Below, piece after piece: positions 1-64,000 of a stretch of 64,000 nt of DNA. Each line of letters opens with the position of its first letter. Positions within the stretch are counted from its first letter, which is position 1. Source of the stretch: Pelagibius marinus (GTDB taxonomy: Bacteria; Pseudomonadota; Alphaproteobacteria; Kiloniellales; Kiloniellaceae); assembly GCF_014925385.1 (NCBI RefSeq), contig NZ_JACSDK010000005.1, positions 62,001 to 126,000 on the forward strand. Reading direction: 5' to 3'. A model generated the notes under the pieces. That model made no database searches. It was not told the origin of the DNA and was given only the letters and a program-made list of their open reading frames with translations. A program made the position numbers and the translations under genes.

Positions 1-1942
<1,942 letters not shown>

Positions 1943-2180
1943 GTTTCGTCGTGTCCTCGTTCACGTCGCTGGGCCGAACGCTTCGGCCTTGAGCCCTCTC
2001 GACCCCTTCGGGCCGGCCGGCATTCGTCCTATGAGCCGAGCCCCCAGCTTTGGCCCGGCACGGAGATCATTGTTTAGCGGCCCGACCTCCTGAGCCGTAA
2101 TCGTCCACCGGAGACGCCGGCGCCCCGCTCCTTCTAGAAGAAGGCCGGAACGCCCGCATCCGGTGTCACAGACGCAGATA

Positions 2181-2217
2181 GCCGGCGCGGCGCACCCCCT
2201 TGGCGGGGGCCGCCGGC
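2181..2217 (-). terminator. possible attenuator hairpin between rplL and rpoB
   Basis: In the 306-base gap between rplL and rpoB the GCCGGC arms at 2181-2186 and 2212-2217 can pair, and inside them CCCCC (2195-2199) pairs with GGGGG (2205-2209). There is no T-run after it, so it would be a partial attenuator or an RNase processing site, as known between rplL and rpoB in other bacteria. The rest of the gap shows nothing else I recognise. Confidence 0.35.
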
Positions 2218-2248
2218 CGGTACCAAACTGCGCTTGCAGACGGTCAAA

Positions 2249-2629
2249 CTACTTGAGCTCGACCGTCGCACCAGCCTCTTCGAGCTTCTTCTTGAGCTCT
2301 TCGGCTTCGTCCTTGCTGGCGCCTTCCTTGACAGGCTTCGGCGCACCTTCGACCAGATCCTTCGCCTCCTTGAGGCCCAGGCCGGTGATGGCGCGAACCT
2401 CTTTGATGACGTTGATCTTCTTGTCGCCGGCGGCAGCCAGGATGACGTCGAACTCGGTCTGCTCGGCAGCAGCCGCACCACCTTCGGCCGCACCGCCGGC
2501 AACGGCGGCAACGGCGACCGGAGCCGCCGCGGAGACACCCCAGGTGTCTTCCAGCTTCTTGGCCAGCTCGGCGGCTTCGATCACGGTGAGCTTGGACAGC
2601 TCATCAACCAATTTATCCAGATCAGCCAT
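2249..2629 (-). CDS. rplL: 50S ribosomal protein L7/L12
   Basis: This is the flexible stalk protein of the large subunit that recruits elongation factors to the ribosome. It is 126 residues long, the normal size. The N-terminal dimerisation helix reads [14 protein letters not shown], then comes an Ala/Gly-rich hinge (about residues 33-55) and the conserved C-terminal domain with [20 protein letters not shown]. It lies 43 bases after rplJ and before rpoB in the same operon, so it is very probably translated from the L10 operon message and controlled with it. Confidence 0.98.
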
Positions 2630-2672
2630 TTCTTACTTTCTCCTAGGCTTGAACTCTCGTCCTTGACGAGGC

Positions 2673-3191
2673 TTACGCGGCCTCTCCCTGAGAGCCAAAG
2701 GCACTGAAAACACGAGCCAGCTGCGATGCCGGCGCCTGCACCACGCCCGCCACCTTGGTGGCCGGGGCCTGCAGAACACCGATCAGCTTGCCGCGCAGTT
2801 CGTCGAGCGACGGCAGAGTGGCCAGCGCCTTGATCGCGTCCGGATCAAGGGCGGTCTCTCCCATAGCGCCACCGACGATGGTCAGCTTCTCGTTCGCTTT
2901 GGCGAACTCGACGCAGACCTTGGCAGCCGCCACCGGGTCCTCCGAAACGGCAATTGCCGTCGGTCCGGTGAACAGCTCCTTCAGCGCCTCGTACTTGGTA
3001 CCCTCGAGGGCAAGACGCGTGAGCCGATTCTTCGTCACCTTGTAGCTGGCACCCGCCTCCAGCATCTTGCGCCGCAGGTCAGAAGCCTCGGCCACCGTCA
3101 TACCCGACTGCTGGGTGACGACGACGAGGTTCATCTCCGAGAACGTTTGATGCAGACTGGCGACCAGCTCTTCTTTTTGAGATCGGTCCAC
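2673..3191 (-). CDS. rplJ: 50S ribosomal protein L10
   Basis: L10 forms the base of the ribosomal stalk and binds L7/L12 dimers through its C-terminal helix; L10 or the L10-L7/L12 complex also represses its own translation in well-studied bacteria. The protein has 172 residues and starts MDRSQKEELVASLHQTFSEM, with the RNA-binding N-terminal domain containing RRKMLEAGASYKVTKNRL. The long leader in front of it and the following rplL fit the standard autoregulated unit. Confidence 0.98.
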   Translation of the reverse strand: MDRSQKEELVASLHQTFSEMNLVVVTQQSGMTVAEASDLRRKMLEAGASYKVTKNRLTRLALEGTKYEALKELFTGPTAIAVSEDPVAAAKVCVEFAKANEKLTIVGGAMGETALDPDAIKALATLPSLDELRGKLIGVLQAPATKVAGVVQAPASQLARVFSAFGSQGEAA

Positions 3192-3499
3192 GAGTCACTT
3201 CCGCTCTAGTTGGCCGGCCCGCCAATACGGCGAACCGTCCGGTTTCAACGAGGACCACCGGTAAACGACCCGGTGGTCCGGCTCGCCTGTCCCGGAAGTT
3301 CAAGCCCCACGACCCCGGTTCGACCGGGGCCTTGAAACCCGTTGCTCCCGTCTATGCAGGCCCGCTTGGGCTTAGACCGATACCCTGGGGTACCGGCACC
3401 TGCAGTCTCGGACAGGTCAGGCGGCGACTTGCCGCCCTTCCCCGGCCGCTCTCTGAAAAGGAAAACGGCCAGAAACCCTCTATTCGGCGCCCCGGGCCA
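3192..3499 (-). promoter_or_regulatory. L10 leader (ribosomal protein autoregulatory leader)
   Basis: This 308-base gap between rplA and rplJ carries no gene. In the direction of transcription it contains a hairpin with arms ccccggt/accgggg (3313-3319 and 3323-3329, 3-base loop) and then a perfect 10-base-pair hairpin with arms 3252-3261 and 3270-3279 about 60 bases before the rplJ start. Position and paired elements fit the L10 leader, where L10-L7/L12 binds to lower translation. I infer the assignment from position and folding; I could not run the covariance model. Confidence 0.6.
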
Positions 3500-4195
3500 T
3501 CAGGCCTGGATGCTGCCCAGATCCACGCGCACGCCCGGCCCCATGGTGGAGGACAGCGCCACGCGCTTGATGTAGGTGCCCTTGGCGCCGCTCGGCTTGG
3601 CGCGCGAGATGGCGTCCACAAAGGCCTTGATGTTCTCGACCAGCGCGTCTTCGCCGAAGCTCGCCTTGCCGACACCGGCATGGACGATGCCCGCCTTCTC
3701 GACGCGGAACTCCACCTGGCCGCCCTTGACCGCCTGGATGGCCGCGGCCACGTCGGCGGTCACGGTGCCCAGCTTCGGGTTCGGCATCAGGCCGCGCGGG
3801 CCCAGCACCTTACCGAGGCGGCCGACCACCGGCATCATGTCCGGGGTGGCGATGCAGCGGTCGAAATCGATTTCGCCGGCCTGCACCTTCTCGGCCAGGT
3901 CGTCCGCGCCGACCACGTCGGCGCCGGCCGCCTGGGCCTCCTCGGCCTTGGGGCCCTTGGCGAAGACCGCCACGCGCACCGACTTGCCGGTGCCGTGCGG
4001 CAGCGAAACCACGCCGCGCACGTTCTGGTCGGCGTGACGCGGATCGACGCCCAGGTTCATCGAAATCTCGACGGTCTCGTCGAACTTCGCCTTGGCGCCT
4101 TCCTTGATCTTCTTCACCGCCTCGCTCAGGTCGTAGACGGCCTTGCGATCGATGCCTTCATAGGCGGCCTTGAGCCGCTTTCCTTGCGCTGCCAT
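3500..4195 (-). CDS. rplA: 50S ribosomal protein L1
   Basis: L1 forms the mobile stalk next to the exit site and helps release deacylated tRNA; in many bacteria it represses translation of the rplK-rplA message. The protein is 231 residues, the normal length, and contains the family stretches [14 protein letters not shown] and [13 protein letters not shown]. It follows rplK with only 4 bases between the genes, so both are clearly co-translated. Confidence 0.98.
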
Positions 4196-4199
4196 GGCC

Positions 4200-4625
4200 C
4201 TACTCCACCTCGATGCCCATCGAGCGCGCCGAGCCCATGATGATCTTGGCGGCGGCGTCGATATCGTTGGCGTTCAGGTCCTTCATCTTCGCTTCGGCGA
4301 TCTCGCGGACCTGTGCCATGCTGACCTTGCCGACCTTGTCACGGTTCGGCACCTTGGAGCCCTTGGCCACCTTGGCCGCCTTGCGCAGATACCAGCTGGC
4401 CGGCGGGGTCTTCGTCTCGAAAGAGAAGGAGCGATCCGAGAACGCGGTGATGATCACCGGGGTCGGAGTGCCCTGCTCCAGGTTCTGGGTGGCCGCGTTG
4501 AAGGCCTTGCAGAATTCCATGATGTTGAGGCCACGCGCACCAAGCGCAGGTCCCACCGGCGGCGAAGGGTTCGCCTGACCGGCCGGGATCTCCAGCTTGA
4601 TGTAGCCTTCGATCTTCTTTGCCAC
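4200..4625 (-). CDS. rplK: 50S ribosomal protein L11
   Basis: L11 binds the GTPase-associated centre of 23S rRNA together with the L10 stalk and is needed for RelA activation. The 141-residue protein has the N-terminal motif [16 protein letters not shown] and the C-terminal RNA-binding domain ending [13 protein letters not shown]. It sits between nusG (109 bases upstream) and rplA in the standard order. Confidence 0.98.
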
Positions 4626-4733
4626 TTTACTATCCCTTTCTTCTCTCTAGGGTTTGCGGTGCGGCCCCACCAGTGGACTTCTGGGCGGTGGCCTCCCGCA
4701 GTGCCGGTCCCGAAGGCCCGGCAATAAAACTCG

Positions 4734-5261
4734 TTACAGCTTCTCGACCTGCGAGTACTCCAGCTCGACCGGCGTCGAACGCCCGAAGATCGACACCGCG
4801 ACCTTGAGGCGGGCGCGCTCCTCGTCGACTTCCTCCACCAGGCCGTTGAACGAGGTGAAGGGGCCGTCGGCCACCCGCACCTGCTCGCCGATCTCGAAGA
4901 CGATCGAGGGCTTCGGCCGCTCGACCCCTTCCTGCACCTGCTTGAGGATGCGCTCGGCCTCCTTGGCCGAGATCGGGGTCGGCTTGCGGTTGCCCAGGAA
5001 GCCCGTCACCTTCGGCGTGTTCTTCACCAGGTGCCAGGACTCGTCGGTCATCTCCATGCGCAGCAGGACATAGCCGGGGAAGAACTTGCGCTCTGCGTTG
5101 ACCTTCTGGCCGCGGCGCATCTCCACCACCTCTTCGGTCGGCACCAGGACCTGTTCGAAGAGATCTTCCATGCCCTTCTGCTGGGCCTGCTCGCGGATAC
5201 CCTCGGCGACCTTCTTCTCGAAGCCGGAGTAAACGTGCAGCACATACCAATGCATCGCCAT
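4734..5261 (-). CDS. nusG: transcription termination/antitermination protein NusG
   Basis: NusG binds RNA polymerase, increases processivity and links polymerase to Rho and to the ribosome. The 175-residue protein starts [18 protein letters not shown] (NGN domain) and ends with a KOW domain containing [20 protein letters not shown]. Its start lies 4 bases after the end of secE, so the two genes are translated together, as is usual. Confidence 0.98.
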
Positions 5262-5265
5262 GGCG

Positions 5266-5463
5266 TCAGCCTCCCAGCCCGAGGGCGAACTTCACGCCGG
5301 CAGACAGCAGCAGGTCGATGACGGAGAAGAAGATCGCCGCCAGGATGACCATGATGAAAACCATGATCGTGGTCACCACGGTCTCCTTCTTGGTCGGCCA
5401 GGTCACTTTCTTGACCTCGCCGATCACCTCACGCACGTACTGGGCCGGGTTAATGGTTGCCAT
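5266..5463 (-). CDS. secE: preprotein translocase subunit SecE
   Basis: SecE is the essential small subunit of the SecYEG membrane channel. The 65-residue protein is of the short single-helix type: an amphipathic segment [12 protein letters not shown] precedes one membrane helix (about residues 34-55). Gene position between tRNA-Trp and nusG supports the call independently of its short length. Confidence 0.97.
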
Positions 5464-5611
5464 TGGCTTGAACTGGTTCCTACTACGCCTAAACCGCGCC
5501 AGGGGCGCGGTCGCACTGTCTGCTCGATTTGTCGCGGCGGTTCCGCGCTACTCTGCCCGCTCTACTTGGGCCCGCACTGCTGTACTTTCCAGGTCCGAAT
5601 GCCGCCTTGGC

Positions 5612-5687
5612 TGGCAGGAGTGGAGGGACTCGAACCCACAACCCCCGGTTTTGGAGACCGGTGCTCTGCCAATTGAGCTACACTCCT
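5612..5687 (-). tRNA. tRNA-Trp (anticodon CCA)
   Basis: Read on the minus strand, the acceptor arms AGGAGTG and CACTCCT pair, the anticodon stem CCGGT/ACCGG encloses the loop CTCCAAA with anticodon CCA, and the T arm has GGTTCGAGTCC. The 3' CCA is encoded (5612-5614). It sits between tuf and secE, a conserved position. Confidence 0.97.
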
Positions 5688-5729
5688 TGACGCCTGTCGG
5701 GCCATTGGCCTGCCCGCCGGCCGACCATC

Positions 5730-5751
5730 GCGGAGCCCCGAAGGGCCCCGC
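5730..5751 (-). terminator. possible weak terminator/processing hairpin after tuf
   Basis: A GC hairpin (arms around 5730-5739 and 5743-5751) lies 15 bases after the tuf stop codon. It has no T-run, so it could be a partial terminator or a 3' stabilising hairpin that still lets transcription continue into tRNA-Trp and secE. Confidence 0.35.
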
Positions 5752-5765
5752 AACACCGGCTTCTC

Positions 5766-6956
<1,191 letters not shown>

Positions 6957-7049
6957 TACCTTATCGTTCCTGTCGTCAGTCTCAGGCGCGCTCTAATCCT
7001 GCGTTTCGACCCCAAGCGGGCCGGGTTCGGTGCCGGACCCGCTCTCTAA

Positions 7050-7123
7050 TGGAGCGGGTGGCGGGAATCGAACCCGCGTAGCCAGCTTGGAAGGCTGGAG
7101 CTCTACCACTGAGCTACACCCGC
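7050..7123 (-). tRNA. tRNA-Gly (anticodon TCC)
   Basis: On the minus strand GCGGGTG pairs with CACCCGC, the anticodon stem CCAGC/GCTGG holds the loop CTTCCAA with anticodon TCC, and the T arm GCGGGTTCGATTCCCGC is intact. The 3' CCA is encoded at 7050-7052. It lies between tRNA-Tyr and tuf. Confidence 0.97.
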
Positions 7124-7175
7124 ACGCTCCCATCCCCCGCTGATCCGCGATGACCACGCCCCGGCGAGGGGCAGA

Positions 7176-7260
7176 TGGTGGAGGGGGTTGGATTCGAACC
7201 AACGTAGGCATAGCCAACGGGTTTACAGCCCGTCCCCTTTAGCCACTCGGGCACCCCTCC
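7176..7260 (-). tRNA. tRNA-Tyr (anticodon GTA)
   Basis: This is a class II tRNA of 85 bases with a long variable arm. The acceptor GGAGGGG pairs with CCCCTCC, the anticodon stem ACGGG/CCCGT encloses CTGTAAA with anticodon GTA, and CCA is encoded at 7176-7178. It is the first gene after the promoter of the tuf operon. Confidence 0.97.
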
Positions 7261-7294
7261 AGCCGACGCAACCGGCGGTGCGATGGAGTTGCGA

Positions 7295-7322
7295 AATATG
7301 TTGATTTAATTCAGCCTGTCAA
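7295..7322 (-). promoter_or_regulatory. sigma-70-type promoter of the tRNA-Tyr/tRNA-Gly/tuf operon
   Basis: On the minus strand a perfect -35 box TTGACA (7322-7317) is followed after 16 bases by CATATT (7300-7295), a fair -10 box. Transcription would start near 7288, about 28 bases before tRNA-Tyr. The region is AT-rich compared with its surroundings. The 166-base gap also carries the start region of rlmB on the other strand. Confidence 0.6.
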
Positions 7323-7426
7323 CTTCTAAACATGCCGACGGCGCCCCATTCGACCGATTCACCGTGGCGGCCGAGAGGAACGCAAATGGAACCCGCTTGC
7401 TCTGAGCCCGCATACTAGGTCCCGAC

Positions 7427-8332
7427 ATGACGAAACGCAAGGATAAGTCAGGCCGCCGGCCGCCCAGGGGTGGCGGAAAGCCTGGCCTTCCGGCCTCCGG
7501 CGGTGCCGGGCGGCCCGGCAAGGGTCCCCGCCGCGCGCCGCGCGGCGCTTCACGGCCCGGGGGCGCCCAGCAGCTCTGGCTGTACGGCGTCCACGCCGTC
7601 CTGGCCGCCCTGGGCAACCCGAATCGACGCCCCGAGCGCCTGCTCCTGACCCCGGAAGCCGCGCAAACCTGGGGCGCGCGCCTGCGCGAGGTGCGTGATT
7701 CCGCCCACGCGGCCCTGGCCAGCGAGACCGTGGCCCGCCGGAACATCGACGAGCTGCTGCCAGAAGGCGCGGTTCACCAGGGTCTGGCCCTGCGCTGCGC
7801 GCCGTTGAGCCAGCCTGCCCTGGAGGACCTGCTCGACCCGGAAGCCCTGCCTGCGGCCGGAAATGGCGGAATTCCGCCACTTCGCCGCGTCATCGTGCTG
7901 CTGGACCAGGTCACCGACCCCCACAATGTCGGGGCGGTGCTGCGCTCGGCCGCCGCCTTCGGCGCCCTGGCGGTGGTGGCCCTGGACAAGGGCGCGCCCG
8001 AGGAGAGCGGCACCCTGGCCAAGTCGGCCTCCGGGGCCCTGGAGGCGGTGCCTTATATAAGTGTGGTCAACCTGGCGCGCAGCCTGGACCTGCTGAAGGA
8101 GGCCGGTTTCTGGTGCCTGGGCCTGGCCGGCGAGGCGGAGCAGACCCTGGCCGAAAGCCGCCCCGGCGAGGCCGTCGCCCTGGTCCTGGGCGCCGAGGGC
8201 CCCGGCCTCAGGCGGCTGACGCGCGAGCGCTGCGACCTGCTGGTCAAGCTGCCGACCCGCCCGCCGATCGACTCCCTGAACGTCTCCAACGCCGCCGCGG
8301 TGGCGCTCTACGAGCTGCTGGGGCGCGGCTGA
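7427..8332 (+). CDS. rlmB: 23S rRNA (guanosine-2'-O-)-methyltransferase, RlmB/TrmH family
   Basis: This SPOUT-class enzyme methylates the 2'-hydroxyl of a guanosine in 23S rRNA (G2251 in E. coli) with S-adenosylmethionine. The 301-residue protein begins with an Arg/Gly/Pro-rich tail (residues 1-45), then the substrate-binding domain with LWLYGVHAVLAAL, and then the knotted catalytic domain with LLDQVTDPHNVGAVLRSA, VLGAEGPGLRRLTRE and IDSLNVSNAAAVAL. It is transcribed away from the tRNA-tuf block, a neighbourhood often seen in alphaproteobacteria. The basic N-terminal tail probably helps RNA binding; that is inference. Confidence 0.93.
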   Translation: MTKRKDKSGRRPPRGGGKPGLPASGGAGRPGKGPRRAPRGASRPGGAQQLWLYGVHAVLAALGNPNRRPERLLLTPEAAQTWGARLREVRDSAHAALASETVARRNIDELLPEGAVHQGLALRCAPLSQPALEDLLDPEALPAAGNGGIPPLRRVIVLLDQVTDPHNVGAVLRSAAAFGALAVVALDKGAPEESGTLAKSASGALEAVPYISVVNLARSLDLLKEAGFWCLGLAGEAEQTLAESRPGEAVALVLGAEGPGLRRLTRERCDLLVKLPTRPPIDSLNVSNAAAVALYELLGRG

Positions 8333-8533
8333 GGGCCCCGTCAGCCACCGCTTTCGCGGCATCACGCCAGCTTGCCAGCCGCTCGCGGGCCGTGCTAGCG
8401 GTTGGCGCTGGATATCTCACCATCTTGCGGCCCACGGATCCGTTGAGCGCAACATGATGAGATCTCCAGGTCTCGAAATCGGCGCTGGGGGCACCCCGAA
8501 ACTGCCCCCCGCACGCCCAATCCGCAGGAAAAC

Positions 8534-9883
8534 ATGCAATCCATTGAAGACTTTATCAAAGAACGCCGGATCGATGAGGTCGAGTGCCTGGTACCGGACA
8601 TGGCGGGCGTGGCCCGCGGCAAGATCCTGCCGGCCCACAAGTTTCTCGCCGGCATGCGCAAGGAAGGCCTGCGCATCCCCGAGGACGTCTTCATCCAGAC
8701 CGTCAACGGCCTCTATCCCGACGATTCCGCCGGGGTGACCAGCGCCTCCACCCGCGACGTCTACATGGTGCCTGATCCCGAAACCATCCGCATCGTGCCC
8801 TGGTACGACGAGCCCACGGCGCAGGTGATCTGTGACGCCCACCACTTCGGCGACGACGGCGAGGTGCAGATTGCCTCGCGCCACATCCTGAAGCGCATCC
8901 TGGCGCTCTACGAGGCAGAGGGCTGGACGCCCATCGTCGCCCCGGAGCTGGAGTTCTTCCTGGTCGACGTGAACACCGACCCGGACTACCCCCTGGAGCC
9001 GCCGATCGGCCGCTCGGGCCGGCGCGAGACCAGCCGCCAGGCCTACGGCGTCGACGCCGTCAACGAGTTCGACCCGATCTTCGAGGAGGTCTACGACTTC
9101 TGCGAGGCCCAGGGCATCGACATCGACACCCTGACCCACGAGGGCGGCGCGGCGCAGATGGAGATGAACTTCAACCACGGCGACCCGCTGCTGCTGGCCG
9201 ACCAGGCCTTCCTCTTCAAACGCACGGTGCGCGAGGCGGCCATGCGCCACAAGGTCTACGCCACCTTCATGGCCAAGCCGATGCAGGGCCAGCCGGGCAG
9301 CTCCATGCACGTGCACCAGAGCATCCTGGACGCCAAGACCGGGCGGAACCTCTTTTCCACCCGCACCGGCAAGGACACGACCCTGTTCCGCAACCACATC
9401 GCCGGGCTGCAGCGCTACCTGCCGACGGTGATGCCGATGCTGGCCCCCAACGTGAACAGCTACCGCCGCCTGATGCCGGACTACGACGCCCCCATCAACA
9501 CACACTGGGGCTACGACAACCGCACCGTCGGCCTGCGCGTGCCGAACTCCGAGCCCGCCGCGCGGCGCGTCGAAAACCGTCTGGCCGGCGCCGACGCCAA
9601 CCCCTACCTGGCGATCGCCGCCTCGCTGGCCTGCGGTTACCTGGGCATGAAGGAGAAGCTGAAGCCGCGCAAGCCGATCGAGGGCAGCGCCTACCGCCTG
9701 GCCCGCACCCTGCCGCGCACCCTCTATGATGCGCTGGAGCGCTTCAACAGCACCCGCGCCTTGAAGCCGATCTTCGGGCCCATCTTCATCGACGCGGTAA
9801 CCATGGTGAAAGGCGAGGAACTGGACGCCTACCAGCAGGTCATCTCGTCTTGGGAGCGCGAGCATCTTCTGCTAAACGTATAG
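8534..9883 (+). CDS. glutamine synthetase-family enzyme, probable gamma-glutamylpolyamine synthetase
   Basis: Members of this branch join glutamate to an amine such as putrescine using ATP, the first step of gamma-glutamylated putrescine breakdown. The 449-residue protein has the short N-terminal domain (DEVECLVPDMAGVARGKILP) and the catalytic barrel with the glutamate and metal ligands in PELEFFLVD, the stretch AAQMEMNFNHGDPLLLADQ and the motif GSSMHVHQS. It is not GlnA: it lacks the adenylylation-loop tyrosine region of assimilatory enzymes as far as I can see. An AGGA sequence lies 5 bases before the ATG. The downstream aminotransferase, carbamoylputrescine amidase and aldehyde dehydrogenase make putrescine or a related polyamine the likely substrate. 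Confidence 0.82.
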   Translation: MQSIEDFIKERRIDEVECLVPDMAGVARGKILPAHKFLAGMRKEGLRIPEDVFIQTVNGLYPDDSAGVTSASTRDVYMVPDPETIRIVPWYDEPTAQVICDAHHFGDDGEVQIASRHILKRILALYEAEGWTPIVAPELEFFLVDVNTDPDYPLEPPIGRSGRRETSRQAYGVDAVNEFDPIFEEVYDFCEAQGIDIDTLTHEGGAAQMEMNFNHGDPLLLADQAFLFKRTVREAAMRHKVYATFMAKPMQGQPGSSMHVHQSILDAKTGRNLFSTRTGKDTTLFRNHIAGLQRYLPTVMPMLAPNVNSYRRLMPDYDAPINTHWGYDNRTVGLRVPNSEPAARRVENRLAGADANPYLAIAASLACGYLGMKEKLKPRKPIEGSAYRLARTLPRTLYDALERFNSTRALKPIFGPIFIDAVTMVKGEELDAYQQVISSWEREHLLLNV

Positions 9884-10083
9884 CCGTGATGCCGCGTATC
9901 CTCGCAAATCCCGCCTTTGCCGCCGTCCAGCGCGGCGGCGTATCGCTGCGTTCGCGGCGCATGGAGCTTATGCTGAACTGCGCGCGGATCGGCTACAATC
10001 CCTAGAACCGGGAAGCCCGGCCGCCCGGCGGCCGGGAAGGATCGTTTTCTTTTTCCGGTTTCCGTTAGACAAGGATTGTCGTC

Positions 10084-11478
10084 ATGAACAGCGCTCCCCT
10101 GAAAGACCAGGCCCGCAACTCCACCACCGTATGGCGCGCCGCCGACACGGCCCACCACCTGCACCCCTTCACCGACTTCCGCGGCCTGGCCGAGGAAGGC
10201 GGCAGCCGCATCATCACCAAGGCCGACGGCGTCTGGCTGGAGGATTCCGAGGGCGAGCGCATCCTCGACGGCATGGCCGGCCTGTGGTGCGTGAACGTCG
10301 GCTACGGCCGCGAGCGCCTGGCCAAGGCGGCCTACGACCAGATGGTCGAGCTGCCCTACTACAACACCTTCTTCAAGACCGCGACGCCGACCTCCATCGA
10401 GTTGTCGGAAAAGCTGGCGGCGCTGACGCCGGCCGGGCTCGACAAAATCTTCTACGCCTCCTCCGGCTCCGAAGCCAACGACACCATCGCCCGCATGGTG
10501 CGCCGCTTCTGGCGCCTGCAGGGCCAGCCGGAGCGCATGAACATCATCAGCCGCGTCAACGGCTACCACGGCTCGACCATGGCCTCGGCCAGCCTGGGCG
10601 GCATGAAGCCGATGCACCAGCTCGACGGCCTGCCGCTGCCCGGCTTCCACCACGTGCGCCAGCCCTACTACTTCGGCGAGGGCGGCAAGATGAGCGAGGA
10701 GGAGTTCGGCAAGATCGCGGCCCTGGCGATCGAGGAGAAGATCCTGGAGCTGGGCCCGGAGACCGTCGCCGCCTTCATCGGCGAACCGATCCAGGGCGCC
10801 GGCGGCGTCATCATCCCGCCGGCCAGCTACTGGCCGGAAGTGCAGAAGATCTGCAAGCAGTACGACATCCTGCTGATCGCCGACGAGGTCATCTGCGGCT
10901 TCGGGCGCACCGGCCAGTGGTTCGGCAGCGACAGCTTCGACATCAAGCCGGACATCATGCCGATGGCCAAGGGCCTGACCTCGGGCTATCTGCCGCTCTC
11001 CGCCATCGCGCTCGGCAAGCGCGTGGTCGACGTGCTGTGGGAAAAGGGCGGCGAGTTCGCCCACGGCTTCACCTACTCCGGCCATCCCGTGGCCTGCGCG
11101 GTGGCGCTGGAGAACATCGCCATCATCGAGGAAGAGAACCTGGTGCAGCGGGTGCGCGAGGACGTCGGCCCCTACCTGCAGCAGCGCCTCGCCACCCTGG
11201 CCGACCATCCCCTGGTGGGCGAGGTGCGCGGCTTCGGCCTGCTGGGTGCCGTCGAGCTGGTGTCCGACAAGCAGACCCGCGGCCGCTTCTCGCCGGAAGG
11301 CCGCGCCGGCACCATCTGCCGCGATCACTGCGTGAAGCAGAACGTGGTCAGCCGTGCGGTGCGCGACACCATGGTGGTCTCGCCGCCGCTGATCATCACC
11401 CACGAGGAGATCGACGAGCTGGTGGCCCGCCTGGGCAGGGCCATCGACCTCGCCGCCAAGGACCTGGGCGTGGTTTGA
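10084..11478 (+). CDS. class III aminotransferase (PLP), probable putrescine/polyamine-pyruvate aminotransferase
   Basis: This fold-type I enzyme transfers an omega-amino group, most likely from putrescine or another diamine, to a keto acid. The 464-residue protein has the PLP features of the class: SSGSEANDT near residue 127, a cofactor-stacking stretch NGYHGST, the Asp motif ADEVICGFGRTG, and the Schiff-base lysine in PMAKGLTSGYLPLSA (about residue 298). An AAGGA box lies 8 bases before the ATG, and TACAAT at 9994-9999 could be the -10 of its promoter. It resembles SpuC-type enzymes; beta-alanine or taurine aminotransferase are alternatives. Confidence 0.85.
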   Translation: MNSAPLKDQARNSTTVWRAADTAHHLHPFTDFRGLAEEGGSRIITKADGVWLEDSEGERILDGMAGLWCVNVGYGRERLAKAAYDQMVELPYYNTFFKTATPTSIELSEKLAALTPAGLDKIFYASSGSEANDTIARMVRRFWRLQGQPERMNIISRVNGYHGSTMASASLGGMKPMHQLDGLPLPGFHHVRQPYYFGEGGKMSEEEFGKIAALAIEEKILELGPETVAAFIGEPIQGAGGVIIPPASYWPEVQKICKQYDILLIADEVICGFGRTGQWFGSDSFDIKPDIMPMAKGLTSGYLPLSAIALGKRVVDVLWEKGGEFAHGFTYSGHPVACAVALENIAIIEEENLVQRVREDVGPYLQQRLATLADHPLVGEVRGFGLLGAVELVSDKQTRGRFSPEGRAGTICRDHCVKQNVVSRAVRDTMVVSPPLIITHEEIDELVARLGRAIDLAAKDLGVV

Positions 11479-11484
11479 CTGCGC

Positions 11485-11605
11485 AATTGACCTCGTGCTT
11501 CGAGACGCTCGCTACCGCTCGCTCCTCAGCATGAGGTCAATTAGTCTAACTCTTGCCTCACCCTGAGGAGCGCCGCAGAGCGGCGCGTCTCGAAGGGGGG
11601 CGAGG
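11485..11605. repeat. two tandem palindromic intergenic repeat units
   Basis: Right after the aminotransferase stop codon, AATTGACCTC (11485-11494) is mirrored by GAGGTCAATT (11533-11542); a second hairpin follows from CCTCACCCTGAGGAG (11556) to CGTCTCGAAGG and GCGAGG (11605). Both units share the words TCTCGAAG or TTCGAGAC and CCTGAGGAG/GCTCCTCAG. The same kind of double unit occurs at 62627-62737. Such palindromes are common between genes in alphaproteobacteria and may act as terminators or mRNA stabilisers. Confidence 0.75.
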
Positions 11606-11630
11606 ACGGCACAGAAGAAAGGGCGTTTCG

Positions 11631-12509
11631 ATGCGCAAGGTCACCGTCGCCGCCAGCCAGATGGCCTGCAGCTGGGACCGCGAGGCCAATGTCGCCGGGG
11701 CCGAGGCCCTGGTGCGCGAGGCCGCCGGACAAGGCGCGCAGGTCGTGCTGATCCAGGAGCTCTTCGAGACGCCCTACTTCTGCCAGGACCAGAAGCGCGA
11801 GTACTTCGCCCTCGCCCAGCCCGTCGAGGGCAATACGGTCCTGGCGCGCATGTCCGCCCTGGCGGCGGAGCTCTCCGTCGTGCTGCCGGTCAGCTTCTTC
11901 GAGCGCGCCAACAACGCGCACTACAATTCGCTGGCCATGGTCGACGCCGACGGCAGCGTCCTGGGCGTCTACCGCAAGTCGCACATCCCCGACGGGCCGG
12001 GCTATCAGGAGAAGTTCTACTTCAATCCCGGCGATACCGGCTTCCGCGTCTGGAAGACGCGCTACGGCACCCTGGGCAGCGGCATCTGCTGGGACCAGTG
12101 GTTCCCGGAGTGCGCCCGCGCCATGGCGCTGATGGGGGCGGAGATCCTGTTCTATCCCACGGCCATCGGCAGCGAGCCGCAGGACGCGAGCCTGAATTCC
12201 CGCGAGCACTGGCAGCGCACCATGCAGGGCCACGCCGCCGCCAACATGGTGCCGCTGGTCGCCTCCAATCGCATCGGGCGCGAGGCGGGCGACAACGCCT
12301 CCCTCACCTTCTACGGCAGCTCCTTCATCGCCGATCCCACCGGCGCCAAGCTGGCCGAGGCGAACGAGACCGACCGCGCGGTCATCACCGCCAGCTTCGA
12401 CCTGGACGCCATTGCCGAGCAGCGCGCCTCCTGGGGCCTGTTCCGCGACCGCCGCCCCGACCTCTACGGCCCGCTGCTGACCGCGGACGGCGGCAAGCCC
12501 GGGCGATGA
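11631..12509 (+). CDS. aguB: N-carbamoylputrescine amidase
   Basis: This nitrilase-superfamily enzyme hydrolyses N-carbamoylputrescine to putrescine, carbon dioxide and ammonia in the agmatine route from arginine. The 292-residue protein starts MRKVTVAASQMACSWDRE and has the Glu-Lys-Cys triad: Glu in LIQELFETPYFCQ, Lys in YRKSHIPDGPGY and Cys in GSGICWDQWFPE. I chose the ATG at 11631 because the homology begins there; an upstream in-frame start at 11553 would add residues encoded by the intergenic repeat. Its stop overlaps the start of the next gene. Confidence 0.93.
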   Translation: MRKVTVAASQMACSWDREANVAGAEALVREAAGQGAQVVLIQELFETPYFCQDQKREYFALAQPVEGNTVLARMSALAAELSVVLPVSFFERANNAHYNSLAMVDADGSVLGVYRKSHIPDGPGYQEKFYFNPGDTGFRVWKTRYGTLGSGICWDQWFPECARAMALMGAEILFYPTAIGSEPQDASLNSREHWQRTMQGHAAANMVPLVASNRIGREAGDNASLTFYGSSFIADPTGAKLAEANETDRAVITASFDLDAIAEQRASWGLFRDRRPDLYGPLLTADGGKPGR

Positions 12510-12958
12510 GCCCGGCCGGCATCCGCCCCGCCCGGCCCGCCGACGCGGCACGCATTGCGGCCATCGCCGATGCCGCCTACCGGCCCTACCTCGCTCGCAT
12601 GAACCGCACCCCGGCACCGATGGAAGAGGACTACGGCGCCCGCATCGCCGAGGGGCTGACCTGGGTGCTGGAAGAGGACGGCGAGATCCTCGGCCTCCTG
12701 GTGCTGGAGACCCACGCCGACCACCTGCTGCTCGACAACATCGCCGTCGACCCGGCCCGCCACGGCCGGGGGGTCGGCCGGCGGCTGCTGGATTTCACCG
12801 AAGATGAGGCCCGCCGCCGCGGCTACGGCGTGGTCCAGCTCTATACCAACGAGGTGATGGTCGAGAATATCGCCATGTACCGGCGCCTCGGCTACGTGGA
12901 GACCGGGCGCAAACAGGACCGCGGCTACGACCGCGTCTTCTTCCGCAAGGCGCTTTGA
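12506..12958 (+). CDS. GNAT-family N-acetyltransferase
   Basis: The 150-residue protein is a single acetyltransferase domain with the acetyl-CoA motif ARHGRGVGRRLL (near residue 90) and the usual final strand YRRLGYVETGR. The substrate is unknown. Its ATG overlaps the aguB stop codon (ATGA), so it is translationally coupled to putrescine formation; a polyamine acetyltransferase role is possible but is only inferred from position. Confidence 0.85.
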   Translation: MSPAGIRPARPADAARIAAIADAAYRPYLARMNRTPAPMEEDYGARIAEGLTWVLEEDGEILGLLVLETHADHLLLDNIAVDPARHGRGVGRRLLDFTEDEARRRGYGVVQLYTNEVMVENIAMYRRLGYVETGRKQDRGYDRVFFRKAL

Positions 12959-12996
12959 GGGCCGCCGCCTCGAAGCATGCGGTCAGCCGCGAGGCC

Positions 12997-13161
12997 TCAG
13001 TCGAAGTCGCGGCCCTCAACGAGGACCAGGTGGCCGCTCGCGTCGATGTCGAGGCCCAGGTCGTCGCCGCTGCGCGACAGCAGGTCGTCGACCCGCAGAA
13101 AGACGGTATCCTCCGGAGAGGGATCCGCGGGTGGTCGGAAATCGAAGAGTGACATGCCCAT
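12997..13161 (-). CDS. small acidic hypothetical protein (54 residues)
   Basis: This short frame reads MGMSLFDFRPPADPSPEDTV at its start and ends LVLVEGRDFD. It is strongly acidic, uses GC-rich third positions like real genes here, and has a perfect TATAAT about 65 bases upstream (minus strand, 13233-13228). An internal ATG at 13155 could be the true start; no good ribosome binding site is visible for either. I know no family for it. It lies between the GNAT gene and the aldehyde dehydrogenase terminator. Confidence 0.4.
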   Translation of the reverse strand: MGMSLFDFRPPADPSPEDTVFLRVDDLLSRSGDDLGLDIDASGHLVLVEGRDFD

Positions 13162-13227
13162 CTGCCCATCAAACAGCCAAGGCGCCCTTCTACCCTGGCT
13201 TGAATTACCTCCCCTTGTTCAATTTAA

Positions 13228-13233
13228 ATTATA
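13228..13233 (-). promoter_or_regulatory. -10 box (TATAAT) in an AT-rich gap
   Basis: A consensus TATAAT on the minus strand sits inside the AT-rich patch 13200-13235. The -35 region 17 bases upstream (TTTCGC) is poor. It would drive the 54-residue frame with a leader of about 60 bases. The rest of the gap 13234-13356 shows nothing I can name. Confidence 0.4.
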
Positions 13234-13356
13234 GTGATCCGGCGAAGCACGCGAAAGAGGTATCGCTGGGGCAACCGCGGGGCAGAAGATGGGCAAACCC
13301 TTGCGTCGACTGGGGTTTTTATCCTCCAGCGGGCTCCGGAGGCCCTGAAACGCGAA

Positions 13357-13386
13357 GCGGCGGAGCCCCTTTCGGGGCCCCGCCGC
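13357..13386 (-). terminator. terminator hairpin after the aldehyde dehydrogenase gene
   Basis: GCGGCGGAGCCCC (13357-13369) pairs with GGGGCCCCGCCGC (13374-13386), one mismatch in 13 pairs and a 4-base loop, 26 bases past the dehydrogenase stop. The following minus-strand bases are only mildly T-rich. Confidence 0.6.
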
Positions 13387-13411
13387 CTGCGGCGTCCTGT
13401 GAGACCAGGAT

Positions 13412-14911
13412 CTAGTTGAGGTCGATCCAGACGGTCTTCACCTCGGTGTACTTCTCCATGGCGTGCAGCGACTTGTCGCGGCCGAAGCCGGACTGCTTGA
13501 AGCCGCCGAAGGGCGTCGTGATGTCGCCGGCATCGAAGCAGTTGATCCAGACGCTGCCGGCGCGCAGCGCCTTGGCCGCCCGGTGCGCCTTCTTGATGTC
13601 GCTGGTCCACACCGCCGCGGCCAGGCCGTAGATGGTGTCGTTGCCAATCTTGATGGCCTCCTCGGCGTCGGCGAAGGAGATGGTGGAGAGCACCGGCCCG
13701 AAGATCTCCTCCTGGGCGATGGTCATGTCGTTCTTCACCCCGTCGAAGACCGTCGGCTCGATGTAGTAGCCGCCGCTCTCGGCCAGGATGCGCTGGCCGC
13801 CCAGGGTGACCTTGGCACCTTCGGACTGGCCCTTCTCGATGTAGCCGAGGACCCGCTCCATCTGCGTGGAGTCGACCATGGCACCCATCTGGGTGGCCGG
13901 GTCCAGGGGATCGCCGACGCGCAGGGTCTTGGCGACCTGCATCACCTTCTCGACCACCTGGTCCTTCACCTTGTCCTCGACCAGCAGGCGGGAGCCGGCG
14001 TTGCAGACCTCGCCCTGGTTGAAGAAGATGCCCCAGGCGGCGGCGGTGGCCGCGGCGTCCAGGTCCGGCGCGTCGGCCATGATGATGTTGGGCGTCTTGC
14101 CGCCGCACTCCAGCGACACCCGCTTCATGTTGGACTCGCCGGCGTACTTCAGGAACAGCTTGCCGACCTCGCCGGAGCCGGTGAAGGCGACTGCGTCCAC
14201 ATCCATGTGGCGGCCCAGCGCCTGGCCGGCGGTCTCGCCGAAGCCCGGCACCACGTTGAGCACACCGTCGGGCAGGCCGGCCTCGCTCGCCAGCTCGGCG
14301 GCGCGGATCATGGTCAGCGGCGACTGCTCGGCCGGCTTGATGATCATGGAGTTGCCGGTAGCCAGCGCCGGGCCCAGCTTCCAGGCCGCCATCAGCAGCG
14401 GGAAGTTCCAGGGCACCACCGCGCCGATAATGCCCAGCGGCTCGCGCACCAGCATGGCCACGGCGTCGTCGCCGGTCGGCGCGATCTCGTCGTAGACCTT
14501 GTCGGCGGCCTCGGCGTACCAGCGGATGCAGTTGATGACGGCGGGAATGTCGATGCGGCTGGAATCGCCGATCGGCTTGCCCATGTCGAGGGTCTCCAGC
14601 AGCGCCAGCTCGGTGGTGTGCTGCTCCAGCAGCTCGGCCCAGCGCAGCATGACCTTCTTGCGCTTGGCCGGCGCCAGGCGCGACCAGCGGCCGTCCTCGA
14701 AGGCGGCGCGGGCAGCCTTCACGGCGCGGTCGACGTCTTCCTGGTCACCGGCGGCGACCTGGGTCAACACCTTGCCGTCGATCGGCGAGACGCAATCGAA
14801 GGTCTTGCCCGAGGCGGCATCGGCGAACCTGCCGTCGATGAAGCATTGGTTGCGGTAGGCCAGGCCCTCGGCCTGGGATTTCACGGATTCGATGGAAAGC
14901 GCGGCAGACAT
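13412..14911 (-). CDS. aldehyde dehydrogenase, probable gamma-glutamyl-gamma-aminobutyraldehyde dehydrogenase (PuuC-like)
   Basis: This NAD(P)-dependent dehydrogenase oxidises an aldehyde to its acid; the neighbours suggest the aminobutyraldehyde formed from putrescine. The 499-residue protein has PWNFPLLMAAWKLGPALATG, the nucleotide-binding FTGSGEVGK, the general-base Glu in LECGGKTPNIIM and the catalytic Cys in FNQGEVCNAGSR. GGGAG lies 10 bases before the ATG. It faces the polyamine genes on the other strand, so it has its own promoter. Betaine-aldehyde dehydrogenase is a less likely alternative. Confidence 0.87.
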   Translation of the reverse strand: MSAALSIESVKSQAEGLAYRNQCFIDGRFADAASGKTFDCVSPIDGKVLTQVAAGDQEDVDRAVKAARAAFEDGRWSRLAPAKRKKVMLRWAELLEQHTTELALLETLDMGKPIGDSSRIDIPAVINCIRWYAEAADKVYDEIAPTGDDAVAMLVREPLGIIGAVVPWNFPLLMAAWKLGPALATGNSMIIKPAEQSPLTMIRAAELASEAGLPDGVLNVVPGFGETAGQALGRHMDVDAVAFTGSGEVGKLFLKYAGESNMKRVSLECGGKTPNIIMADAPDLDAAATAAAWGIFFNQGEVCNAGSRLLVEDKVKDQVVEKVMQVAKTLRVGDPLDPATQMGAMVDSTQMERVLGYIEKGQSEGAKVTLGGQRILAESGGYYIEPTVFDGVKNDMTIAQEEIFGPVLSTISFADAEEAIKIGNDTIYGLAAAVWTSDIKKAHRAAKALRAGSVWINCFDAGDITTPFGGFKQSGFGRDKSLHAMEKYTEVKTVWIDLN

Positions 14912-15082
14912 GTCGCTTGTGCTCCCTGGGGCGTCTGTTGGTTTGATCTCGCGGGCCCTGCGGCCCGTCTATTGCCTTGGACCTTAAGCCCGCCCCCGGA
15001 GGCAAGGCAAGGCCGGCCCCTGCGGCGCATAGCCGCCCCGCGAACCGGGCATAGGGCCACTTTGAGGGGCCTTGCGGCACGC

Positions 15083-15111
15083 TTGCGGGGCCCGGCAAGC
15101 CGCCCTATCTT
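15083..15111 (+). promoter_or_regulatory. promoter of tRNA-Thr
   Basis: TTGCGG (15083-15088) and TATCTT (15106-15111) are separated by 17 bases, placing the start of transcription about 55 bases before tRNA-Thr. Confidence 0.45.
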
Positions 15112-15172
15112 GAGCCCGTTCTTCAAGGGGGCCTTTCGGGGCCGCCCGGCCGCGCCGGGCTTCCCACCCAGG

Positions 15173-15248
15173 GCCGGCTTAGCTCAGCTGGTAGAGCACC
15201 TGATTTGTAATCAGGGGGTCGCGGGTTCGAATCCTGCAGCCGGCACCA
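15173..15248 (+). tRNA. tRNA-Thr (anticodon TGT)
   Basis: GCCGGCT pairs with AGCCGGC, the anticodon stem CCTGA/TCAGG holds TTTGTAA with anticodon TGT, and the T arm GCGGGTTCGAATCCTGC is intact. CCA is encoded at 15246-15248. Confidence 0.97.
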
Positions 15249-15444
15249 CCGTCCACAAGAACAAAGCCCTAATCTTCCGCTGCGCGTCGCTGCCTGCCGG
15301 CCGGCGCCCTTGGCGATCGTGCGTTACCGGCGCATAGTTGGGGACGACCGGCGCGCCAGTACATCTTCCCAAGATGTGTTGCAGCGGTATCGATCCGGTC
15401 ATCGCGCCTTGCGCGCCGGCGCCTCACAATTGGGAGTGCGCCCC

Positions 15445-15780
15445 ATGCTTATGAGCTCAAAGACAGCGCTCGCCTTGATGCTGGCGGCGGGCGCCCTGCT
15501 CGCGCCGTCACAGGGCTTCGCCTATACCTGATTCAATCCGGCCATCTGCAAGGCGATCTGCGGATCCGCGACCTGCCGTGAGGCGACCAAGGCCAGCTAC
15601 AAGCCTGTCGCCCGCTTTTCCGACAGCGACAAAAATCGCGAGCTGAGCGCGGCGCCGCGCGACAGTGCGGTGGCCGACGTCCTGCGGGCGGTGATGTCTG
15701 CGGAGGGTTCCGCGAGCGAGGGCTATACCTGCTGGAACCCGGCAATCTGTATCGCGGTCTGCGGCAAGAAGACCTGCTGA
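15445..15780 (+). CDS. small secreted Cys-rich protein with two matching modules; in-frame TGA replaces the first Cys of module 1
   Basis: From the ATG at 15445 (GGGAG 8 bases upstream) the frame encodes a signal peptide (MLMSSKTALALMLAAGALLA, cleavage after GFA), then Tyr-Thr, then TGA at 15529-15531. Reading through, the frame stays open for 82 more codons to the TGA at 15778. Right after the first TGA comes FNPAICKAICGSATC; the protein ends with YTCWNPAICIAVCGKKTC. The two modules align without gaps as YT[TGA or C][F/W]NPAICxAxCGxxTC, so the TGA stands where module 2 has cysteine. A polar linker of about 47 residues separates them. Either the TGA is read as selenocysteine, or a single TGC-to-TGA change has broken the gene. 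GATC-TGCG-GATC at 15555-15566, 24-35 bases after the TGA, could form a small hairpin where a bacterial SECIS lies, but it is weak. Function is unknown; four-Cys modules suggest metal or disulfide chemistry outside the cytoplasm. Confidence 0.6.
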
Positions 15781-15823
15781 CTGCGGCGCAAGCGAAACCG
15801 GTCGCGGCCCCGGCGGCCACGCC

Positions 15824-16171
15824 TCAACCCGTCTCGTCCCCCGCCAGGTGCAGCGCCAGCCAGACCGTGGGCCGGTCGGGGTCGGTCCAGGTCACCCGGT
15901 GGCGGCGGTGCGCGGGCAGCAGCAGGGCGTCGCCCGGTTGCAGCAGCGTCTCCCCTTCCCCGTCGATCAGCAGGCGGGCGGCACCGGCCAGCAGCATCAC
16001 CCATTCGTCCTGCTCCTGGTCATACCACTCCGCCTCCGGCGTCGTATGGCCGTAGGAAACAATGCGCTCCAACTTCACACCCTGGCGCTGCAGCAGGGTT
16101 TCGAAGTCCTCTTCCGGCGCCGGCGGCGGCAGGTTTTTCAGCAGGTTCCGCGTCTGCGTCACGTGAAGCAT
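15824..16171 (-). CDS. cupin-domain protein
   Basis: The 115-residue protein is a single small beta-barrel. Motif 1 is reduced (GHTTPEAEWYDQEQDEWVML) and motif 2 reads LQPGDALLLPAHRRHRVTW, giving the His and Glu residues that hold a metal in many cupins. I chose the ATG at 16171 because family similarity starts there; a GTG at 16216 would add 15 residues. Substrate unknown. It converges with the Cys-rich gene. Confidence 0.75.
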   Translation of the reverse strand: MLHVTQTRNLLKNLPPPAPEEDFETLLQRQGVKLERIVSYGHTTPEAEWYDQEQDEWVMLLAGAARLLIDGEGETLLQPGDALLLPAHRRHRVTWTDPDRPTVWLALHLAGDETG

Positions 16172-16384
16172 CCTCTGCGCTGCGATGGGTCCCAGACCCA
16201 GTCTAGCAGCCCTCACGCCCTCGCCGGTCCCTAGCGGCCGGCGAATATCGCTTTTTCCAACTCCCGCGCAATGTGACTACATTCGTAAACAAAACGTGCG
16301 TCGTTAAGGATTTGATAACCATATCGCCCAAACGATGTCATCAGGGGACCGCTACCCGTAAACGTTGCAAGGAAGGGCCGCATC

Positions 16385-17788
16385 ATGATGGCTCAGATCT
16401 GGGATTTCCTGTCGACGGAAGGGTTTCAGCCGCACGGCATGTGCCTGCTGTGGCGTCCCGACGTCTTCTGGGCGCACGTTGTCTCCGACGCGGTCATCGC
16501 CCTGTCCTATTTCTCGATCCCGGCGGCACTGTTCTACCTGGCGGTCAGGCGTTCCGACTTGATCTACCGCTGGGTCCTCTACCTCTTCGCGGCTTTCATC
16601 GTCGCCTGCGGCCTCACCCATCTCTTCGGCATCTGGACGCTCTGGGTCCCCGACTACGGCATCCAGGCATTGCTGAAGCTCGCCACGGCCTTGATCTCGG
16701 TCGTCACCGCGATCGCCATCTGGCCCCTGATGCCGAAGCTGCTGGCCCTGCCCAGCGCCCGGCAGTTGGCGGAAAAGAACGCGGCCCTGGCCCACGAAAT
16801 CGCCGAGCGCCAGGCGGCCGAGGTGGAACTGCAGGCCCTCAACGAGGACCTGGAGCAGCGCGTCGCCGAGCGCACCGCGACGCTGGAAGAGGTCAACCGC
16901 GAGCTGATCCGCTCGCGCGCCGAGGCCGAGCAGGCCAGCCGGGCCAAGAGCGACTTCCTGGCCATGATGAGTCACGAACTGCGCACCCCCCTCAACGCCA
17001 TCCTCGGCTTCTCGGAAATCATCAAGAGCCAGCCCGCCGGCGACGGCGACGTGGCAAAGACCCGCGACTACGCCACGCACATCCATGATTCCGGGCAGCA
17101 CTTGCTCGACCTGATCACCGACATCCTGGATCTCTCGAAAATCGAGTCCGGCACCGAGAAACTGAACGAAGAAGCCGCTAGCGTCGCCGAGATCGTGACG
17201 GCCGCCATGACCGTCACCAGCACCGCCGCCGAAGGCGCCCAGGTGAAGCTGGCGCTCGACATGCCGGCGAATGCGCCCAGGCTCTATGCAGACCCGCGCA
17301 AGTTGAAGCAGATCCTCATCAACCTTCTCTCCAACGCCGTGAAGTTCACCCCGGCGGAAGGCCAGGTGATCCTGAAGGTGCGCCCGGAAGCCCCCGAGGG
17401 TTTCCTGTTCCAAGTCGCCGACAACGGTATCGGCATCGCGCCGGAGGACATCCCCCGCGCCCTGGCGCCGTTCCAGCAAGTCGACGATTGCCGCCAGCGG
17501 ACCCATGAAGGCACCGGCCTCGGGCTGCCGCTGACCAAGGCGCTGGCCGAGATGCACGGCGGCAGCCTGCTGGTGGACAGCACGCCGGGCGCCGGGACCA
17601 CGGTCACCGTCTGCTTCCCGCGGGAGCGCGCGCTCTGCGACGGCGCCGACGCTCCCCAGGCCGGCGTGATGAGCAACTGCGGCGCGCCGAACAGCCGCAT
17701 CTGCCCCTGGCGCCAGCCCTCGATCAACACCTGCGCGCCGCAGAATCTGGCTTCAGGCCTGCCCTGTGGTCCGGCGCGCAAGCGCTGA
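16385..17788 (+). CDS. sensor histidine kinase with ethylene-receptor-like membrane domain
   Basis: The N-terminal 120 residues form three membrane helices that closely follow the ethylene-binding domain of plant ETR1: SDAVIALSYFSIPAALFY and YRWVLYLFAAFIVACGLTHL match ETR1's stretches, and the copper ligands Cys and His are kept as Cys75 and His79, with Asp35 at the site of ETR1 Asp25. A coiled coil (about 123-188) leads to the HisKA domain with SHELRTP (His197) and an HATPase domain with NLLSNAVKF (Asn317), DNGIG and GTGLG. No receiver domain follows; instead the last 50 residues are Cys-rich (Cys at 418, 432, 440, 450, 461). AGGAAGGG precedes the start; the second ATG at 16388 is equally usable. 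No response regulator is adjacent. The 160-base region before it carries no gene. Confidence 0.88.
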   Translation: MMAQIWDFLSTEGFQPHGMCLLWRPDVFWAHVVSDAVIALSYFSIPAALFYLAVRRSDLIYRWVLYLFAAFIVACGLTHLFGIWTLWVPDYGIQALLKLATALISVVTAIAIWPLMPKLLALPSARQLAEKNAALAHEIAERQAAEVELQALNEDLEQRVAERTATLEEVNRELIRSRAEAEQASRAKSDFLAMMSHELRTPLNAILGFSEIIKSQPAGDGDVAKTRDYATHIHDSGQHLLDLITDILDLSKIESGTEKLNEEAASVAEIVTAAMTVTSTAAEGAQVKLALDMPANAPRLYADPRKLKQILINLLSNAVKFTPAEGQVILKVRPEAPEGFLFQVADNGIGIAPEDIPRALAPFQQVDDCRQRTHEGTGLGLPLTKALAEMHGGSLLVDSTPGAGTTVTVCFPRERALCDGADAPQAGVMSNCGAPNSRICPWRQPSINTCAPQNLASGLPCGPARKR

Positions 17789-17882
17789 GCCGACCCGCGG
17801 CCGCGCCTCGATCAATGGCTTGATTTAACCACGGTATTCCGTGTTAGGTTTTCAATCTCCCATGCCCGTGGAGGGGAAGAAG

Positions 17883-18770
17883 ATGCGTGTACAAGCGTTC
17901 GTTCTCCCTGTTCGCCGGAGGCTCGGCCCCAGCGGCGCCCTGGCCGCCGCCTCGGCGGGCTTGCTATTCGGCGCGGCCCTGCTGACGGCGGGATCGGCCC
18001 GCGCCGAACCGGCCAGTGCCACCTATGAGATCTATTTCGGCGGCTTCCACGTGTTGACCGCCACGGCGGAATGGGAGCAGGGGCCGGAGGGCTACCGCAT
18101 CGCCGGCGAGGCCGAGACACAAGGCATGCTCGGCTGGATGCACCCCTGGAAGGGCGAAACGGAAAGCCGCGGCCTCCTCGCGGCCGGCGAGGTCATCCCC
18201 CGCCTCTACGAGACCCGCGGCACCTCCGACGAGGGCGAGAAGCTGGTGCGTCTCAGCTACGATCCCGAGGGCGACCTGGTCGACAGCCTGGTGCAGCCGC
18301 AGCAGGACGATGAGGAGCGCCACCCCCTGCCGGCAAACGCCGGTGACGGCACCCTCGATCCCCTGAGCGTCGTCGCCGGGCTTTCCGAGTTGCTGCGCAA
18401 CGGCGGGCGCTGCGAGGCCAGCTTCCCGGTCTTCGACGGCCGCAAGCGTTACGACGTCTTCGTCAGCGACGCGGGGGAGAAGGTCCTGGAGCCGACCAGT
18501 TATTCGATCTTCGCCGGCACCGCGCGCGGCTGCCGGCTGGACTACAAGCTGCTGGGCGGCCACCGGGTCGAGCGCAGCAAGTACGCCGAGACGGCGCGCG
18601 AGCGCATCGTCTGGGTCGCGCGGCCGCAGGAAGGCGCCCCCCTGCTGCCGGTGCGCCTGGAGATCGAAACCGCCTACGGCACCGTCATGGGCCACCTGAC
18701 CGGCTTCGAGGAAGACACCCAGGTGGCGCGGCGCTCAGGCGTGCAGACGGAAGACAAGCTGGCGCAGTAG
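17883..18770 (+). CDS. DUF3108 periplasmic protein
   Basis: The 295-residue protein has a signal peptide (residues 1-35, ending SARA) followed by a DUF3108 domain: TYEIYFGGFHVLTATAEWEQ, GWMHPWKGETESRG, DGTLDPLSVVAGL and FDGRKRYDVFV. Proteins of this family are predicted periplasmic beta-rich proteins of unknown role. I chose the ATG at 17883 because GGAGGGG lies 6 bases before it and the signal peptide begins there. Confidence 0.83.
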   Translation: MRVQAFVLPVRRRLGPSGALAAASAGLLFGAALLTAGSARAEPASATYEIYFGGFHVLTATAEWEQGPEGYRIAGEAETQGMLGWMHPWKGETESRGLLAAGEVIPRLYETRGTSDEGEKLVRLSYDPEGDLVDSLVQPQQDDEERHPLPANAGDGTLDPLSVVAGLSELLRNGGRCEASFPVFDGRKRYDVFVSDAGEKVLEPTSYSIFAGTARGCRLDYKLLGGHRVERSKYAETARERIVWVARPQEGAPLLPVRLEIETAYGTVMGHLTGFEEDTQVARRSGVQTEDKLAQ

Positions 18771-18783
18771 CGCCTTCCGGCAA

Positions 18784-18811
18784 TTGCAACTCCCCACCAC
18801 GCGGCTATAGT
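18784..18811 (+). promoter_or_regulatory. promoter directly before the DUF5063 gene, implying a leaderless mRNA
   Basis: TTGCAA (18784-18789) and TATAGT (18806-18811) are 16 bases apart. Transcription would begin near 18818, two bases before the ATG at 18820, and no ribosome binding site fits in between. Confidence 0.5.
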
Positions 18812-18819
18812 CCGCATCC

Positions 18820-19263
18820 ATGATCGACGCTGTCCAGGAGTTCCTGAGCCTTTTCGATGAAAGTGCACCTGCAAACCAGCGGGTGCAGGAACGACTCTGC
18901 GAAGCTTTAGTTCGTTTGTTGCTGGCCTACCACGCGTCCAACGATGTGGCGCCGGCCAGCGATCTCCAACCACCGACCGCGAGCTACAACGACGCCCGAG
19001 GCCTCGTGCAGCGCCTCTTTCCCGATCTCGGCCCTTATGGGTGGAGCGGCCCCGAGGAAAGACCTGGTAGCGAGGTTATGGCTGGAGACGCTGTTGATGA
19101 CCTTGCGGACATTTACAATGATCTGCGCGGCGTCGTGTGGCTCAGGGAAAACGCCGGACCGGAAGATGCGTTGTGGCACTTCCGCCATGGCTACCGGTGC
19201 CATTGGGGCCGTCACCTGTTGAATCTGCGCAGCTATCTGCACTGGCGTCTTTACGACAATTGA
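18820..19263 (+). CDS. DUF5063 domain protein
   Basis: This 147-residue soluble protein has the DUF5063 features: an all-helical N-terminal part and the C-terminal DDLADIYNDLRGVVWL and WGRHLLNLRSYLHW stretches. The function of the family is unknown. The start codon lies almost at the predicted transcription start and has no Shine-Dalgarno sequence. It ends 15 bases from the convergent flavoprotein gene. Confidence 0.75.
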   Translation: MIDAVQEFLSLFDESAPANQRVQERLCEALVRLLLAYHASNDVAPASDLQPPTASYNDARGLVQRLFPDLGPYGWSGPEERPGSEVMAGDAVDDLADIYNDLRGVVWLRENAGPEDALWHFRHGYRCHWGRHLLNLRSYLHWRLYDN

Positions 19264-19278
19264 GCCAGCCGCAGCGCT

Positions 19279-21354
19279 CTAATCCACCTGAATCACTTCG
19301 CGCTTGAAGGGCGTAGCATCGGGATCGATGACCTCGCCGAACTCGCGGGCGTAGCGGTGGCCGGCGTAGACGGCGGCGGCGATGGTCGCCGGAGCATGGC
19401 AGTCGCCGATGGATTGGACGCTCTCGATGCCCGCCTCGGTCCACTCGGACTCGCGCGCTTTCAGATCCTGATAGACCCCGTCTCGGGGCAGGCGCGAGGT
19501 GACCAGCACCAGCGCCGCGCAGTCCAGGCGCGCCGGAGCGCCGGTGTAGGCGCAGGCCAGGTCAAGGGCGTCGCCGTCGCGCCCCTTCAGCAGCGTGCCG
19601 AGCCGCAGGGTCACGCCCTTCTCGACGAGGCGCCTGTGCACGAAGGCCTGCTCCATCGTCTTGTCCGTCCAGGGCGAGACCAGGGCCGCCGGCGTCACCA
19701 GCGTCACCGCGCGCCCGGCCTTGGCCAGCAGCTCTGCCAGCACGCCGCCCATGAAATAGCCCTCGTCGTCGTAGACCACCAGCGGCCCGGCCGGCAGGCG
19801 GTCGAGGCCGTCGCCCTCGCCCAGGAAATCGTCCGGCGTGAAGACGGCCGCGCCGTCCAGCCCCGCCAGCGGTTGATGCCGCGTCAGGCCGATGCCGTCG
19901 CGCCGCCAGGTGGCGCCGGTGGCGAGCGCCACGTGCGCGATGCCGTAGCTGAGGATGTCCTCGGCGGTCAGCGGGCTGGCCAGGTACATCTCCACATTGG
20001 CGAGCTTGTGCAGCTGGCCCAGGCGCCAGTCCTTGACCCGGCCCCAGGAGGAAAGCCCCGGCAGGCGCGACTCATGGAGCGCGCGCCCGCCCCAGGCCTC
20101 GGAGGCCTCGGCCAGCACCACCTCGAGCCCGCGCTGGCCGCAGGCGCGCGCCGCCTCTAGCCCCGCGGGACCGCCGCCGACGATGAGCACGCGCTCGCGA
20201 TCCTTCGCCGCCGGGATCACCTCCGGGTGCCAGCCGCGCCGCCACTCCTCGCCCATGGTCGGGTTTTGGGTGCAGCGGATCGGCGCCGAGACCTCGTCGC
20301 CGGTAACGCAGATGTTGCAGCCGATGCACTCGCGGATGTCGTCGATGCGGCCTTCCTCGATCTTCTTCGGCAGGAAGGGATCGGCGATGGAGGGCCGCGC
20401 GGCGCCGATCATGTCCATGATGCCCTGCTTGACCACCCGCACCATGGCGTCCGGCGAGGTGTAGCGCCCGACGCCGACCACCGGCTTGCTGGTCAGCGAC
20501 TTCACGAAGCCGATGTAGCGCTCCTGATAGCCTTCCTCGGCGAAGCGCGCGGTCTGGCTGTCGTTCTGCCAGGTGGAGACGTTGACGTCCCAGAGGTCGG
20601 GCAGCTCGGCCAGGCGTTCGACGACCTCGCGCCCCTCGCCCTCGGCGGAGATGCCGTCCTCACCCAGCAGCTCGTCGACGGCGAAGCGGAAAGCCACGCC
20701 GCAGCGGTCGCCGACGGCCTCCTTGGTGTCGATGAGGATTTCCCTGGTCAGGCGCAGCCGGTTTTCCAGGCTGCCGCCGTATTCGTCCGTGCGCTCGTTG
20801 TGGCGGCGCGAGAGGAAGTGCTGCAGCACCGCCATGTCGTGGCCGGCATAGACATAGACGATATCGAAGCCCGCCTCGCGCGCGCGGATCGCCGCCTGGC
20901 GGTGCCAGCGGCGCAGGTTGGCGATGTCGGTCTTGTCCATGGCGCGGGCCTGGACCGGCGCGCCGTTGTCGACGGCGCGGTGCGAGGGGCCCAGGGGCAC
21001 CGCGCGGCTGTAGTGGTTGGCGGCGTGCTGGCCGTTGTGCACCAGCTCGATCCCAGCCAGGCCGCCCTGGACGTGCACCGCCTCGGTCATGGCCTTCAGG
21101 TGCGGCAGGTCCTGGTCGTCCCAGATGCGGTTTTCCAGATAGGGCGTGATCTCGGCGGAGTGGTGGATCTCCGCCTCCTCGGTGCAGACCACGGCCCAGC
21201 CGCCCTCGGCCTTCACCCCGCGCATGGCCGCGGCGGAGCTGGGAAAGCGGTAGCCCATGCCGCAGCAATGCGGCACCTGGTAGAAGCGGTTGCGGGCGGT
21301 GACAGGGCCGATCTGTACCGGCTCGAAAAGGATGTCGTATCGGGGGTCGCGCAT
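19279..21354 (-). CDS. trimethylamine dehydrogenase-like iron-sulfur flavoprotein
   Basis: This 691-residue enzyme has the TMADH layout: an FMN barrel (about 1-330), a 4Fe-4S cluster site CIGCNICVTGD...C and FAD/ADP-binding domains with VLIVGGGPAGLEAA. It is close to TMADH over its whole length and keeps Cys30 (RFYQVPHCCG), the residue that holds FMN covalently in TMADH, and the active-site Tyr and His of VYAGH. Of TMADH's aromatic bowl for the trimethylammonium group, Trp264 appears kept (STWQND), but Tyr60 is Glu and Trp355 is Asp. So it probably oxidatively demethylates a different N-methylated substrate. I start it at 21354 (MRDPRYDILFEPVQIGP); the open frame further upstream belongs to no protein. 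It ends the operon with the permease and binding protein. Confidence 0.88.
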   Translation of the reverse strand: MRDPRYDILFEPVQIGPVTARNRFYQVPHCCGMGYRFPSSAAAMRGVKAEGGWAVVCTEEAEIHHSAEITPYLENRIWDDQDLPHLKAMTEAVHVQGGLAGIELVHNGQHAANHYSRAVPLGPSHRAVDNGAPVQARAMDKTDIANLRRWHRQAAIRAREAGFDIVYVYAGHDMAVLQHFLSRRHNERTDEYGGSLENRLRLTREILIDTKEAVGDRCGVAFRFAVDELLGEDGISAEGEGREVVERLAELPDLWDVNVSTWQNDSQTARFAEEGYQERYIGFVKSLTSKPVVGVGRYTSPDAMVRVVKQGIMDMIGAARPSIADPFLPKKIEEGRIDDIRECIGCNICVTGDEVSAPIRCTQNPTMGEEWRRGWHPEVIPAAKDRERVLIVGGGPAGLEAARACGQRGLEVVLAEASEAWGGRALHESRLPGLSSWGRVKDWRLGQLHKLANVEMYLASPLTAEDILSYGIAHVALATGATWRRDGIGLTRHQPLAGLDGAAVFTPDDFLGEGDGLDRLPAGPLVVYDDEGYFMGGVLAELLAKAGRAVTLVTPAALVSPWTDKTMEQAFVHRRLVEKGVTLRLGTLLKGRDGDALDLACAYTGAPARLDCAALVLVTSRLPRDGVYQDLKARESEWTEAGIESVQSIGDCHAPATIAAAVYAGHRYAREFGEVIDPDATPFKREVIQVD

Positions 21355-21395
21355 AGGATTCTTACGTGAGGTGGAATGTCGAGACTTGAGGCAGT

Positions 21396-22385
21396 CTAGC
21401 GCCTCTGGCCCTTGCCATAGTAGGTCTCCAGGCGCGCCTGCAGCAGCTCGAAGCCGACCGACATGACCCAGTAGATCACCGCCGCGGCGATGAGGAACTC
21501 GAAGACCTGGAAATCGCGCTTGCCCAGCACCTGCGCCGTCTTGGTCAGTTCCCAGACGCCGACGACGGAAACCAGCGAGGAATCCTTCAGCATGGCGATG
21601 AACTGGTTGCCGGTGGGCGGCACGATGAGGCGCATGGCCTGGGGGAAGACGATCTTGCGGAAGATGAGGCCGTCGGGCACGCCCAGTGCGCGGGCCGCCT
21701 CGCGCTGGCCATCCGGTACCCCTTCGATGCCGGCGCGGAAGATTTCCGCCATGTAGGCGCCGTAGCACAGCGCCAGGGCCGCGATGCCCGCGGGCACGGC
21801 CTCCAGCACGAAGCCGAGCTGGGCGAAGCCCGTGTAGATCAGCACCACCTGCAGCAGCAGCGGCGTGCCGCGGAAGAAGGAGATGTAAAAGGTCGCGAGG
21901 GCATAGGCCATGCCGTTGCGCGACAGCTTGCCCAGCGCGCCCAGCAGCGCCAGCACGCAGGCAATGGCGATGGCGACCAGCGAGACGTAGATCGTCGTGA
22001 AGGCGCCGGTGGTGATGAGGAAGTAGAGGTTGGAGACGCCGGAGCGCGCGCCGACCTCGAAGATCACGGCGAAGTCGCGGTCGAAGGACAGCACGAAGCC
22101 GTAGAACAACAGCAGCAGTTCGGCCCACACCAGCAGGACCTGCAGGCGGAAGGCCAGCAGCCGGATGACCTCGAGGTTGACGACGAAGGCGACGCCCAGC
22201 ACCAGCCCGGCCAGGAGGTCCCGGCCCAGCCCGGCCGGCACCTCCGGATCACGAATCCCGATGAGCGGCGCGAAGAGGTCGCCCACGACGGTGCCGCCCA
22301 GCCCGATGGCCGTCAGCACCGCCGTGGCGATTCCAAGGATGATCGCCCGCGAGAGCCAGGGGTTCTCGCGGGCGTAGTGGCTCAC
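21396..22385 (-). CDS. polar amino-acid/opine-type ABC transporter permease
   Basis: The 329-residue membrane protein belongs to the HisM/GlnP type. After two N-terminal helices joined by a periplasmic loop it has the five-helix core and the ATPase-contact (EAA) loop in EAARALGVPDGLIFRK with IVPPTGNQFIAMLKDSSL following. It is encoded 12 bases after the binding protein. A second permease and an ATPase are missing from this operon, so they must be supplied elsewhere or this unit works as a homodimer with a shared ATPase. Confidence 0.9.
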   Translation of the reverse strand: MSHYARENPWLSRAIILGIATAVLTAIGLGGTVVGDLFAPLIGIRDPEVPAGLGRDLLAGLVLGVAFVVNLEVIRLLAFRLQVLLVWAELLLLFYGFVLSFDRDFAVIFEVGARSGVSNLYFLITTGAFTTIYVSLVAIAIACVLALLGALGKLSRNGMAYALATFYISFFRGTPLLLQVVLIYTGFAQLGFVLEAVPAGIAALALCYGAYMAEIFRAGIEGVPDGQREAARALGVPDGLIFRKIVFPQAMRLIVPPTGNQFIAMLKDSSLVSVVGVWELTKTAQVLGKRDFQVFEFLIAAAVIYWVMSVGFELLQARLETYYGKGQRR

Positions 22386-22397
22386 CCGGGCCTCCGC

Positions 22398-23231
22398 TTA
22401 CTGAACCGTGGTCAGGTCGACGCCGTACCACTTCTCGGAAAGCTTCTTCAGCGTCCCGTCGGCCCGCATCTCGGCGACAATCTCCGCGATCTTGGCGTCG
22501 AAGTCGGGATCGCCCTTGTCTGTGGCCACCGACAGCGGCTCGTAGAAGGCGGGCTTGCCGATCACCTTCATCGGATAGCCACCGTTCTTGATCGCTTCCT
22601 GGATGGTCGGCAGGGCCGAGAAAACGGCGTCCAGCCGCGTGCCGTCGCCCAGGCGCAGGTCGTCGAAGGCGTGGGTGTCGGTCTCGTAGGTCTTGATCTC
22701 GCCGGCCGCGACGTCATAGGTGAAGGCCGGCGCGCCCTCGGCGTCGATCTCCAGGTCCTTGTTCAGATAGGCATCGTAGGTGCAGCCGCCGCAGGAGCCG
22801 ATGGTCTTGCCGTTGAGATCGTCCAGCGAAGAGATCCCGGAGTCCTTGTGCACGGCGAAGGCCGCCGGCGTGTAGTAGTAGACCGCCGGGAAGTTCAGCA
22901 CCTCGGCGCGCTTGGCCGTCGGCGTCATGGAACCGACCGACATGTCCCAGCGGCCGCCCCAGTTGCCCCCGGTGATGATGTCCCAGGAGGGCGTGACGAT
23001 CTTCAGCTCGACGCCCATGCGCTTGGCGATCTCCTTGCCGACATCGACGTCGAAGCCATCCATCTCGTTGTTGTCGTTGAGGAACGACTGCGGCGGATAC
23101 TCCGGATCCGAGGACATGGTGAGGGTCTTGCTGCTCATCACCCGGTCCAGGGTCTCGCCGGCCTGCGCGGCGGGCACCGCCAGGACCGACGCCAGCAAAA
23201 CGGCGGATCCGAACTTCACAAACGGCTTCAT
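22398..23231 (-). CDS. periplasmic polar amino-acid-type substrate-binding protein
   Basis: This 277-residue solute-binding protein has a signal peptide (residues 1-24, ending AQA) and the bilobed fold of the type-3 family with MDGFDVDVGKEIAKRMG, WDMSVGSMTPTAKR and ATDKGDPDFDAKI. Two Cys in IGSCGGC are unusual and may form a disulfide. The start at 23231 is chosen because the signal peptide begins there and GGGAG lies upstream. With the neighbouring dioxygenase and TMADH-like enzyme, the ligand is probably a betaine, carnitine-like or N-methylated amino acid. Confidence 0.88.
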   Translation of the reverse strand: MKPFVKFGSAVLLASVLAVPAAQAGETLDRVMSSKTLTMSSDPEYPPQSFLNDNNEMDGFDVDVGKEIAKRMGVELKIVTPSWDIITGGNWGGRWDMSVGSMTPTAKRAEVLNFPAVYYYTPAAFAVHKDSGISSLDDLNGKTIGSCGGCTYDAYLNKDLEIDAEGAPAFTYDVAAGEIKTYETDTHAFDDLRLGDGTRLDAVFSALPTIQEAIKNGGYPMKVIGKPAFYEPLSVATDKGDPDFDAKIAEIVAEMRADGTLKKLSEKWYGVDLTTVQ

Positions 23232-23289
23232 TTTCTTGTTCTCCCTGTTGTTGAGCCTGTTATCGGCCCTGCGTTCTTGTGTCCTCTTT

Positions 23290-24414
23290 TCAGGCGAGGG
23301 TGCGCAGGGCGGATTCGTAGTCCTCGTGGTTATGATAGCAGCCACAGAAGACGCGCTTGCCGGAATAGCCGAGACGGCCGTGCAGCAGGCGCCAATTGTC
23401 GAAGATCAGCGCCATGCCGGGGCCAAGCGGAATGGTGAGCCAGTTATCGCGCGCGACGATGCGGCTGTGGAGATCCTTGTAGGCGCGGTAGAAGGCCTTC
23501 ATGCGCGCCGGCTCCAGCAGGAAGGGCGCGCGGTCGTAGTTGTTGAAGCTGACCTGGCGCAGGCGGCCCTTGTCATCGATCCGGATCGCCGGGTGCTCGC
23601 TGCGCAGATGCACGCCGGGCTCGATGTAGCGGCCCGGCACCGAAACCTCGCTGAGCACCTGGAACATCTCCGGCTGTTCGGCGCGCAGTTCCTCAGCCAG
23701 GGCGAAGCCGTCGACCAGGACGGACTCGCCGCCCTTGCCGTCGAACTCCTGGCAGAGGAAGCACTGCAGTCCGGGCGCGTCGTGGCAATAGGTCGAGTCC
23801 GTGTGCGGCTCCAGGTACTGGGTCGTGTAGGCCGTGTCCTCGTGGTCGTGCAGTTCGGCCGACAGTGACCACAGGCCACCGAAGATGGTCTCGCGGATGT
23901 AGCCGAAGTGGCCGAAGAGCGCCCGCGCCGACGCTTCGTCAGTGGGCGCGCCTTCGACGACCACGAAGCCGTCGCGCTGCAGCTGCTGCAGGGCGCGCCG
24001 CAGCCCGGCGCTGCCGTCACCGATCTCCGCGTGGGGCACAGGCTCGATCGCCGGCAGCTTGCGCGCGGCCGACCACAGCCGCGGCGCCAGGTCCGGGCGC
24101 TCGCCCGGCTCCTCGCTCGAAAATCCCGACATGGCGGCCAGGAAGTCGGCCGAGTAGCGACTCTCGACGCCGCTGTCGTCAAGCCAGGTCACGGCAAGGG
24201 CCCGCCCCTCGTCCAGGACTTTGCTTTCCTTGCCGCTGATGTCCTCGTCGAGGGCGAAGGTGTCGACACGCCGCTGCAGGGTTGCCGGGTCGAGGCTTTC
24301 GGGGTCCTGGCCGTGATCGCGCAGCCAGAACCAGGGAAAACTGCTTTCCGCCCCGTTGTCCCACCGCAGGACCAGGCCGTCCGCCTGTCCCCGGGCTTCG
24401 GTAATCCTCGGCAT
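23290..24414 (-). CDS. gamma-butyrobetaine/trimethyllysine dioxygenase-like Fe(II)/2-oxoglutarate oxygenase
   Basis: Enzymes of this group hydroxylate a trimethylammonium substrate using iron, oxygen and 2-oxoglutarate. The 374-residue protein has the N-terminal DUF971 part and a TauD barrel with the iron triad His-x-Asp in YLEPHTDSTYCHD and the distal His in WRLLHGRLGYSG. The N-terminal zinc site of BBOX1, a Cys cluster after WLRD, is absent here: the stretch reads WLRDHGQDPESLDPATLQRR. It is the first gene of the unit leading to the binding protein, permease and TMADH-like enzyme. I take the ATG at 24414 (GAGGAG 12 bases upstream). Confidence 0.85.
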   Translation of the reverse strand: MPRITEARGQADGLVLRWDNGAESSFPWFWLRDHGQDPESLDPATLQRRVDTFALDEDISGKESKVLDEGRALAVTWLDDSGVESRYSADFLAAMSGFSSEEPGERPDLAPRLWSAARKLPAIEPVPHAEIGDGSAGLRRALQQLQRDGFVVVEGAPTDEASARALFGHFGYIRETIFGGLWSLSAELHDHEDTAYTTQYLEPHTDSTYCHDAPGLQCFLCQEFDGKGGESVLVDGFALAEELRAEQPEMFQVLSEVSVPGRYIEPGVHLRSEHPAIRIDDKGRLRQVSFNNYDRAPFLLEPARMKAFYRAYKDLHSRIVARDNWLTIPLGPGMALIFDNWRLLHGRLGYSGKRVFCGCYHNHEDYESALRTLA

Positions 24415-24606
24415 AGGTGTCGTTCGCTCCTCTTCCGGTCGGTTCAACCCAGGCGGCCAGTCTAGCCACTGCCCGCCGAAGGGGAAAACGGAGAGTTTGT
24501 CCCCTTCCCGGCGCCCTTCCGCCGCTATTGCCCGCCCCCTCGGTTGATCGACCGGGCCAAAGCCAATAGACAGGGGGCTTAGGAATGGCCACCTCAGGAC
24601 AGCGAC

Positions 24607-25614
24607 ATGCGCAGCGACCGTAGCGCCCCCAGGGGCGAGATCCACACCCTGGCGTTGGATTCCGTCCTGCTGCGCGGCAACCTGCTGGGCGACCCGGCGG
24701 AACGCCAGGTCCCCGTTTACCTGCCGGCCGGCCACGACGGGGCGGGGCTGCCTCTGCTGGTCGACCTGGTGGGCTTCACCGCCGGGGGGCCGGCGCACCT
24801 CAACTGGAAGAATTTCGGCGAGAACCTGCCCGAGCGCCTGGACCGCCTGATCGCCGCCGGCGAACTGCCGCCGGTGGCCGTCGCCTTTCCCGACTGCTTC
24901 ACCCGCCTGGGCGGCAACCAGTACGTCAACTCCGCCGCCCTCGGCCCCTGGGAGGACATCCTGATCCAGGAGGTGGTGCCCCTGATCGAAGGACACTTCG
25001 GCTGCGGCGGGCCCGGCCGGCGCGGCCTTTTCGGCAAGTCTTCCGGCGGCTACGGCGCGGTGGTCAACGCCATGCGGCACGCCGACTTCTGGGCCGCCGC
25101 CGCCTGCCATTCCGGCGACATGGCCTTCGAGCTCTGCTACCTGCCGGACATGCCGGCAACCCTCAGGGCGCTCGGCAAGAAGGACGGCTCCATCGAGACC
25201 TTCATCACCGACTTCGAGGCCGGCCCCAAGTGGTCCGGCAGCGACCTGCATATCCTCATGTCGCTGGCCATGTGCGCCAGCTACGATCCGGACCCCGCCG
25301 CCTTCTGCGGGGTGCGCCTGCCGGTCGATCCCGAAACCTGCGAGCTGCTCGCCGAGCGCTGGGCCAACTGGCTGCAGTGGGACCCGGTGGTGATGGCCGA
25401 GACCCGGGGCGCGGAGCTGAAGAAGCTGAAGGCCCTGTGGATCGACTGCGGCACCCAGGACCAGTACAACCTGGTTTATGGCGCCCGTCGGCTGCACCGG
25501 CGCCTGAAGGCGGAGGGCGTAGCCCACATCTACGAGGAATTCCCCGACAACCACTCCTCCGTCGACTACCGCCTGGACCGCAGCCTGCCCTTCCTCGCCA
25601 AGGCGCTGGCCTAG
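24607..25614 (+). CDS. alpha/beta-hydrolase, esterase D/S-formylglutathione hydrolase type
   Basis: The 335-residue protein carries the nucleophile motif GKSSGG (Ser145), the acid in WIDCGTQDQYN and the His in PDNHSSVDYRL, all in the order of the esterase D family. The oxyanion region and the VGFTAGGPAHLNW stretch fit an acyl-ester hydrolase. AGGA lies 7 bases before the ATG. It is divergent from the betaine-type operon. Genuine S-formylglutathione hydrolases are shorter (about 280 residues), so the substrate is left open. Confidence 0.8.
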   Translation: MRSDRSAPRGEIHTLALDSVLLRGNLLGDPAERQVPVYLPAGHDGAGLPLLVDLVGFTAGGPAHLNWKNFGENLPERLDRLIAAGELPPVAVAFPDCFTRLGGNQYVNSAALGPWEDILIQEVVPLIEGHFGCGGPGRRGLFGKSSGGYGAVVNAMRHADFWAAAACHSGDMAFELCYLPDMPATLRALGKKDGSIETFITDFEAGPKWSGSDLHILMSLAMCASYDPDPAAFCGVRLPVDPETCELLAERWANWLQWDPVVMAETRGAELKKLKALWIDCGTQDQYNLVYGARRLHRRLKAEGVAHIYEEFPDNHSSVDYRLDRSLPFLAKALA

Positions 25615-25627
25615 CGGTCCCGGCAAG

Positions 25628-25709
25628 AAAAAAGGCCACCGCAAGCGGTGGCCCAAGTTTAGGGAGGAAACGCCCTATGGACGTCCAAGCCGACGCTCAG
25701 CGCCGACTT
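25628..25709 (-). ncRNA. MmgR-like (alpha-r8 family) small RNA
   Basis: On the minus strand a transcript of about 80 bases can be drawn. It opens with a 10-pair hairpin (arms 25700-25709 and 25687-25696, two G-U pairs, 3-base loop), then a single-stranded part containing TTTCCTCCCT (25670-25661), an anti-Shine-Dalgarno motif, and ends in a perfect hairpin GGCCACCG-CTTG-CGGTGGCC (25653-25634) followed by six T (25633-25628), a clear terminator. TATACA at 25720-25715 is a plausible -10. Hairpin, exposed TTTCCTCCCT and terminator are the hallmarks I recall for the alphaproteobacterial alpha-r8/MmgR sRNAs, which bind ribosome binding sites of target mRNAs. The family name is from memory; the structure is seen directly. 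Confidence 0.68.
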
Positions 25710-25940
25710 GATGCTGTATATGATCATTTCTTCAGCAGAAAACAAAGCACAATCTGCATTTGCCCACTAAACGAGCATATGCGTGTTCACTAGGCAGAAA
25801 ACTGCGTCTCATTTGCAACAGCCGCCTGCCGGCCCTGTTCAAGCAAATATGCGCAACCGTTGCCCAACGCGAGGAACGCTACGGCTAACAGACCGGAGTG
25901 AAAGGCTAAATCGCGGGCAGGCGCGGATCGCGCCGCAGAC

Positions 25941-26687
25941 TCACTGGGCGGGCGCTTTGGAGTCGCCGGAGTCGGCCGCCGGGGCGCTTTCCGCCATATC
26001 GGCCCCCTGCTCCACCCCCATCACCAGGCTTTCCGGCACTTCGCCGGCCTGCAGGGCATTGAACTGCCGGGTCAGGGCGAGCGCCGCCTCCAGGTCGTGG
26101 CGCTGAAGTTGCTGCCAGACGATTTCCATGTTGGGGCGCACCCGCTGCTCGCCGGCCAGGTAGGCGAGACCGTACCAACGGTAGGACTCTGCGTAGTCGC
26201 GCTCGACGGAAACCCCTTCGGCGTAGATAAACCCGAGGATCTCCATGGCCTGCGGGTCGCGGCGCCGGATCGCGCGCAGGCGGACGGTCTCGACGTCTTC
26301 CTGCGACATGTTGGTGGGATCGGCCCCGTCCAGGAACGCCAGCCAGACTGCGTCCTCGTCGACCAGCGGCGGCCCCTGAATCGGCGGCAACTCGCCGTTG
26401 GCCGGCAATTCCTGCGGCGCCCCGCACCAGCTGGGCGGCCGGCGCGCATGGTCGCAGAGGTAGATGCGCATCATGGTGGTGGCGTTGGACCACAGCGGAT
26501 GCTCCCAGGGCGAGGCAGCAGGAGTCTCTCCGCCCGAGGGCGCTGAAGGAGCCTCAGCAGCGGGCGACTTGGTCCCGGCGTCATGGCCTTCGGCGGCCTG
26601 GGCCCGCGGCATGGCGAAACCGGCCGACAACAGAGCCGCCAGCAAGACCGGGAAAAGTGTCGCAGAGATCGGGCGTCGCATGATCAT
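25941..26687 (-). CDS. Sel1-repeat-like secreted protein
   Basis: The 248-residue protein has a signal peptide (ending AQA near residue 31), an Ala/Pro/Ser-rich linker, and a helical domain with one clear Sel1-like repeat, PQAMEILGFIYAEGVSVERD followed by YAESYRWYGLAYLAG. Two Cys (LCDHARRPPSWCG) may form a disulfide. Such proteins mediate protein contacts; the partner is unknown. ATG codons at 26687 and 26681 are both possible starts. Confidence 0.7.
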   Translation of the reverse strand: MIMRRPISATLFPVLLAALLSAGFAMPRAQAAEGHDAGTKSPAAEAPSAPSGGETPAASPWEHPLWSNATTMMRIYLCDHARRPPSWCGAPQELPANGELPPIQGPPLVDEDAVWLAFLDGADPTNMSQEDVETVRLRAIRRRDPQAMEILGFIYAEGVSVERDYAESYRWYGLAYLAGEQRVRPNMEIVWQQLQRHDLEAALALTRQFNALQAGEVPESLVMGVEQGADMAESAPAADSGDSKAPAQ

Positions 26688-26734
26688 CGTACGGTTCCTG
26701 CGGCGCGCCGCCCGGGCCGCGCCGCGGTCGCGCC

Positions 26735-27055
26735 TCAGCAGGCGTTGGCCGCTGCCGGGCGATGCGCCTCGAGCGCGCCGGGCAGGACGGAAAGCACGTC
26801 TTCGATCAACCGGCCCTGAGCCAGCGGCTGCCAGGCCGCGTCCAGCGCGTAGTACCATCCCTGGGACTTGCCGATGGCGCAGATCAGGCACTGATGATCA
26901 TAGTCGAGCAGGGCGATGACCAGCTCGCCGGCTTCGGTCTCGACGGGCACACAGGCGCCAGCCAGACCCCGATCCACCAACTCGCTCCCGCGGTTCAGCA
27001 GGACATGGATATCCGCCCGCGTAAAATCAGGGTGTCCAATGGGCATTACCGACAT
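26735..27055 (-). CDS. hypothetical protein
   Basis: I do not recognise this 106-residue protein. It contains two closely spaced Cys (HQCLICAIG) and a beta-rich stretch ELVIALLDYDHQ; no signal peptide or membrane segment. I chose the ATG at 27055, which has GGAG 6 bases upstream; a GTG at 27067 is the longer alternative. It is 47 bases upstream of the Sel1-like gene on the same strand and could share its transcript. Confidence 0.6.
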   Translation of the reverse strand: MSVMPIGHPDFTRADIHVLLNRGSELVDRGLAGACVPVETEAGELVIALLDYDHQCLICAIGKSQGWYYALDAAWQPLAQGRLIEDVLSVLPGALEAHRPAAANAC

Positions 27056-27255
27056 GGAGTACTCCACGGTTCGCGGCTTTGCCCTCTACATTCCTCCCCA
27101 AACGTAACGATGTGGTAAATGCGCGGCGGCAATCATCCAATTGGCCGATTTGACGAATTGTTCTGGTTAACAACAGGTTACTGGATAATTGCCAGGGCAC
27201 CCAGCGGCGCCGGATGGGCGGCCGCAGAACGTCGACGGCGGCCCGCGCCGCGGAC

Positions 27256-27741
27256 TCAGTCGCGGAAGTTTTCGTACTGCAGAGGCTGGTCGATCTTCAT
27301 GTCTTTGACGAAAGCGATGGCCTCCTGCAGGTCGTCGCGCTTCTTGCCCGTGACCCGTAGGGTGTCGCCCTGGATGGCGACCTGGACCTTCAGCTTGCTG
27401 CCCTTCAGTTCCTTGACGATCTTCTTCGCCAGATCCTGGGCGATCCCCTGCTTGATGGTGACCTCCTGGCGGATTGTGTTGCCGGAGGCCTTCTCCGGCT
27501 TACCCAGGTCGCAGACACCGGGGTCGATCTGGCGGCGGGTCAGGTAGGTGCTCAGCAGGTCGTGCATCTGCCTCAGCTTCAGATCGTCATCGGCCAGAAT
27601 GGTCAGCACCGCGTCCTTGCGCTCGATCGAGCAGTTCGAGCCCTTGAAGTCATAGCGGGTGCCGATTTCCCGCACCATGCCGTTGATGGCGTTGTCGACC
27701 TCGTTCAGGTCGGTTTCCGAGACAATATCGAACGACGGCAT
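27256..27741 (-). CDS. YajQ-family nucleotide-binding protein (cyclic-di-GMP binding)
   Basis: The 161-residue protein matches YajQ over its whole length: MPSFDIVSETDLNEVDNAIN, REIGTRYDFKGS and VQIQGD-like VQVAIQGDTLRVTGKKRDDL. Some family members bind cyclic-di-GMP and act as transcription co-factors. A PilZ protein, another cyclic-di-GMP binder, is encoded divergently 480 bases away. Confidence 0.93.
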   Translation of the reverse strand: MPSFDIVSETDLNEVDNAINGMVREIGTRYDFKGSNCSIERKDAVLTILADDDLKLRQMHDLLSTYLTRRQIDPGVCDLGKPEKASGNTIRQEVTIKQGIAQDLAKKIVKELKGSKLKVQVAIQGDTLRVTGKKRDDLQEAIAFVKDMKIDQPLQYENFRD

Positions 27742-27903
27742 TACGAAAATCCCCCAACTTCTGAATAGGAACTGGCCGGCCCCGCCTCCGCAGCCTGAAC
27801 CCTGCCGGGCCGAGTCGCCGGGCTGTCAGTTTCGCCCAGATTACCCCCGGCGAGAAGCATCCAGGCCCCGCCCCGGCGGGCCGGCGGCGACCTCCGGCAC
27901 CCC

Positions 27904-27995
27904 GCGGCAAAAAACCGCAAGTATTCGGCAAAGAATACCGTGGCCCGCCGGAACAAGGCCGACCCCATCAAAGCGATACGGAGTGGGGCTTTTTT
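27904..27995 (+). ncRNA. candidate small RNA or leader with three hairpins
   Basis: The 479-base gap between yajQ and the PilZ gene holds no protein gene. It contains GCGG/CCGC (27904-27907, 27915-27918), GTATTC/GAATAC (27921-27926, 27933-27938) and a terminator-like hairpin CCCCA/TGGGG (27963-27967, 27984-27988) followed by six T (27990-27995) on the plus strand. No plus-strand gene ends before it, so it may terminate a small RNA. On the minus strand the middle hairpin is followed by a T-run (27914-27909) and could instead be an attenuator in the yajQ leader. I see no convincing promoter. Confidence 0.3.
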
Positions 27996-28220
27996 GGAGT
28001 TCTGCACCGAGTCGGCGTGGCGGAAATGCGAGGCCGCTGGCGCTAGTGCAAATCACTTGTAAATCAAAGTCGTGCGATTACACGGCAAGCGATGGAAGTA
28101 CAGTTCGTGACTTTTTTGTAACCTTGGGAAATTGGAGAAAAAGCAATGGTGATTAGTAACTTGTTAACCTGTATAGCCGATGGTCTAGCTGGGTTTGAGT
28201 AGCCCGAAAGTGGAGTTCCG

Positions 28221-28571
28221 ATGAATTCGAAGATTGGACCTGAGCACCTGCGAGACTTCGAGCGCCGCCGCTCGTTGCGCTTTGTGCTGCCGCGCGAGGA
28301 GGACATCGTCCTGACCGCGGCAGGACAGGAGTATCGCGGCAAGCTCGAGGACGTCTCCATCGGCGGGGCCAAGCTGCGGCTCACCGACGAATTGCCGGCG
28401 CTTTCGGATATCTCACTGGCCCACGAGAGCGCGGGCGTCATCGAAGGCGTCTGCATGTGGCACGACGGAGAGAGCCTGGGTGTCTCCTTTGATCTCACCG
28501 ACCCGGCGCTGCAGCTGATTTCCCTCTGCCTGCGCCAGGGCGTGCCAAGCGGCACCTCCCACGCCGCCTGA
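28221..28571 (+). CDS. PilZ-domain protein
   Basis: PilZ domains bind cyclic-di-GMP and pass the signal to motility or polysaccharide machinery. This 116-residue stand-alone domain has the arginine motif ERRRSLRF near residue 15 and the DVSIGGAKL motif near residue 44, the two sites that hold the nucleotide. The upstream 200 bases are AT-rich. It converges with a FliN-like motor switch gene and lies opposite yajQ, which makes flagellar control a sensible guess. Confidence 0.88.
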   Translation: MNSKIGPEHLRDFERRRSLRFVLPREEDIVLTAAGQEYRGKLEDVSIGGAKLRLTDELPALSDISLAHESAGVIEGVCMWHDGESLGVSFDLTDPALQLISLCLRQGVPSGTSHAA

Positions 28572-28589
28572 TCCCGTTCGGACGGGATC
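28570..28589. terminator. hairpin between convergent PilZ and FliN-like genes
   Basis: GATCCCGT (28570-28577) and ACGGGATC (28582-28589) form a perfect 8-pair stem with loop TCGG, overlapping the PilZ stop codon. There is no T-run, so it may only protect mRNA 3' ends. Confidence 0.4.
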
Positions 28590-28663
28590 CTGCCGGGCCT
28601 GCGGGCCTCATCTATTCCAGAAGAGTTTGACCGGAACGCGCCGCCGACCTGCGCGCGGCGCCG

Positions 28664-29131
28664 TCAGCTGCCTTCGCGCTTGACGATCTCGGTGATCTCG
28701 ATGGCGATGCGGTCTTCCACCACGACCACTTCGCCCTTGGCGACGAGCTGATCGTTGATGCGCATTTCGATCTCGTCGCCCAGGCCGGTCTCCAGCTCGA
28801 CGACGGCGCCGCGGCCCATGCGCAGCAACTGGCTGACCGGCATCGACGCCGTGCCCAGAATGGCATAGGCCTCCAGGGAGACCTCGTGGATGGCAGGCAT
28901 CTTCACGACCGGCAGCTCGGCGCCACCTGCGTCAGAAGGCGCCTCGGACGCAGTGTCGGCCGGCGTCTCGGGCGCCGCTTCGTCAGCGCCCTCCTCCGCC
29001 TCGCCCTCGGCCGCCATGGCCTCCCATTCCGCCATCATGGCGTCCTGGTCGGCATCGCCGTCTTCCGAAGGCTCTTCCGCCTCGGATTCCTCGGCTGGCG
29101 CCTTGGCCTTCTTTTCGTCTTCGTCCGGCAT
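28664..29131 (-). CDS. FliN/SpoA-domain protein with long acidic N-terminus
   Basis: The last 85 residues form a SpoA (FliN C-terminal) domain, part of the flagellar switch C-ring: SLEAYAILGTASMPVSQLLR, GRGAVVELETGLGDEI and GEVVVVEDRIAIEITEI. The first 70 residues are almost only Asp, Glu, Ala, Ser and Pro, much longer and more acidic than usual FliN tails. The start at 29131 is the first ATG that gives this tail; no strong ribosome binding site is seen. No other flagellar gene is in the window, so it may be an extra or relocated FliN. Confidence 0.78.
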   Translation of the reverse strand: MPDEDEKKAKAPAEESEAEEPSEDGDADQDAMMAEWEAMAAEGEAEEGADEAAPETPADTASEAPSDAGGAELPVVKMPAIHEVSLEAYAILGTASMPVSQLLRMGRGAVVELETGLGDEIEMRINDQLVAKGEVVVVEDRIAIEITEIVKREGS

Positions 29132-29297
29132 ATCTGACCCGCCCGCTGTTCGGCATACCCGCTGGCTGCCCCCGGATCGCCCCACCCCTCTTCGAAGGCA
29201 GCGAAACGGCTGCCAGATAATAGGAGAGCGGCGGCAACTCCGCAAAGCGATCCTGCGACGCCTTACCTTGCAGCGGCGCTTGTGGCAAGTTCGACCT

Positions 29298-29792
29298 ATG
29301 CGCCACTTCCCTTTCACCGGCGGCCGCTACGCCCTGCGCCTCGCCCTCGCCGCCCTGCTTTTCCTCGGCCTCGCCCCTTCCAGCCCGGCCCAGATGGGCC
29401 AGGCGGATATCCGCGGGCGCGCCCCGCAGGTGATCGATTCGGGGTTGCTCGATTTCGGCGGCCGGCCGGTCTATCTCTACGGCCTGCGCGGGGCGCGCGC
29501 CGAGCAAAGCTGCACCATGAACGGCGGACAGAGCTGGCCTTGCGGGCGGGAAGCGCGCTGGGCGGCGCGCAACCGGATCGCCAACCATTGGGTCGAATGC
29601 GTCGAGCGGGCCCGTGGCCCCGGCGGCGAGATCTTCGCCCTCTGCTATCTCGGCGGCGTCGGCGGTCCGGAGCTGAACGCCTGGCTGGTCGAGCAGGGCT
29701 GGGCCCTGGCCGCGCGCGACTACGCCCAAGACTACGCGGCGGCCGAAGATGCCGCCCGGGCCGCCGGCCGGGGCCTGTGGCGCGGGCGATAA
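29298..29792 (+). CDS. secreted SNase-fold protein with degenerate active site
   Basis: The 164-residue protein has a signal peptide (to about residue 32) and the thermonuclease fold of a common alphaproteobacterial family, recognisable by QSCTMNGGQSWPCGREA (residues 70-86), ALCYLGGVGGPELNAWLVEQ and the end AARAAGRGLWRG. The catalytic parts are altered: where the family has DGDT, an Arg and DAPE this protein has DSGL, Tyr59 and RGAR, and the loop with the second catalytic Arg (DRYGR) is GPGGE. It is therefore probably not a nuclease; a structural or ligand-binding role is inferred. Confidence 0.75.
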   Translation: MRHFPFTGGRYALRLALAALLFLGLAPSSPAQMGQADIRGRAPQVIDSGLLDFGGRPVYLYGLRGARAEQSCTMNGGQSWPCGREARWAARNRIANHWVECVERARGPGGEIFALCYLGGVGGPELNAWLVEQGWALAARDYAQDYAAAEDAARAAGRGLWRGR

Positions 29793-29987
29793 CTTTAACT
29801 GAATCAGAATTCGTTAACTTCTGACACGTTATGGGATGTCAACAACCCACGAGAATCCACGCGTGTTAACTATTAAGAGAAAAACTTGAATAAAAATCGA
29901 AACGATATCTAGGTTATTTATTACCGGATATGGTTAATTATTTGTATTTGGATTGATTTTTGAGAAGTCTGGCGCTACCATTCTCTC

Positions 29988-30101
29988 ACTGCTATGCCAG
30001 TACTAGGCTATACGGTGTCGAAGCGACAACACTGTGTGACCTACCTAAAGCCACGAATATTCCTCTCGGCCCCGGAATTCCCCCTCCGGGGCCATTTTTT
30101 T
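29988..30101 (+). ncRNA. candidate small RNA with promoter and strong terminator
   Basis: The AT-rich gap 29793-30158 has no protein gene. TTGATT (29953-29958) and TACCAT (29976-29981), 17 bases apart, form a promoter; transcription would start near 29988. About 115 bases on, GGCCCCGGA (30068-30076) pairs perfectly with TCCGGGGCC (30085-30093), followed by A and seven T (30095-30101), a textbook terminator. A hairpin around GGTGTCGAAGCGACAACACT (from about 30014) lies between. No open frame fits. I do not recognise a known sRNA family. Confidence 0.5.
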
Positions 30102-30158
30102 GGCTTACCTCGCCCCGGCAGGATCTGTGGTGTGGAAAGAGTGCCGCCGGCGGCGGCC

Positions 30159-30674
30159 TCAGCGCCCGCAGCCGATGGCCGAGCCGGTGACCGCCGGCGC
30201 GGCGCCCAGCGGCGGCGGGATCAGGAAACCGCGCGAGGTGCCGCTGATGGTGACCGTGTCACTCGGCAGGAAGGGCATCAGGAACTCGAAGTTGTAGCTG
30301 ACTTCGACCGAGATGGTGCGGGTGTTGTCGACCGGGTCGATGGGCCCGGTGACCACAATGGCGTTGATGCGGTCGCGGTTGACACCCAGGAGGCAGTCTT
30401 CCGTCAGGTTGATGACCTCCGTCTCGGTGATGTTGTAGTTGACCACGGCGTAGCGCGTCGCCTCCTCGGCGGCAAAGGTCACGACGCCCTGGGTATAGGC
30501 CGCCCGACCCAGTTCGATCACCCCGAAGAAGAGGGTCAGAAAGACCGGCGCCATGAGGGCGAATTCGACGGCCGTGAGGCCCTCACAGTCGCCCTTGACG
30601 CGGCGCCAGGCACGCAGGAGGCGCTGACGCAGGGCGCCCGGATTCCCGAAGGTCAAGATCGCTGAAGACTGCAT
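30159..30674 (-). CDS. TadE-like pilus assembly protein
   Basis: The 171-residue protein has the TadE signature, a cytoplasmic start followed by GLTAVEFALMAPVFLTLFFG, a prepilin-type membrane helix with the conserved Glu, then a periplasmic domain. TadE pseudopilins belong to the Flp/Tad pilus system. I chose the ATG at 30674 with GAGG 9 bases upstream; a TTG at 30689 is the alternative. It follows the next gene by 11 bases in the same operon. Confidence 0.83.
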   Translation of the reverse strand: MQSSAILTFGNPGALRQRLLRAWRRVKGDCEGLTAVEFALMAPVFLTLFFGVIELGRAAYTQGVVTFAAEEATRYAVVNYNITETEVINLTEDCLLGVNRDRINAIVVTGPIDPVDNTRTISVEVSYNFEFLMPFLPSDTVTISGTSRGFLIPPPLGAAPAVTGSAIGCGR

Positions 30675-30685
30675 GTGCTTCGTCC

Positions 30686-31195
30686 TCAATTCAGCCGCAC
30701 CGAGCCCTCGGCAGACAGATCGACGCTGGTGCCGACGCCGGGATAGGCGAAGAGCAGATCAAAGTCCTGGCTGAGGCGTACCCGCACGAAGGCGGAGCGC
30801 TCAAAGCCGCCGCTGCACAGCGCCACGCCGCCGGGTGCCGAGCACTGGGACGGAGTTCCGTCCGGACATTCGCAGTAGAACTCGACGTCCAAAGCGGTGC
30901 CCGGCGCGCCTTCATAGAAGGGCGCCGTCGCCCAGACCGCATCGCGGATCGGATCGATATCACCCTGCTGGGGACGGCGCACCAGGGCATACTGAGTTCC
31001 GGCACGCACGGCGTTCTCCAACTCAGCATGGCGCTTGTAAGCCAGGCCGAAATCGATGACGCCGATCAGCAGGAGACCCAGAATCGTCGCCACGAAGGCG
31101 CCCTCAACGGTGACCATCCCCCGCCGGCAACTGCAGAAAGCCTGCCAGTGGCGGCGGGCAGCGGCATTCCAGCGTGCAAAGCGTTCTCGCGACAT
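30686..31195 (-). CDS. TadE/TadG-like pilus assembly protein
   Basis: The 169-residue protein has the hydrophobic helix GMVTVEGAFVATILGLLLIG with the conserved Glu, then a periplasmic domain with four Cys (FYCECPDGTPSQC, ALCSGG) likely paired as disulfides. It lies between a TadG-like and a TadE-like gene with gaps of about 12 bases, forming one operon. The pilus secretion ATPase and other Tad parts are not in the window. Confidence 0.8.
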   Translation of the reverse strand: MSRERFARWNAAARRHWQAFCSCRRGMVTVEGAFVATILGLLLIGVIDFGLAYKRHAELENAVRAGTQYALVRRPQQGDIDPIRDAVWATAPFYEGAPGTALDVEFYCECPDGTPSQCSAPGGVALCSGGFERSAFVRVRLSQDFDLLFAYPGVGTSVDLSAEGSVRLN

Positions 31196-31207
31196 AGCCG
31201 TTCCCCC

Positions 31208-32530
31208 CTATTCGACCAACTGCACGCGCAGCTGGTTGACCTCCTGCAAGCCGAAAGCGGCGCAGGTGGCAGGGTCATTGGTGATGTTGGCTTCACCGGT
31301 AAATTCGACGGTTCTAGCCACGATGTGCAGGCAGCTGGCCCCGGCTGCCGAAGCACCACCGCCGTAGTCGACCTGGCGCTGAGGGAAGTACAGGGCGCCG
31401 GTCAGGTCGACCTGGGCCTCACCGTTGAACTTGCTCTCGATGATGCTGCTGGTGCCGGGAGCGGCGTTGGGATCCTGATAGAAGAGAATTCCCGCCATCT
31501 CACCGGTGGTGGTCGGCGTCAGGGTGATCTCGGCGCCGCCGTTGATCTTCACGTTGCCGACGGAACCCGGCGTCGCGCCGGTCAACACGATGGTCACCTC
31601 GTCGCCGGTCAGCACCGCTTCGGAACCAACCTCGAAGTCGCCGTCGGCGACGATATAGATGCCCGGGTCAAGGTCGACAGTACCGTTGATCCGCAGGCCG
31701 TTGCAGTAGCGTCCCGGCTGCAGGGCCGGGCTCACGTAGGTCTCGCCGGTTTGGGCCCAGAAGTCGGTCTCGGTGCAGGTCGCCGGATCGACCGGCATGA
31801 TGACGTCGGCGTAGGGATCGTCGACGCGCTGCGAATAGGGCTGCACCGGGCTCTGTGTCACCAGAGTGGCGTTGTTGCCGATATAGATGTCGCCATAGGC
31901 CTGGGCCGGATTGGCTTCCAGGATGGCTTCACCGGCAATGTAGATCGAGCGGTTGCTGCTGGAGTTCGACGCGATGCCACACCCCAGCGTCACGTGCGCG
32001 TCGCCGGTAAAGGTGATGGCACGATCGGCGTCGTGGTCCAGCGCGATGACGCACTGCGGGCCGTTGTCGACGCCGGCGCCGGTGGCGCGGGCGCTGACCT
32101 CCACAGGGTCCACCCCGACCGCACCGAGGAAGTAGAGCGGCACATTGCGTGAGATGCGCACCTCTGCGGCGCGGTTCAGGCCCGGATAGAGCCCGGCCGT
32201 CGGCGGCGCGAAGGTCTGCACCGTATAGCCTTGGGCCGCACTCCAGCCGTTGCGTATCGCGCCCTCGACGGCAGCGTTCTGCACGTCGGCCGCTGTGCCG
32301 CCGGACATGACGGCGTGCGTCGCGGCAATGGCTGCGCCGTCAGCCATGTTCTGCATGGCGCGGCGTTGTGAATACCAGTGAGTCAGGTCCACGCCGAGAC
32401 CGGCAAAGCCGATGATCGTCGGCAAGAGAACCGCGGTCACCGCCAGGGCGCCGCCGTCGCAGTCCCTGAGCAGCGCGAGTGGTTTTCGAAGCATCACCGC
32501 AATGCGGCGCTTCGCTTGCGTAAGCGTCAC
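31208..32530 (-). CDS. TadG-like protein
   Basis: The 440-residue protein starts with a membrane segment typical of TadG, GALAVTAVLLPTIIGFAGLG followed by VDLTHWYSQRRAMQNMADGA, then a long exported beta-rich domain. TadG proteins anchor or support Flp pili in the envelope. It is the first gene of the three-gene Tad operon. The 150 bases upstream are AT-rich and probably hold the promoter. Confidence 0.83.
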   Translation of the reverse strand: MTLTQAKRRIAVMLRKPLALLRDCDGGALAVTAVLLPTIIGFAGLGVDLTHWYSQRRAMQNMADGAAIAATHAVMSGGTAADVQNAAVEGAIRNGWSAAQGYTVQTFAPPTAGLYPGLNRAAEVRISRNVPLYFLGAVGVDPVEVSARATGAGVDNGPQCVIALDHDADRAITFTGDAHVTLGCGIASNSSSNRSIYIAGEAILEANPAQAYGDIYIGNNATLVTQSPVQPYSQRVDDPYADVIMPVDPATCTETDFWAQTGETYVSPALQPGRYCNGLRINGTVDLDPGIYIVADGDFEVGSEAVLTGDEVTIVLTGATPGSVGNVKINGGAEITLTPTTTGEMAGILFYQDPNAAPGTSSIIESKFNGEAQVDLTGALYFPQRQVDYGGGASAAGASCLHIVARTVEFTGEANITNDPATCAAFGLQEVNQLRVQLVE

Positions 32531-32682
32531 CGAACGTACTCCTGTTGCATCGCCTCTGGGGTCAATCTCAACAGTTGTCGGTTAACGCTCGGCTAAATCA
32601 GGCAATTTAAGTAATTGTTTTTTCTAGATAATTCATCCGTAGATTGCGCCACCGGAAGTTTTTCACCCTTCGGGGCTCATTT

Positions 32683-34122
32683 TTATACGGCCAGTTGATC
32701 GAGATCCGGCTTGTACGCCTTTGTCGTTCGGTCTTCGGCGAAAGCAGCCTCCAGGGTGAGGCCCAGGCGCAACAGTTCGGCTTCCCCGCCACGGCGGCCG
32801 ACGATCTGCAGGCCGAAGGGCAGGCCTTCCTCATCTTTCCCGCAAGGCAGCACCAGGATCGGGTGCGCCGCAAGGGTCAAAGCGTAGGTGATGGCGATCC
32901 AGGAGATGTAGGTCTCAAGCGGCTGGCCGTCGATTTCCTGCGGGAACAGCTGGGTCTTGTCGAAAGGCTGGACCGAGGCCACCGGACAGATGAGCGCATC
33001 GTAGCCCGCCATGAAGTCGATGAAGCGGTGGTAGAGCCGGGTCTGCGCGGCCATGGCCTCGGCCACGTCGGCGGCGCTGAAGGTCAGGCCGAGTTTCACA
33101 TTGGCGGTAACGTTGGGCCCGGCCTGCTCGGGTGTGCGCTCAACCAGCTTGCGCAGCCGGCCGAGAAAGCCGACCGCGCGTAAGACCTCGAAACAGCGGT
33201 CGGCGCCGGCCAGCGGCGGCGCGGCCTCCTCGCAGTCCACCAGCCGGCCGATCCGCTCGGCCCTGTCGCGGAACAGGCCGCGCACCGTCCGGCTCACCGG
33301 GGCGACGCCGAGGTCTTCGGACACGGCAAAGCGCTTGCCCGTCAGCGAGGCGGGGTGCAGCCCCTCAAAGTCCTTGCCGGAGGCGAAGCCCGTCAGGGGG
33401 TCACGGGGGTCGCTGCCGGCCATGGCCTGCAGGAAGAGGGCGATGTCGCCGACGCTGCGCGCCATCGGCCCCTCGGTCCACAGCGGTGACCAGGCCATTT
33501 CCTTGCGCACCATGGGTACCAGCCCCGGCGTCGGGCGCAGGCCGACGACCCCGCAGTAGGCCGCCGGCGTGCGCAGCGAGCCGCCAAGGTCGGAGCCGCT
33601 GGCCAGCGGCAGCATGCCGGTCGCCAGGGCCACCGCCGAACCGCCGGAGGAACCGGCACAGGTACGCGACACGTCGAAGGGATTGCCGGTGGTGCCGTAA
33701 ACCGCATTGGTGGTGTTGGCCCCGGCACCGAACTCCGGCGTGTTTGTCTTGGCGGCGATGATGCCGCCGGCCGCGCGCAGGGTCGCCACCAGGGGGTCGT
33801 CTTTCTGCGGCAGGTGATCGGCGTAGCGCGGCGAGCCGAAGGTGGTGCGCAGTCCCGCCGTCTCGTTCAGGTCCTTGATGCCGAGCGGCAGTCCGTGGAG
33901 CGGGCCGAGCGCGCCACCGGCGGCCACCGCCGCCTCCGCCTCCCGCGCCGCCTTCAGCGCCGCCTCGCGGTCCTCCGCCACAATGGCGTTGAGCGCCGGG
34001 TTCACGGCGTCGATGCGCTGGTGGCAGGCGGTCAACAACTCGACCGGCGAGATATCCTTCTCGCCGATGCGGCGGCGCAGCTCGACGGCGGAAAGATCAC
34101 AAAGGCTTTCGTCTTGGCTCAT
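32683..34122 (-). CDS. amidase-signature family hydrolase
   Basis: This 479-residue enzyme hydrolyses an amide bond. The Ser-cisSer-Lys triad is visible: Lys83 in LPLGIKDLNETAG, cis-Ser158 in CAGSSGGSAVAL and nucleophile Ser182 in GSDLGGSLRTPA. GatA is unlikely since no gatC/gatB neighbours exist. I use the ATG at 34122 (a GTG lies one codon before). It follows the PhnD-like gene by 23 bases and ends the operon led by the XRE regulator, so its substrate may be delivered or sensed by those proteins. Confidence 0.88.
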   Translation of the reverse strand: MSQDESLCDLSAVELRRRIGEKDISPVELLTACHQRIDAVNPALNAIVAEDREAALKAAREAEAAVAAGGALGPLHGLPLGIKDLNETAGLRTTFGSPRYADHLPQKDDPLVATLRAAGGIIAAKTNTPEFGAGANTTNAVYGTTGNPFDVSRTCAGSSGGSAVALATGMLPLASGSDLGGSLRTPAAYCGVVGLRPTPGLVPMVRKEMAWSPLWTEGPMARSVGDIALFLQAMAGSDPRDPLTGFASGKDFEGLHPASLTGKRFAVSEDLGVAPVSRTVRGLFRDRAERIGRLVDCEEAAPPLAGADRCFEVLRAVGFLGRLRKLVERTPEQAGPNVTANVKLGLTFSAADVAEAMAAQTRLYHRFIDFMAGYDALICPVASVQPFDKTQLFPQEIDGQPLETYISWIAITYALTLAAHPILVLPCGKDEEGLPFGLQIVGRRGGEAELLRLGLTLEAAFAEDRTTKAYKPDLDQLAV

Positions 34123-34145
34123 CACAACTCTTGGATCGAAGTGGG

Positions 34146-34949
34146 TCAGGCGAGCTCGGGATAGCCTGCCGCAGCGGCGGCAGCCTCCAGCTCCAGGATA
34201 CGGTCATAGTCGCTCAGCGGCTTCACCACCATGTCCTTAATCAGCAGGGCCGCGCGCAGTTCGGCCAGCGCCGGGTCGGCGATGGCGCGGGCCAGCCCGG
34301 CGCGCAGGCGCCGAAGGTCTTCCGCGCCGATGTCGCGGCGGGTGATGTAGGGCAAGGCCGGCGCCTCGGCGCTGGAGGTCAGCACACGCAGGCGGCCGGT
34401 CAGGGCCGGCTCCGTCCGCTTCAGCAGGTGATAGGTGACGCAGTCGACGGCGCAGACGTCGGCCTGCCCTTGGGCCACCGATGTCATGGAGGCAAGGTGA
34501 CTACCGCTCACCTGCACCTCGCCGAAGAAGCCTCCTTGCGCGGCCAGCGGCGCGACGGCGTGGCGCAGGGCGCTGTAGCCGCTCTGTGAGTCCCGCGCGT
34601 TGACCGCCACGCGGCGCCCGCGCAGGGCGGAAAGCGCTTCGGCCGGATCATCGGCGCGCAGCAGGATCTCGCTGCGGTAGAGGCCGCCGGCGCAGCCCGG
34701 CACGTCATAGACCGGCGTCGCCAGCAGCGTCACCTTCGCGGCAAGCGCGTGGGTCAGGGGATAGCCGCAGGTCTGGCTGAACAGCAGGTCAGCCGCGGTC
34801 CAGAGCTCGGACAGTTCAGCGGCGCGGGTCAGATGCGTCGGCACCTCCGCCACGCCCTCGGCGCGCAGGGCCGCGGCCAGGCCCGTCCACCAGGCATCGG
34901 TCGCCGCCTCCAGCCCGGGCAGTTCGTACATCGGCAGGCTGGCCCGCAT
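34146..34949 (-). CDS. PhnD/phosphate-phosphonate-type solute-binding protein without signal peptide
   Basis: The 267-residue protein has the type-2 binding-protein fold: ADLLFSQTCGYPLTHAL, LRGRRVAVNARDSQSGYSAL and GQADVCAVDCVTYHLLKR. It starts MRASLPMYELPGLEAATDAW with no signal peptide, so as written it is cytoplasmic; the family has such members. No permease or ATPase lies nearby. It may be a ligand sensor or enzyme partner rather than a transporter part. Confidence 0.75.
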   Translation of the reverse strand: MRASLPMYELPGLEAATDAWWTGLAAALRAEGVAEVPTHLTRAAELSELWTAADLLFSQTCGYPLTHALAAKVTLLATPVYDVPGCAGGLYRSEILLRADDPAEALSALRGRRVAVNARDSQSGYSALRHAVAPLAAQGGFFGEVQVSGSHLASMTSVAQGQADVCAVDCVTYHLLKRTEPALTGRLRVLTSSAEAPALPYITRRDIGAEDLRRLRAGLARAIADPALAELRAALLIKDMVVKPLSDYDRILELEAAAAAAGYPELA

Positions 34950-34952
34950 CGC

Positions 34953-35399
34953 TCAGTTGCCGCCCGGCCACTGGTCACCGCCCTGCCCCTGGGGGAATTT
35001 CTCCAGGCCGTCGCCGATCTCGTAGAAGTCGGCCTTGTCGTCCATGAAGATATGGCGCACCTGACGCAGGCCGGAAGGCTGGTCGAGCGAGCCGGCGGAA
35101 ACGGAGACGAAGCCGTTGCCGGCGCGATCCCAGAACAGGGCGCCGCCGCAGCGGCTGCAGAAGCCGCGCCGCACGCCCGGGGAGGACTCGAACCAGGTGA
35201 CGCCCGCCGCGTTCTCGATGTTGAGATCGCCGCGCTGGGCGGCGGAGAAGGCGCCGTAGTTGGTGAAGGCCTTGCGGCACTGGCTGCAGTGACAGGCGAC
35301 CACCGGGCGCATATTTCCTTCGACGCGATAGCGCACGGCCCCGCAGGCACAGCCGCCCGTATGGACTTGCGCCTTGTAGGCTTCCACCTCTTCGCTCAC
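34953..35399 (-). CDS. GFA-family zinc protein
   Basis: The 148-residue protein has the Cys pattern of the glutathione-dependent formaldehyde-activating (GFA/CENP-V) fold: GGCACGAVRY, CHCSQCRKA and FCSRCGGALFW, giving two zinc sites. True Gfa enzymes bind glutathione; most relatives have unknown roles. Its start overlaps the stop of the XRE gene by 4 bases, and the PhnD-like gene follows 3 bases on, so the genes are coupled. Confidence 0.87.
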   Translation of the reverse strand: MSEEVEAYKAQVHTGGCACGAVRYRVEGNMRPVVACHCSQCRKAFTNYGAFSAAQRGDLNIENAAGVTWFESSPGVRRGFCSRCGGALFWDRAGNGFVSVSAGSLDQPSGLRQVRHIFMDDKADFYEIGDGLEKFPQGQGGDQWPGGN

Positions 35400-36256
35400 T
35401 GCTCCGCTTCCTCCAATTCCTTCAACAGCCGCTTCAACACCTGCGGCACGTCCGGCGGCTGCACGATAGCGCCCCGGATCAGATTGTCGAAGTGTTGCGT
35501 AAGGGCGCGGATGTGTTCGGTGGAATTGAAAACGAAGTACATGTTGCCGATGTAAACCGCCGCGCGCGACGGCCCGAAGATGGTGACCGGCGCCGAGTAG
35601 TGCTCCAGGCCGTCGTAGAGGAACCAGCGGAAAGTCGGGTAGAGTTCGTCGACCAGGGCGATCATCCAGGAGAGCTGCAGCTTGCGGCTCGACGCCGGCA
35701 GCTGTTCCCAGATACCCTGGCCGCGGGCGAAGCCTTCCAGCGCCTGCAGCGAGGAGCAGGCCTCCAAGTCGGTCTCCGGGCGCCGGCTGTAGGCCAGGCG
35801 CGCCTCGGCCTGTTCCAGGCGGATGGCGGGCATCTCGCTGCCCTGCTGGGTGTATTCGTAGCGGATGACCTCTTCGCCCTTCAGCAGGTCCGGCAGGGTC
35901 GAGGGCACGTAGCGGATCTTGTAGCCCACCGCCTCGGCGCGCCAGCGCGCCAGGCGCTCGTCGGAATAGGAAGAAGCGCCGCGGGCGATTTCCGGCGCCT
36001 CGCTGAGGATGTTGGTGCCGACCTTTTCCTCCTGCACCAGTCCCAGCAGCCAGTCGGTGGAGACCTGCTCCTGCTCGGCGATGGCGGCAATGGTCTCGGC
36101 GCGCGGCAGGCGGTCGCTGGTGCCGGAGAGCAGCTGCGACAGGGTCGAGCGGTCGAGCCCGGCCTTGGCCGCGAAGCCGGAGCGGCTGAGGCCAGAGCGC
36201 TCGATCACCTGGGAGAGGCGCTCGCGGAAGGTCTCGACGGTAAGACGGCGATCCAT
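35396..36256 (-). CDS. XRE-family regulator with C-terminal sensor-like domain
   Basis: The 286-residue protein has an N-terminal helix-turn-helix (residues 6-65, SGFAAKAGLDRSTLSQLLSG) and a long C-terminal domain with LPASSRKLQLSWMIALVDEL and APVTIFGPSRAAVYIGNMYF, the latter like a ligand-binding effector domain. I chose the ATG at 36256; a TTG at 36280 is possible. It leads the operon with the GFA, PhnD-like and amidase genes and probably controls it; the upstream 220 bases, shared with the desaturase, may hold its operator. Confidence 0.82.
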   Translation of the reverse strand: MDRRLTVETFRERLSQVIERSGLSRSGFAAKAGLDRSTLSQLLSGTSDRLPRAETIAAIAEQEQVSTDWLLGLVQEEKVGTNILSEAPEIARGASSYSDERLARWRAEAVGYKIRYVPSTLPDLLKGEEVIRYEYTQQGSEMPAIRLEQAEARLAYSRRPETDLEACSSLQALEGFARGQGIWEQLPASSRKLQLSWMIALVDELYPTFRWFLYDGLEHYSAPVTIFGPSRAAVYIGNMYFVFNSTEHIRALTQHFDNLIRGAIVQPPDVPQVLKRLLKELEEAEQ

Positions 36257-36390
36257 GGGTAAGCTGACTACTTTATACAACAGTTGGTGACAATCATCAC
36301 ATATTAGGAAGAAAGTACGTCATTTGTAAACAATGGTGATAAGAAACTGCGAATTGTGCGCAGTCCCGCGTTGTTGTCCCGGCACCTCTT

Positions 36391-36425
36391 CTGACACCCT
36401 CCTGACACAAGGCATTCCCTGACAA
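36391..36425. repeat. three CTGACA direct repeats before the desaturase gene
   Basis: CTGACAC occurs at 36391-36397 and 36402-36408, and CTGACAA at 36419-36425, with 11- and 17-base steps, inside the gap between the XRE gene and the desaturase. The near-helical 11-base step suggests a regulator binding site, which is inference. Confidence 0.35.
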
Positions 36426-36478
36426 AGGGTCTTTCGGGGTCTTGCTTTCAGGTCCGTTTTCAAAAGGTTGTCGTACAG

Positions 36479-37468
36479 GTGTTTGAAGAAGGTAGCGTCT
36501 CCGCAAAGCTCGTCGAAAATCCGGTCACCTCCCCGCAGGCCTCCCACAGGCGGCCTCCGGCCGGGACTGCACGGCACCTGCCGCGGCGGATCGAGATCCC
36601 GACGCTGCTGGTGGCCCTGGCGATCTATGGCGGCTTCGGCGCCCTCACCTGGTTCCACGCCGCCCTGCCCTGGTGGGTTCTGCTGCCGCTGGGCGCCTAC
36701 CTAGTCGCCTGGCACAGCTCCCTGCAGCACGAGGTGACCCACGGCCACCCCACGCCCAGCGCGCTGGCCAACGAACTGCTGGTGCTGCCGAGCCTGTGGC
36801 TGTGGATCCCCTTCCGCCGCTACCGGGACATCCACCTTGCCCACCACAACGACGCCCTGCTGACCGACCCGCTGGAGGATCCGGAATCCTACTACCTGGA
36901 CGCCGGGCGCTGGGCCGACGCCGGGTCGCTGACCCGCGCCTTCCTCTGGGTCCACAACACCCTGGCCGGGCGCCTGCTCTTGGGACCGCTGCGCTGCGTC
37001 TATCTGTTCTGGAAAGGCGAGATCGCCCGCGCCCTCGGTGGCGACTTCGGCCACGCCAAGGCCTGGGTCCTCCATGCCGCCGGCGTGGCGCTGGTGCTGG
37101 CCTGGGTGGTCGGCGTCTGTGGCCTGCCGCTGTGGCAGTTCCTGCTATACTTCGTCTATCCGGGCATCGCGTTGTCGCTGGTGCGTTCCTTCCTGGAACA
37201 CCAGGCGCGCCCGGAGGTCGCCGAGCGTTCGGTGATCATCGAGGCCGGACCGCTGATGAGCCTGCTGTTCCTCAACAACAACCTGCACCTCGTCCACCAC
37301 GACAAGCCGGGGCTCGCCTGGTATCGCATCCCGGCGCTCTACCGCCAGCGCCGCGCGCTCTTCCTGGCCTCCAACGGCGGCTACTATTTCAAGGGCTACG
37401 GCGAGATCTTCCGGCGCTACTTCCTGCGCCCCAAGGAACAGCCGCTGCATCCCTCCGAGGCGGCCTAG
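36479..37468 (+). CDS. membrane fatty acid desaturase
   Basis: This 329-residue di-iron membrane enzyme inserts a double bond or hydroxyl into acyl chains. It has the His boxes HEVTHGH (84-90), HLAHHN (119-124) and HLVHHD (near 279), and four membrane helices. The open frame begins with GTG at 36479; the first 36 residues are unlike the family, so a later start is possible. It is divergent from the XRE operon. Carotenoid-type hydroxylases share these boxes, so the lipid substrate is uncertain. Confidence 0.87.
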   Translation: MFEEGSVSAKLVENPVTSPQASHRRPPAGTARHLPRRIEIPTLLVALAIYGGFGALTWFHAALPWWVLLPLGAYLVAWHSSLQHEVTHGHPTPSALANELLVLPSLWLWIPFRRYRDIHLAHHNDALLTDPLEDPESYYLDAGRWADAGSLTRAFLWVHNTLAGRLLLGPLRCVYLFWKGEIARALGGDFGHAKAWVLHAAGVALVLAWVVGVCGLPLWQFLLYFVYPGIALSLVRSFLEHQARPEVAERSVIIEAGPLMSLLFLNNNLHLVHHDKPGLAWYRIPALYRQRRALFLASNGGYYFKGYGEIFRRYFLRPKEQPLHPSEAA

Positions 37469-37469
37469 A

Positions 37470-38351
37470 TCAATCCTCGTCGAAGAGGCGCAGGCGCTGC
37501 GCTTCGCTGTTCCAGACGACGACGGCCAGGCGCCCTCTGAGGTTCTCGCGCGGCACATAGCCCATCATCCCCCCCACCCGGCTGTCGACGCTGTTATCGC
37601 GGTTGTCGCCCAGGAAGAAGTAATGCCCCGCCGGCACCTCGAAGACCCCGGTGTCGTCCAGGGGCATGTGCTCCCCCAGCTCACGGATCATGTAGCTGCG
37701 CCCGTTGGACAGGGTCTCCCGGTAGAGCTCACCCTGTTCCCCTGCCGGTTGCTCCACCTCTTCCTGCGGGACCCGCTCGCCGTTGATATTGAGGGAACCA
37801 GCCTTCATCTGAACCCTGTCGCCCGGCAGGCCGACCAGGCGCTTTATGTAGGTCGTCGCGTCGTCGCTGGGCAGCAAGAAGACGGCCACGTCGCCGCGCT
37901 GCGGCTCGACGAATTGATAGATGAACTTCGAGACGAAGAGATAGTCGCCGACCTGCAGGGACGGCTCCATGCTGCCGGCGGGAACGGAATAAGGCTCCCA
38001 AAGCACCTTCGGCATCAGGGCGAGCAAAAGGGGCCCGCCCAACAGTAGGAACATCGCCAGCAACCGGTCTTCCGACGTCTTACTGCCGCCTTCCCCCGCT
38101 TCGCGACAGCAGTGGAGGGCACCGACAAGACAGTAGACCGCCGCGAGCCCGCCCATCGTCACGCCGACCGGCGTCGGCAAGAAGCCGAAGTGCGCAGAAA
38201 GCAGGGGCAGGACGATCACCCAGGCCGCCGCAAGGGCATAGACCAGCGCCCAAAGCCACCTGCCGAGATAAAGCATTCCGAAAACAGGGCTCAAGATGAG
38301 CCCGATGACAGCCGCCGCCCAGGGCCGCCGGTTCCTGAAAGCTGAGAACAT
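37470..38351 (-). CDS. lepB: signal peptidase I with extended multi-helix N-terminus
   Basis: This enzyme cleaves signal peptides at the outer face of the inner membrane. The Ser-Lys dyad is seen as SVPAGSMEPSL (Ser127) and TYIKRLVGLPGD (Lys170), with the family box FFLGDNRDNSVDSR. Residues 10-82 add about three membrane helices before the usual anchor (98-115), more than the standard two-helix form. The start at 38351 avoids 13 unlikely residues. It is not in the usual lepB-rnc-era block, so it may be a second copy with special substrates. Confidence 0.88.
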   Translation of the reverse strand: MFSAFRNRRPWAAAVIGLILSPVFGMLYLGRWLWALVYALAAAWVIVLPLLSAHFGFLPTPVGVTMGGLAAVYCLVGALHCCREAGEGGSKTSEDRLLAMFLLLGGPLLLALMPKVLWEPYSVPAGSMEPSLQVGDYLFVSKFIYQFVEPQRGDVAVFLLPSDDATTYIKRLVGLPGDRVQMKAGSLNINGERVPQEEVEQPAGEQGELYRETLSNGRSYMIRELGEHMPLDDTGVFEVPAGHYFFLGDNRDNSVDSRVGGMMGYVPRENLRGRLAVVVWNSEAQRLRLFDED

Positions 38352-38558
38352 TTCTACCGACCAAAAAGAACCATCACAGGGGCGGAGCATAATACCGGGC
38401 CTTCAACCGCGGCGATAGTGCATCCGCAACAGCCGACCGGTTGGCAAGCGGCACACCTTGGGCTATGTCACAGGGGAAACGGCCATCTGGCCGGCCAGCT
38501 TTCCAGTCCAAGAACGTCCCCTTGTTCGGCAATCGCCTCGCCCGGAGCACCCTTTTTC

Positions 38559-39818
38559 ATGATCACCGAGAAACCCGGCCTGATGGAGGAAGTCCGCGGC
38601 CGCTTCGCCCACGTCGATACCTGTCCCATCACCGGCCCGCGCATCTTCTTCGAGAACGCCGGCGGCGCGCTGACCCTGAAGTCGGTGGTCGAAACCTCCG
38701 CCACCTATGCGGCCATCCCCGACAACCAGGGGCGCGACAATCCGGCCTCCAAGGAACTGATGCGGGTCATCGGCCAGGCCAAGGCCGACATGCGGACCTT
38801 CTTCAACGTCGCCGGCGGCCAGCTTTTCGTCGGCGAGAGCGGCACCGAGGTTCTCTTCCGCCTTATCCGCAGTGCGGTCAACGCCGTCCCCGAAGGCGGC
38901 AAGCTGCTGGGCAGCACGCTGGAGCATCCCGCCTCGCGCAGCGCCATGGGCTACTGGGCGGAGAAGACCGGGCGCGAGCACATCCTCGTCGCCCACGACG
39001 ACGCCACCGGCACCGTGGGGGTCGAAGCCTACCGCAAGGCGCTGTCGGCGGACCTGCGGGTCGCGACCATCCTGCACACCTCCCCCGTCACCGGCATGTC
39101 CGTCGACGTCCCGGCCATCGCCAAGGCGATCCGCGAGGCGGCGCCCGGCTGCCTCATCATCGTCGACGGCATCCAGCACGCCAGCCACGGCCACATCGAC
39201 ATCGACAGCTACGGCATCGACGGCTACGCCATCTCCCCCTACAAGGTCTTCTCCCGCCACGGCTACGGCATCGGCTGGGCCTCCGACCGGCTGACCGCCC
39301 TGCCCAAGGAACAGCTGCGCGGCGGCCCGGCGGAGAACTGGGAACTGGGCACCCGCGACACCGGGGCCTACGCCACCTTCTCCAACGTCGTCGACTACTT
39401 CGCCTGGCTGGGCGGCCACTTCACCGGCTCGGGCGACAAGCGCGCCCGCATCGAGGCGGCGGCCAAGGCCATCCACGCCCACGAAAAGACGCTGACCGAC
39501 GCCATGCTCTACGGCACCGGCAACCTCAAGGGCCTGAGCGAATTGCCGGGCGTGGGGATCATCGGCGGCATCGAGAACCCGGCGCGCGAGGGCCTGGTCT
39601 CCCTCACCGTCGAGGGCAAGGAGGCCGCGGACGTGGTTGCCGCCTTGAACGACCAGGGCATCCGCACCCACACCCGCAAGGCGGACCACTACTCCGGCAA
39701 CGTCCTGGACCCGCTCGGCCTGCCCTCCGCCGTGCGCGTCTCCCTCTGCCACTACAACTCGCTGGAGGAAGTCGCCCAGTTCCTGGCCGCCATGGCGGAG
39801 ATCGCCGACGCCGGCTAG
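38559..39818 (+). CDS. class V aminotransferase / cysteine desulfurase-like PLP protein
   Basis: The 419-residue protein belongs to fold-type I, class V. It shows FENAGGALTLKSVVE near the start, the PLP Asp in IIVDGIQHASHG and the Schiff-base Lys in YAISPYKVFSRHGYG. It lacks an obvious sulfur-accepting Cys loop of IscS/SufS, so an aminotransferase or lyase role is more likely. The ATG at 38559 has GGAG 11 bases upstream; the open frame upstream is not conserved-looking. Confidence 0.8.
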   Translation: MITEKPGLMEEVRGRFAHVDTCPITGPRIFFENAGGALTLKSVVETSATYAAIPDNQGRDNPASKELMRVIGQAKADMRTFFNVAGGQLFVGESGTEVLFRLIRSAVNAVPEGGKLLGSTLEHPASRSAMGYWAEKTGREHILVAHDDATGTVGVEAYRKALSADLRVATILHTSPVTGMSVDVPAIAKAIREAAPGCLIIVDGIQHASHGHIDIDSYGIDGYAISPYKVFSRHGYGIGWASDRLTALPKEQLRGGPAENWELGTRDTGAYATFSNVVDYFAWLGGHFTGSGDKRARIEAAAKAIHAHEKTLTDAMLYGTGNLKGLSELPGVGIIGGIENPAREGLVSLTVEGKEAADVVAALNDQGIRTHTRKADHYSGNVLDPLGLPSAVRVSLCHYNSLEEVAQFLAAMAEIADAG

Positions 39819-39821
39819 AGC

Positions 39822-41408
39822 CTATTCCATCTGTGGCTTGGCACCTGACTTGGTCGCCAACGCGGTTATGGCGCTTTGCAGCGTGCCTTTGAGGCGATGC
39901 ACATCTGCATCGTCGAGCATATTGACGTCGATAAAGACGTTCATACCGGCGCCATAGGCGTTGAATACGCTGGTCCGGGCCGGGTCGCAGGCTATTGCCC
40001 CCTCGACCATGTAAGGCACGACATCGCGGGTGATACCCTTCACCTGGATCGGCTCGAGTTTGCGGGCGCGCACCACATCCTGCACCAGCGCAAAGGTCTC
40101 GTAACTCATCACGATATGCCCCGGCTCGGCAATCGACTGCAGGCGCGCGGCGAGGTTCGCCTCGGCACCGATGATGGTGTAGTCCATGCGATCGTTGCTG
40201 CCGAAGTTCCCCACGTTGCAGTAGCCGGTATTGATCCCCATGCGCACCATGAAGGGATCCTGAACGCCGCGGCGGCGCCACTCGGCATTGAGCTCGACCA
40301 GGCGCTTCTGCATCTCCATGGCCATGTAGAGGCAGGACTTGGCGTCCTCGGCGGCGCCTTTGGTCTCCGGATCACCGAAGAAGGCGAGGATGGCGTCGCC
40401 GATGAACTTGTCCACCGTCGCGCCGTGGGCAGCGGCGATGGTCGACATCTCGGTGAAGTACTCGTTCAGCAGGTTCGTCAGCTCCTCCGGCTGCAGGCGC
40501 TCCGACATCGAGGTGAAGTTCTGGATGTCGGAGAAGAAGATCGTCAGCTTCTTGCGCTCGGTCGAGATGGCGACGTCCTTCTCGCCGCTGAAGATGCTCT
40601 TGTAGATCTGCGGCGACAGGTACTTGGCGATCTTCATGGAGATCGAGGCCAGGAAGGAGTTGGCCGTCTCCAGTTCCTCGTTCATGCGCCGCATGGCTTT
40701 GGCCTGTCGCGACTGCAGGAACACGAAGGCGGTGCCGGCACTGCCGGCGGCCAGCAGATAGGCCAGCAGGAACTTGAAGGAGAGGATGTTGGCGGCGATC
40801 GGCTGCTCGATGGTGATCGCCTGGATTCCGCGCACGTCGCCCACCTGCCAGTCGTGCCTGGGACTTTCCGGGTGCGAGTTGTGGCAATCGACGCAGGCCC
40901 CGCCCAGCATAACCGGCGTGGCGATGCGGATGCGTCGGTCGAAGAAGGAGCCCGTAGTCTCCACCATCGACGCATCGGCCCGCCGGCTTTCGCGGAAGGC
41001 CGCCAGCGCGCGGGTTTCGAAGCCGTCCAAGACGTGCGGCGCGCGGTTGGCGAAGGGAAAATCGGAGACGAAACGGTAAGCGACGATGCCTTCCTTCCTG
41101 CCGATCACCTCGCCCAGTTCAATCGACAGGGTCGCCGGGATGGGAATGGCGCCGGGAACGTCGTGGTAGTTGTGCAGCGGGCGCGCCTCGCCCGGCGCCT
41201 CCAGCACGCGGCGAACGACATTGCGCGCATAGTAGCCGCGGATATCGCTGATGACCGAGCTGAGGCTCTCTGCCTGGGTGTGCAGCGCTTGGTCGGACAG
41301 GTTCCGCAGATCGAGCCATACCGCCACGGGCAGCATGACCACCCCCAGGATCACGGCAACGGCCAGCAGTTGCGGCCGGAAAATGTGAGAACTAGCGGTC
41401 GCCGGCAT
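39822..41408 (-). CDS. class III adenylate cyclase with haem-c-binding DUF3365 sensor domain
   Basis: The 528-residue protein has a membrane helix (about 13-31), a periplasmic DUF3365 domain with a covalent haem motif CVDCH (Cys172, Cys175, His176), a second helix (about 210-231) and a C-terminal cyclase domain. Both metal-binding Asp are present (FFSDIQNF, Asp294; FIGDAILAFFG, Asp338), and Lys334 with the Asp of MDYTIIGAEAN suggests ATP rather than GTP as substrate. It probably makes cAMP in response to redox state, oxygen or nitric oxide; the stimulus is inferred. Confidence 0.88.
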   Translation of the reverse strand: MPATASSHIFRPQLLAVAVILGVVMLPVAVWLDLRNLSDQALHTQAESLSSVISDIRGYYARNVVRRVLEAPGEARPLHNYHDVPGAIPIPATLSIELGEVIGRKEGIVAYRFVSDFPFANRAPHVLDGFETRALAAFRESRRADASMVETTGSFFDRRIRIATPVMLGGACVDCHNSHPESPRHDWQVGDVRGIQAITIEQPIAANILSFKFLLAYLLAAGSAGTAFVFLQSRQAKAMRRMNEELETANSFLASISMKIAKYLSPQIYKSIFSGEKDVAISTERKKLTIFFSDIQNFTSMSERLQPEELTNLLNEYFTEMSTIAAAHGATVDKFIGDAILAFFGDPETKGAAEDAKSCLYMAMEMQKRLVELNAEWRRRGVQDPFMVRMGINTGYCNVGNFGSNDRMDYTIIGAEANLAARLQSIAEPGHIVMSYETFALVQDVVRARKLEPIQVKGITRDVVPYMVEGAIACDPARTSVFNAYGAGMNVFIDVNMLDDADVHRLKGTLQSAITALATKSGAKPQME

Positions 41409-41622
41409 TGCAGCCCTCTCCAGACCGTAGGTCCCGGCAGACTACCCCGAAACCGCGCTTCGGGAATAGCACTACAAAGCGCCCGGCAATCACCCTTTCG
41501 AGATGCAACTTCCGGCGAAATCGCCTTTCGGCTCTTTTCCGCCGTGGGTTTTGCCGCTGCCGCCCTGACGGAGATCGCCAGCGGGAGTAAGAACGCCTGA
41601 CCCGCAGGTCGACCATTCCATC

Positions 41623-42573
41623 TCACTGCCGCGCGCTGCGCGGCCCGGCCGAAACGCCTTCCGCGGTCTGCACGGAGGCGGCGGCGATATCGTGCGCGGC
41701 GGCGCGCTGCATCAGCCGGTGCTCGCGGTAGAAGGTGTACATGCCCATCCCGACGACGATGGCCGCGCCGGTGAGAGTCCAGATATCGGGGATTTCGCCG
41801 AAGACGACGATGCCGAGCACGATGGCCCAGATCATGATGGTGTAGCGGAAGGGCGAGATCACCGCGACCTCGCCGACCCGCATGGCCTTGATGGAAAAAA
41901 GGTAGCCGAAGAAGAGAAAGCCCGCCGAGGCGCAGAGCAGACCGAGGTGGTCCAGGTTCATGGGCTGCCAGTCCTGGGTTGTCGCCACCGCGCCGGCGAA
42001 AAGCGCGGTGGCCAGGGCGGTCACGAAAGCGGCATAGAGCGAGGGCAGCCCTGGCGAGAAGCGCCGCGTCGAGAGGTCGCGCAGCACCATGAAGCCGACC
42101 GCCGCCACCGCCCAGAGGGAATAGGCCGTGAAGCCCTCGGCGCCCGGCCGCACGATGATCATCACCCCGGCAAAGCCGACGGCGATGGCGCTGTAGCGCC
42201 GCCAGCCGACCCGCTCGCCCATGAACAGCGCCGCGGCCAGGGTAATGGCCAGGGGAATGGCCTGGATGATCGCCGTCGCGTTGGCGATGGGCATGTGATA
42301 GAGCGCGGAGAGGAAGCAGGTCGCGCTGCCGATTTCCCCGACGACCCGCAGGCTGAGGAAGAGGCTGTCCTGTCGCGAAGGCCGGTAGAACAGCTTGTTG
42401 CGCCGGATCGAGAGAATGGCGATGAGGACCGAAAGCAGCAGGCCGCGCAGGCTTATTGCCTGAAACAGCTCCAGGTCGGCGAAGACCAGCTTCATCATGG
42501 TGTCGTTCAGGCAGAAGCCCGCCATGGCGACCGCCATGAAGAACGCGCCGCGCAGATTGTCCGAAGAAACCAA
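41623..42573 (-). CDS. DMT-superfamily (EamA) transporter
   Basis: The 316-residue protein has ten membrane helices in two EamA repeats, with the typical GLLLSVLIAILS and AIIQAIPLAITLAAALFMGE stretches. Such proteins export or import metabolites; the substrate is unknown. The open frame starts with TTG at 42573; an ATG at residue 13 would shorten the first helix. It is downstream of the MttB-like gene by 44 bases, so the two may be linked. Confidence 0.87.
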   Translation of the reverse strand: MVSSDNLRGAFFMAVAMAGFCLNDTMMKLVFADLELFQAISLRGLLLSVLIAILSIRRNKLFYRPSRQDSLFLSLRVVGEIGSATCFLSALYHMPIANATAIIQAIPLAITLAAALFMGERVGWRRYSAIAVGFAGVMIIVRPGAEGFTAYSLWAVAAVGFMVLRDLSTRRFSPGLPSLYAAFVTALATALFAGAVATTQDWQPMNLDHLGLLCASAGFLFFGYLFSIKAMRVGEVAVISPFRYTIMIWAIVLGIVVFGEIPDIWTLTGAAIVVGMGMYTFYREHRLMQRAAAHDIAAASVQTAEGVSAGPRSARQ

Positions 42574-42617
42574 GAATGTCGTCCCGAGTCGAGCGTCAGG
42601 GCCAAGCTATAGCCCAA

Positions 42618-44168
42618 TCACGCCGCCTCGGCACCCCCTTCCGCCGTGCGGCGCGCCACGAAGTCGTCGACCGCCTCGAGGATCGCCGGGTCCAGGGGCG
42701 GCGGCGTGAAGTCCGTCAGCACCTGCTTGTAGAGCCGGTTGGCGCGCTGGGTGGCGGTTTCGCTGCCGGCTTCCTGCCAGGTCTCGAAGTTGCGCCAGTC
42801 GGAAAGCATGGGACTGTAGAAGGCGCTCTCGTAGCGCTCCAGGGTGTGGGCGGCGCCGAAGAAGTGGCCGCCCGGGCCGACCTCGCGGATCGCGTCCAGG
42901 CCGATGGCGGCCTCGCTGACCTCCAGCGGCGTCATGACCTCGCTCATCATCTGCAGCATCTCGGCGTCCAGCACGAACTTCTCGAAGGAGGCGCAGAGCC
43001 CGCCCTCCAGCCAGCCGGCGCCGTGCATGATGAAGTTGGCCTGACCCATGAGCGCGCCCCAGATCGACATCTGCGATTCGTAGGCCGCCTGCGCGTCGAC
43101 GCAGTTGGCGGCATTGGCGTTGGAAGAGCGGTAGGGCACGCCGAGGTCGCGCGCGAGCTGCCCGCCGGCGATGGCCGCGCGGGTGTATTCCGGCGTCCCG
43201 AAGGCGGGCGCGCCGGACTTCATGTCGACGTTGGAGGTGAAACCGCCGTAGATCACCGGCGCACCGGGATTGACAAGCTGGGCCAAGGCGAGGCCTGCCA
43301 TGGCCTCGGCGTGCTGCTGGGCCAGCGCCCCGGCCAGGGTCGCCGGGCTCATGGCGCCGGAAAGCGTAAAGGGCGTGATCGCCACCACCTGGTTATGCCG
43401 CGCCATCTCGATCACGCCCTCGATCATCGGCCCGTCAAGGCGCAGCGGCGAGGAGGTGTTGACGATGGTGAAGAGCCGCGGCTTCTCGACAAGCTCGGCT
43501 TCCGTGAGGCCATAGCCCAGGCGCACCATCTCAAGCCCGTCGAGGATGCGGGTGCGGCCCAGGGAATAGGCGTGAAAGACCTTGTCAGTCAGAACGAGAC
43601 AGTCACGGATCGCGTCCAGGTGACGGGTTGCCGGATGCAAGTCCACGGGTTCGACGGGGTAGCCGGCGACGAAGTGAATGATGTTGAAGGCCTGGGTCAG
43701 GCGCAGGAAGTTCTGGTAGTCGCGATGGCTCCCGGGACGCCGGCCACCGTCCAGGTCCGAGGCGTTGGGCGCCGAGCCGACCGAGCCGAAGACCACGTTG
43801 CGGCCGCCGATGGTCAGGTCGTGCGCCGGATTGCGGGCATGAAGGGTGAACCGGGCCGGGGCGCTGGCCAGCGCCTGCTTCACCAGGCCGCGGTCGAAGC
43901 GCACCCGCTGCGTACCCGGCTCCACCTCGGCCCCGGCCTTGGCCAGGATCTCCAGCGCTTCCGGGTGCAGGAAGTCCATGCCGACTTCCTCCAGGATGCG
44001 GAAGGCGGCATCGCTGATCATCTCAAGCTGTTCGGGCGAAAGCACCTCAAGCGGCTGGTAGGGGCTCTCCAGCGAACGCCAGGGCAGCTGCCGCAGCCCC
44101 GCACCGCGGCCGCCTTCTCTCGCGCCTGCTCCCTGCCGCGCCCGCCGGCGCATGGAATCCCTCGCCAT
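42618..44168 (-). CDS. MttB-family methyltransferase without pyrrolysine
   Basis: The 516-residue protein belongs to the trimethylamine methyltransferase family, which moves a methyl group from a quaternary or tertiary amine to a corrinoid protein. It reads through without an in-frame TAG, so it is of the non-pyrrolysine type, as MtgB, which uses glycine betaine. Barrel stretches such as SSPLRLDGPMIEGVIEMARH and PVIYGGFTSNVDMKSGAPAF are present. No corrinoid protein or activator is seen in the window. With the TMADH-like enzyme it is the second methylamine-type enzyme here. Confidence 0.88.
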   Translation of the reverse strand: MARDSMRRRARQGAGAREGGRGAGLRQLPWRSLESPYQPLEVLSPEQLEMISDAAFRILEEVGMDFLHPEALEILAKAGAEVEPGTQRVRFDRGLVKQALASAPARFTLHARNPAHDLTIGGRNVVFGSVGSAPNASDLDGGRRPGSHRDYQNFLRLTQAFNIIHFVAGYPVEPVDLHPATRHLDAIRDCLVLTDKVFHAYSLGRTRILDGLEMVRLGYGLTEAELVEKPRLFTIVNTSSPLRLDGPMIEGVIEMARHNQVVAITPFTLSGAMSPATLAGALAQQHAEAMAGLALAQLVNPGAPVIYGGFTSNVDMKSGAPAFGTPEYTRAAIAGGQLARDLGVPYRSSNANAANCVDAQAAYESQMSIWGALMGQANFIMHGAGWLEGGLCASFEKFVLDAEMLQMMSEVMTPLEVSEAAIGLDAIREVGPGGHFFGAAHTLERYESAFYSPMLSDWRNFETWQEAGSETATQRANRLYKQVLTDFTPPPLDPAILEAVDDFVARRTAEGGAEAA

Positions 44169-44295
44169 CCTGCCTCCTTGGGCGGCCGATCTTGGCCGCT
44201 TTCCTCATTTCAGGCTGAAGGATAGGGGCAAGGGCGTCTCTTGCATATACGACAGCGTGTGTCGCTGCTGTCCTAGTCGCGCGGCGGCGGAAAAG

Positions 44296-44769
44296 CTAGG
44301 CCGTCAGCAGTTCGGCGAGCCGGTCATAGCTCTCCGCCGCGCCGTGCTCCATGCCGGAAGCGAGCACCGCATCGCGCGCTTCTGGCGAGGCGTAGCGGAT
44401 CTCGGCAAAGAAGACCGTCTTGCCGCCCTGCTCGTTCAGCTCGGTCGTGATCACGGACTCCATCATCGGCCAGTCATCGAAGGATTCAGTGTGGACAAGG
44501 TGCCTCGGCGCATCGATCTCGCGGTATAAGCCGCCCCAGCCCATTTCCCCACCGTCGGGCGTGCGCATGACGTAGCGGTAGGCGCCGCCCACCGTAAGGT
44601 CGGTGTCGCACTTGACGAGGCTGTAGCCGTGCGGCCCCATCCAGGCTTTCACCTTGTCCGCCTGTGTGAGGGCAGCGAAGACGGCCTCAGGCGGTGCCTC
44701 GAAGACACGCTCGAAGTGGACATCACGCTCGCCGACAGCAGTGACCTTCAGTGTTCCGGTGTTCTTCAT
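44296..44769 (-). CDS. SRPBCC/AHSA1-family protein (paralogue 5)
   Basis: The 157-residue protein is a START/AHSA1 domain: ERVFEAPPEAVFAALTQADK, WMGPHGYS, DLTVGGAYRYVMR and the C-terminal helix GMEHGAAESYDRLAELL. These domains have a deep pocket for hydrophobic ligands or act as Hsp90-type co-factors; its ligand is unknown. It starts at 44769 (MKNTGTLKVT), 12 bases after the preceding paralogue, and is the last gene of the ArsR-led cluster. Confidence 0.87.
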   Translation of the reverse strand: MKNTGTLKVTAVGERDVHFERVFEAPPEAVFAALTQADKVKAWMGPHGYSLVKCDTDLTVGGAYRYVMRTPDGGEMGWGGLYREIDAPRHLVHTESFDDWPMMESVITTELNEQGGKTVFFAEIRYASPEARDAVLASGMEHGAAESYDRLAELLTA

Positions 44770-44780
44770 CCGAGACTGCC

Positions 44781-45263
44781 TTACAGTGTCGCCGCCAGCG
44801 CCGCGAGTTGCTCGGCGCACTGCCCCCAACCCTCGTGGAAGCCCATCTTCTCGTGCGCTTCGCAATCCTCGCGGGTCCAGTGGCGCGCCCGCGCGGTATA
44901 GCGCGTCTTGCCGCCCTCTTCCTCGAAAGTGATAATCCCCGTGAAGAAGGGCTTGTCCGAAGGTTCCCAGGCCCGCGTAAAGGCATCGGTGAAGACCAGG
45001 CGCTCGTTCGGCACGACCTCCAAGTAGACGCCGCGCATCGGCATTTCCTGTCCCTCCGGACTGCGCATGACGATGTAGGTGGCGCCGCCGGACCGCACGT
45101 CGAGTTCGGCGACAGGCGTGGTGTAGGGTCGCGGCGCGAACCACTGCTTCAGCAGTTCCGGCTCCGTCCAGCAGCGAAAGATCCTGTCGCGCGACACGTC
45201 CATGAGACGCGTCAGCACCAGCTCGCGCCCCCCTTCGTTGGCGGCTTCGGCGGCAGAGGACAT
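44781..45263 (-). CDS. SRPBCC/AHSA1-family protein (paralogue 4)
   Basis: The 160-residue protein has LTRLMDVSRDRIFRCWTEPE, KQWFAPRPY in place of the usual WWGPxGF, DVRSGGATYIVMRSPEGQEM and the helix GFHEGWGQCAEQLAAL. The changed first motif sets it apart from its neighbours and may alter the ligand pocket. The ATG at 45263 gives the full domain. Confidence 0.87.
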   Translation of the reverse strand: MSSAAEAANEGGRELVLTRLMDVSRDRIFRCWTEPELLKQWFAPRPYTTPVAELDVRSGGATYIVMRSPEGQEMPMRGVYLEVVPNERLVFTDAFTRAWEPSDKPFFTGIITFEEEGGKTRYTARARHWTREDCEAHEKMGFHEGWGQCAEQLAALAATL

Positions 45264-45349
45264 CAGGCGCTTCTCCTTTTCTGGCGGCGGCGGAGCGGAC
45301 GACGGCCCGCCCCGCACGCAAATTGGGTTTTGGCTGTCGATGCCCGGCA

Positions 45350-46000
45350 TCAGGCCGCGGCGTTCTCCCGGAATACCTTCATCTGCGCTTCCAGCGCCCG
45401 GGCAAAGGCCGGCCGCGCCGTGCACCTTTCGACGTAGGCGAGGAGTGCCGGATAGCGTGCCAGGGCGCCGGATTGATCCAGCTCGCGTAGTGCGGTCGAC
45501 ATGACGATATCGCCGGCCGTAAATCGGTCTTCGAGGTATTCGCGGCCGGCTAGGCGCTTCTCCAGCGGAGTCAGCCGCCCGTCCAGGGCTGTCTCCAGCT
45601 TCGCCCGACGCCTTGACACCGAATCCTCGTCGGCGCCCTCGCCGTCGAAGAAGATAAGGTTCCAGGCAAAGGGCTCGACGGAGTTCAAGGCCGCGATGAC
45701 CCAGGTCATGACGCGCGCCCGGGCGCCCGCGCCCCTGGGACACAAGGCCTCCGACTTCTCCGCGATATGCAGGACGATCGCGCCGGACTCGAACATCTCC
45801 ACCTCGTCGTCGCGGTAGGCCGGCACCTGCCCGAAGGGCTGCCAGGCGCGGTAGCTGTCGGCATCCTTTTCGTCGAGGCCGACCAGAACCGCCTCGTAGG
45901 GCAATCCCGCCTCCTCCAGTGCCCAGCGGACCCGGAGATCACGAACGTAGCCCTGGGCAAATTCCGGCACCCAGCGAAAAGCGGATACTTGGCAGGTCAT
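45350..46000 (-). CDS. glutathione S-transferase family protein
   Basis: The 216-residue protein has a thioredoxin-like N-terminal domain with the glutathione-binding loop FGQVPAYRDDEVEMFESGAI and an all-helical C-terminal domain ending RPAFARALEAQMKVF. It would conjugate or reduce a substrate with glutathione. I chose the ATG at 46000 (AGGAG 8 bases before). It sits between the DUF899 gene and paralogue 4 in the same direction. Confidence 0.87.
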   Translation of the reverse strand: MTCQVSAFRWVPEFAQGYVRDLRVRWALEEAGLPYEAVLVGLDEKDADSYRAWQPFGQVPAYRDDEVEMFESGAIVLHIAEKSEALCPRGAGARARVMTWVIAALNSVEPFAWNLIFFDGEGADEDSVSRRRAKLETALDGRLTPLEKRLAGREYLEDRFTAGDIVMSTALRELDQSGALARYPALLAYVERCTARPAFARALEAQMKVFRENAAA

Positions 46001-46040
46001 GAAAGATTCTCCTGAGAGAGGTTTGAGGGGGCTAACGCGT

Positions 46041-46772
46041 CTACTCCGCCGCTGAATGACACGCCGACGACTTGCTGTCGTCATAGCGGTCGTGCAGCTT
46101 CACCCAGTCCATGATCCCGGTGACCTCGTTGCGGCCCTTGGGCGCCATGTCGAGGAACCAGAAGGCGCCAAGCAGCTGCTCGCAGCCGCGGGCGTAGGAC
46201 GAATAGGTGTGAAAGACCTCGCCGGCTTCATTCTTGGCGAAGACGCTGCAGCCCGGCAGCTCGTCGATGCCCGGATCGATGGTGCGGTAGTTGTAAACCG
46301 CCTCGCCCTTCTTCAGCTGGTCCTCGGTGAACGAGACATTGAAGTCGAAGTTGAAGCTGTTCTTGTTCGAGGAGACCCATTGGAAGTGCCAGCCCATGCG
46401 CTTCCTGAAAGCCTCGATCTCGTTGATCGGGGCGCGGGACACGGCCGCGAAGGAAAGGTCCGCGTGCTCGAAGTGCCGGCGCGCCGCGTCCACGTGGTCG
46501 GCCATGAAGGAACAGCCGGCGCAGCCCTCGGCCCAGCCGGGGCCGAGCATGAAGTGCTGCACCATCAGCTGACTGCGGCCCTGGAACAGATCGGCCAAGG
46601 CAACGGGCCCCTGCGGGCCGTCGAAGACGTAGTCCGTTTCCACCCTCTCCCAGGGCAGGGCCCGGCGCTGCTCCATCAGCTTGTCGCGCTGCCGGCTCAG
46701 TTCCTTCTCTGCCTTCAGGTGCGCCTTGCGCGCCTCAAGCCATTTCTCGTGGGATACGATCTGATGTTCCAT
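46041..46772 (-). CDS. DUF899 thioredoxin-like protein
   Basis: The 243-residue protein has the DUF899 start VSHEKWLEARKAHLKAEKEL, the thioredoxin-fold stretch HFMLGPGWAEGCAGCSFMAD with a CxxC pair, and GAFWFLDMAPKGRNE near the end. The family is predicted to be a thiol-disulfide or peroxiredoxin-like protein; no substrate is known. I chose the ATG at 46772 with AGGGAG 8 bases upstream, over the one at 46793 that overlaps the previous stop. Confidence 0.87.
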   Translation of the reverse strand: MEHQIVSHEKWLEARKAHLKAEKELSRQRDKLMEQRRALPWERVETDYVFDGPQGPVALADLFQGRSQLMVQHFMLGPGWAEGCAGCSFMADHVDAARRHFEHADLSFAAVSRAPINEIEAFRKRMGWHFQWVSSNKNSFNFDFNVSFTEDQLKKGEAVYNYRTIDPGIDELPGCSVFAKNEAGEVFHTYSSYARGCEQLLGAFWFLDMAPKGRNEVTGIMDWVKLHDRYDDSKSSACHSAAE

Positions 46773-46789
46773 TGTTCGTTCTCCCTTGC

Positions 46790-47314
46790 TCATTTCTTGA
46801 TCTCCATCTCCGGCAGGTAGCCGCTCAGACGTTCGAAGGTCTCGCTCCACCCCCGCTCCACGCCGACCTCGATGAGCCCGTCGCGATGCTCGCGCGACAT
46901 GCAGGCTGTGTGAACCGTCACGTCGGTTCCCGCCGCGATTCTCGTGAAGGACACCGTCACTACCGACGAGAGATCGGGCCGCCCCAGGCAGCCGAAGATC
47001 TCGTCGTAGACCAGGCGTGACGGCCGGGTGATCTCCCGGTAGGTTCCGTCGATGGGGTAGATCGTTCCGTCGGGTCCGCGCATCTCGATCCTGAAAGCGC
47101 CGCCGACACGCAGATCGATTTCGCAAAGCGTCGTGACGAAACCATGCGGCCCCCACCAGCGCTTCACATGGCGCGGCTCGGTCCAGGCGGCAAAGACCAG
47201 CTCCGGCGGCGCGCCGAAACTGCGGGCGATGACCAACTCCGTATCGGAAGGAGTCGTCAGTATGGTCGCGCCGCTGTTTCCCCTCGGCATCTTCCGCTCC
47301 GTGGTGGTATCCAT
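46790..47314 (-). CDS. SRPBCC/AHSA1-family protein (paralogue 3)
   Basis: This 174-residue protein has an extra N-terminal tail of about 25 residues, then VIARSFGAPPELVFAAWTEP, RWWGPHGFVTTLCEIDLRVG and the helix GVERGWSETFERLSGYL. It is encoded between the VOC gene and the DUF899 gene, whose possible first start overlaps this stop codon (ATGA). Confidence 0.87.
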   Translation of the reverse strand: MDTTTERKMPRGNSGATILTTPSDTELVIARSFGAPPELVFAAWTEPRHVKRWWGPHGFVTTLCEIDLRVGGAFRIEMRGPDGTIYPIDGTYREITRPSRLVYDEIFGCLGRPDLSSVVTVSFTRIAAGTDVTVHTACMSREHRDGLIEVGVERGWSETFERLSGYLPEMEIKK

Positions 47315-47328
47315 GGCCGCATCGCTCC

Positions 47329-47751
47329 CTAGGCGGGAACCGTCTCCAGAGCGTGGGCAAAGCTCCAGGCATGGCCGTAGGGATCCGTCACCACGGCGAA
47401 GCGGTCACCCCAGAACATGTCCTCGGGCGGCATCACCACCACCGCGCCGGCCTTGACCGCGCGGTCCACCGCGGCATCGCAGTCCGCGACGCGCAGGTGC
47501 AGGGTGACGGCGCTGCCGCCCAGGGTCGTCGGCGTGTGGTCCTGGCCTTCCGCGCAGCGGTCTGAAAAGGCATCACGGACGAAGACCCGGGCGTCGCCCA
47601 GCCTCATCTCCGAGTGCATCAGGCGCTTGCCGTCCTCGGCGGGCAGGCGCATGACCTCCTCCGCGCCCAGCGCCTGCTTGTAGAACGCCAGAGCCGCAGT
47701 AGCGTCGTCGACTACCAGGTGCGGGATCACCGCCTCGATCGTTGCCGTCAT
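47329..47751 (-). CDS. VOC-family (glyoxalase/PhnB-like) protein
   Basis: The 140-residue protein reads IPHLVVDDATAALAFYKQAL, HSEMRLGDARVFVRDAF and WGDRFAVVTDPYGHAWSFA, the pattern of PhnB-type VOC proteins. They bind a metal and act as dioxygenases, glyoxalases or resistance proteins; the role here is unknown. The ATG at 47751 follows GGGAG. It lies between SRPBCC paralogues 2 and 3. Confidence 0.88.
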   Translation of the reverse strand: MTATIEAVIPHLVVDDATAALAFYKQALGAEEVMRLPAEDGKRLMHSEMRLGDARVFVRDAFSDRCAEGQDHTPTTLGGSAVTLHLRVADCDAAVDRAVKAGAVVVMPPEDMFWGDRFAVVTDPYGHAWSFAHALETVPA

Positions 47752-47761
47752 TGTCTTCTCC

Positions 47762-48253
47762 CTATTCCGAATAGATTGCGTCGACGGTCTCGGCCAGGCG
47801 CTCCAGGCTCTGGGTCCAGCCCGCCTCCATGCCGGCCAGCGCATCCATGACCTCGGGCACGGCCCTCACCACGCGGGCCTGCAGCGAGACGGTGGTGCGG
47901 TCGCCCGCTTCCACGAAGGTCACGGTGTTGACGGCTTTCAAGCCAGGCGGGCCGTCGGCGCCCTGAAAAGCGGTAGAAGTGAAGACCAGGCGCGCGGGGG
48001 GCTCAATCTCCAGCACCTCGCCGCTCATGGGATAGACCGTGCTGTCCGGCGCGGTCATGTCGATGTTTATACGCCCGCCCGGCCTGGCCTCGAACTCGCA
48101 GACCGGGTTGGTGAAGCCCTCGGGGCCCCACCACTTCGCTAGGTGGATGGGGTCGGTCCAGGCCCGGAAGACCAGTTCGCGCGGCGCCTCGAACTCGCGG
48201 GTGAAGGTCAACGTGTAGCCGACACCCAGTTCCATTTTTTTCGCAGCTTCCAT
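47762..48253 (-). CDS. SRPBCC/AHSA1-family protein (paralogue 2)
   Basis: The 163-residue protein has LTFTREFEAPRELVFRAWTD, KWWGPEGFTNPVCEFEARPG and the C-terminal helix GMEAGWTQSLERLAETV. GGAG precedes the ATG. It follows paralogue 1 by 9 bases. Confidence 0.88.
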   Translation of the reverse strand: MEAAKKMELGVGYTLTFTREFEAPRELVFRAWTDPIHLAKWWGPEGFTNPVCEFEARPGGRINIDMTAPDSTVYPMSGEVLEIEPPARLVFTSTAFQGADGPPGLKAVNTVTFVEAGDRTTVSLQARVVRAVPEVMDALAGMEAGWTQSLERLAETVDAIYSE

Positions 48254-48262
48254 GAGTCTCTC

Positions 48263-48742
48263 CTAGAGCCCGGCCACATAGGCGGCGAGGCGGTCCATGC
48301 ACTCGCTCCAGCCGCCATTGTGCGCATCGCGGGCGCTTTCCGATTCGAAGACCGCGTGATGCAGGGTGAGCTTCGTCTGCGCGCCGCCGGCGCCCGCCTC
48401 CTCCAGCAGCACCGTCACCAGCGTCTCGTGACCGGGCTGGCCCTCCTCGTCGATCCAGGTCCAGGTGAAGGAGATCTTCTCCGGCTCGACGATCTCGCGG
48501 TAGACGCCGTGCATGCGATGCTCACTTCCTTCCGGCGAAACCATGAGGCAACGGAAGGCGCCGCCGGGATGGAGCTCGACGGTGCAGTCCGGCAGGGTGA
48601 AGCCCTTCGGCCCCCACCAGCGCACCAGGTGCTCCGGCTGGCTCCAGACCTTGAAGACCAGGGCGCGCGGCGCATCCAGCAGCCGGGTGATGACCAGGAC
48701 GCGGTCTTCGGGCTCGCGGACGAGCTCAGGACTTGCGGCCAC
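48263..48742 (-). CDS. SRPBCC/AHSA1-family protein (paralogue 1)
   Basis: The 159-residue protein has ITRLLDAPRALVFKVWSQPE, RWWGPKGFTLPDCTVELHPG and the helix HNGGWSECMDRLAAYV. It starts with GTG at 48742, 6 bases after a GGAG, and overlaps the end of the ArsR gene by 17 bases, so the two are translationally coupled. The ArsR plus AHSA1 pair is widespread in proteobacteria. Confidence 0.9.
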   Translation of the reverse strand: MAASPELVREPEDRVLVITRLLDAPRALVFKVWSQPEHLVRWWGPKGFTLPDCTVELHPGGAFRCLMVSPEGSEHRMHGVYREIVEPEKISFTWTWIDEEGQPGHETLVTVLLEEAGAGGAQTKLTLHHAVFESESARDAHNGGWSECMDRLAAYVAGL

Positions 48743-49076
48743 GGGGCTCTCCTTTCATCTGCAGCTCGTCGAGGTAGCTTTCCAGGCGGTCGAGGCTCTG
48801 CTCCCAGAACTGGCGATAGCGTTCCAGCCAGCCGCTCGCGTCCTTCAGGGGGCCCGCTTCCAGGTGGCAGGGCCGCCACTGGGCCTCGCGGCCGCGGCTG
48901 ATCAGCCCGGCGCGCTCCAGCACCTTCAGGTGCTTGGAGACGGCGGGCAGGCTCATGTCGAAAGGCTCGGCCAGCTCGCTCACCGTGGCCTCGCCGGAGC
49001 ACAGCCGCGCCAGGATCGCCCGGCGGGTCGGGTCCGCCAGGGCGGCGAAAGTCTGGCTCAAGGGGTCGGTCTGCAT
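48726..49076 (-). CDS. ArsR-family transcriptional regulator
   Basis: The 116-residue winged-helix protein reads FAALADPTRRAILARLCSGE, VSELAEPFDMSLPAVSKHLK and VLERAGLISRGREAQWRPCH. It lacks the metal-binding CxC of true arsenic sensors and belongs to the group that always accompanies AHSA1 genes. It heads the nine-gene cluster and probably represses it through the palindrome just upstream. Confidence 0.92.
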   Translation of the reverse strand: MQTDPLSQTFAALADPTRRAILARLCSGEATVSELAEPFDMSLPAVSKHLKVLERAGLISRGREAQWRPCHLEAGPLKDASGWLERYRQFWEQSLDRLESYLDELQMKGEPRGRKS

Positions 49077-49083
49077 TTGTTTG

Positions 49084-49117
49084 TAACCATTCGGTTAAAT
49101 AACTGATAGGTTAAATA
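49084..49117. promoter_or_regulatory. probable ArsR operator
   Basis: TAACC-ATTC-GGTTA (49084-49097) is a perfect inverted repeat seven bases before the ArsR start codon, and GGTTAAATA occurs twice in direct repeat (49093-49101 and 49109-49117). The AT-rich patch stands out from its GC-rich surroundings and overlaps where the promoter must lie, as expected of self-repression. Confidence 0.6.
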
Positions 49118-49156
49118 CAGAAGCCGCCTGCGGGAGTCAAGAGGATCCCCGGCACT

Positions 49157-50551
<1,395 letters not shown>

Positions 50552-50618
50552 CGAGTCCTGCTATGAAAAAGCGGGGTAGCGGTCTTGCCACATGGGAACC
50601 GCGAGGGTAAGGCAACAA

Positions 50619-50634
50619 AGTTGTCTATACAACT
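50619..50634. promoter_or_regulatory. HutC-type operator 1 (hutF/hutI)
   Basis: AGTTGTCTATACAACT is a palindrome with perfect 6-base arms and one changed centre base compared with the other two sites (TTGTATATACAA). It lies between the divergent hutF and hutI genes, so one repressor can control both. Confidence 0.75.
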
Positions 50635-50674
50635 CGCGGAGTGTCTGGCCGCCATATTTGGGTAGGTTTTTAGT

Positions 50675-51919
50675 ATGTGGGACGATCTCTGGACGGGGGC
50701 GAACCTGGCCACGATGCTGGCTGCCGGGGCGGGAGACGCGGGCGCGACCGCGCCCTACGGCGCCGTCACCGAGGCGGCCCTGGCGGTGGACGGCGGCCGT
50801 ATCGCCTTCGCCGGGCCCGCCGCCGACTTGCCCGGCGCGCCGGCGACCCTGGCCCGCCGGGTCCACGACACCGGCGGCGCCTGGATTACCCCGGGCCTCA
50901 TCGACTGCCATACCCATCTGGTCTACGGCGGCGACCGGGCGCGCGAGTTCGAGCTGCGCCTCAACGGCGCCTCCTACGAGGAAGTGGCCAAGGCCGGCGG
51001 CGGCATCCGCTACACCGTCGAGCAGACCCGCGCGGCCAGCGAGGATGAGCTCTACGCCCAGGCCCTGCCGCGCCTGCAGGATCTGCTGTCCGAAGGCGTC
51101 ACCACGCTGGAGATCAAGTCCGGCTACGGCCTGTCGCTGGAGCAGGAACTGAAGATGCTGCGCGTCGCCCGGCGCCTGGGGGAGAGCGCGCCCGTCACGG
51201 TGAAGACCACCTTTCTGGGCGCCCATGCCCTGCCGCCGGAGTTCGACCGCCGGCCGGAGGACTACATCGACGCGGTCATCGCCATGCTGCCGGAGGTCGC
51301 GGCCTCCGGCCTGGCCGACGCGGTCGACGGCTTCTGCGAGCGCATCGCCTTCTATCCCGAGCAGATCGCCCGCGTCTTCTCGGCCGCCGAGGCGGCCGGG
51401 CTGCCGGTGAAGCTGCACGCCGACCAGCTCTCCGACACGAAGGGCGCGGCGCTCGCCGCCCGCTTCAACGCACTCTCCGCCGACCACCTGGAATACGCCA
51501 GCGAGGAAGGCGTGCGGGCCATGGCGCTGATGGGCACCGTCGCCGTGCTGCTGCCGGGCGCCTTCTACGTGCTGCACGAAACCAAGCTGCCGCCGGTCGA
51601 GGAATTCCGACGGGCCGGGGTGCCCATCGCGCTGGCCACCGACAGCAACCCCGGCTCCTCTCCGATCACCTCGCTGCTGCTGATCCTCAACATGGGCTGC
51701 ACCCTCTTCCGCCTGACCCCGGAGGAGGCGCTGGCCGGCGTCACCCGCAACGGCGCCCGGGCCCTCGGCCTGGCCGAGACCCACGGCACCCTGGAGGCCG
51801 GCAAGACCGCCGACTTCGTGCTCTGGGACATCTCCCATCCGGCCGAGCTGGCCTACCGCATCGGCCACAACCCCTGCCGCCAGGTCGTCAAGGACGGGAG
51901 AATCGTGCGCGGCGGCTAG
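50675..51919 (+). CDS. hutI: imidazolonepropionase
   Basis: HutI hydrolyses 4-imidazolone-5-propionate to N-formimidoylglutamate. The 414-residue amidohydrolase shows [20 protein letters not shown], the substrate Arg/Tyr region [12 protein letters not shown], the metal His in [13 protein letters not shown] and the Asp in [13 protein letters not shown]. Start codon ATG at 50675 with a weak AGG box. Confidence 0.96.
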
Positions 51920-51970
51920 CCGATCCTGCTAGCCTCTTCCCCTGCAGAGCGAAACCCACCGAGGAACGGC

Positions 51971-52525
51971 ATGCGAAAACCGCCCAGAGCCCCGAGCAGG
52001 CTGCTGCTCCTGCTCGTCGCCCTGGCTTGGCTCCAGGGGAGCGCCGCCGCGCAGGAGCCCGCCGCGGCCCTGGCTGAGGCCATGGCCGAGCGGCTGCAGC
52101 TCATGGAGGGGGTGGCTCAGTACAAGTGGAACCGCGCGATCCCGATCGAGGACCTGGAGCGCGAGCGCGTGGTCCTCGACAACGTGGTCGCCGCCGCCGA
52201 GGCGGAGGGTGCCTCCCTGGACCTCGCCACGGACTTCTTCCGCGCGCAGATCACCGCCGCCAAGGCGATCCAGAGCCGCTTCTTCGAAGCATGGCGTCAG
52301 CAAGGAGCCGGCCCCTTCCCCAACCCGCCGGACCTGAAGACGGAAGTGCGTCCGGCGATCAGCGCCCTCACCGCCCGCATCATCGCCGCGCTGGCCGGAC
52401 TGGACGGCATCGACGCCGCGGCGCTCTGCGCGGCATTGGCCCCGACCCCCGCCGCCCTGGCCGCGGATGCGGACGCCTGGCGGATCGCGGCGGCGCCGCT
52501 GCGCGAGAGAAAGGGCGGCTGCTGA
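51971..52525 (+). CDS. secreted chorismate mutase (AroQ gamma type)
   Basis: The 184-residue protein has a signal peptide (to about residue 27, ending AAAQ) and a helical mutase domain close to the secreted M. tuberculosis enzyme: RLQLMEGVAQYKWNRAIPIE, FFRAQITAAKAIQSRFFEAW and GPFPNPPDLKTEVRPAISAL. Likely active-site residues Arg41, Lys52, Arg64 and Gln93 are present. It would convert chorismate to prephenate outside the cytoplasm, an unexplained activity in these bacteria. It lies 50 bases after hutI on the same strand, inside the hut cluster. Confidence 0.85.
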   Translation: MRKPPRAPSRLLLLLVALAWLQGSAAAQEPAAALAEAMAERLQLMEGVAQYKWNRAIPIEDLERERVVLDNVVAAAEAEGASLDLATDFFRAQITAAKAIQSRFFEAWRQQGAGPFPNPPDLKTEVRPAISALTARIIAALAGLDGIDAAALCAALAPTPAALAADADAWRIAAAPLRERKGGC

Positions 52526-52534
52526 AGTAACGCC

Positions 52535-53344
52535 TCAGCCCTGTTGTTCCATCTCCGCCCAGGCGAGCATGGTGTGGATGAGGCCGGAGAGCACCGGGCG
52601 GACCTGCTCCGCCAGGTCGTCGCGGAAGGCAAAGGGCGGGTCCTCGTCCATATAGGTGATCTCGGAGAGCTCCAGCTGCACGGCGTGGACGCCGTTTTCC
52701 GGGTCCCCGTAGTGGCGCGTGATGTAGCCGCCCTTGAAGCGTCCGTTGGCGGCATGCGTATAACCGAGATGTCCGGCGTCGCGGGCCACGGCGGTCAGGA
52801 TGTCCAGCAGGCTCGAGGCCGCCGCGCTGCCGTCGCCCGTGCCCAGGTTCAAATCCGGCAGGCGCCCCTCGAAAAAGCGCGGCACCTCGCTGCGGATCGA
52901 GTGCGCGTCCCACAGCAGGGCGAGGCCGTGCTTCGCCTTGATCGCCGCCAGGGTCTCGGCCAGGCGGTCGTGATAGGGCTGCCAGTAGGCCTCGCGCCGC
53001 GCGGCCACTTCGTTCTCGTCCGGAGCCTCGCCGGGCAGATAGATATCTTCCAGGGCGAAAGTCTGCAGGGGGCAGAGTTCGGTGTTGCTGGCCCCGGCAT
53101 AGAGCGCCCGGTTGTCGGGCGCCCGGTTCAGGTCGATGACGTAGCGCGAGTGGGTCGCCTGCAGTACCGAGACGTCGAGTTCCGCCAGGAAGTCGTAGAG
53201 CTGCGGAATGTGCCAGTCGGTGTCCGGCACCGTCTTCGCCACCTCGGTCATGCGCCCTGCGATCTCCGGCGGCACGTAGGTGCCGGGATGGGGCATGGAA
53301 ACCAGCAGCGGCAGGCTGCCCTCGGTAAAGCGGAAGAGCTCCAT
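52535..53344 (-). CDS. hutG: N-formylglutamate deformylase
   Basis: HutG releases formate from N-formyl-L-glutamate, the last step of the pathway started by HutF. The 269-residue protein has SMPHPGTYVPPEIAGRM, DLNRAPDNRALY, LWDAHSIRSEVPRFFEGRLP and QLELSEITYMDE, the N-formylglutamate amidohydrolase pattern. It diverges from hutC, with a HutC-type site in the shared promoter region. Confidence 0.94.
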   Translation of the reverse strand: MELFRFTEGSLPLLVSMPHPGTYVPPEIAGRMTEVAKTVPDTDWHIPQLYDFLAELDVSVLQATHSRYVIDLNRAPDNRALYAGASNTELCPLQTFALEDIYLPGEAPDENEVAARREAYWQPYHDRLAETLAAIKAKHGLALLWDAHSIRSEVPRFFEGRLPDLNLGTGDGSAAASSLLDILTAVARDAGHLGYTHAANGRFKGGYITRHYGDPENGVHAVQLELSEITYMDEDPPFAFRDDLAEQVRPVLSGLIHTMLAWAEMEQQG

Positions 53345-53396
53345 GTAAAGTCCCTCGCGGCGCGCCGAACCTGCAAACTGGTCAGGCGCACCAGTG

Positions 53397-53408
53397 TTGT
53401 ATATACAA
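53397..53408. promoter_or_regulatory. HutC-type operator 2 (hutG/hutC)
   Basis: TTGTATATACAA, a perfect 12-base palindrome, lies between hutG and hutC. Its position suggests repression of hutG and self-control of hutC. Confidence 0.78.
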
Positions 53409-53492
53409 GTTGGTATAGATCAACGGGCCGCCGCCGCCAACCTTTCGAGGCTTTTCCGGGCCGCCCCTGCCAGAGAGCTTGCGCCTTTCTCC

Positions 53493-54227
53493 ATGAGCCT
53501 GACCCCCAGCAGCGAGACGCCGCTCTACCAGCAGGTCAAGGACTACATCGTCGGGCGCATCGTGGCCGGCGACTGGCCGGAGGAAACCAAGGTGCCTTCG
53601 GAAAACGAGCTGACGCGCGAGCTGCGGGTCAGCCGCATGACGGTGCACCGCGCCCTTCGTGAGCTGACCGCCGAGGGCTGGCTGGAGCGAGTGCAGGGCG
53701 CCGGCACCTTCGTCGCCCCGCCCAAGCCGCAGTCGGAAATCCTCGCCGTACGCAACATCGCCGAGGAAATCCGCGCCCGCGGGCACGAGCACAGCACGGA
53801 GATCCTCTTCGTGCGGCGCGAGCGCGCCCGCGCCCTGGAAGCCAAGCACCTGGGGCTGGAGCGCGGCGAGACGCTGTTCCATTCCCTCATCGTCCACCGT
53901 GAGAACGGCCGGCCGGTGCAGCTGGAGGACCGCTACGTCAATCCCAAGATGGCGCCCGACTACCTGGAGCAGGATTTCACCGTCCTGACGCCGCACAAGT
54001 ACCTCATGCAGGCGGCGCCGATCAGCGAGGCCGAACACCTGGTCATGGCGGTCATGCCCACGCCCGAGGAGCGCAAGCTGCTGGAGATGAAGGCGGGGGA
54101 GCCCTGCCTGCTGCTGCGCCGCCAGACCTGGTCCCGCAGGCAGCCGGTGACCTGGGCCCGCCTGCTGCACCCCGGCGACCGCTACCGCCTGGGCGGGCGC
54201 TTCGCCGGGGAGGGGCCGCGGCCATAG
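53493..54227 (+). CDS. hutC: histidine utilisation repressor, GntR/HutC family
   Basis: HutC binds hut promoters and is released by urocanate. The 244-residue protein has a GntR winged helix (TPLYQQVKDYIVGRIVAGDW, VPSENELTRELRVSRMTVHR) and a UTRA effector domain (ERGETLFHSLIVHRENGRPV and LLRRQTWSRRQPVTWARLLH). I chose the ATG at 53493 because the earlier start would lie inside the operator. Confidence 0.94.
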   Translation: MSLTPSSETPLYQQVKDYIVGRIVAGDWPEETKVPSENELTRELRVSRMTVHRALRELTAEGWLERVQGAGTFVAPPKPQSEILAVRNIAEEIRARGHEHSTEILFVRRERARALEAKHLGLERGETLFHSLIVHRENGRPVQLEDRYVNPKMAPDYLEQDFTVLTPHKYLMQAAPISEAEHLVMAVMPTPEERKLLEMKAGEPCLLLRRQTWSRRQPVTWARLLHPGDRYRLGGRFAGEGPRP

Positions 54228-54252
54228 GATTCGGCCACGGCGCGGCAGTAAC

Positions 54253-54888
54253 TTACTTCAGACGGTTGTCGAAGGATGCGAAGCCCTTGCCGGGGCTGTA
54301 AACGTAGCGCTCGTTGTAGAGCACGTTGCCCTGGTCGTCGCTCATGATCCAGTCGTAGCGCAGGGAGTGCGGCACGTCGCGATAGGTGAAGTCCAGACGG
54401 CGGATCTTGATGCTGATGATACGGGTCTGCGGACCTTCTTCCGTGTACTCGATGGCCTGGAAGGTCCGGCTCTCGCCGCGCCCCCAGGTGCCGAGCGGGA
54501 AGAAGGCATCGTTCACGAAATAGCGGTCGGCGCGACCCGGCCGGGAATCGTAGACACGGCCCAGCGCCTGCCCGTCGGGCCGGCGCATGAAGTACTGGGT
54601 CTTCACCCCGGCGGTCTCCGCATTGCTGCGCTCATAGACCTGCACCGTCTGGCCGGTCTTGGGGTCGGCCCAGGCCTTGGGCCCGGTGATGGTGCGGGTC
54701 CCGTGAGCGGCCTGCACCTGCGGCAGGCTCACGCCGGCGACGGCGGGATCGCCGGTCCAGAGGTCCAGGCCGATCTCGCGGGTTTCCGGCTCGCGCTGCA
54801 TGGCGCAGGCACCCAAGGCCGCGACCAGCGGCACGACCAGGGCCAAGCGGCCCAAGGGGCTCCGCCTGAAGTTGGAAAACATTCGCAT
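54253..54888 (-). CDS. putative lipoprotein
   Basis: The 211-residue protein begins MRMFSNFRRSPLGRLALVV and has a lipobox LVAALGAC, so it is probably lipid-anchored. The mature part is beta-rich, with two Arg-rich stretches (SIKIRRLDFTYRDVPHSLRY). I do not recognise the family. AGGAG precedes the ATG. It lies 80 bases after the hydrolase gene on the same strand. Confidence 0.7.
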   Translation of the reverse strand: MRMFSNFRRSPLGRLALVVPLVAALGACAMQREPETREIGLDLWTGDPAVAGVSLPQVQAAHGTRTITGPKAWADPKTGQTVQVYERSNAETAGVKTQYFMRRPDGQALGRVYDSRPGRADRYFVNDAFFPLGTWGRGESRTFQAIEYTEEGPQTRIISIKIRRLDFTYRDVPHSLRYDWIMSDDQGNVLYNERYVYSPGKGFASFDNRLK

Positions 54889-54968
54889 AGAGTCTCTCCT
54901 CTTTACTCTCTCTATGGCTCTTGCGAGCGGTTCCCGGCCTGGAAGCCAGCCCGGACGTGGCGCAGCCC

Positions 54969-55823
54969 CTACCGCTGCAACCAGTGATTCACAAAATCGG
55001 TCAGGCCGCCCGTCGCCACGCAGTCGTCGAAGGCGTGGCTGCAGCCGGGCAGCATCGCGAACTGCACCCGGGGCGCGACGCCAAGGCGTATCGCGGCCTG
55101 CAGGAAGGCGCCGGTCCAGCGGCCGGCGCGCTCGATCCGGTTGAGCCCTTGCTTGATGTCCACGTCGGGGGTCTTGCGCAGGGCGTCGTCGCGCTGGCTG
55201 TCGCGGCTGCCCACCAGCACCAGGGTCGGGATGGCGAGAAAGCGCGCCAGATTGGCCGCGGCGCGGCGCCCCCGCCCGCCGGCCGGCTTCACCCCGTAGG
55301 GAAAGCGGTCGGCTTCGTTGGGGAAGGTGTACCAGCCGGCCGCCACCAGGACGAGGGAGGCGACCCGTTCCGGGTTCAGCATGGCATAGCGGTGCGCGAA
55401 CTGCGCGCCGCCGGAAAAACCCACCATCTCGACCCGCCCGAGTTCGCGCCCGGTGAAGTGCTCCACGTCCCGCCACAGCGCCTCGACCGCCGCCTCGGTG
55501 CCGCGCGCCAGCCGCTGGAAGCCCTCGAAGCGGGCCTCGTCGAAGTGCGGCGCGATGAGCAGGCGCCGCTGGGCCACCGCCACCTCGGCGAAGGCCTCGA
55601 CATGTGCCTCGGCGTTGCGCGAGATGCCGTGGACGGCCACCAGCGGCGGCCGCGCCGGATCGATGTCCTCCGGCTGGAAGAGGAAATAGTCGGGCCGCTC
55701 GCCCGCTTCCGCTCCCTGGCCTGCGGCCGGCCGCATGACCAGCCGGCCCGGCAGGGCCGAGGCGCCGCGGCCGGCGGCCTTGTCCGCTTCGGCCGGTGAC
55801 GGGATCGAAGGCCGCGTCATCAT
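54969..55823 (-). CDS. alpha/beta-hydrolase (PHB-depolymerase/polyketide-hydrolase type)
   Basis: The 284-residue protein has VAVHGISRNAEAHVEAFAEV, the nucleophile motif MVGFSGGAQFAHRYAM and the C-terminal His in LPGCSHAFDDCV, with the Asp in VLVGSRDSQRDD. No signal peptide is visible. Its start overlaps the stop of the ABC gene by 4 bases (ATGA), so the two are co-translated. Substrate unknown. Confidence 0.8.
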   Translation of the reverse strand: MMTRPSIPSPAEADKAAGRGASALPGRLVMRPAAGQGAEAGERPDYFLFQPEDIDPARPPLVAVHGISRNAEAHVEAFAEVAVAQRRLLIAPHFDEARFEGFQRLARGTEAAVEALWRDVEHFTGRELGRVEMVGFSGGAQFAHRYAMLNPERVASLVLVAAGWYTFPNEADRFPYGVKPAGGRGRRAAANLARFLAIPTLVLVGSRDSQRDDALRKTPDVDIKQGLNRIERAGRWTGAFLQAAIRLGVAPRVQFAMLPGCSHAFDDCVATGGLTDFVNHWLQR

Positions 55824-57499
55824 GGGACCGCCCTCAGGCGCGCGGCCGGCAAGTCCGCCGTGGCCACGATCTCGGCCGCCTTGCCAGCGCCCAGGGTTAG
55901 CACGCGGTGGGCCAGGCGGGCCCATTCCGGCCGGTGGGTGATGAAGACCACCGGGCCGTCGAAAGCCTCGACAATGCGCTCCAGGGTCCGGGCACCCTCG
56001 GCGTCGAGATGGGCGTCCATCTCGTCGAGCAGCAGCACCTGCGGGCGCGGCAGCAGGCCGCGCGCCAGGGCGATGCGCAGGCGCTCGCCGGCGGAAAAGC
56101 GGCTCTGCTGTTCCTTCAACGGGGTATCGAGCCCCTGGGGCAGACGCGCCACCAGAGCGGTGAGGCCGCAGCGTTCGATGACCTCCGCCAGCGCCGCGTC
56201 GGAAGCCTCCGGCAGGCCGTAGCTGAGGTTGTAACGCAGGGAACCGCGCAGCAGCGGCAGATCGCAGGATACCAGGCTGATCGCCTGGCGCAGCCGGCGC
56301 GCGTCTGTGACCGCCAGGTCCTGCCCGTTCAACTCGACACGTCCCGCGTCCGGCCGCCGCAGGCCGGCCATGACCTGCAGCAAGGAAGATTTGCCGGCGC
56401 CGTTCTCGCCCAGGATGCAGATCCGCTCGCCGGGCGCGACGGTCAGGTCGAGCGGCGGCAGCAGTCCGCTCAGCGCAACGCCGCGCAGCGCCAGCTCACC
56501 CGCCCCCGGGGCGGGGTCCAGGCCGCCGCTGGTCATGGCGCCACCGCGCGGCGGGCGCAGACGCAACAGGCGCTCCTGCTTTTCCCGGGCGATGGCCGCG
56601 GCGGTCCAGTATTCGTAGATGCGGCCCAGTTCCTGCAGGCGCGGCGCCAGCAGGCCGGCCACCAGCATGGCAGCGACCACGGCGCCGGGGCTCGCCGCGC
56701 CCAGCGCGACCAGCTGCGAACCGACCAGCAGGGCGCAGAGACCGGCCGCCGCCGCCCCCGCATCGGCAAGCGCCCGCAGCAGGCCGATGGCCCTGGCGCG
56801 TCCGATGAAGGCCGCCTTCAGGCGACGGCTCAGGTTCTTGAAGCGCTCGGCCTCACGCCGCTCCTGCCCGAAGGCCTGGATCAGGTGCAGATGGGCGACA
56901 CGGTCGGTCAGCAGGGCCGCCAGGTGGCCGCGCCGCCGCCGCACGTCGCGGGTCGTCGCCTGCAGGCGGTTGCCGAGGCCGAGGCCAAGCAGCGCCGCCA
57001 GCGCCACGCCGGCGCCGACCGCCAAGGCAATGACCGGCTCGATCACCGCCAAAGCCGCCAGCGCCAGGACCACCACGACACTGCCGACCAACAAACGCGC
57101 CAGGCCGAGGCTGACCCAGCGCCGCAGCGCCGTGAGATCGCCGACAAAGCGTAGGGTCACCGCGCCGCGGCTGATCTTGCCGGTGATCCCGGGACCGACG
57201 CGCAGCAGGTGGCGGTAGAGCCGCAGCCGCAGGGCATGAACATAGGACTGGCCAACGCGCTCGGCATCCAGATGCTCGCGGTAGCGCAGACCCGCGTTGA
57301 CCGCGGCGATGGCGACCAGCGCGGCGATGACGAGCAGACCGTGCGGCGCCTCACCGCCGCGTCCGGCCAGCAGGCCGTCGAAGCCGCGCTGTACCAGCAG
57401 CGCCGTCACCACGGCGCCGGCTGCCTGCACGGCGCCGTTCAGCACCAGGAGCGCGAAGTCCCGGCGCCGCGCGCCGTCAAAGAGGCTTGGCAGTTTCAT
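55820..57499 (-). CDS. half-size ABC exporter (fused membrane and ATPase domains)
   Basis: The 559-residue protein has a six-helix membrane domain (1-310) and an ATPase domain with Walker A GENGAGKSSLL, a changed signature SRFSAGERLRIAL (usually LSGGQ), Walker B VLLLDEMDAHLD and the His switch VFITHRPEW. It would work as a dimer, exporting a small molecule, peptide or lipid. It is close to CydC-like and small-molecule exporters but no cyd gene is near. Confidence 0.85.
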   Translation of the reverse strand: MKLPSLFDGARRRDFALLVLNGAVQAAGAVVTALLVQRGFDGLLAGRGGEAPHGLLVIAALVAIAAVNAGLRYREHLDAERVGQSYVHALRLRLYRHLLRVGPGITGKISRGAVTLRFVGDLTALRRWVSLGLARLLVGSVVVVLALAALAVIEPVIALAVGAGVALAALLGLGLGNRLQATTRDVRRRRGHLAALLTDRVAHLHLIQAFGQERREAERFKNLSRRLKAAFIGRARAIGLLRALADAGAAAAGLCALLVGSQLVALGAASPGAVVAAMLVAGLLAPRLQELGRIYEYWTAAAIAREKQERLLRLRPPRGGAMTSGGLDPAPGAGELALRGVALSGLLPPLDLTVAPGERICILGENGAGKSSLLQVMAGLRRPDAGRVELNGQDLAVTDARRLRQAISLVSCDLPLLRGSLRYNLSYGLPEASDAALAEVIERCGLTALVARLPQGLDTPLKEQQSRFSAGERLRIALARGLLPRPQVLLLDEMDAHLDAEGARTLERIVEAFDGPVVFITHRPEWARLAHRVLTLGAGKAAEIVATADLPAARLRAVP

Positions 57500-57529
57500 C
57501 GGACTGATCTTCGCTCGGCGATCGACAAT

Positions 57530-58654
57530 TCAGGCCGCGTTGCGCTTGCCGTCGTAGGTGACCCGCTGCGTCCACTTGCCGGACTCGAGCTCCTCGAGCG
57601 TGAGCACCGGCACGTCGCAGGCAGCCTCCGCCTCACGCACCATCAGCGGGCTGGAAGTCAGCTTGCCGGCCAGGGCCAACAACGGCAGGTCACGGCAGGT
57701 CAGCCAGCCGGCGCCGTAGCCGGCGCTCATGGAATCGCCGGCGGCCAAAACGAGTCCGCTGACCAGGTGGCTGAAGCGGGGATGTTCGACCAGCTCTGCG
57801 GTTTCGGAAAACAGCAGCCCGTCGGCCAGCTCGACCACGACCACGTCGCAGCCCTCGCGGCCCAGCGCGGCGACGGCGCCGTCGAGGATTGAGGCAGTCT
57901 CCGTCACCGGCACCCGGTAGGTGGAGGCATGGCCGAAGTCTGTGAAGTCCAGCACCGCCTCGGCGCCGGCATCGACCATGGCCCAGCGATCGCAGCCGGC
58001 GCCGGTGCCGGTGATTTTGGCGGCGCCGACCTTGAGACCGCTCTTTGCCAGGCCGCGGATCATGGCGGCCACGGTCGTGGTCTTGCCGGCATTCATCGCG
58101 GTGCCGACCACCGCCAGCGTATAGGGGCGCTGCGCGCCGCCCTTGGGGCGGGGTTCGGCGACCTGGGTCAGGTTCAAGACGCGGCCGTCGACGTCGGCGA
58201 CCAGACCCAGCGGCTCGATCTCTGTGGGCTTGCGCGCGGCCGAATGCTTGTCGACGCAGATGCCGGCGATGCCGCCGGCGGCGACCAGGTTGCAGAGCTC
58301 CAGACCGTCGGGCACCAGGGCCTCGAACTGGTCGCTGGCGTAGCGCGCGCCATAGCAAACGAAGATGAGGTCATTGACGAAGAGCGTCTGGCGGCGCCCT
58401 TCCGGGCTTTCCAGCTTGCGGTGGTGGCCGAGACGGACAACGCGGGCGAGCAGCAGATCGCCCGCCTTGGGCGCGATGGCGCCGGTCAGTAGACGGGCGG
58501 CCCGGCCCAAGTCGAAGCGCCCGGTCACGTAGGCGCGCTTGGCCCGCCGCAGTTCGTCGCCGGTCAGGGCGCGACGGCCCGGCCTCGCAGAAGCCGAATG
58601 AACTTCGCGAAGCGTCTCCTCAGCGGCGCTGATCATGCCGTGTATCTGCTGCAT
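57530..58654 (-). CDS. P-loop NTPase, DUF1611-like
   Basis: The 374-residue protein has a Walker A motif AVVGTAMNAGKTTTVAAMIR in its C-terminal half, then KVGAAKITGTGAGCDRWAMV, DVVVVELADGLLFSET and SMSAGYGAGWLTCRDLPLLA. This pattern resembles DUF1611 proteins, some of which are linked to N-acyl amino acid racemisation and amide ligation; the specific role here is open. It is the first gene of the four-gene unit with the ABC exporter, hydrolase and lipoprotein. Confidence 0.6.
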   Translation of the reverse strand: MQQIHGMISAAEETLREVHSASARPGRRALTGDELRRAKRAYVTGRFDLGRAARLLTGAIAPKAGDLLLARVVRLGHHRKLESPEGRRQTLFVNDLIFVCYGARYASDQFEALVPDGLELCNLVAAGGIAGICVDKHSAARKPTEIEPLGLVADVDGRVLNLTQVAEPRPKGGAQRPYTLAVVGTAMNAGKTTTVAAMIRGLAKSGLKVGAAKITGTGAGCDRWAMVDAGAEAVLDFTDFGHASTYRVPVTETASILDGAVAALGREGCDVVVVELADGLLFSETAELVEHPRFSHLVSGLVLAAGDSMSAGYGAGWLTCRDLPLLALAGKLTSSPLMVREAEAACDVPVLTLEELESGKWTQRVTYDGKRNAA

Positions 58655-59202
58655 CTTACCTGCAACTCCTTGTCTTTCTTTCGAGGCACCCTAGGAACGG
58701 TTCCTTAAGCCCGCGTGAAGAAATCGGGCCTGAAACGCGCGCCTTTCGTCCTCCACCAACCGAAGCGTGGAACCTGGGGTGTTCTCAACACCCGATAGTG
58801 GTGCGGTGTGATGACCGGCCCTGCCGTGCGGCAATCCGGGTTCAGGGGAGGTGCGAATGAGAAGCGCTCCCGACCGACACCTTCGCAATGGTCCTCGCCG
58901 TCGTTTCCTCTTTTTGACCGGCGGCGTTCCCCTACCGAATGCCGGGCCTGAACTGACAACACGCAGGAAGCGGATTCCTTCCCGGAAAAATGACGCCGCG
59001 GTCCAAATCGGCCCCGGCGCCCGCCTTGCCTGGGATCCACCATAGGCGTCCAAACTGACCGAAACCTGAAGTCCTGGGTCAACATCAAATGCCGTCGATT
59101 TGCCCGATCGGGAGCGCGTCTCCTTCGCGCGCTGGACGCACGAGGCGACAACCACTAAATGAGTCGAATGATCACCGCCGAATCACTGACGGGAAACGAT
59201 CC
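58655..59202. other. 548-base gap with a hairpin, no convincing gene
   Basis: The gap separates the DUF1611-like gene from the next plus-strand gene. GGGTGTT-CTC-AACACCC (58777-58793) is a perfect 7-pair palindrome 120 bases before the DUF1611-like start and could be an operator or a leader hairpin. A 64-residue plus-strand frame (58851-59045) has a good ribosome site but an Arg-rich, non-protein-like composition. Confidence 0.4.
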
Positions 59203-59694
59203 ATGCGCGCCTCTTCCCTTGCCTGCCTGCTCATCATCCTGACCGCCGCCGCGCCGGCCCGCGCGCTTGCCGAACCGCTGGCCGAAACCCTGGTCGGGAC
59301 CTGGACCTGCCAGGCGCGCGAAAACAGCGGGGCGGGCGGCAACGACATCGCCATGACCCTCACCTACCGGCGCAGCGGCCACTTCCTTGTCGGCGAGATT
59401 GTCGAGGACAACGGCGCCGCCCTGCTCGACGTCTGGCTCGACAGCGGCAGCGGCGCGGCGCCCCTCAGCCTGCGCCGCGTCATCTCCTACGACGCCAGCA
59501 TCGAGATGGAACTGGTGGAAGAAGCCCCGACCTGGATGAAACTCGAGGGCGAAATGCGCCACACCCTCGGCACCACGGCGAAGGTGCGCGAAGAGTTCCG
59601 CTTCACTGGCACCGAAGAGTTCCGCGCCCTCTGGGAAGCAGACAGCGGTGAAGGCTGGAAACTGATCATGGACCGCACCTGCAAGCGGCTTTAG
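59203..59694 (+). CDS. secreted hypothetical protein
   Basis: The 163-residue protein has a signal peptide (ending ALA near residue 22) and a lipocalin-like beta-rich body: LVGTWTCQARENSGAGG, MTLTYRRSGHFLVGEIVEDN and a C-terminal Cys (DRTCKRL). The GTWxCQ start resembles small secreted calycin-type proteins, but I cannot name a family. Two Cys may form a disulfide. It is upstream of hutU with a HutC operator in between. Confidence 0.7.
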   Translation: MRASSLACLLIILTAAAPARALAEPLAETLVGTWTCQARENSGAGGNDIAMTLTYRRSGHFLVGEIVEDNGAALLDVWLDSGSGAAPLSLRRVISYDASIEMELVEEAPTWMKLEGEMRHTLGTTAKVREEFRFTGTEEFRALWEADSGEGWKLIMDRTCKRL

Positions 59695-59730
59695 CACCGC
59701 CCCGTTTTCAGCCGCTCGACTCTCCGGGCA

Positions 59731-59748
59731 AAGTTGTATATACAACTT
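59731..59748. promoter_or_regulatory. HutC-type operator 3 (hutU)
   Basis: AAGTTGTATATACAACTT is a perfect 18-base palindrome 28 bases before hutU. It is the most complete of the three hut sites. Confidence 0.85.
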
Positions 59749-59775
59749 CGGACAGCTTTCCGGAGGATCGCCGCC

Positions 59776-61458
59776 ATGCCAGATTCCAGCGCCTCGCCGC
59801 GGCGGGACAACGCCCGCGTGATCCGCAGCCCGCAGGGCCCTGAGCTTTCGGCCAGGTCCTGGCTGACCGAGGCTCCGCTTCGTATGCTCATGAACAATCT
59901 CGACCCCGAGGTGGCCGAGAAGCCGGAAGAACTCGTCGTCTACGGCGGCATCGGCCGCGCCGCGCGCGACTGGAAGTGCTTCGACAGGATCGTTTCCTGC
60001 CTGAAGGAGTTGGGCGAGGACGAGACGCTGCTGGTGCAGTCCGGCAAGCCGGTGGGCGTCTTCCGCACCCACGCCGACGCGCCGCGCGTACTCATCGCCA
60101 ACTCCAACCTGGTGCCGCACTGGGCGACCTGGGAGCATTTCAACAAGCTCGATAAGGCCGGCCTGATGATGTACGGCCAGATGACCGCCGGCTCCTGGAT
60201 CTACATCGGCAGCCAGGGCATCGTGCAGGGCACCTACGAGACCTTCGTGGAGATGGGACGCCAGCACTACGGCGGCGACCTGAAAGGCAAGTGGATCCTG
60301 ACCGGCGGCCTGGGCGGCATGGGCGGCGCGCAGCCGCTCGCCGCCACCATGGCCGGCGCCTCCATGCTGGCGGTCGAATGCCAGCCCTCGCGCATCGAGA
60401 TGCGCCTCAAGACCGGCTATCTCGACAAGCGCTCGGACAATCTTGACGAGGCCCTGGCGCTGATCGACGCGGCCAGCGAGAAGGGTGAGGCCATCTCCGT
60501 CGGCCTGCTGGGCAACTGCGCCGAGGTGCTGCCGGAGCTGGTGAAGCGCGGCGTGAAGCCCGATGCCGTCACCGACCAGACTTCGGCGCATGATCCGCTG
60601 CACGGCTACCTGCCGGCCGGCTGGACCCTGGAGCAGTGGGAGCGCGAGCAGACCGCCAATCCGGACAAGGTGGTGAAGGCCGCCAAGCAGTCCATGGCCG
60701 TCCACGTGCGCGCCATGCTGGACTTCCAGGCCCAGGGCATCCCCACCTTCGACTACGGCAACAATATCCGCCAGATGGCCGAGGACGAGGGGGTCGACAA
60801 CGCCTTCGACTTCCCCGGTTTCGTGCCGGCCTATATCCGGCCCCTCTTCTGCCGCGGCATCGGCCCTTTCCGCTGGGCCGCGCTGTCCGGCGACCCGGAG
60901 GACATCTACAAGACCGACGCCAAGGTGAAGGAGCTGATCCCTGACGATCCGCACCTGCACAACTGGCTCGACATGGCGCGCGAGCGCATCCACTTCCAGG
61001 GCCTGCCGGCGCGCATCTGCTGGGTCGGCCTGGGCCAGCGCGACCGCCTGGGGCTCGCCTTCAACGAGATGGTCGCCAAGGGCGAGCTGAAGGCGCCGGT
61101 CGTCATCGGCCGCGACCACCTCGATTCCGGCTCCGTCGCCAGCCCGAACCGCGAGACCGAGGCCATGCGCGACGGCTCCGACGCCGTCTCCGACTGGCCG
61201 CTGCTGAACGCGCTGCTCAACACCGCCAGCGGCGCCACCTGGGTGTCGCTGCATCACGGCGGCGGCGTCGGCATGGGCTACTCGCAGCATTCCGGCCTGG
61301 TGATCTGCTGCGACGGCAGTGAAGCGGCGGCGAAACGTATCGCTCGCGTGCTGTGGAACGATCCGGCGACCGGCGTGATGCGCCACGCCGACGCCGGCTA
61401 CAAGATCGCCATCGATTGCGCCAAGGAGCAGGGACTTAACCTGCCGATGGTGGACTGA
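59776..61458 (+). CDS. hutU: urocanate hydratase
   Basis: HutU adds water to urocanate to make imidazolonepropionate, using tightly bound NAD as an electrophile. The 560-residue protein shows [20 protein letters not shown] (NAD site), [17 protein letters not shown] and [20 protein letters not shown], where the active-site Cys region lies. The ATG at 59776 has GGAGG 9 bases upstream; an earlier start would lie inside the operator. Confidence 0.97.
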
Positions 61459-61513
61459 AGGAAACGTCCTTACCGAAACTGTTTGTTGGGGCATTCAACA
61501 GGGAGAGCAAGTG

Positions 61514-62611
61514 ATGAAAAGACGTGAGTTCCTGAAGGCCGGCGGCGGGGTTGCCGCCGGTGCCGTTGCCACGGGCGCCCTCGCCGCGCCGGCCATCGCC
61601 CAGGGCAAGATGCAGTGGAAGATGGTAACGGCCTGGCCGAAGAACCTGCCCGGACCCGGCGTCGCCGCGCAGCTGCTGGCGGACCGCATCACCGCGCTGT
61701 CGGGCGGGCGCATCGAGGTGAAGCTCTATGCCGCCGGCGAGCTGGTGCCGGGCCGCGGCGTCTTCGACGCCGTCTCCGAAGGCACCGCCGAACTGTACCA
61801 CGCGGTGCCCGCCTACTGGGGCTCCAAGTCCAAGGGCATCCTGATGTTCGGCTCGCAGCCCTTCGGCCTGCGCGCGGACGAGCAGGTCGGCTGGCTGGTG
61901 CACGGCGGCGGCCAGGCGCTCTACGACGAGATCTACGGCCGTTTCGGCCTGAAGCCCTTCCTCTGCGGCAACTCCGGCCCGCAGTGGGCCGGCTGGTTCC
62001 GTACCGATATCAAGTCGGTGGACGACCTCAAGGGCCTGCGCTTCCGCACCACGGGCCTTGCCTCTGAGATGTGCGCCAAGCTGGGCATGGCGGTGCAGGC
62101 CATGGGCGGGCGCGACATGTTCCAGGCCCTGCAGTCCGGCGCCCTGGACGCCGGCGAGTTCATCGGGCCCTGGACCGATTCCGCCCTCGGCTTCTACCAG
62201 GTCGCCAAGAACTACTACTGGCCCGGCGTCGGCGAGCCCTCTTCCGCCGAAGAGTGCGCAGTCAATGCCAAGGCCTACGCCGACCTGCCCGACGACCTGA
62301 AGCAGGCCGTCAGCTACGCCTGCTCCTCGCTCTACAACGACGTCTGGACCGAGTACACCACCAAGCACGCCCAGGCGCTGCAGAAGCTGGTGGCCGAGCA
62401 GGGCGTCCAGGTGAAAAAGCTGCCCGACGACGTCATGGTCGCCATGGGCAACGCCGCCGGCGAGGTCATCGCCGAGCTGCGTGAGGACAGCGACGAGCTG
62501 GTCAAGCGCATCACCGAGAGCTTCCTCACCTACCGCAACTCGATCGCCGACTACATGGTCTATGCCGACAACGGGCAGATGAACGCCCGGGCGCTGGACT
62601 ACACCTACTAG
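61514..62611 (+). CDS. TRAP transporter substrate-binding protein (DctP family)
   Basis: The 365-residue periplasmic protein has a twin-arginine signal (KRREFLK, residues 2-8, cleavage after AIAQ) and the DctP fold with VTAWPKNLPGPGVAAQLLAD, YHAVPAYWGSKSKGILMFGS and LRFRTTGLASEMCAKLGM. The Arg in LRFRTTG is the usual carboxylate ligand. It follows hutU by 55 bases, so urocanate, histidine or a related acid is a likely cargo, but that is inferred. Confidence 0.9.
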   Translation: MKRREFLKAGGGVAAGAVATGALAAPAIAQGKMQWKMVTAWPKNLPGPGVAAQLLADRITALSGGRIEVKLYAAGELVPGRGVFDAVSEGTAELYHAVPAYWGSKSKGILMFGSQPFGLRADEQVGWLVHGGGQALYDEIYGRFGLKPFLCGNSGPQWAGWFRTDIKSVDDLKGLRFRTTGLASEMCAKLGMAVQAMGGRDMFQALQSGALDAGEFIGPWTDSALGFYQVAKNYYWPGVGEPSSAEECAVNAKAYADLPDDLKQAVSYACSSLYNDVWTEYTTKHAQALQKLVAEQGVQVKKLPDDVMVAMGNAAGEVIAELREDSDELVKRITESFLTYRNSIADYMVYADNGQMNARALDYTY

Positions 62612-62626
62612 CCGGACCTCGCAGCC

Positions 62627-62737
62627 ATCTTGCCTCGCCCTTCGAGACGGACCTATCGGTCCTCCTCAGGGTGAGGCAAGATACGCGATGACCTCATGCC
62701 GGGGAAACCGCGTCAGCGGTCGTCTCGAAGCATGGGA
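62627..62737. repeat. two tandem palindromic intergenic repeat units (second site)
   Basis: ATCTTGCCTC (62627-62636) is mirrored by GAGGCAAGAT (62673-62682) around CCCTTCGAGACGG and CCTCCTCAGGG. A second unit follows with ACCTCATGCC (62691) and GTCTCGAAGCATGGG (62722). Words and double layout match 11485-11605. The element separates the binding protein from the TRAP permeases and may set different mRNA levels. Confidence 0.75.
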
Positions 62738-62760
62738 GCAGGGGTAAGCGGGATCAAGAG

Positions 62761-63270
62761 ATGCAGCAGTGGATCGACCGGCTGGAGGCCGTGAACCAAG
62801 CCGTCGGCGCGACGGTGCGCTGGCTGGCGCTGTTCATGGTGCTGCTGCAGTTCGCCGTGGTTGTCCTGCGCTATGTCTTCGGCATCAGCTTCATCTTCCT
62901 CAATGAAGGCGTGCTCTACATGCACGCCGCGCTCTTTATGCTGGGGGCCGGCTATACCCTGCTCATCGACGGCCACGTGCGCGTCGATATCTTCTACAGC
63001 AAGATGGGACGGCATGGCCGGGCCGCCATAGACCTGGCGGGGGCGCTGGTCTTTCTGCTGCCTTCCATGGCCGTCGTCGCTTGGTTCACCTGGCCTTCGG
63101 TGCGCAATTCCTGGGCGGTCTTCGAAGGGCCGATTTCCGTCGGCGGCATCCCCGCCTCCTTCCTGCTGAAGTCGCTGATCCCTGCCTTCTGCCTGCTGCT
63201 CGCGGTGCAGGGCCTGGCCTGCGGCCTGCGCGACCTGCTGCGCCTCAAGGAAGGCAACGCCGTCACATGA
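62761..63270 (+). CDS. TRAP transporter small permease (DctQ family)
   Basis: The 169-residue protein has four membrane helices in the DctQ pattern: WLALFMVLLQFAVVVLRYVF, YMHAALFMLGAGYTLLIDGH, VRVDIFYSKMGRHGRAAIDL and a last helix near residue 140. It links the binding protein to the large permease. Its stop codon overlaps the next start (ATGA). Confidence 0.92.
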   Translation: MQQWIDRLEAVNQAVGATVRWLALFMVLLQFAVVVLRYVFGISFIFLNEGVLYMHAALFMLGAGYTLLIDGHVRVDIFYSKMGRHGRAAIDLAGALVFLLPSMAVVAWFTWPSVRNSWAVFEGPISVGGIPASFLLKSLIPAFCLLLAVQGLACGLRDLLRLKEGNAVT

Positions 63271-64000
63271 TCGAGTATCTCGACCTGCTGATGTTCGCGG
63301 TGCTGATCGGCGCCATCCTGCTCGGCTATCCGGTGTCCTTCACCCTGACCGGCGTGGCGGTGGTCTTCGCGGGTCTGGGCTGGGCGCTGGGCGTCTTCGA
63401 TGCGGCGCTGCTGGGCGCGCTGGGCCAGCGCCTCTTCGGCATCATGACCAACGACGTACTGATCGCCATCCCGCTCTTCGTCTTCATGGGCGTGGTGCTG
63501 CAACAGAGCAAGATCGCCGAGGAACTGCTGGAGACCATGGGCCGCCTCTTCGGCAGCCTGCGCGGCGGCCTCGGCGTCTCGGTCATCCTGGTCGGCGCCC
63601 TGCTGGCCGCCTCGACCGGCATCGTCGGCGCCACTGTCGTCGCCATGGGCATGATCGCCCTGCCCACCATGCTGCGCAACGGCTACAGCCCGACGCTGGC
63701 TTCCGGCGTGGTCTGCACCGCCGGCACCCTGGGCCAGATCATCCCGCCCTCGACCCTGCTGATCATCCTCTCCGACGTCATGTCGAACGCCTATCAGCAG
63801 GCACAGTTCCGCCAGGGCCTCTTCACCATCGACACCATCTCCGTCGGCCAGACTTTCGCCGCCGCGCTGCTGCCGGGCCTGACGCTGGTCGCCATCTACG
63901 TCGTCTACATGCTGGTGAAGGCCTGGACTTCGCCTAAGTCGGCGCCGGCCTTGGCACGCGCCGAGGTGCGCCCCGAAACCGGCGACGTACTGGGCGCGTT
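63267..64000 (+). CDS. TRAP transporter large permease (DctM family), cut by window edge
   Basis: About 244 codons are visible, starting MIEYLDLLMFAVLIGAILLG. The family motifs VSVILVGALLAASTGIVGAT and GQIIPPSTLLIILSDVMSNA are present. It couples sodium movement to substrate uptake. The gene continues past 64000. Confidence 0.93.
   Translation, partial: MIEYLDLLMFAVLIGAILLGYPVSFTLTGVAVVFAGLGWALGVFDAALLGALGQRLFGIMTNDVLIAIPLFVFMGVVLQQSKIAEELLETMGRLFGSLRGGLGVSVILVGALLAASTGIVGATVVAMGMIALPTMLRNGYSPTLASGVVCTAGTLGQIIPPSTLLIILSDVMSNAYQQAQFRQGLFTIDTISVGQTFAAALLPGLTLVAIYVVYMLVKAWTSPKSAPALARAEVRPETGDVLGA

Follow-up and report, generated by a model that had tools for sequence, protein, structure and literature searches.

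As set out in one published account (PMC9312934), a bacterial selenoprotein requires an in-frame UGA, a SECIS element, tRNA-Sec, SelB, SelA, and SelD; in a second source (PMC4561486), SelD is described as conserved in all genomes encoding selenoproteins. The bacterial selenoproteins with cysteine homologues covered in PMC9312934 have an in-frame UGA where the homologues have cysteine, a feature shared by a small open reading frame (ORF) of Pelagibius marinus (genome G000). Unlike the selenoproteins in PMC9312934, however, the ORF lies in a genome in which the selenocysteine machinery is undetected, and its SECIS candidate is not distinctive. The comparisons below suggest that this copy is most probably a recent nonsense allele, belonging to a family of exported proteins of disulfide type that is as yet uncharacterised.

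The window, that is, the whole stretch of 64,000 nucleotides that was analysed, contains a 111-codon ORF at 15445-15780, with an ATG at 15445 and an in-frame TGA at 15529-15531 in the place of residue 29. Past this codon, 82 further codons stay open up to a terminal TGA (15778-15780). An earlier note on this DNA had described a frame open for 82 codons beyond the TGA and ending at the second of two modules, preceded by a ribosome site, and both points hold. The features of the locus are as follows.

15432..15436, + strand: likely ribosome-binding site GGGAG, 8 bases 5' of the ATG
15445..15780, + strand: 111-codon ORF with TGA at codon 29 and a terminal TGA; single genome copy, belonging to a two-module, cysteine-rich family
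15445..15522, + strand: likely signal peptide of 26 residues, judged by eye; relatives share the layout
15523..15576, + strand: module 1, its first cysteine replaced by TGA
15529..15531, + strand: in-frame TGA; cysteine at this place in 7/7 two-module homologues
15577..15723, + strand: variable linker, resembling the linker of the Hyphomicrobiales MAG homologue (L037)
15724..15777, + strand: module 2, with 4/4 cysteines

An alignment of the two 18-residue modules, 15523-15576 and 15724-15777, needs no gaps, and 13 residues coincide when the TGA is typed as cysteine; the TGA falls where module 2 has cysteine, as had been claimed. In the ORF frame, the codon score is 0.22 bits per codon 5' of the TGA versus 0.225 bits 3' of it, in agreement with the normal codon use previously noted after the TGA, and it is negative in all five of the other frames (scores computed against five neighbouring genes of the window). 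Since codon scores hold across the TGA and homologues exist, the ORF is a real gene.

Homologues were found in genome_contigs with a degenerate DNA pattern for NPAIC-x-A-x-CG in which the TGA position was left free. This pattern matched 27 stretches, eight of which were retained as relatives, seven with two modules and one with a single module. The two-module relatives belong to Mesorhizobium (L030, L045, and L047, the last on a contig that ends before the final cysteine of module 2), Ancylobacter (L043 and L048), Kaistia (L049), and a Hyphomicrobiales MAG (L037). Like the window protein, they combine an N-terminal hydrophobic stretch with two modules, Y-[TK]-C-x-NPAIC-x-A-V-CG-x3-C, separated by a variable linker. 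Unlike it, they have cysteine at the first place of module 1 (7/7), encoded by TGC in every case; the comparison with homologues proposed in the earlier note therefore returned cysteine, and TGA in none. The single-module relative, from Sphingomonas deserti (L029), shares the core NPAIC-x-A-I-CG after a hydrophobic N-terminus (family profile E 5.7e-10) but differs in having one module only, Cys-Cys pairs, and one extra residue before NPAIC. Each of the eight genomes with relatives yielded one profile match, free of stops inside the match (8/8).

With the TGA read as cysteine, the window ORF is 42-47% identical to six of the two-module relatives and matches the family profile at E 2.9e-37, a profile that includes the window sequence itself. 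Cysteine is present at seven of the eight module positions in the window copy, with TGA at the first, and this shortfall marks it as a broken family member. Of the 29 columns that do not vary among the six relatives, 25 are retained in the window copy; the four departures are the TGA, an alignment gap, a V to I change, and an L to V change. The gene is without other clear lesion, though a long-dead pseudogene would show some. One severe lesion in a sequence that otherwise resembles the family is probably recent, or else the base is wrong.

Family members carry the module pattern C-x5-C-x3-C-x4-C twice per protein, and in G000 the codon for the first cysteine of module 1 is TGA. Ordinary release-factor termination would end translation after residue 28, and the product would consist of the likely signal peptide plus Tyr-Thr. 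With a signal peptide and two residues as the only product, no mature protein would be expected and the copy would probably be non-functional. The two readings offered in the earlier note, a fresh nonsense mutation and a small exported selenoprotein, thus fared differently: the sequence supports the former, with the base taken as given, whereas the latter does not hold.

A wrong base, arising from a base-calling or assembly error in a strain that carries an intact gene, is an unlikely explanation. It would account for a gene that is otherwise intact, with module 1 departing from the invariants of the six relatives only at the TGA and at one V-to-I change, and the draft assembly comprises 35 contigs. 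However, the ORF shows no other fault, and single-base substitution errors are rare in long-contig drafts. Some full-length protein, enough for function, might alternatively be made by readthrough of a leaky UGA by a near-cognate tRNA. The frame and codon use are kept 3' of the TGA, so that selection may still act there. Nevertheless, the sole tRNA-Trp in the window has a CCA anticodon, TGA serves as the stop of three of the five neighbouring genes examined and of the ORF itself, and the base next to the TGA is T. A T after TGA provides a comparatively efficient termination context. Readthrough of this kind is very unlikely.

Genuine decoding as selenocysteine has points in its favour, as a TGA/Cys pair with cysteine-bearing homologues is the usual signature of a selenoprotein and coding sequence lies on both sides of the in-frame UGA. 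Such homologues do not single out selenocysteine, though, because a nonsense mutation of a cysteine codon produces them too, and TGA occupies this place in 0/7 two-module homologues. The earlier note had also considered it improbable for a stop arising at random to coincide with a conserved cysteine, and this is wrong for the present gene. With codon 29 set aside, a stop can arise by a single-base change in 33 ways, spread over 27 codons of the ORF; cysteine codons account for 7/33 of these routes and for 7/11 of the routes that make TGA, with no weighting for mutation type. By chance, a nonsense change would therefore hit a cysteine codon about one time in five, and a TGA-making change would do so more often than not. 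Since cysteine codons are one step from TGA, a cysteine-rich gene has many positions at which a false TGA/Cys pair could arise, a pitfall for searches of this type.

To look for the decoding machinery, profile searches were run on G000 (5,437,350 bases in 35 contigs, 98.35% complete and 0.08% contaminated). SelA gave 0 matches there, in a search whose controls were positive in 4 of 14 cases, E. coli among them. The top match to SelB reached 199 bits, below the cut-off of 242.25. Matches of 181-199 bits are common to many relatives, and the cut-off was passed in only one of 58 genomes (G011); judging from their length, the 199-bit matches are probably EF-Tu. For SelD, the top match in G000 was 52.8 bits against a cut-off of 125. 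Of the six matches to the tRNA-Sec model in G000, two exceeded the gathering score, at 51.3 and 47.7 bits, and ARAGORN identified both as tRNA-Ser. This search scored 60 of the 1069 first-look candidates, under stricter filters; 60 were also scored in G011, in which the true gene was recovered. None of the genes that the earlier note had named for this purpose (selA, selB, selC, and selD) was thus detected in G000. The formate dehydrogenase alpha profile had 16 matches in this genome, none over the cut-off and none containing a stop.

Genome G011, from the same taxonomic family, provided a positive control, with SelB at 390 bits, SelD at 427.5 bits, and a tRNA-Sec match of 74.7 bits that ARAGORN also calls tRNA-Sec. 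These clear matches show that the searches work; at 87% complete and 8% contaminated, G011 is informative as a search control and not as evidence about the family. On a 7-kb contig of G011 (C329), selD, selC, and selB lie together (C329:3645-4574 and locus L004, C329:4400-6970). Given the 8% contamination mark, this contig may be foreign. With selB, selC, and selD on one contig there, the loss of a single locus from an incomplete assembly could conceal all three at once, and for a genome that is 98.35% complete we put this at a very slight chance.

A hairpin with an 8-base loop starting 19 bases 3' of the TGA, and with G in second place, fits a loose bSECIS rule. Compared with dinucleotide shuffles, stretches of 42, 57, and 81 bases around or after the TGA have z values of 0.04, 0.28, and 0.62, with equal or better folding in 97, 121, and 146 of 200 shuffles, respectively. 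Further, among the window's TGA triplets (both strands), the same rule is passed by 431 of 1434 when 42 bases are considered and by 593 of 1433 when 54 bases are considered. Because 30-41% of the TGA triplets pass and shuffled sequences fold alike, the hairpin is evidence neither for nor against selenocysteine. That a loose SECIS rule passes about a third of the TGA triplets in this GC-rich DNA is a second pitfall. Between 14900 and 16300, no Rfam model scored over its gathering threshold except for the upstream tRNA-Thr, and a promoter and terminator scan found nothing.

With SelA, SelB, SelD, and tRNA-Sec undetected in G000 and cysteine in 7/7 of the two-module homologues found, the exported selenoprotein offered earlier as one of two readings runs into the refuting condition that the note itself had set, and a genuine selenoprotein at this locus is barely credible. 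Decoding of the UGA in a wider sense, either as selenocysteine with unassembled machinery or by an unrecognised route without SelA, SelB, and SelD, is extremely unlikely; if true, module 1 would carry a selenol or another residue within an exported, disulfide-stapled protein. A tempting selenoprotein lead is thereby closed, and the more modest gain is a family of small double-module proteins whose genes often adjoin an AraC-family regulator.

This family, of which the window copy appears to be a recent nonsense allele, is rare or patchy in the genomes sampled. A single-sequence search of 58 relatives with the window protein (P0001) recovered itself alone (1/58). Within the genus at E 10, its best non-self match had E 0.028, and a motif scan of the loci found no module. 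In the order at E 0.01, matches occurred in 2/61 genomes, one being the protein itself and the other L025, which was dropped after its frames were read and found to be without an NPAIC core. P0001 had no confirmed match in genome_contigs and viral_contigs and no match in plasmids and phages; similarly, a Mesorhizobium homologue had no match in plasmids, and the DNA patterns matched 0 viral contigs. In a search across the phylum (398 genomes, up to 12 candidates scored per genome listed), a profile including the window sequence recovered the window copy only.

Several further candidates were rejected. The other 19 of the 27 pattern stretches were without the four-cysteine module, each lying across a longer open stretch in another frame (at least 237 codons). 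In a Bryobacteraceae MAG (L028), a TAG aligns to the place of the TGA, and in Hymenobacter (L031) a TGC at this place is followed by an immediate stop; the rest of the module is absent from both, and they were read as chance matches. Across the class, a module profile had matches with E values up to 0.1 in 54 of 385 genomes, the window's own genome included; apart from the window copy, these were weak. Of the six read from other genomes, L054, L055, L056, L061, and L062 have no family resemblance and were judged to be background, as was L058, whose 52-residue frame contains PPAICSAVCGATGC but not the first cysteine. A weak module-like stretch is also present elsewhere in G000 (C15:19868-19921, in locus L083 at G000:C15:18500-21500; E 0.008), 3' of what by eye resembles a mobilisation-type gene. 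It lacks two of the four module cysteines, leaves no space for a signal peptide, and is probably a chance match.

The small double-module proteins of Alphaproteobacteria apparently constitute an undescribed family. Four proteins were scanned against Pfam and four against NCBIfam, and none matched a family over its cut-off; the Pfam matches to Keratin_B2_2 and Gamma-thionin, at 15.2 and 14.2 bits, are below their gathering cut-offs of 27 and 25.1. A literature text search for NPAIC returned unrelated titles among the matches listed. A low-confidence structure model (mean pLDDT 61.5) assigns to module 1 a strand at 26-28, a helix at 32-39, and a strand at 43-45, and to module 2 a helix at 99-106; the four cysteines of each module would be placed for two disulfides. 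Values of dN and dS over the 17 codons per module are too noisy to use. Intact modules are probably disulfide-stapled strand-helix-strand units acting outside the cytoplasm, and intact members perhaps have an exported, disulfide-stabilised role that is induced under stress.

The gene neighbourhood offers one recurrent association. An AraC-family regulator adjoins the two-module gene in five of the seven loci (8 kb each, 7.8 kb for L047), in contrast to the window, which has no match to it. With the regulator of L049 as the query, those of L043, L045, L047, and L048 are 55-63% identical; in three loci the regulator is encoded upstream in the orientation of the two-module gene, and in two it is divergent. 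The AraC-family match in L030 is partial (31%), and L037 and L029, like the window, have none. This neighbouring regulator perhaps controls the intact genes. In the window, the cupin-like neighbour (P0002) is matched in five of eight same-genus genomes, its own included, and the 3.3-kb loci around it in four of these (L006-L009) contain no module and no tRNA. A tRNA-Thr (TGT) is located at 15173-15248 of the window and ends 196 bases 5' of the ORF. Both this tRNA-Thr and the gene are missing from the four same-genus loci, and the gene may have arrived at a tRNA site.
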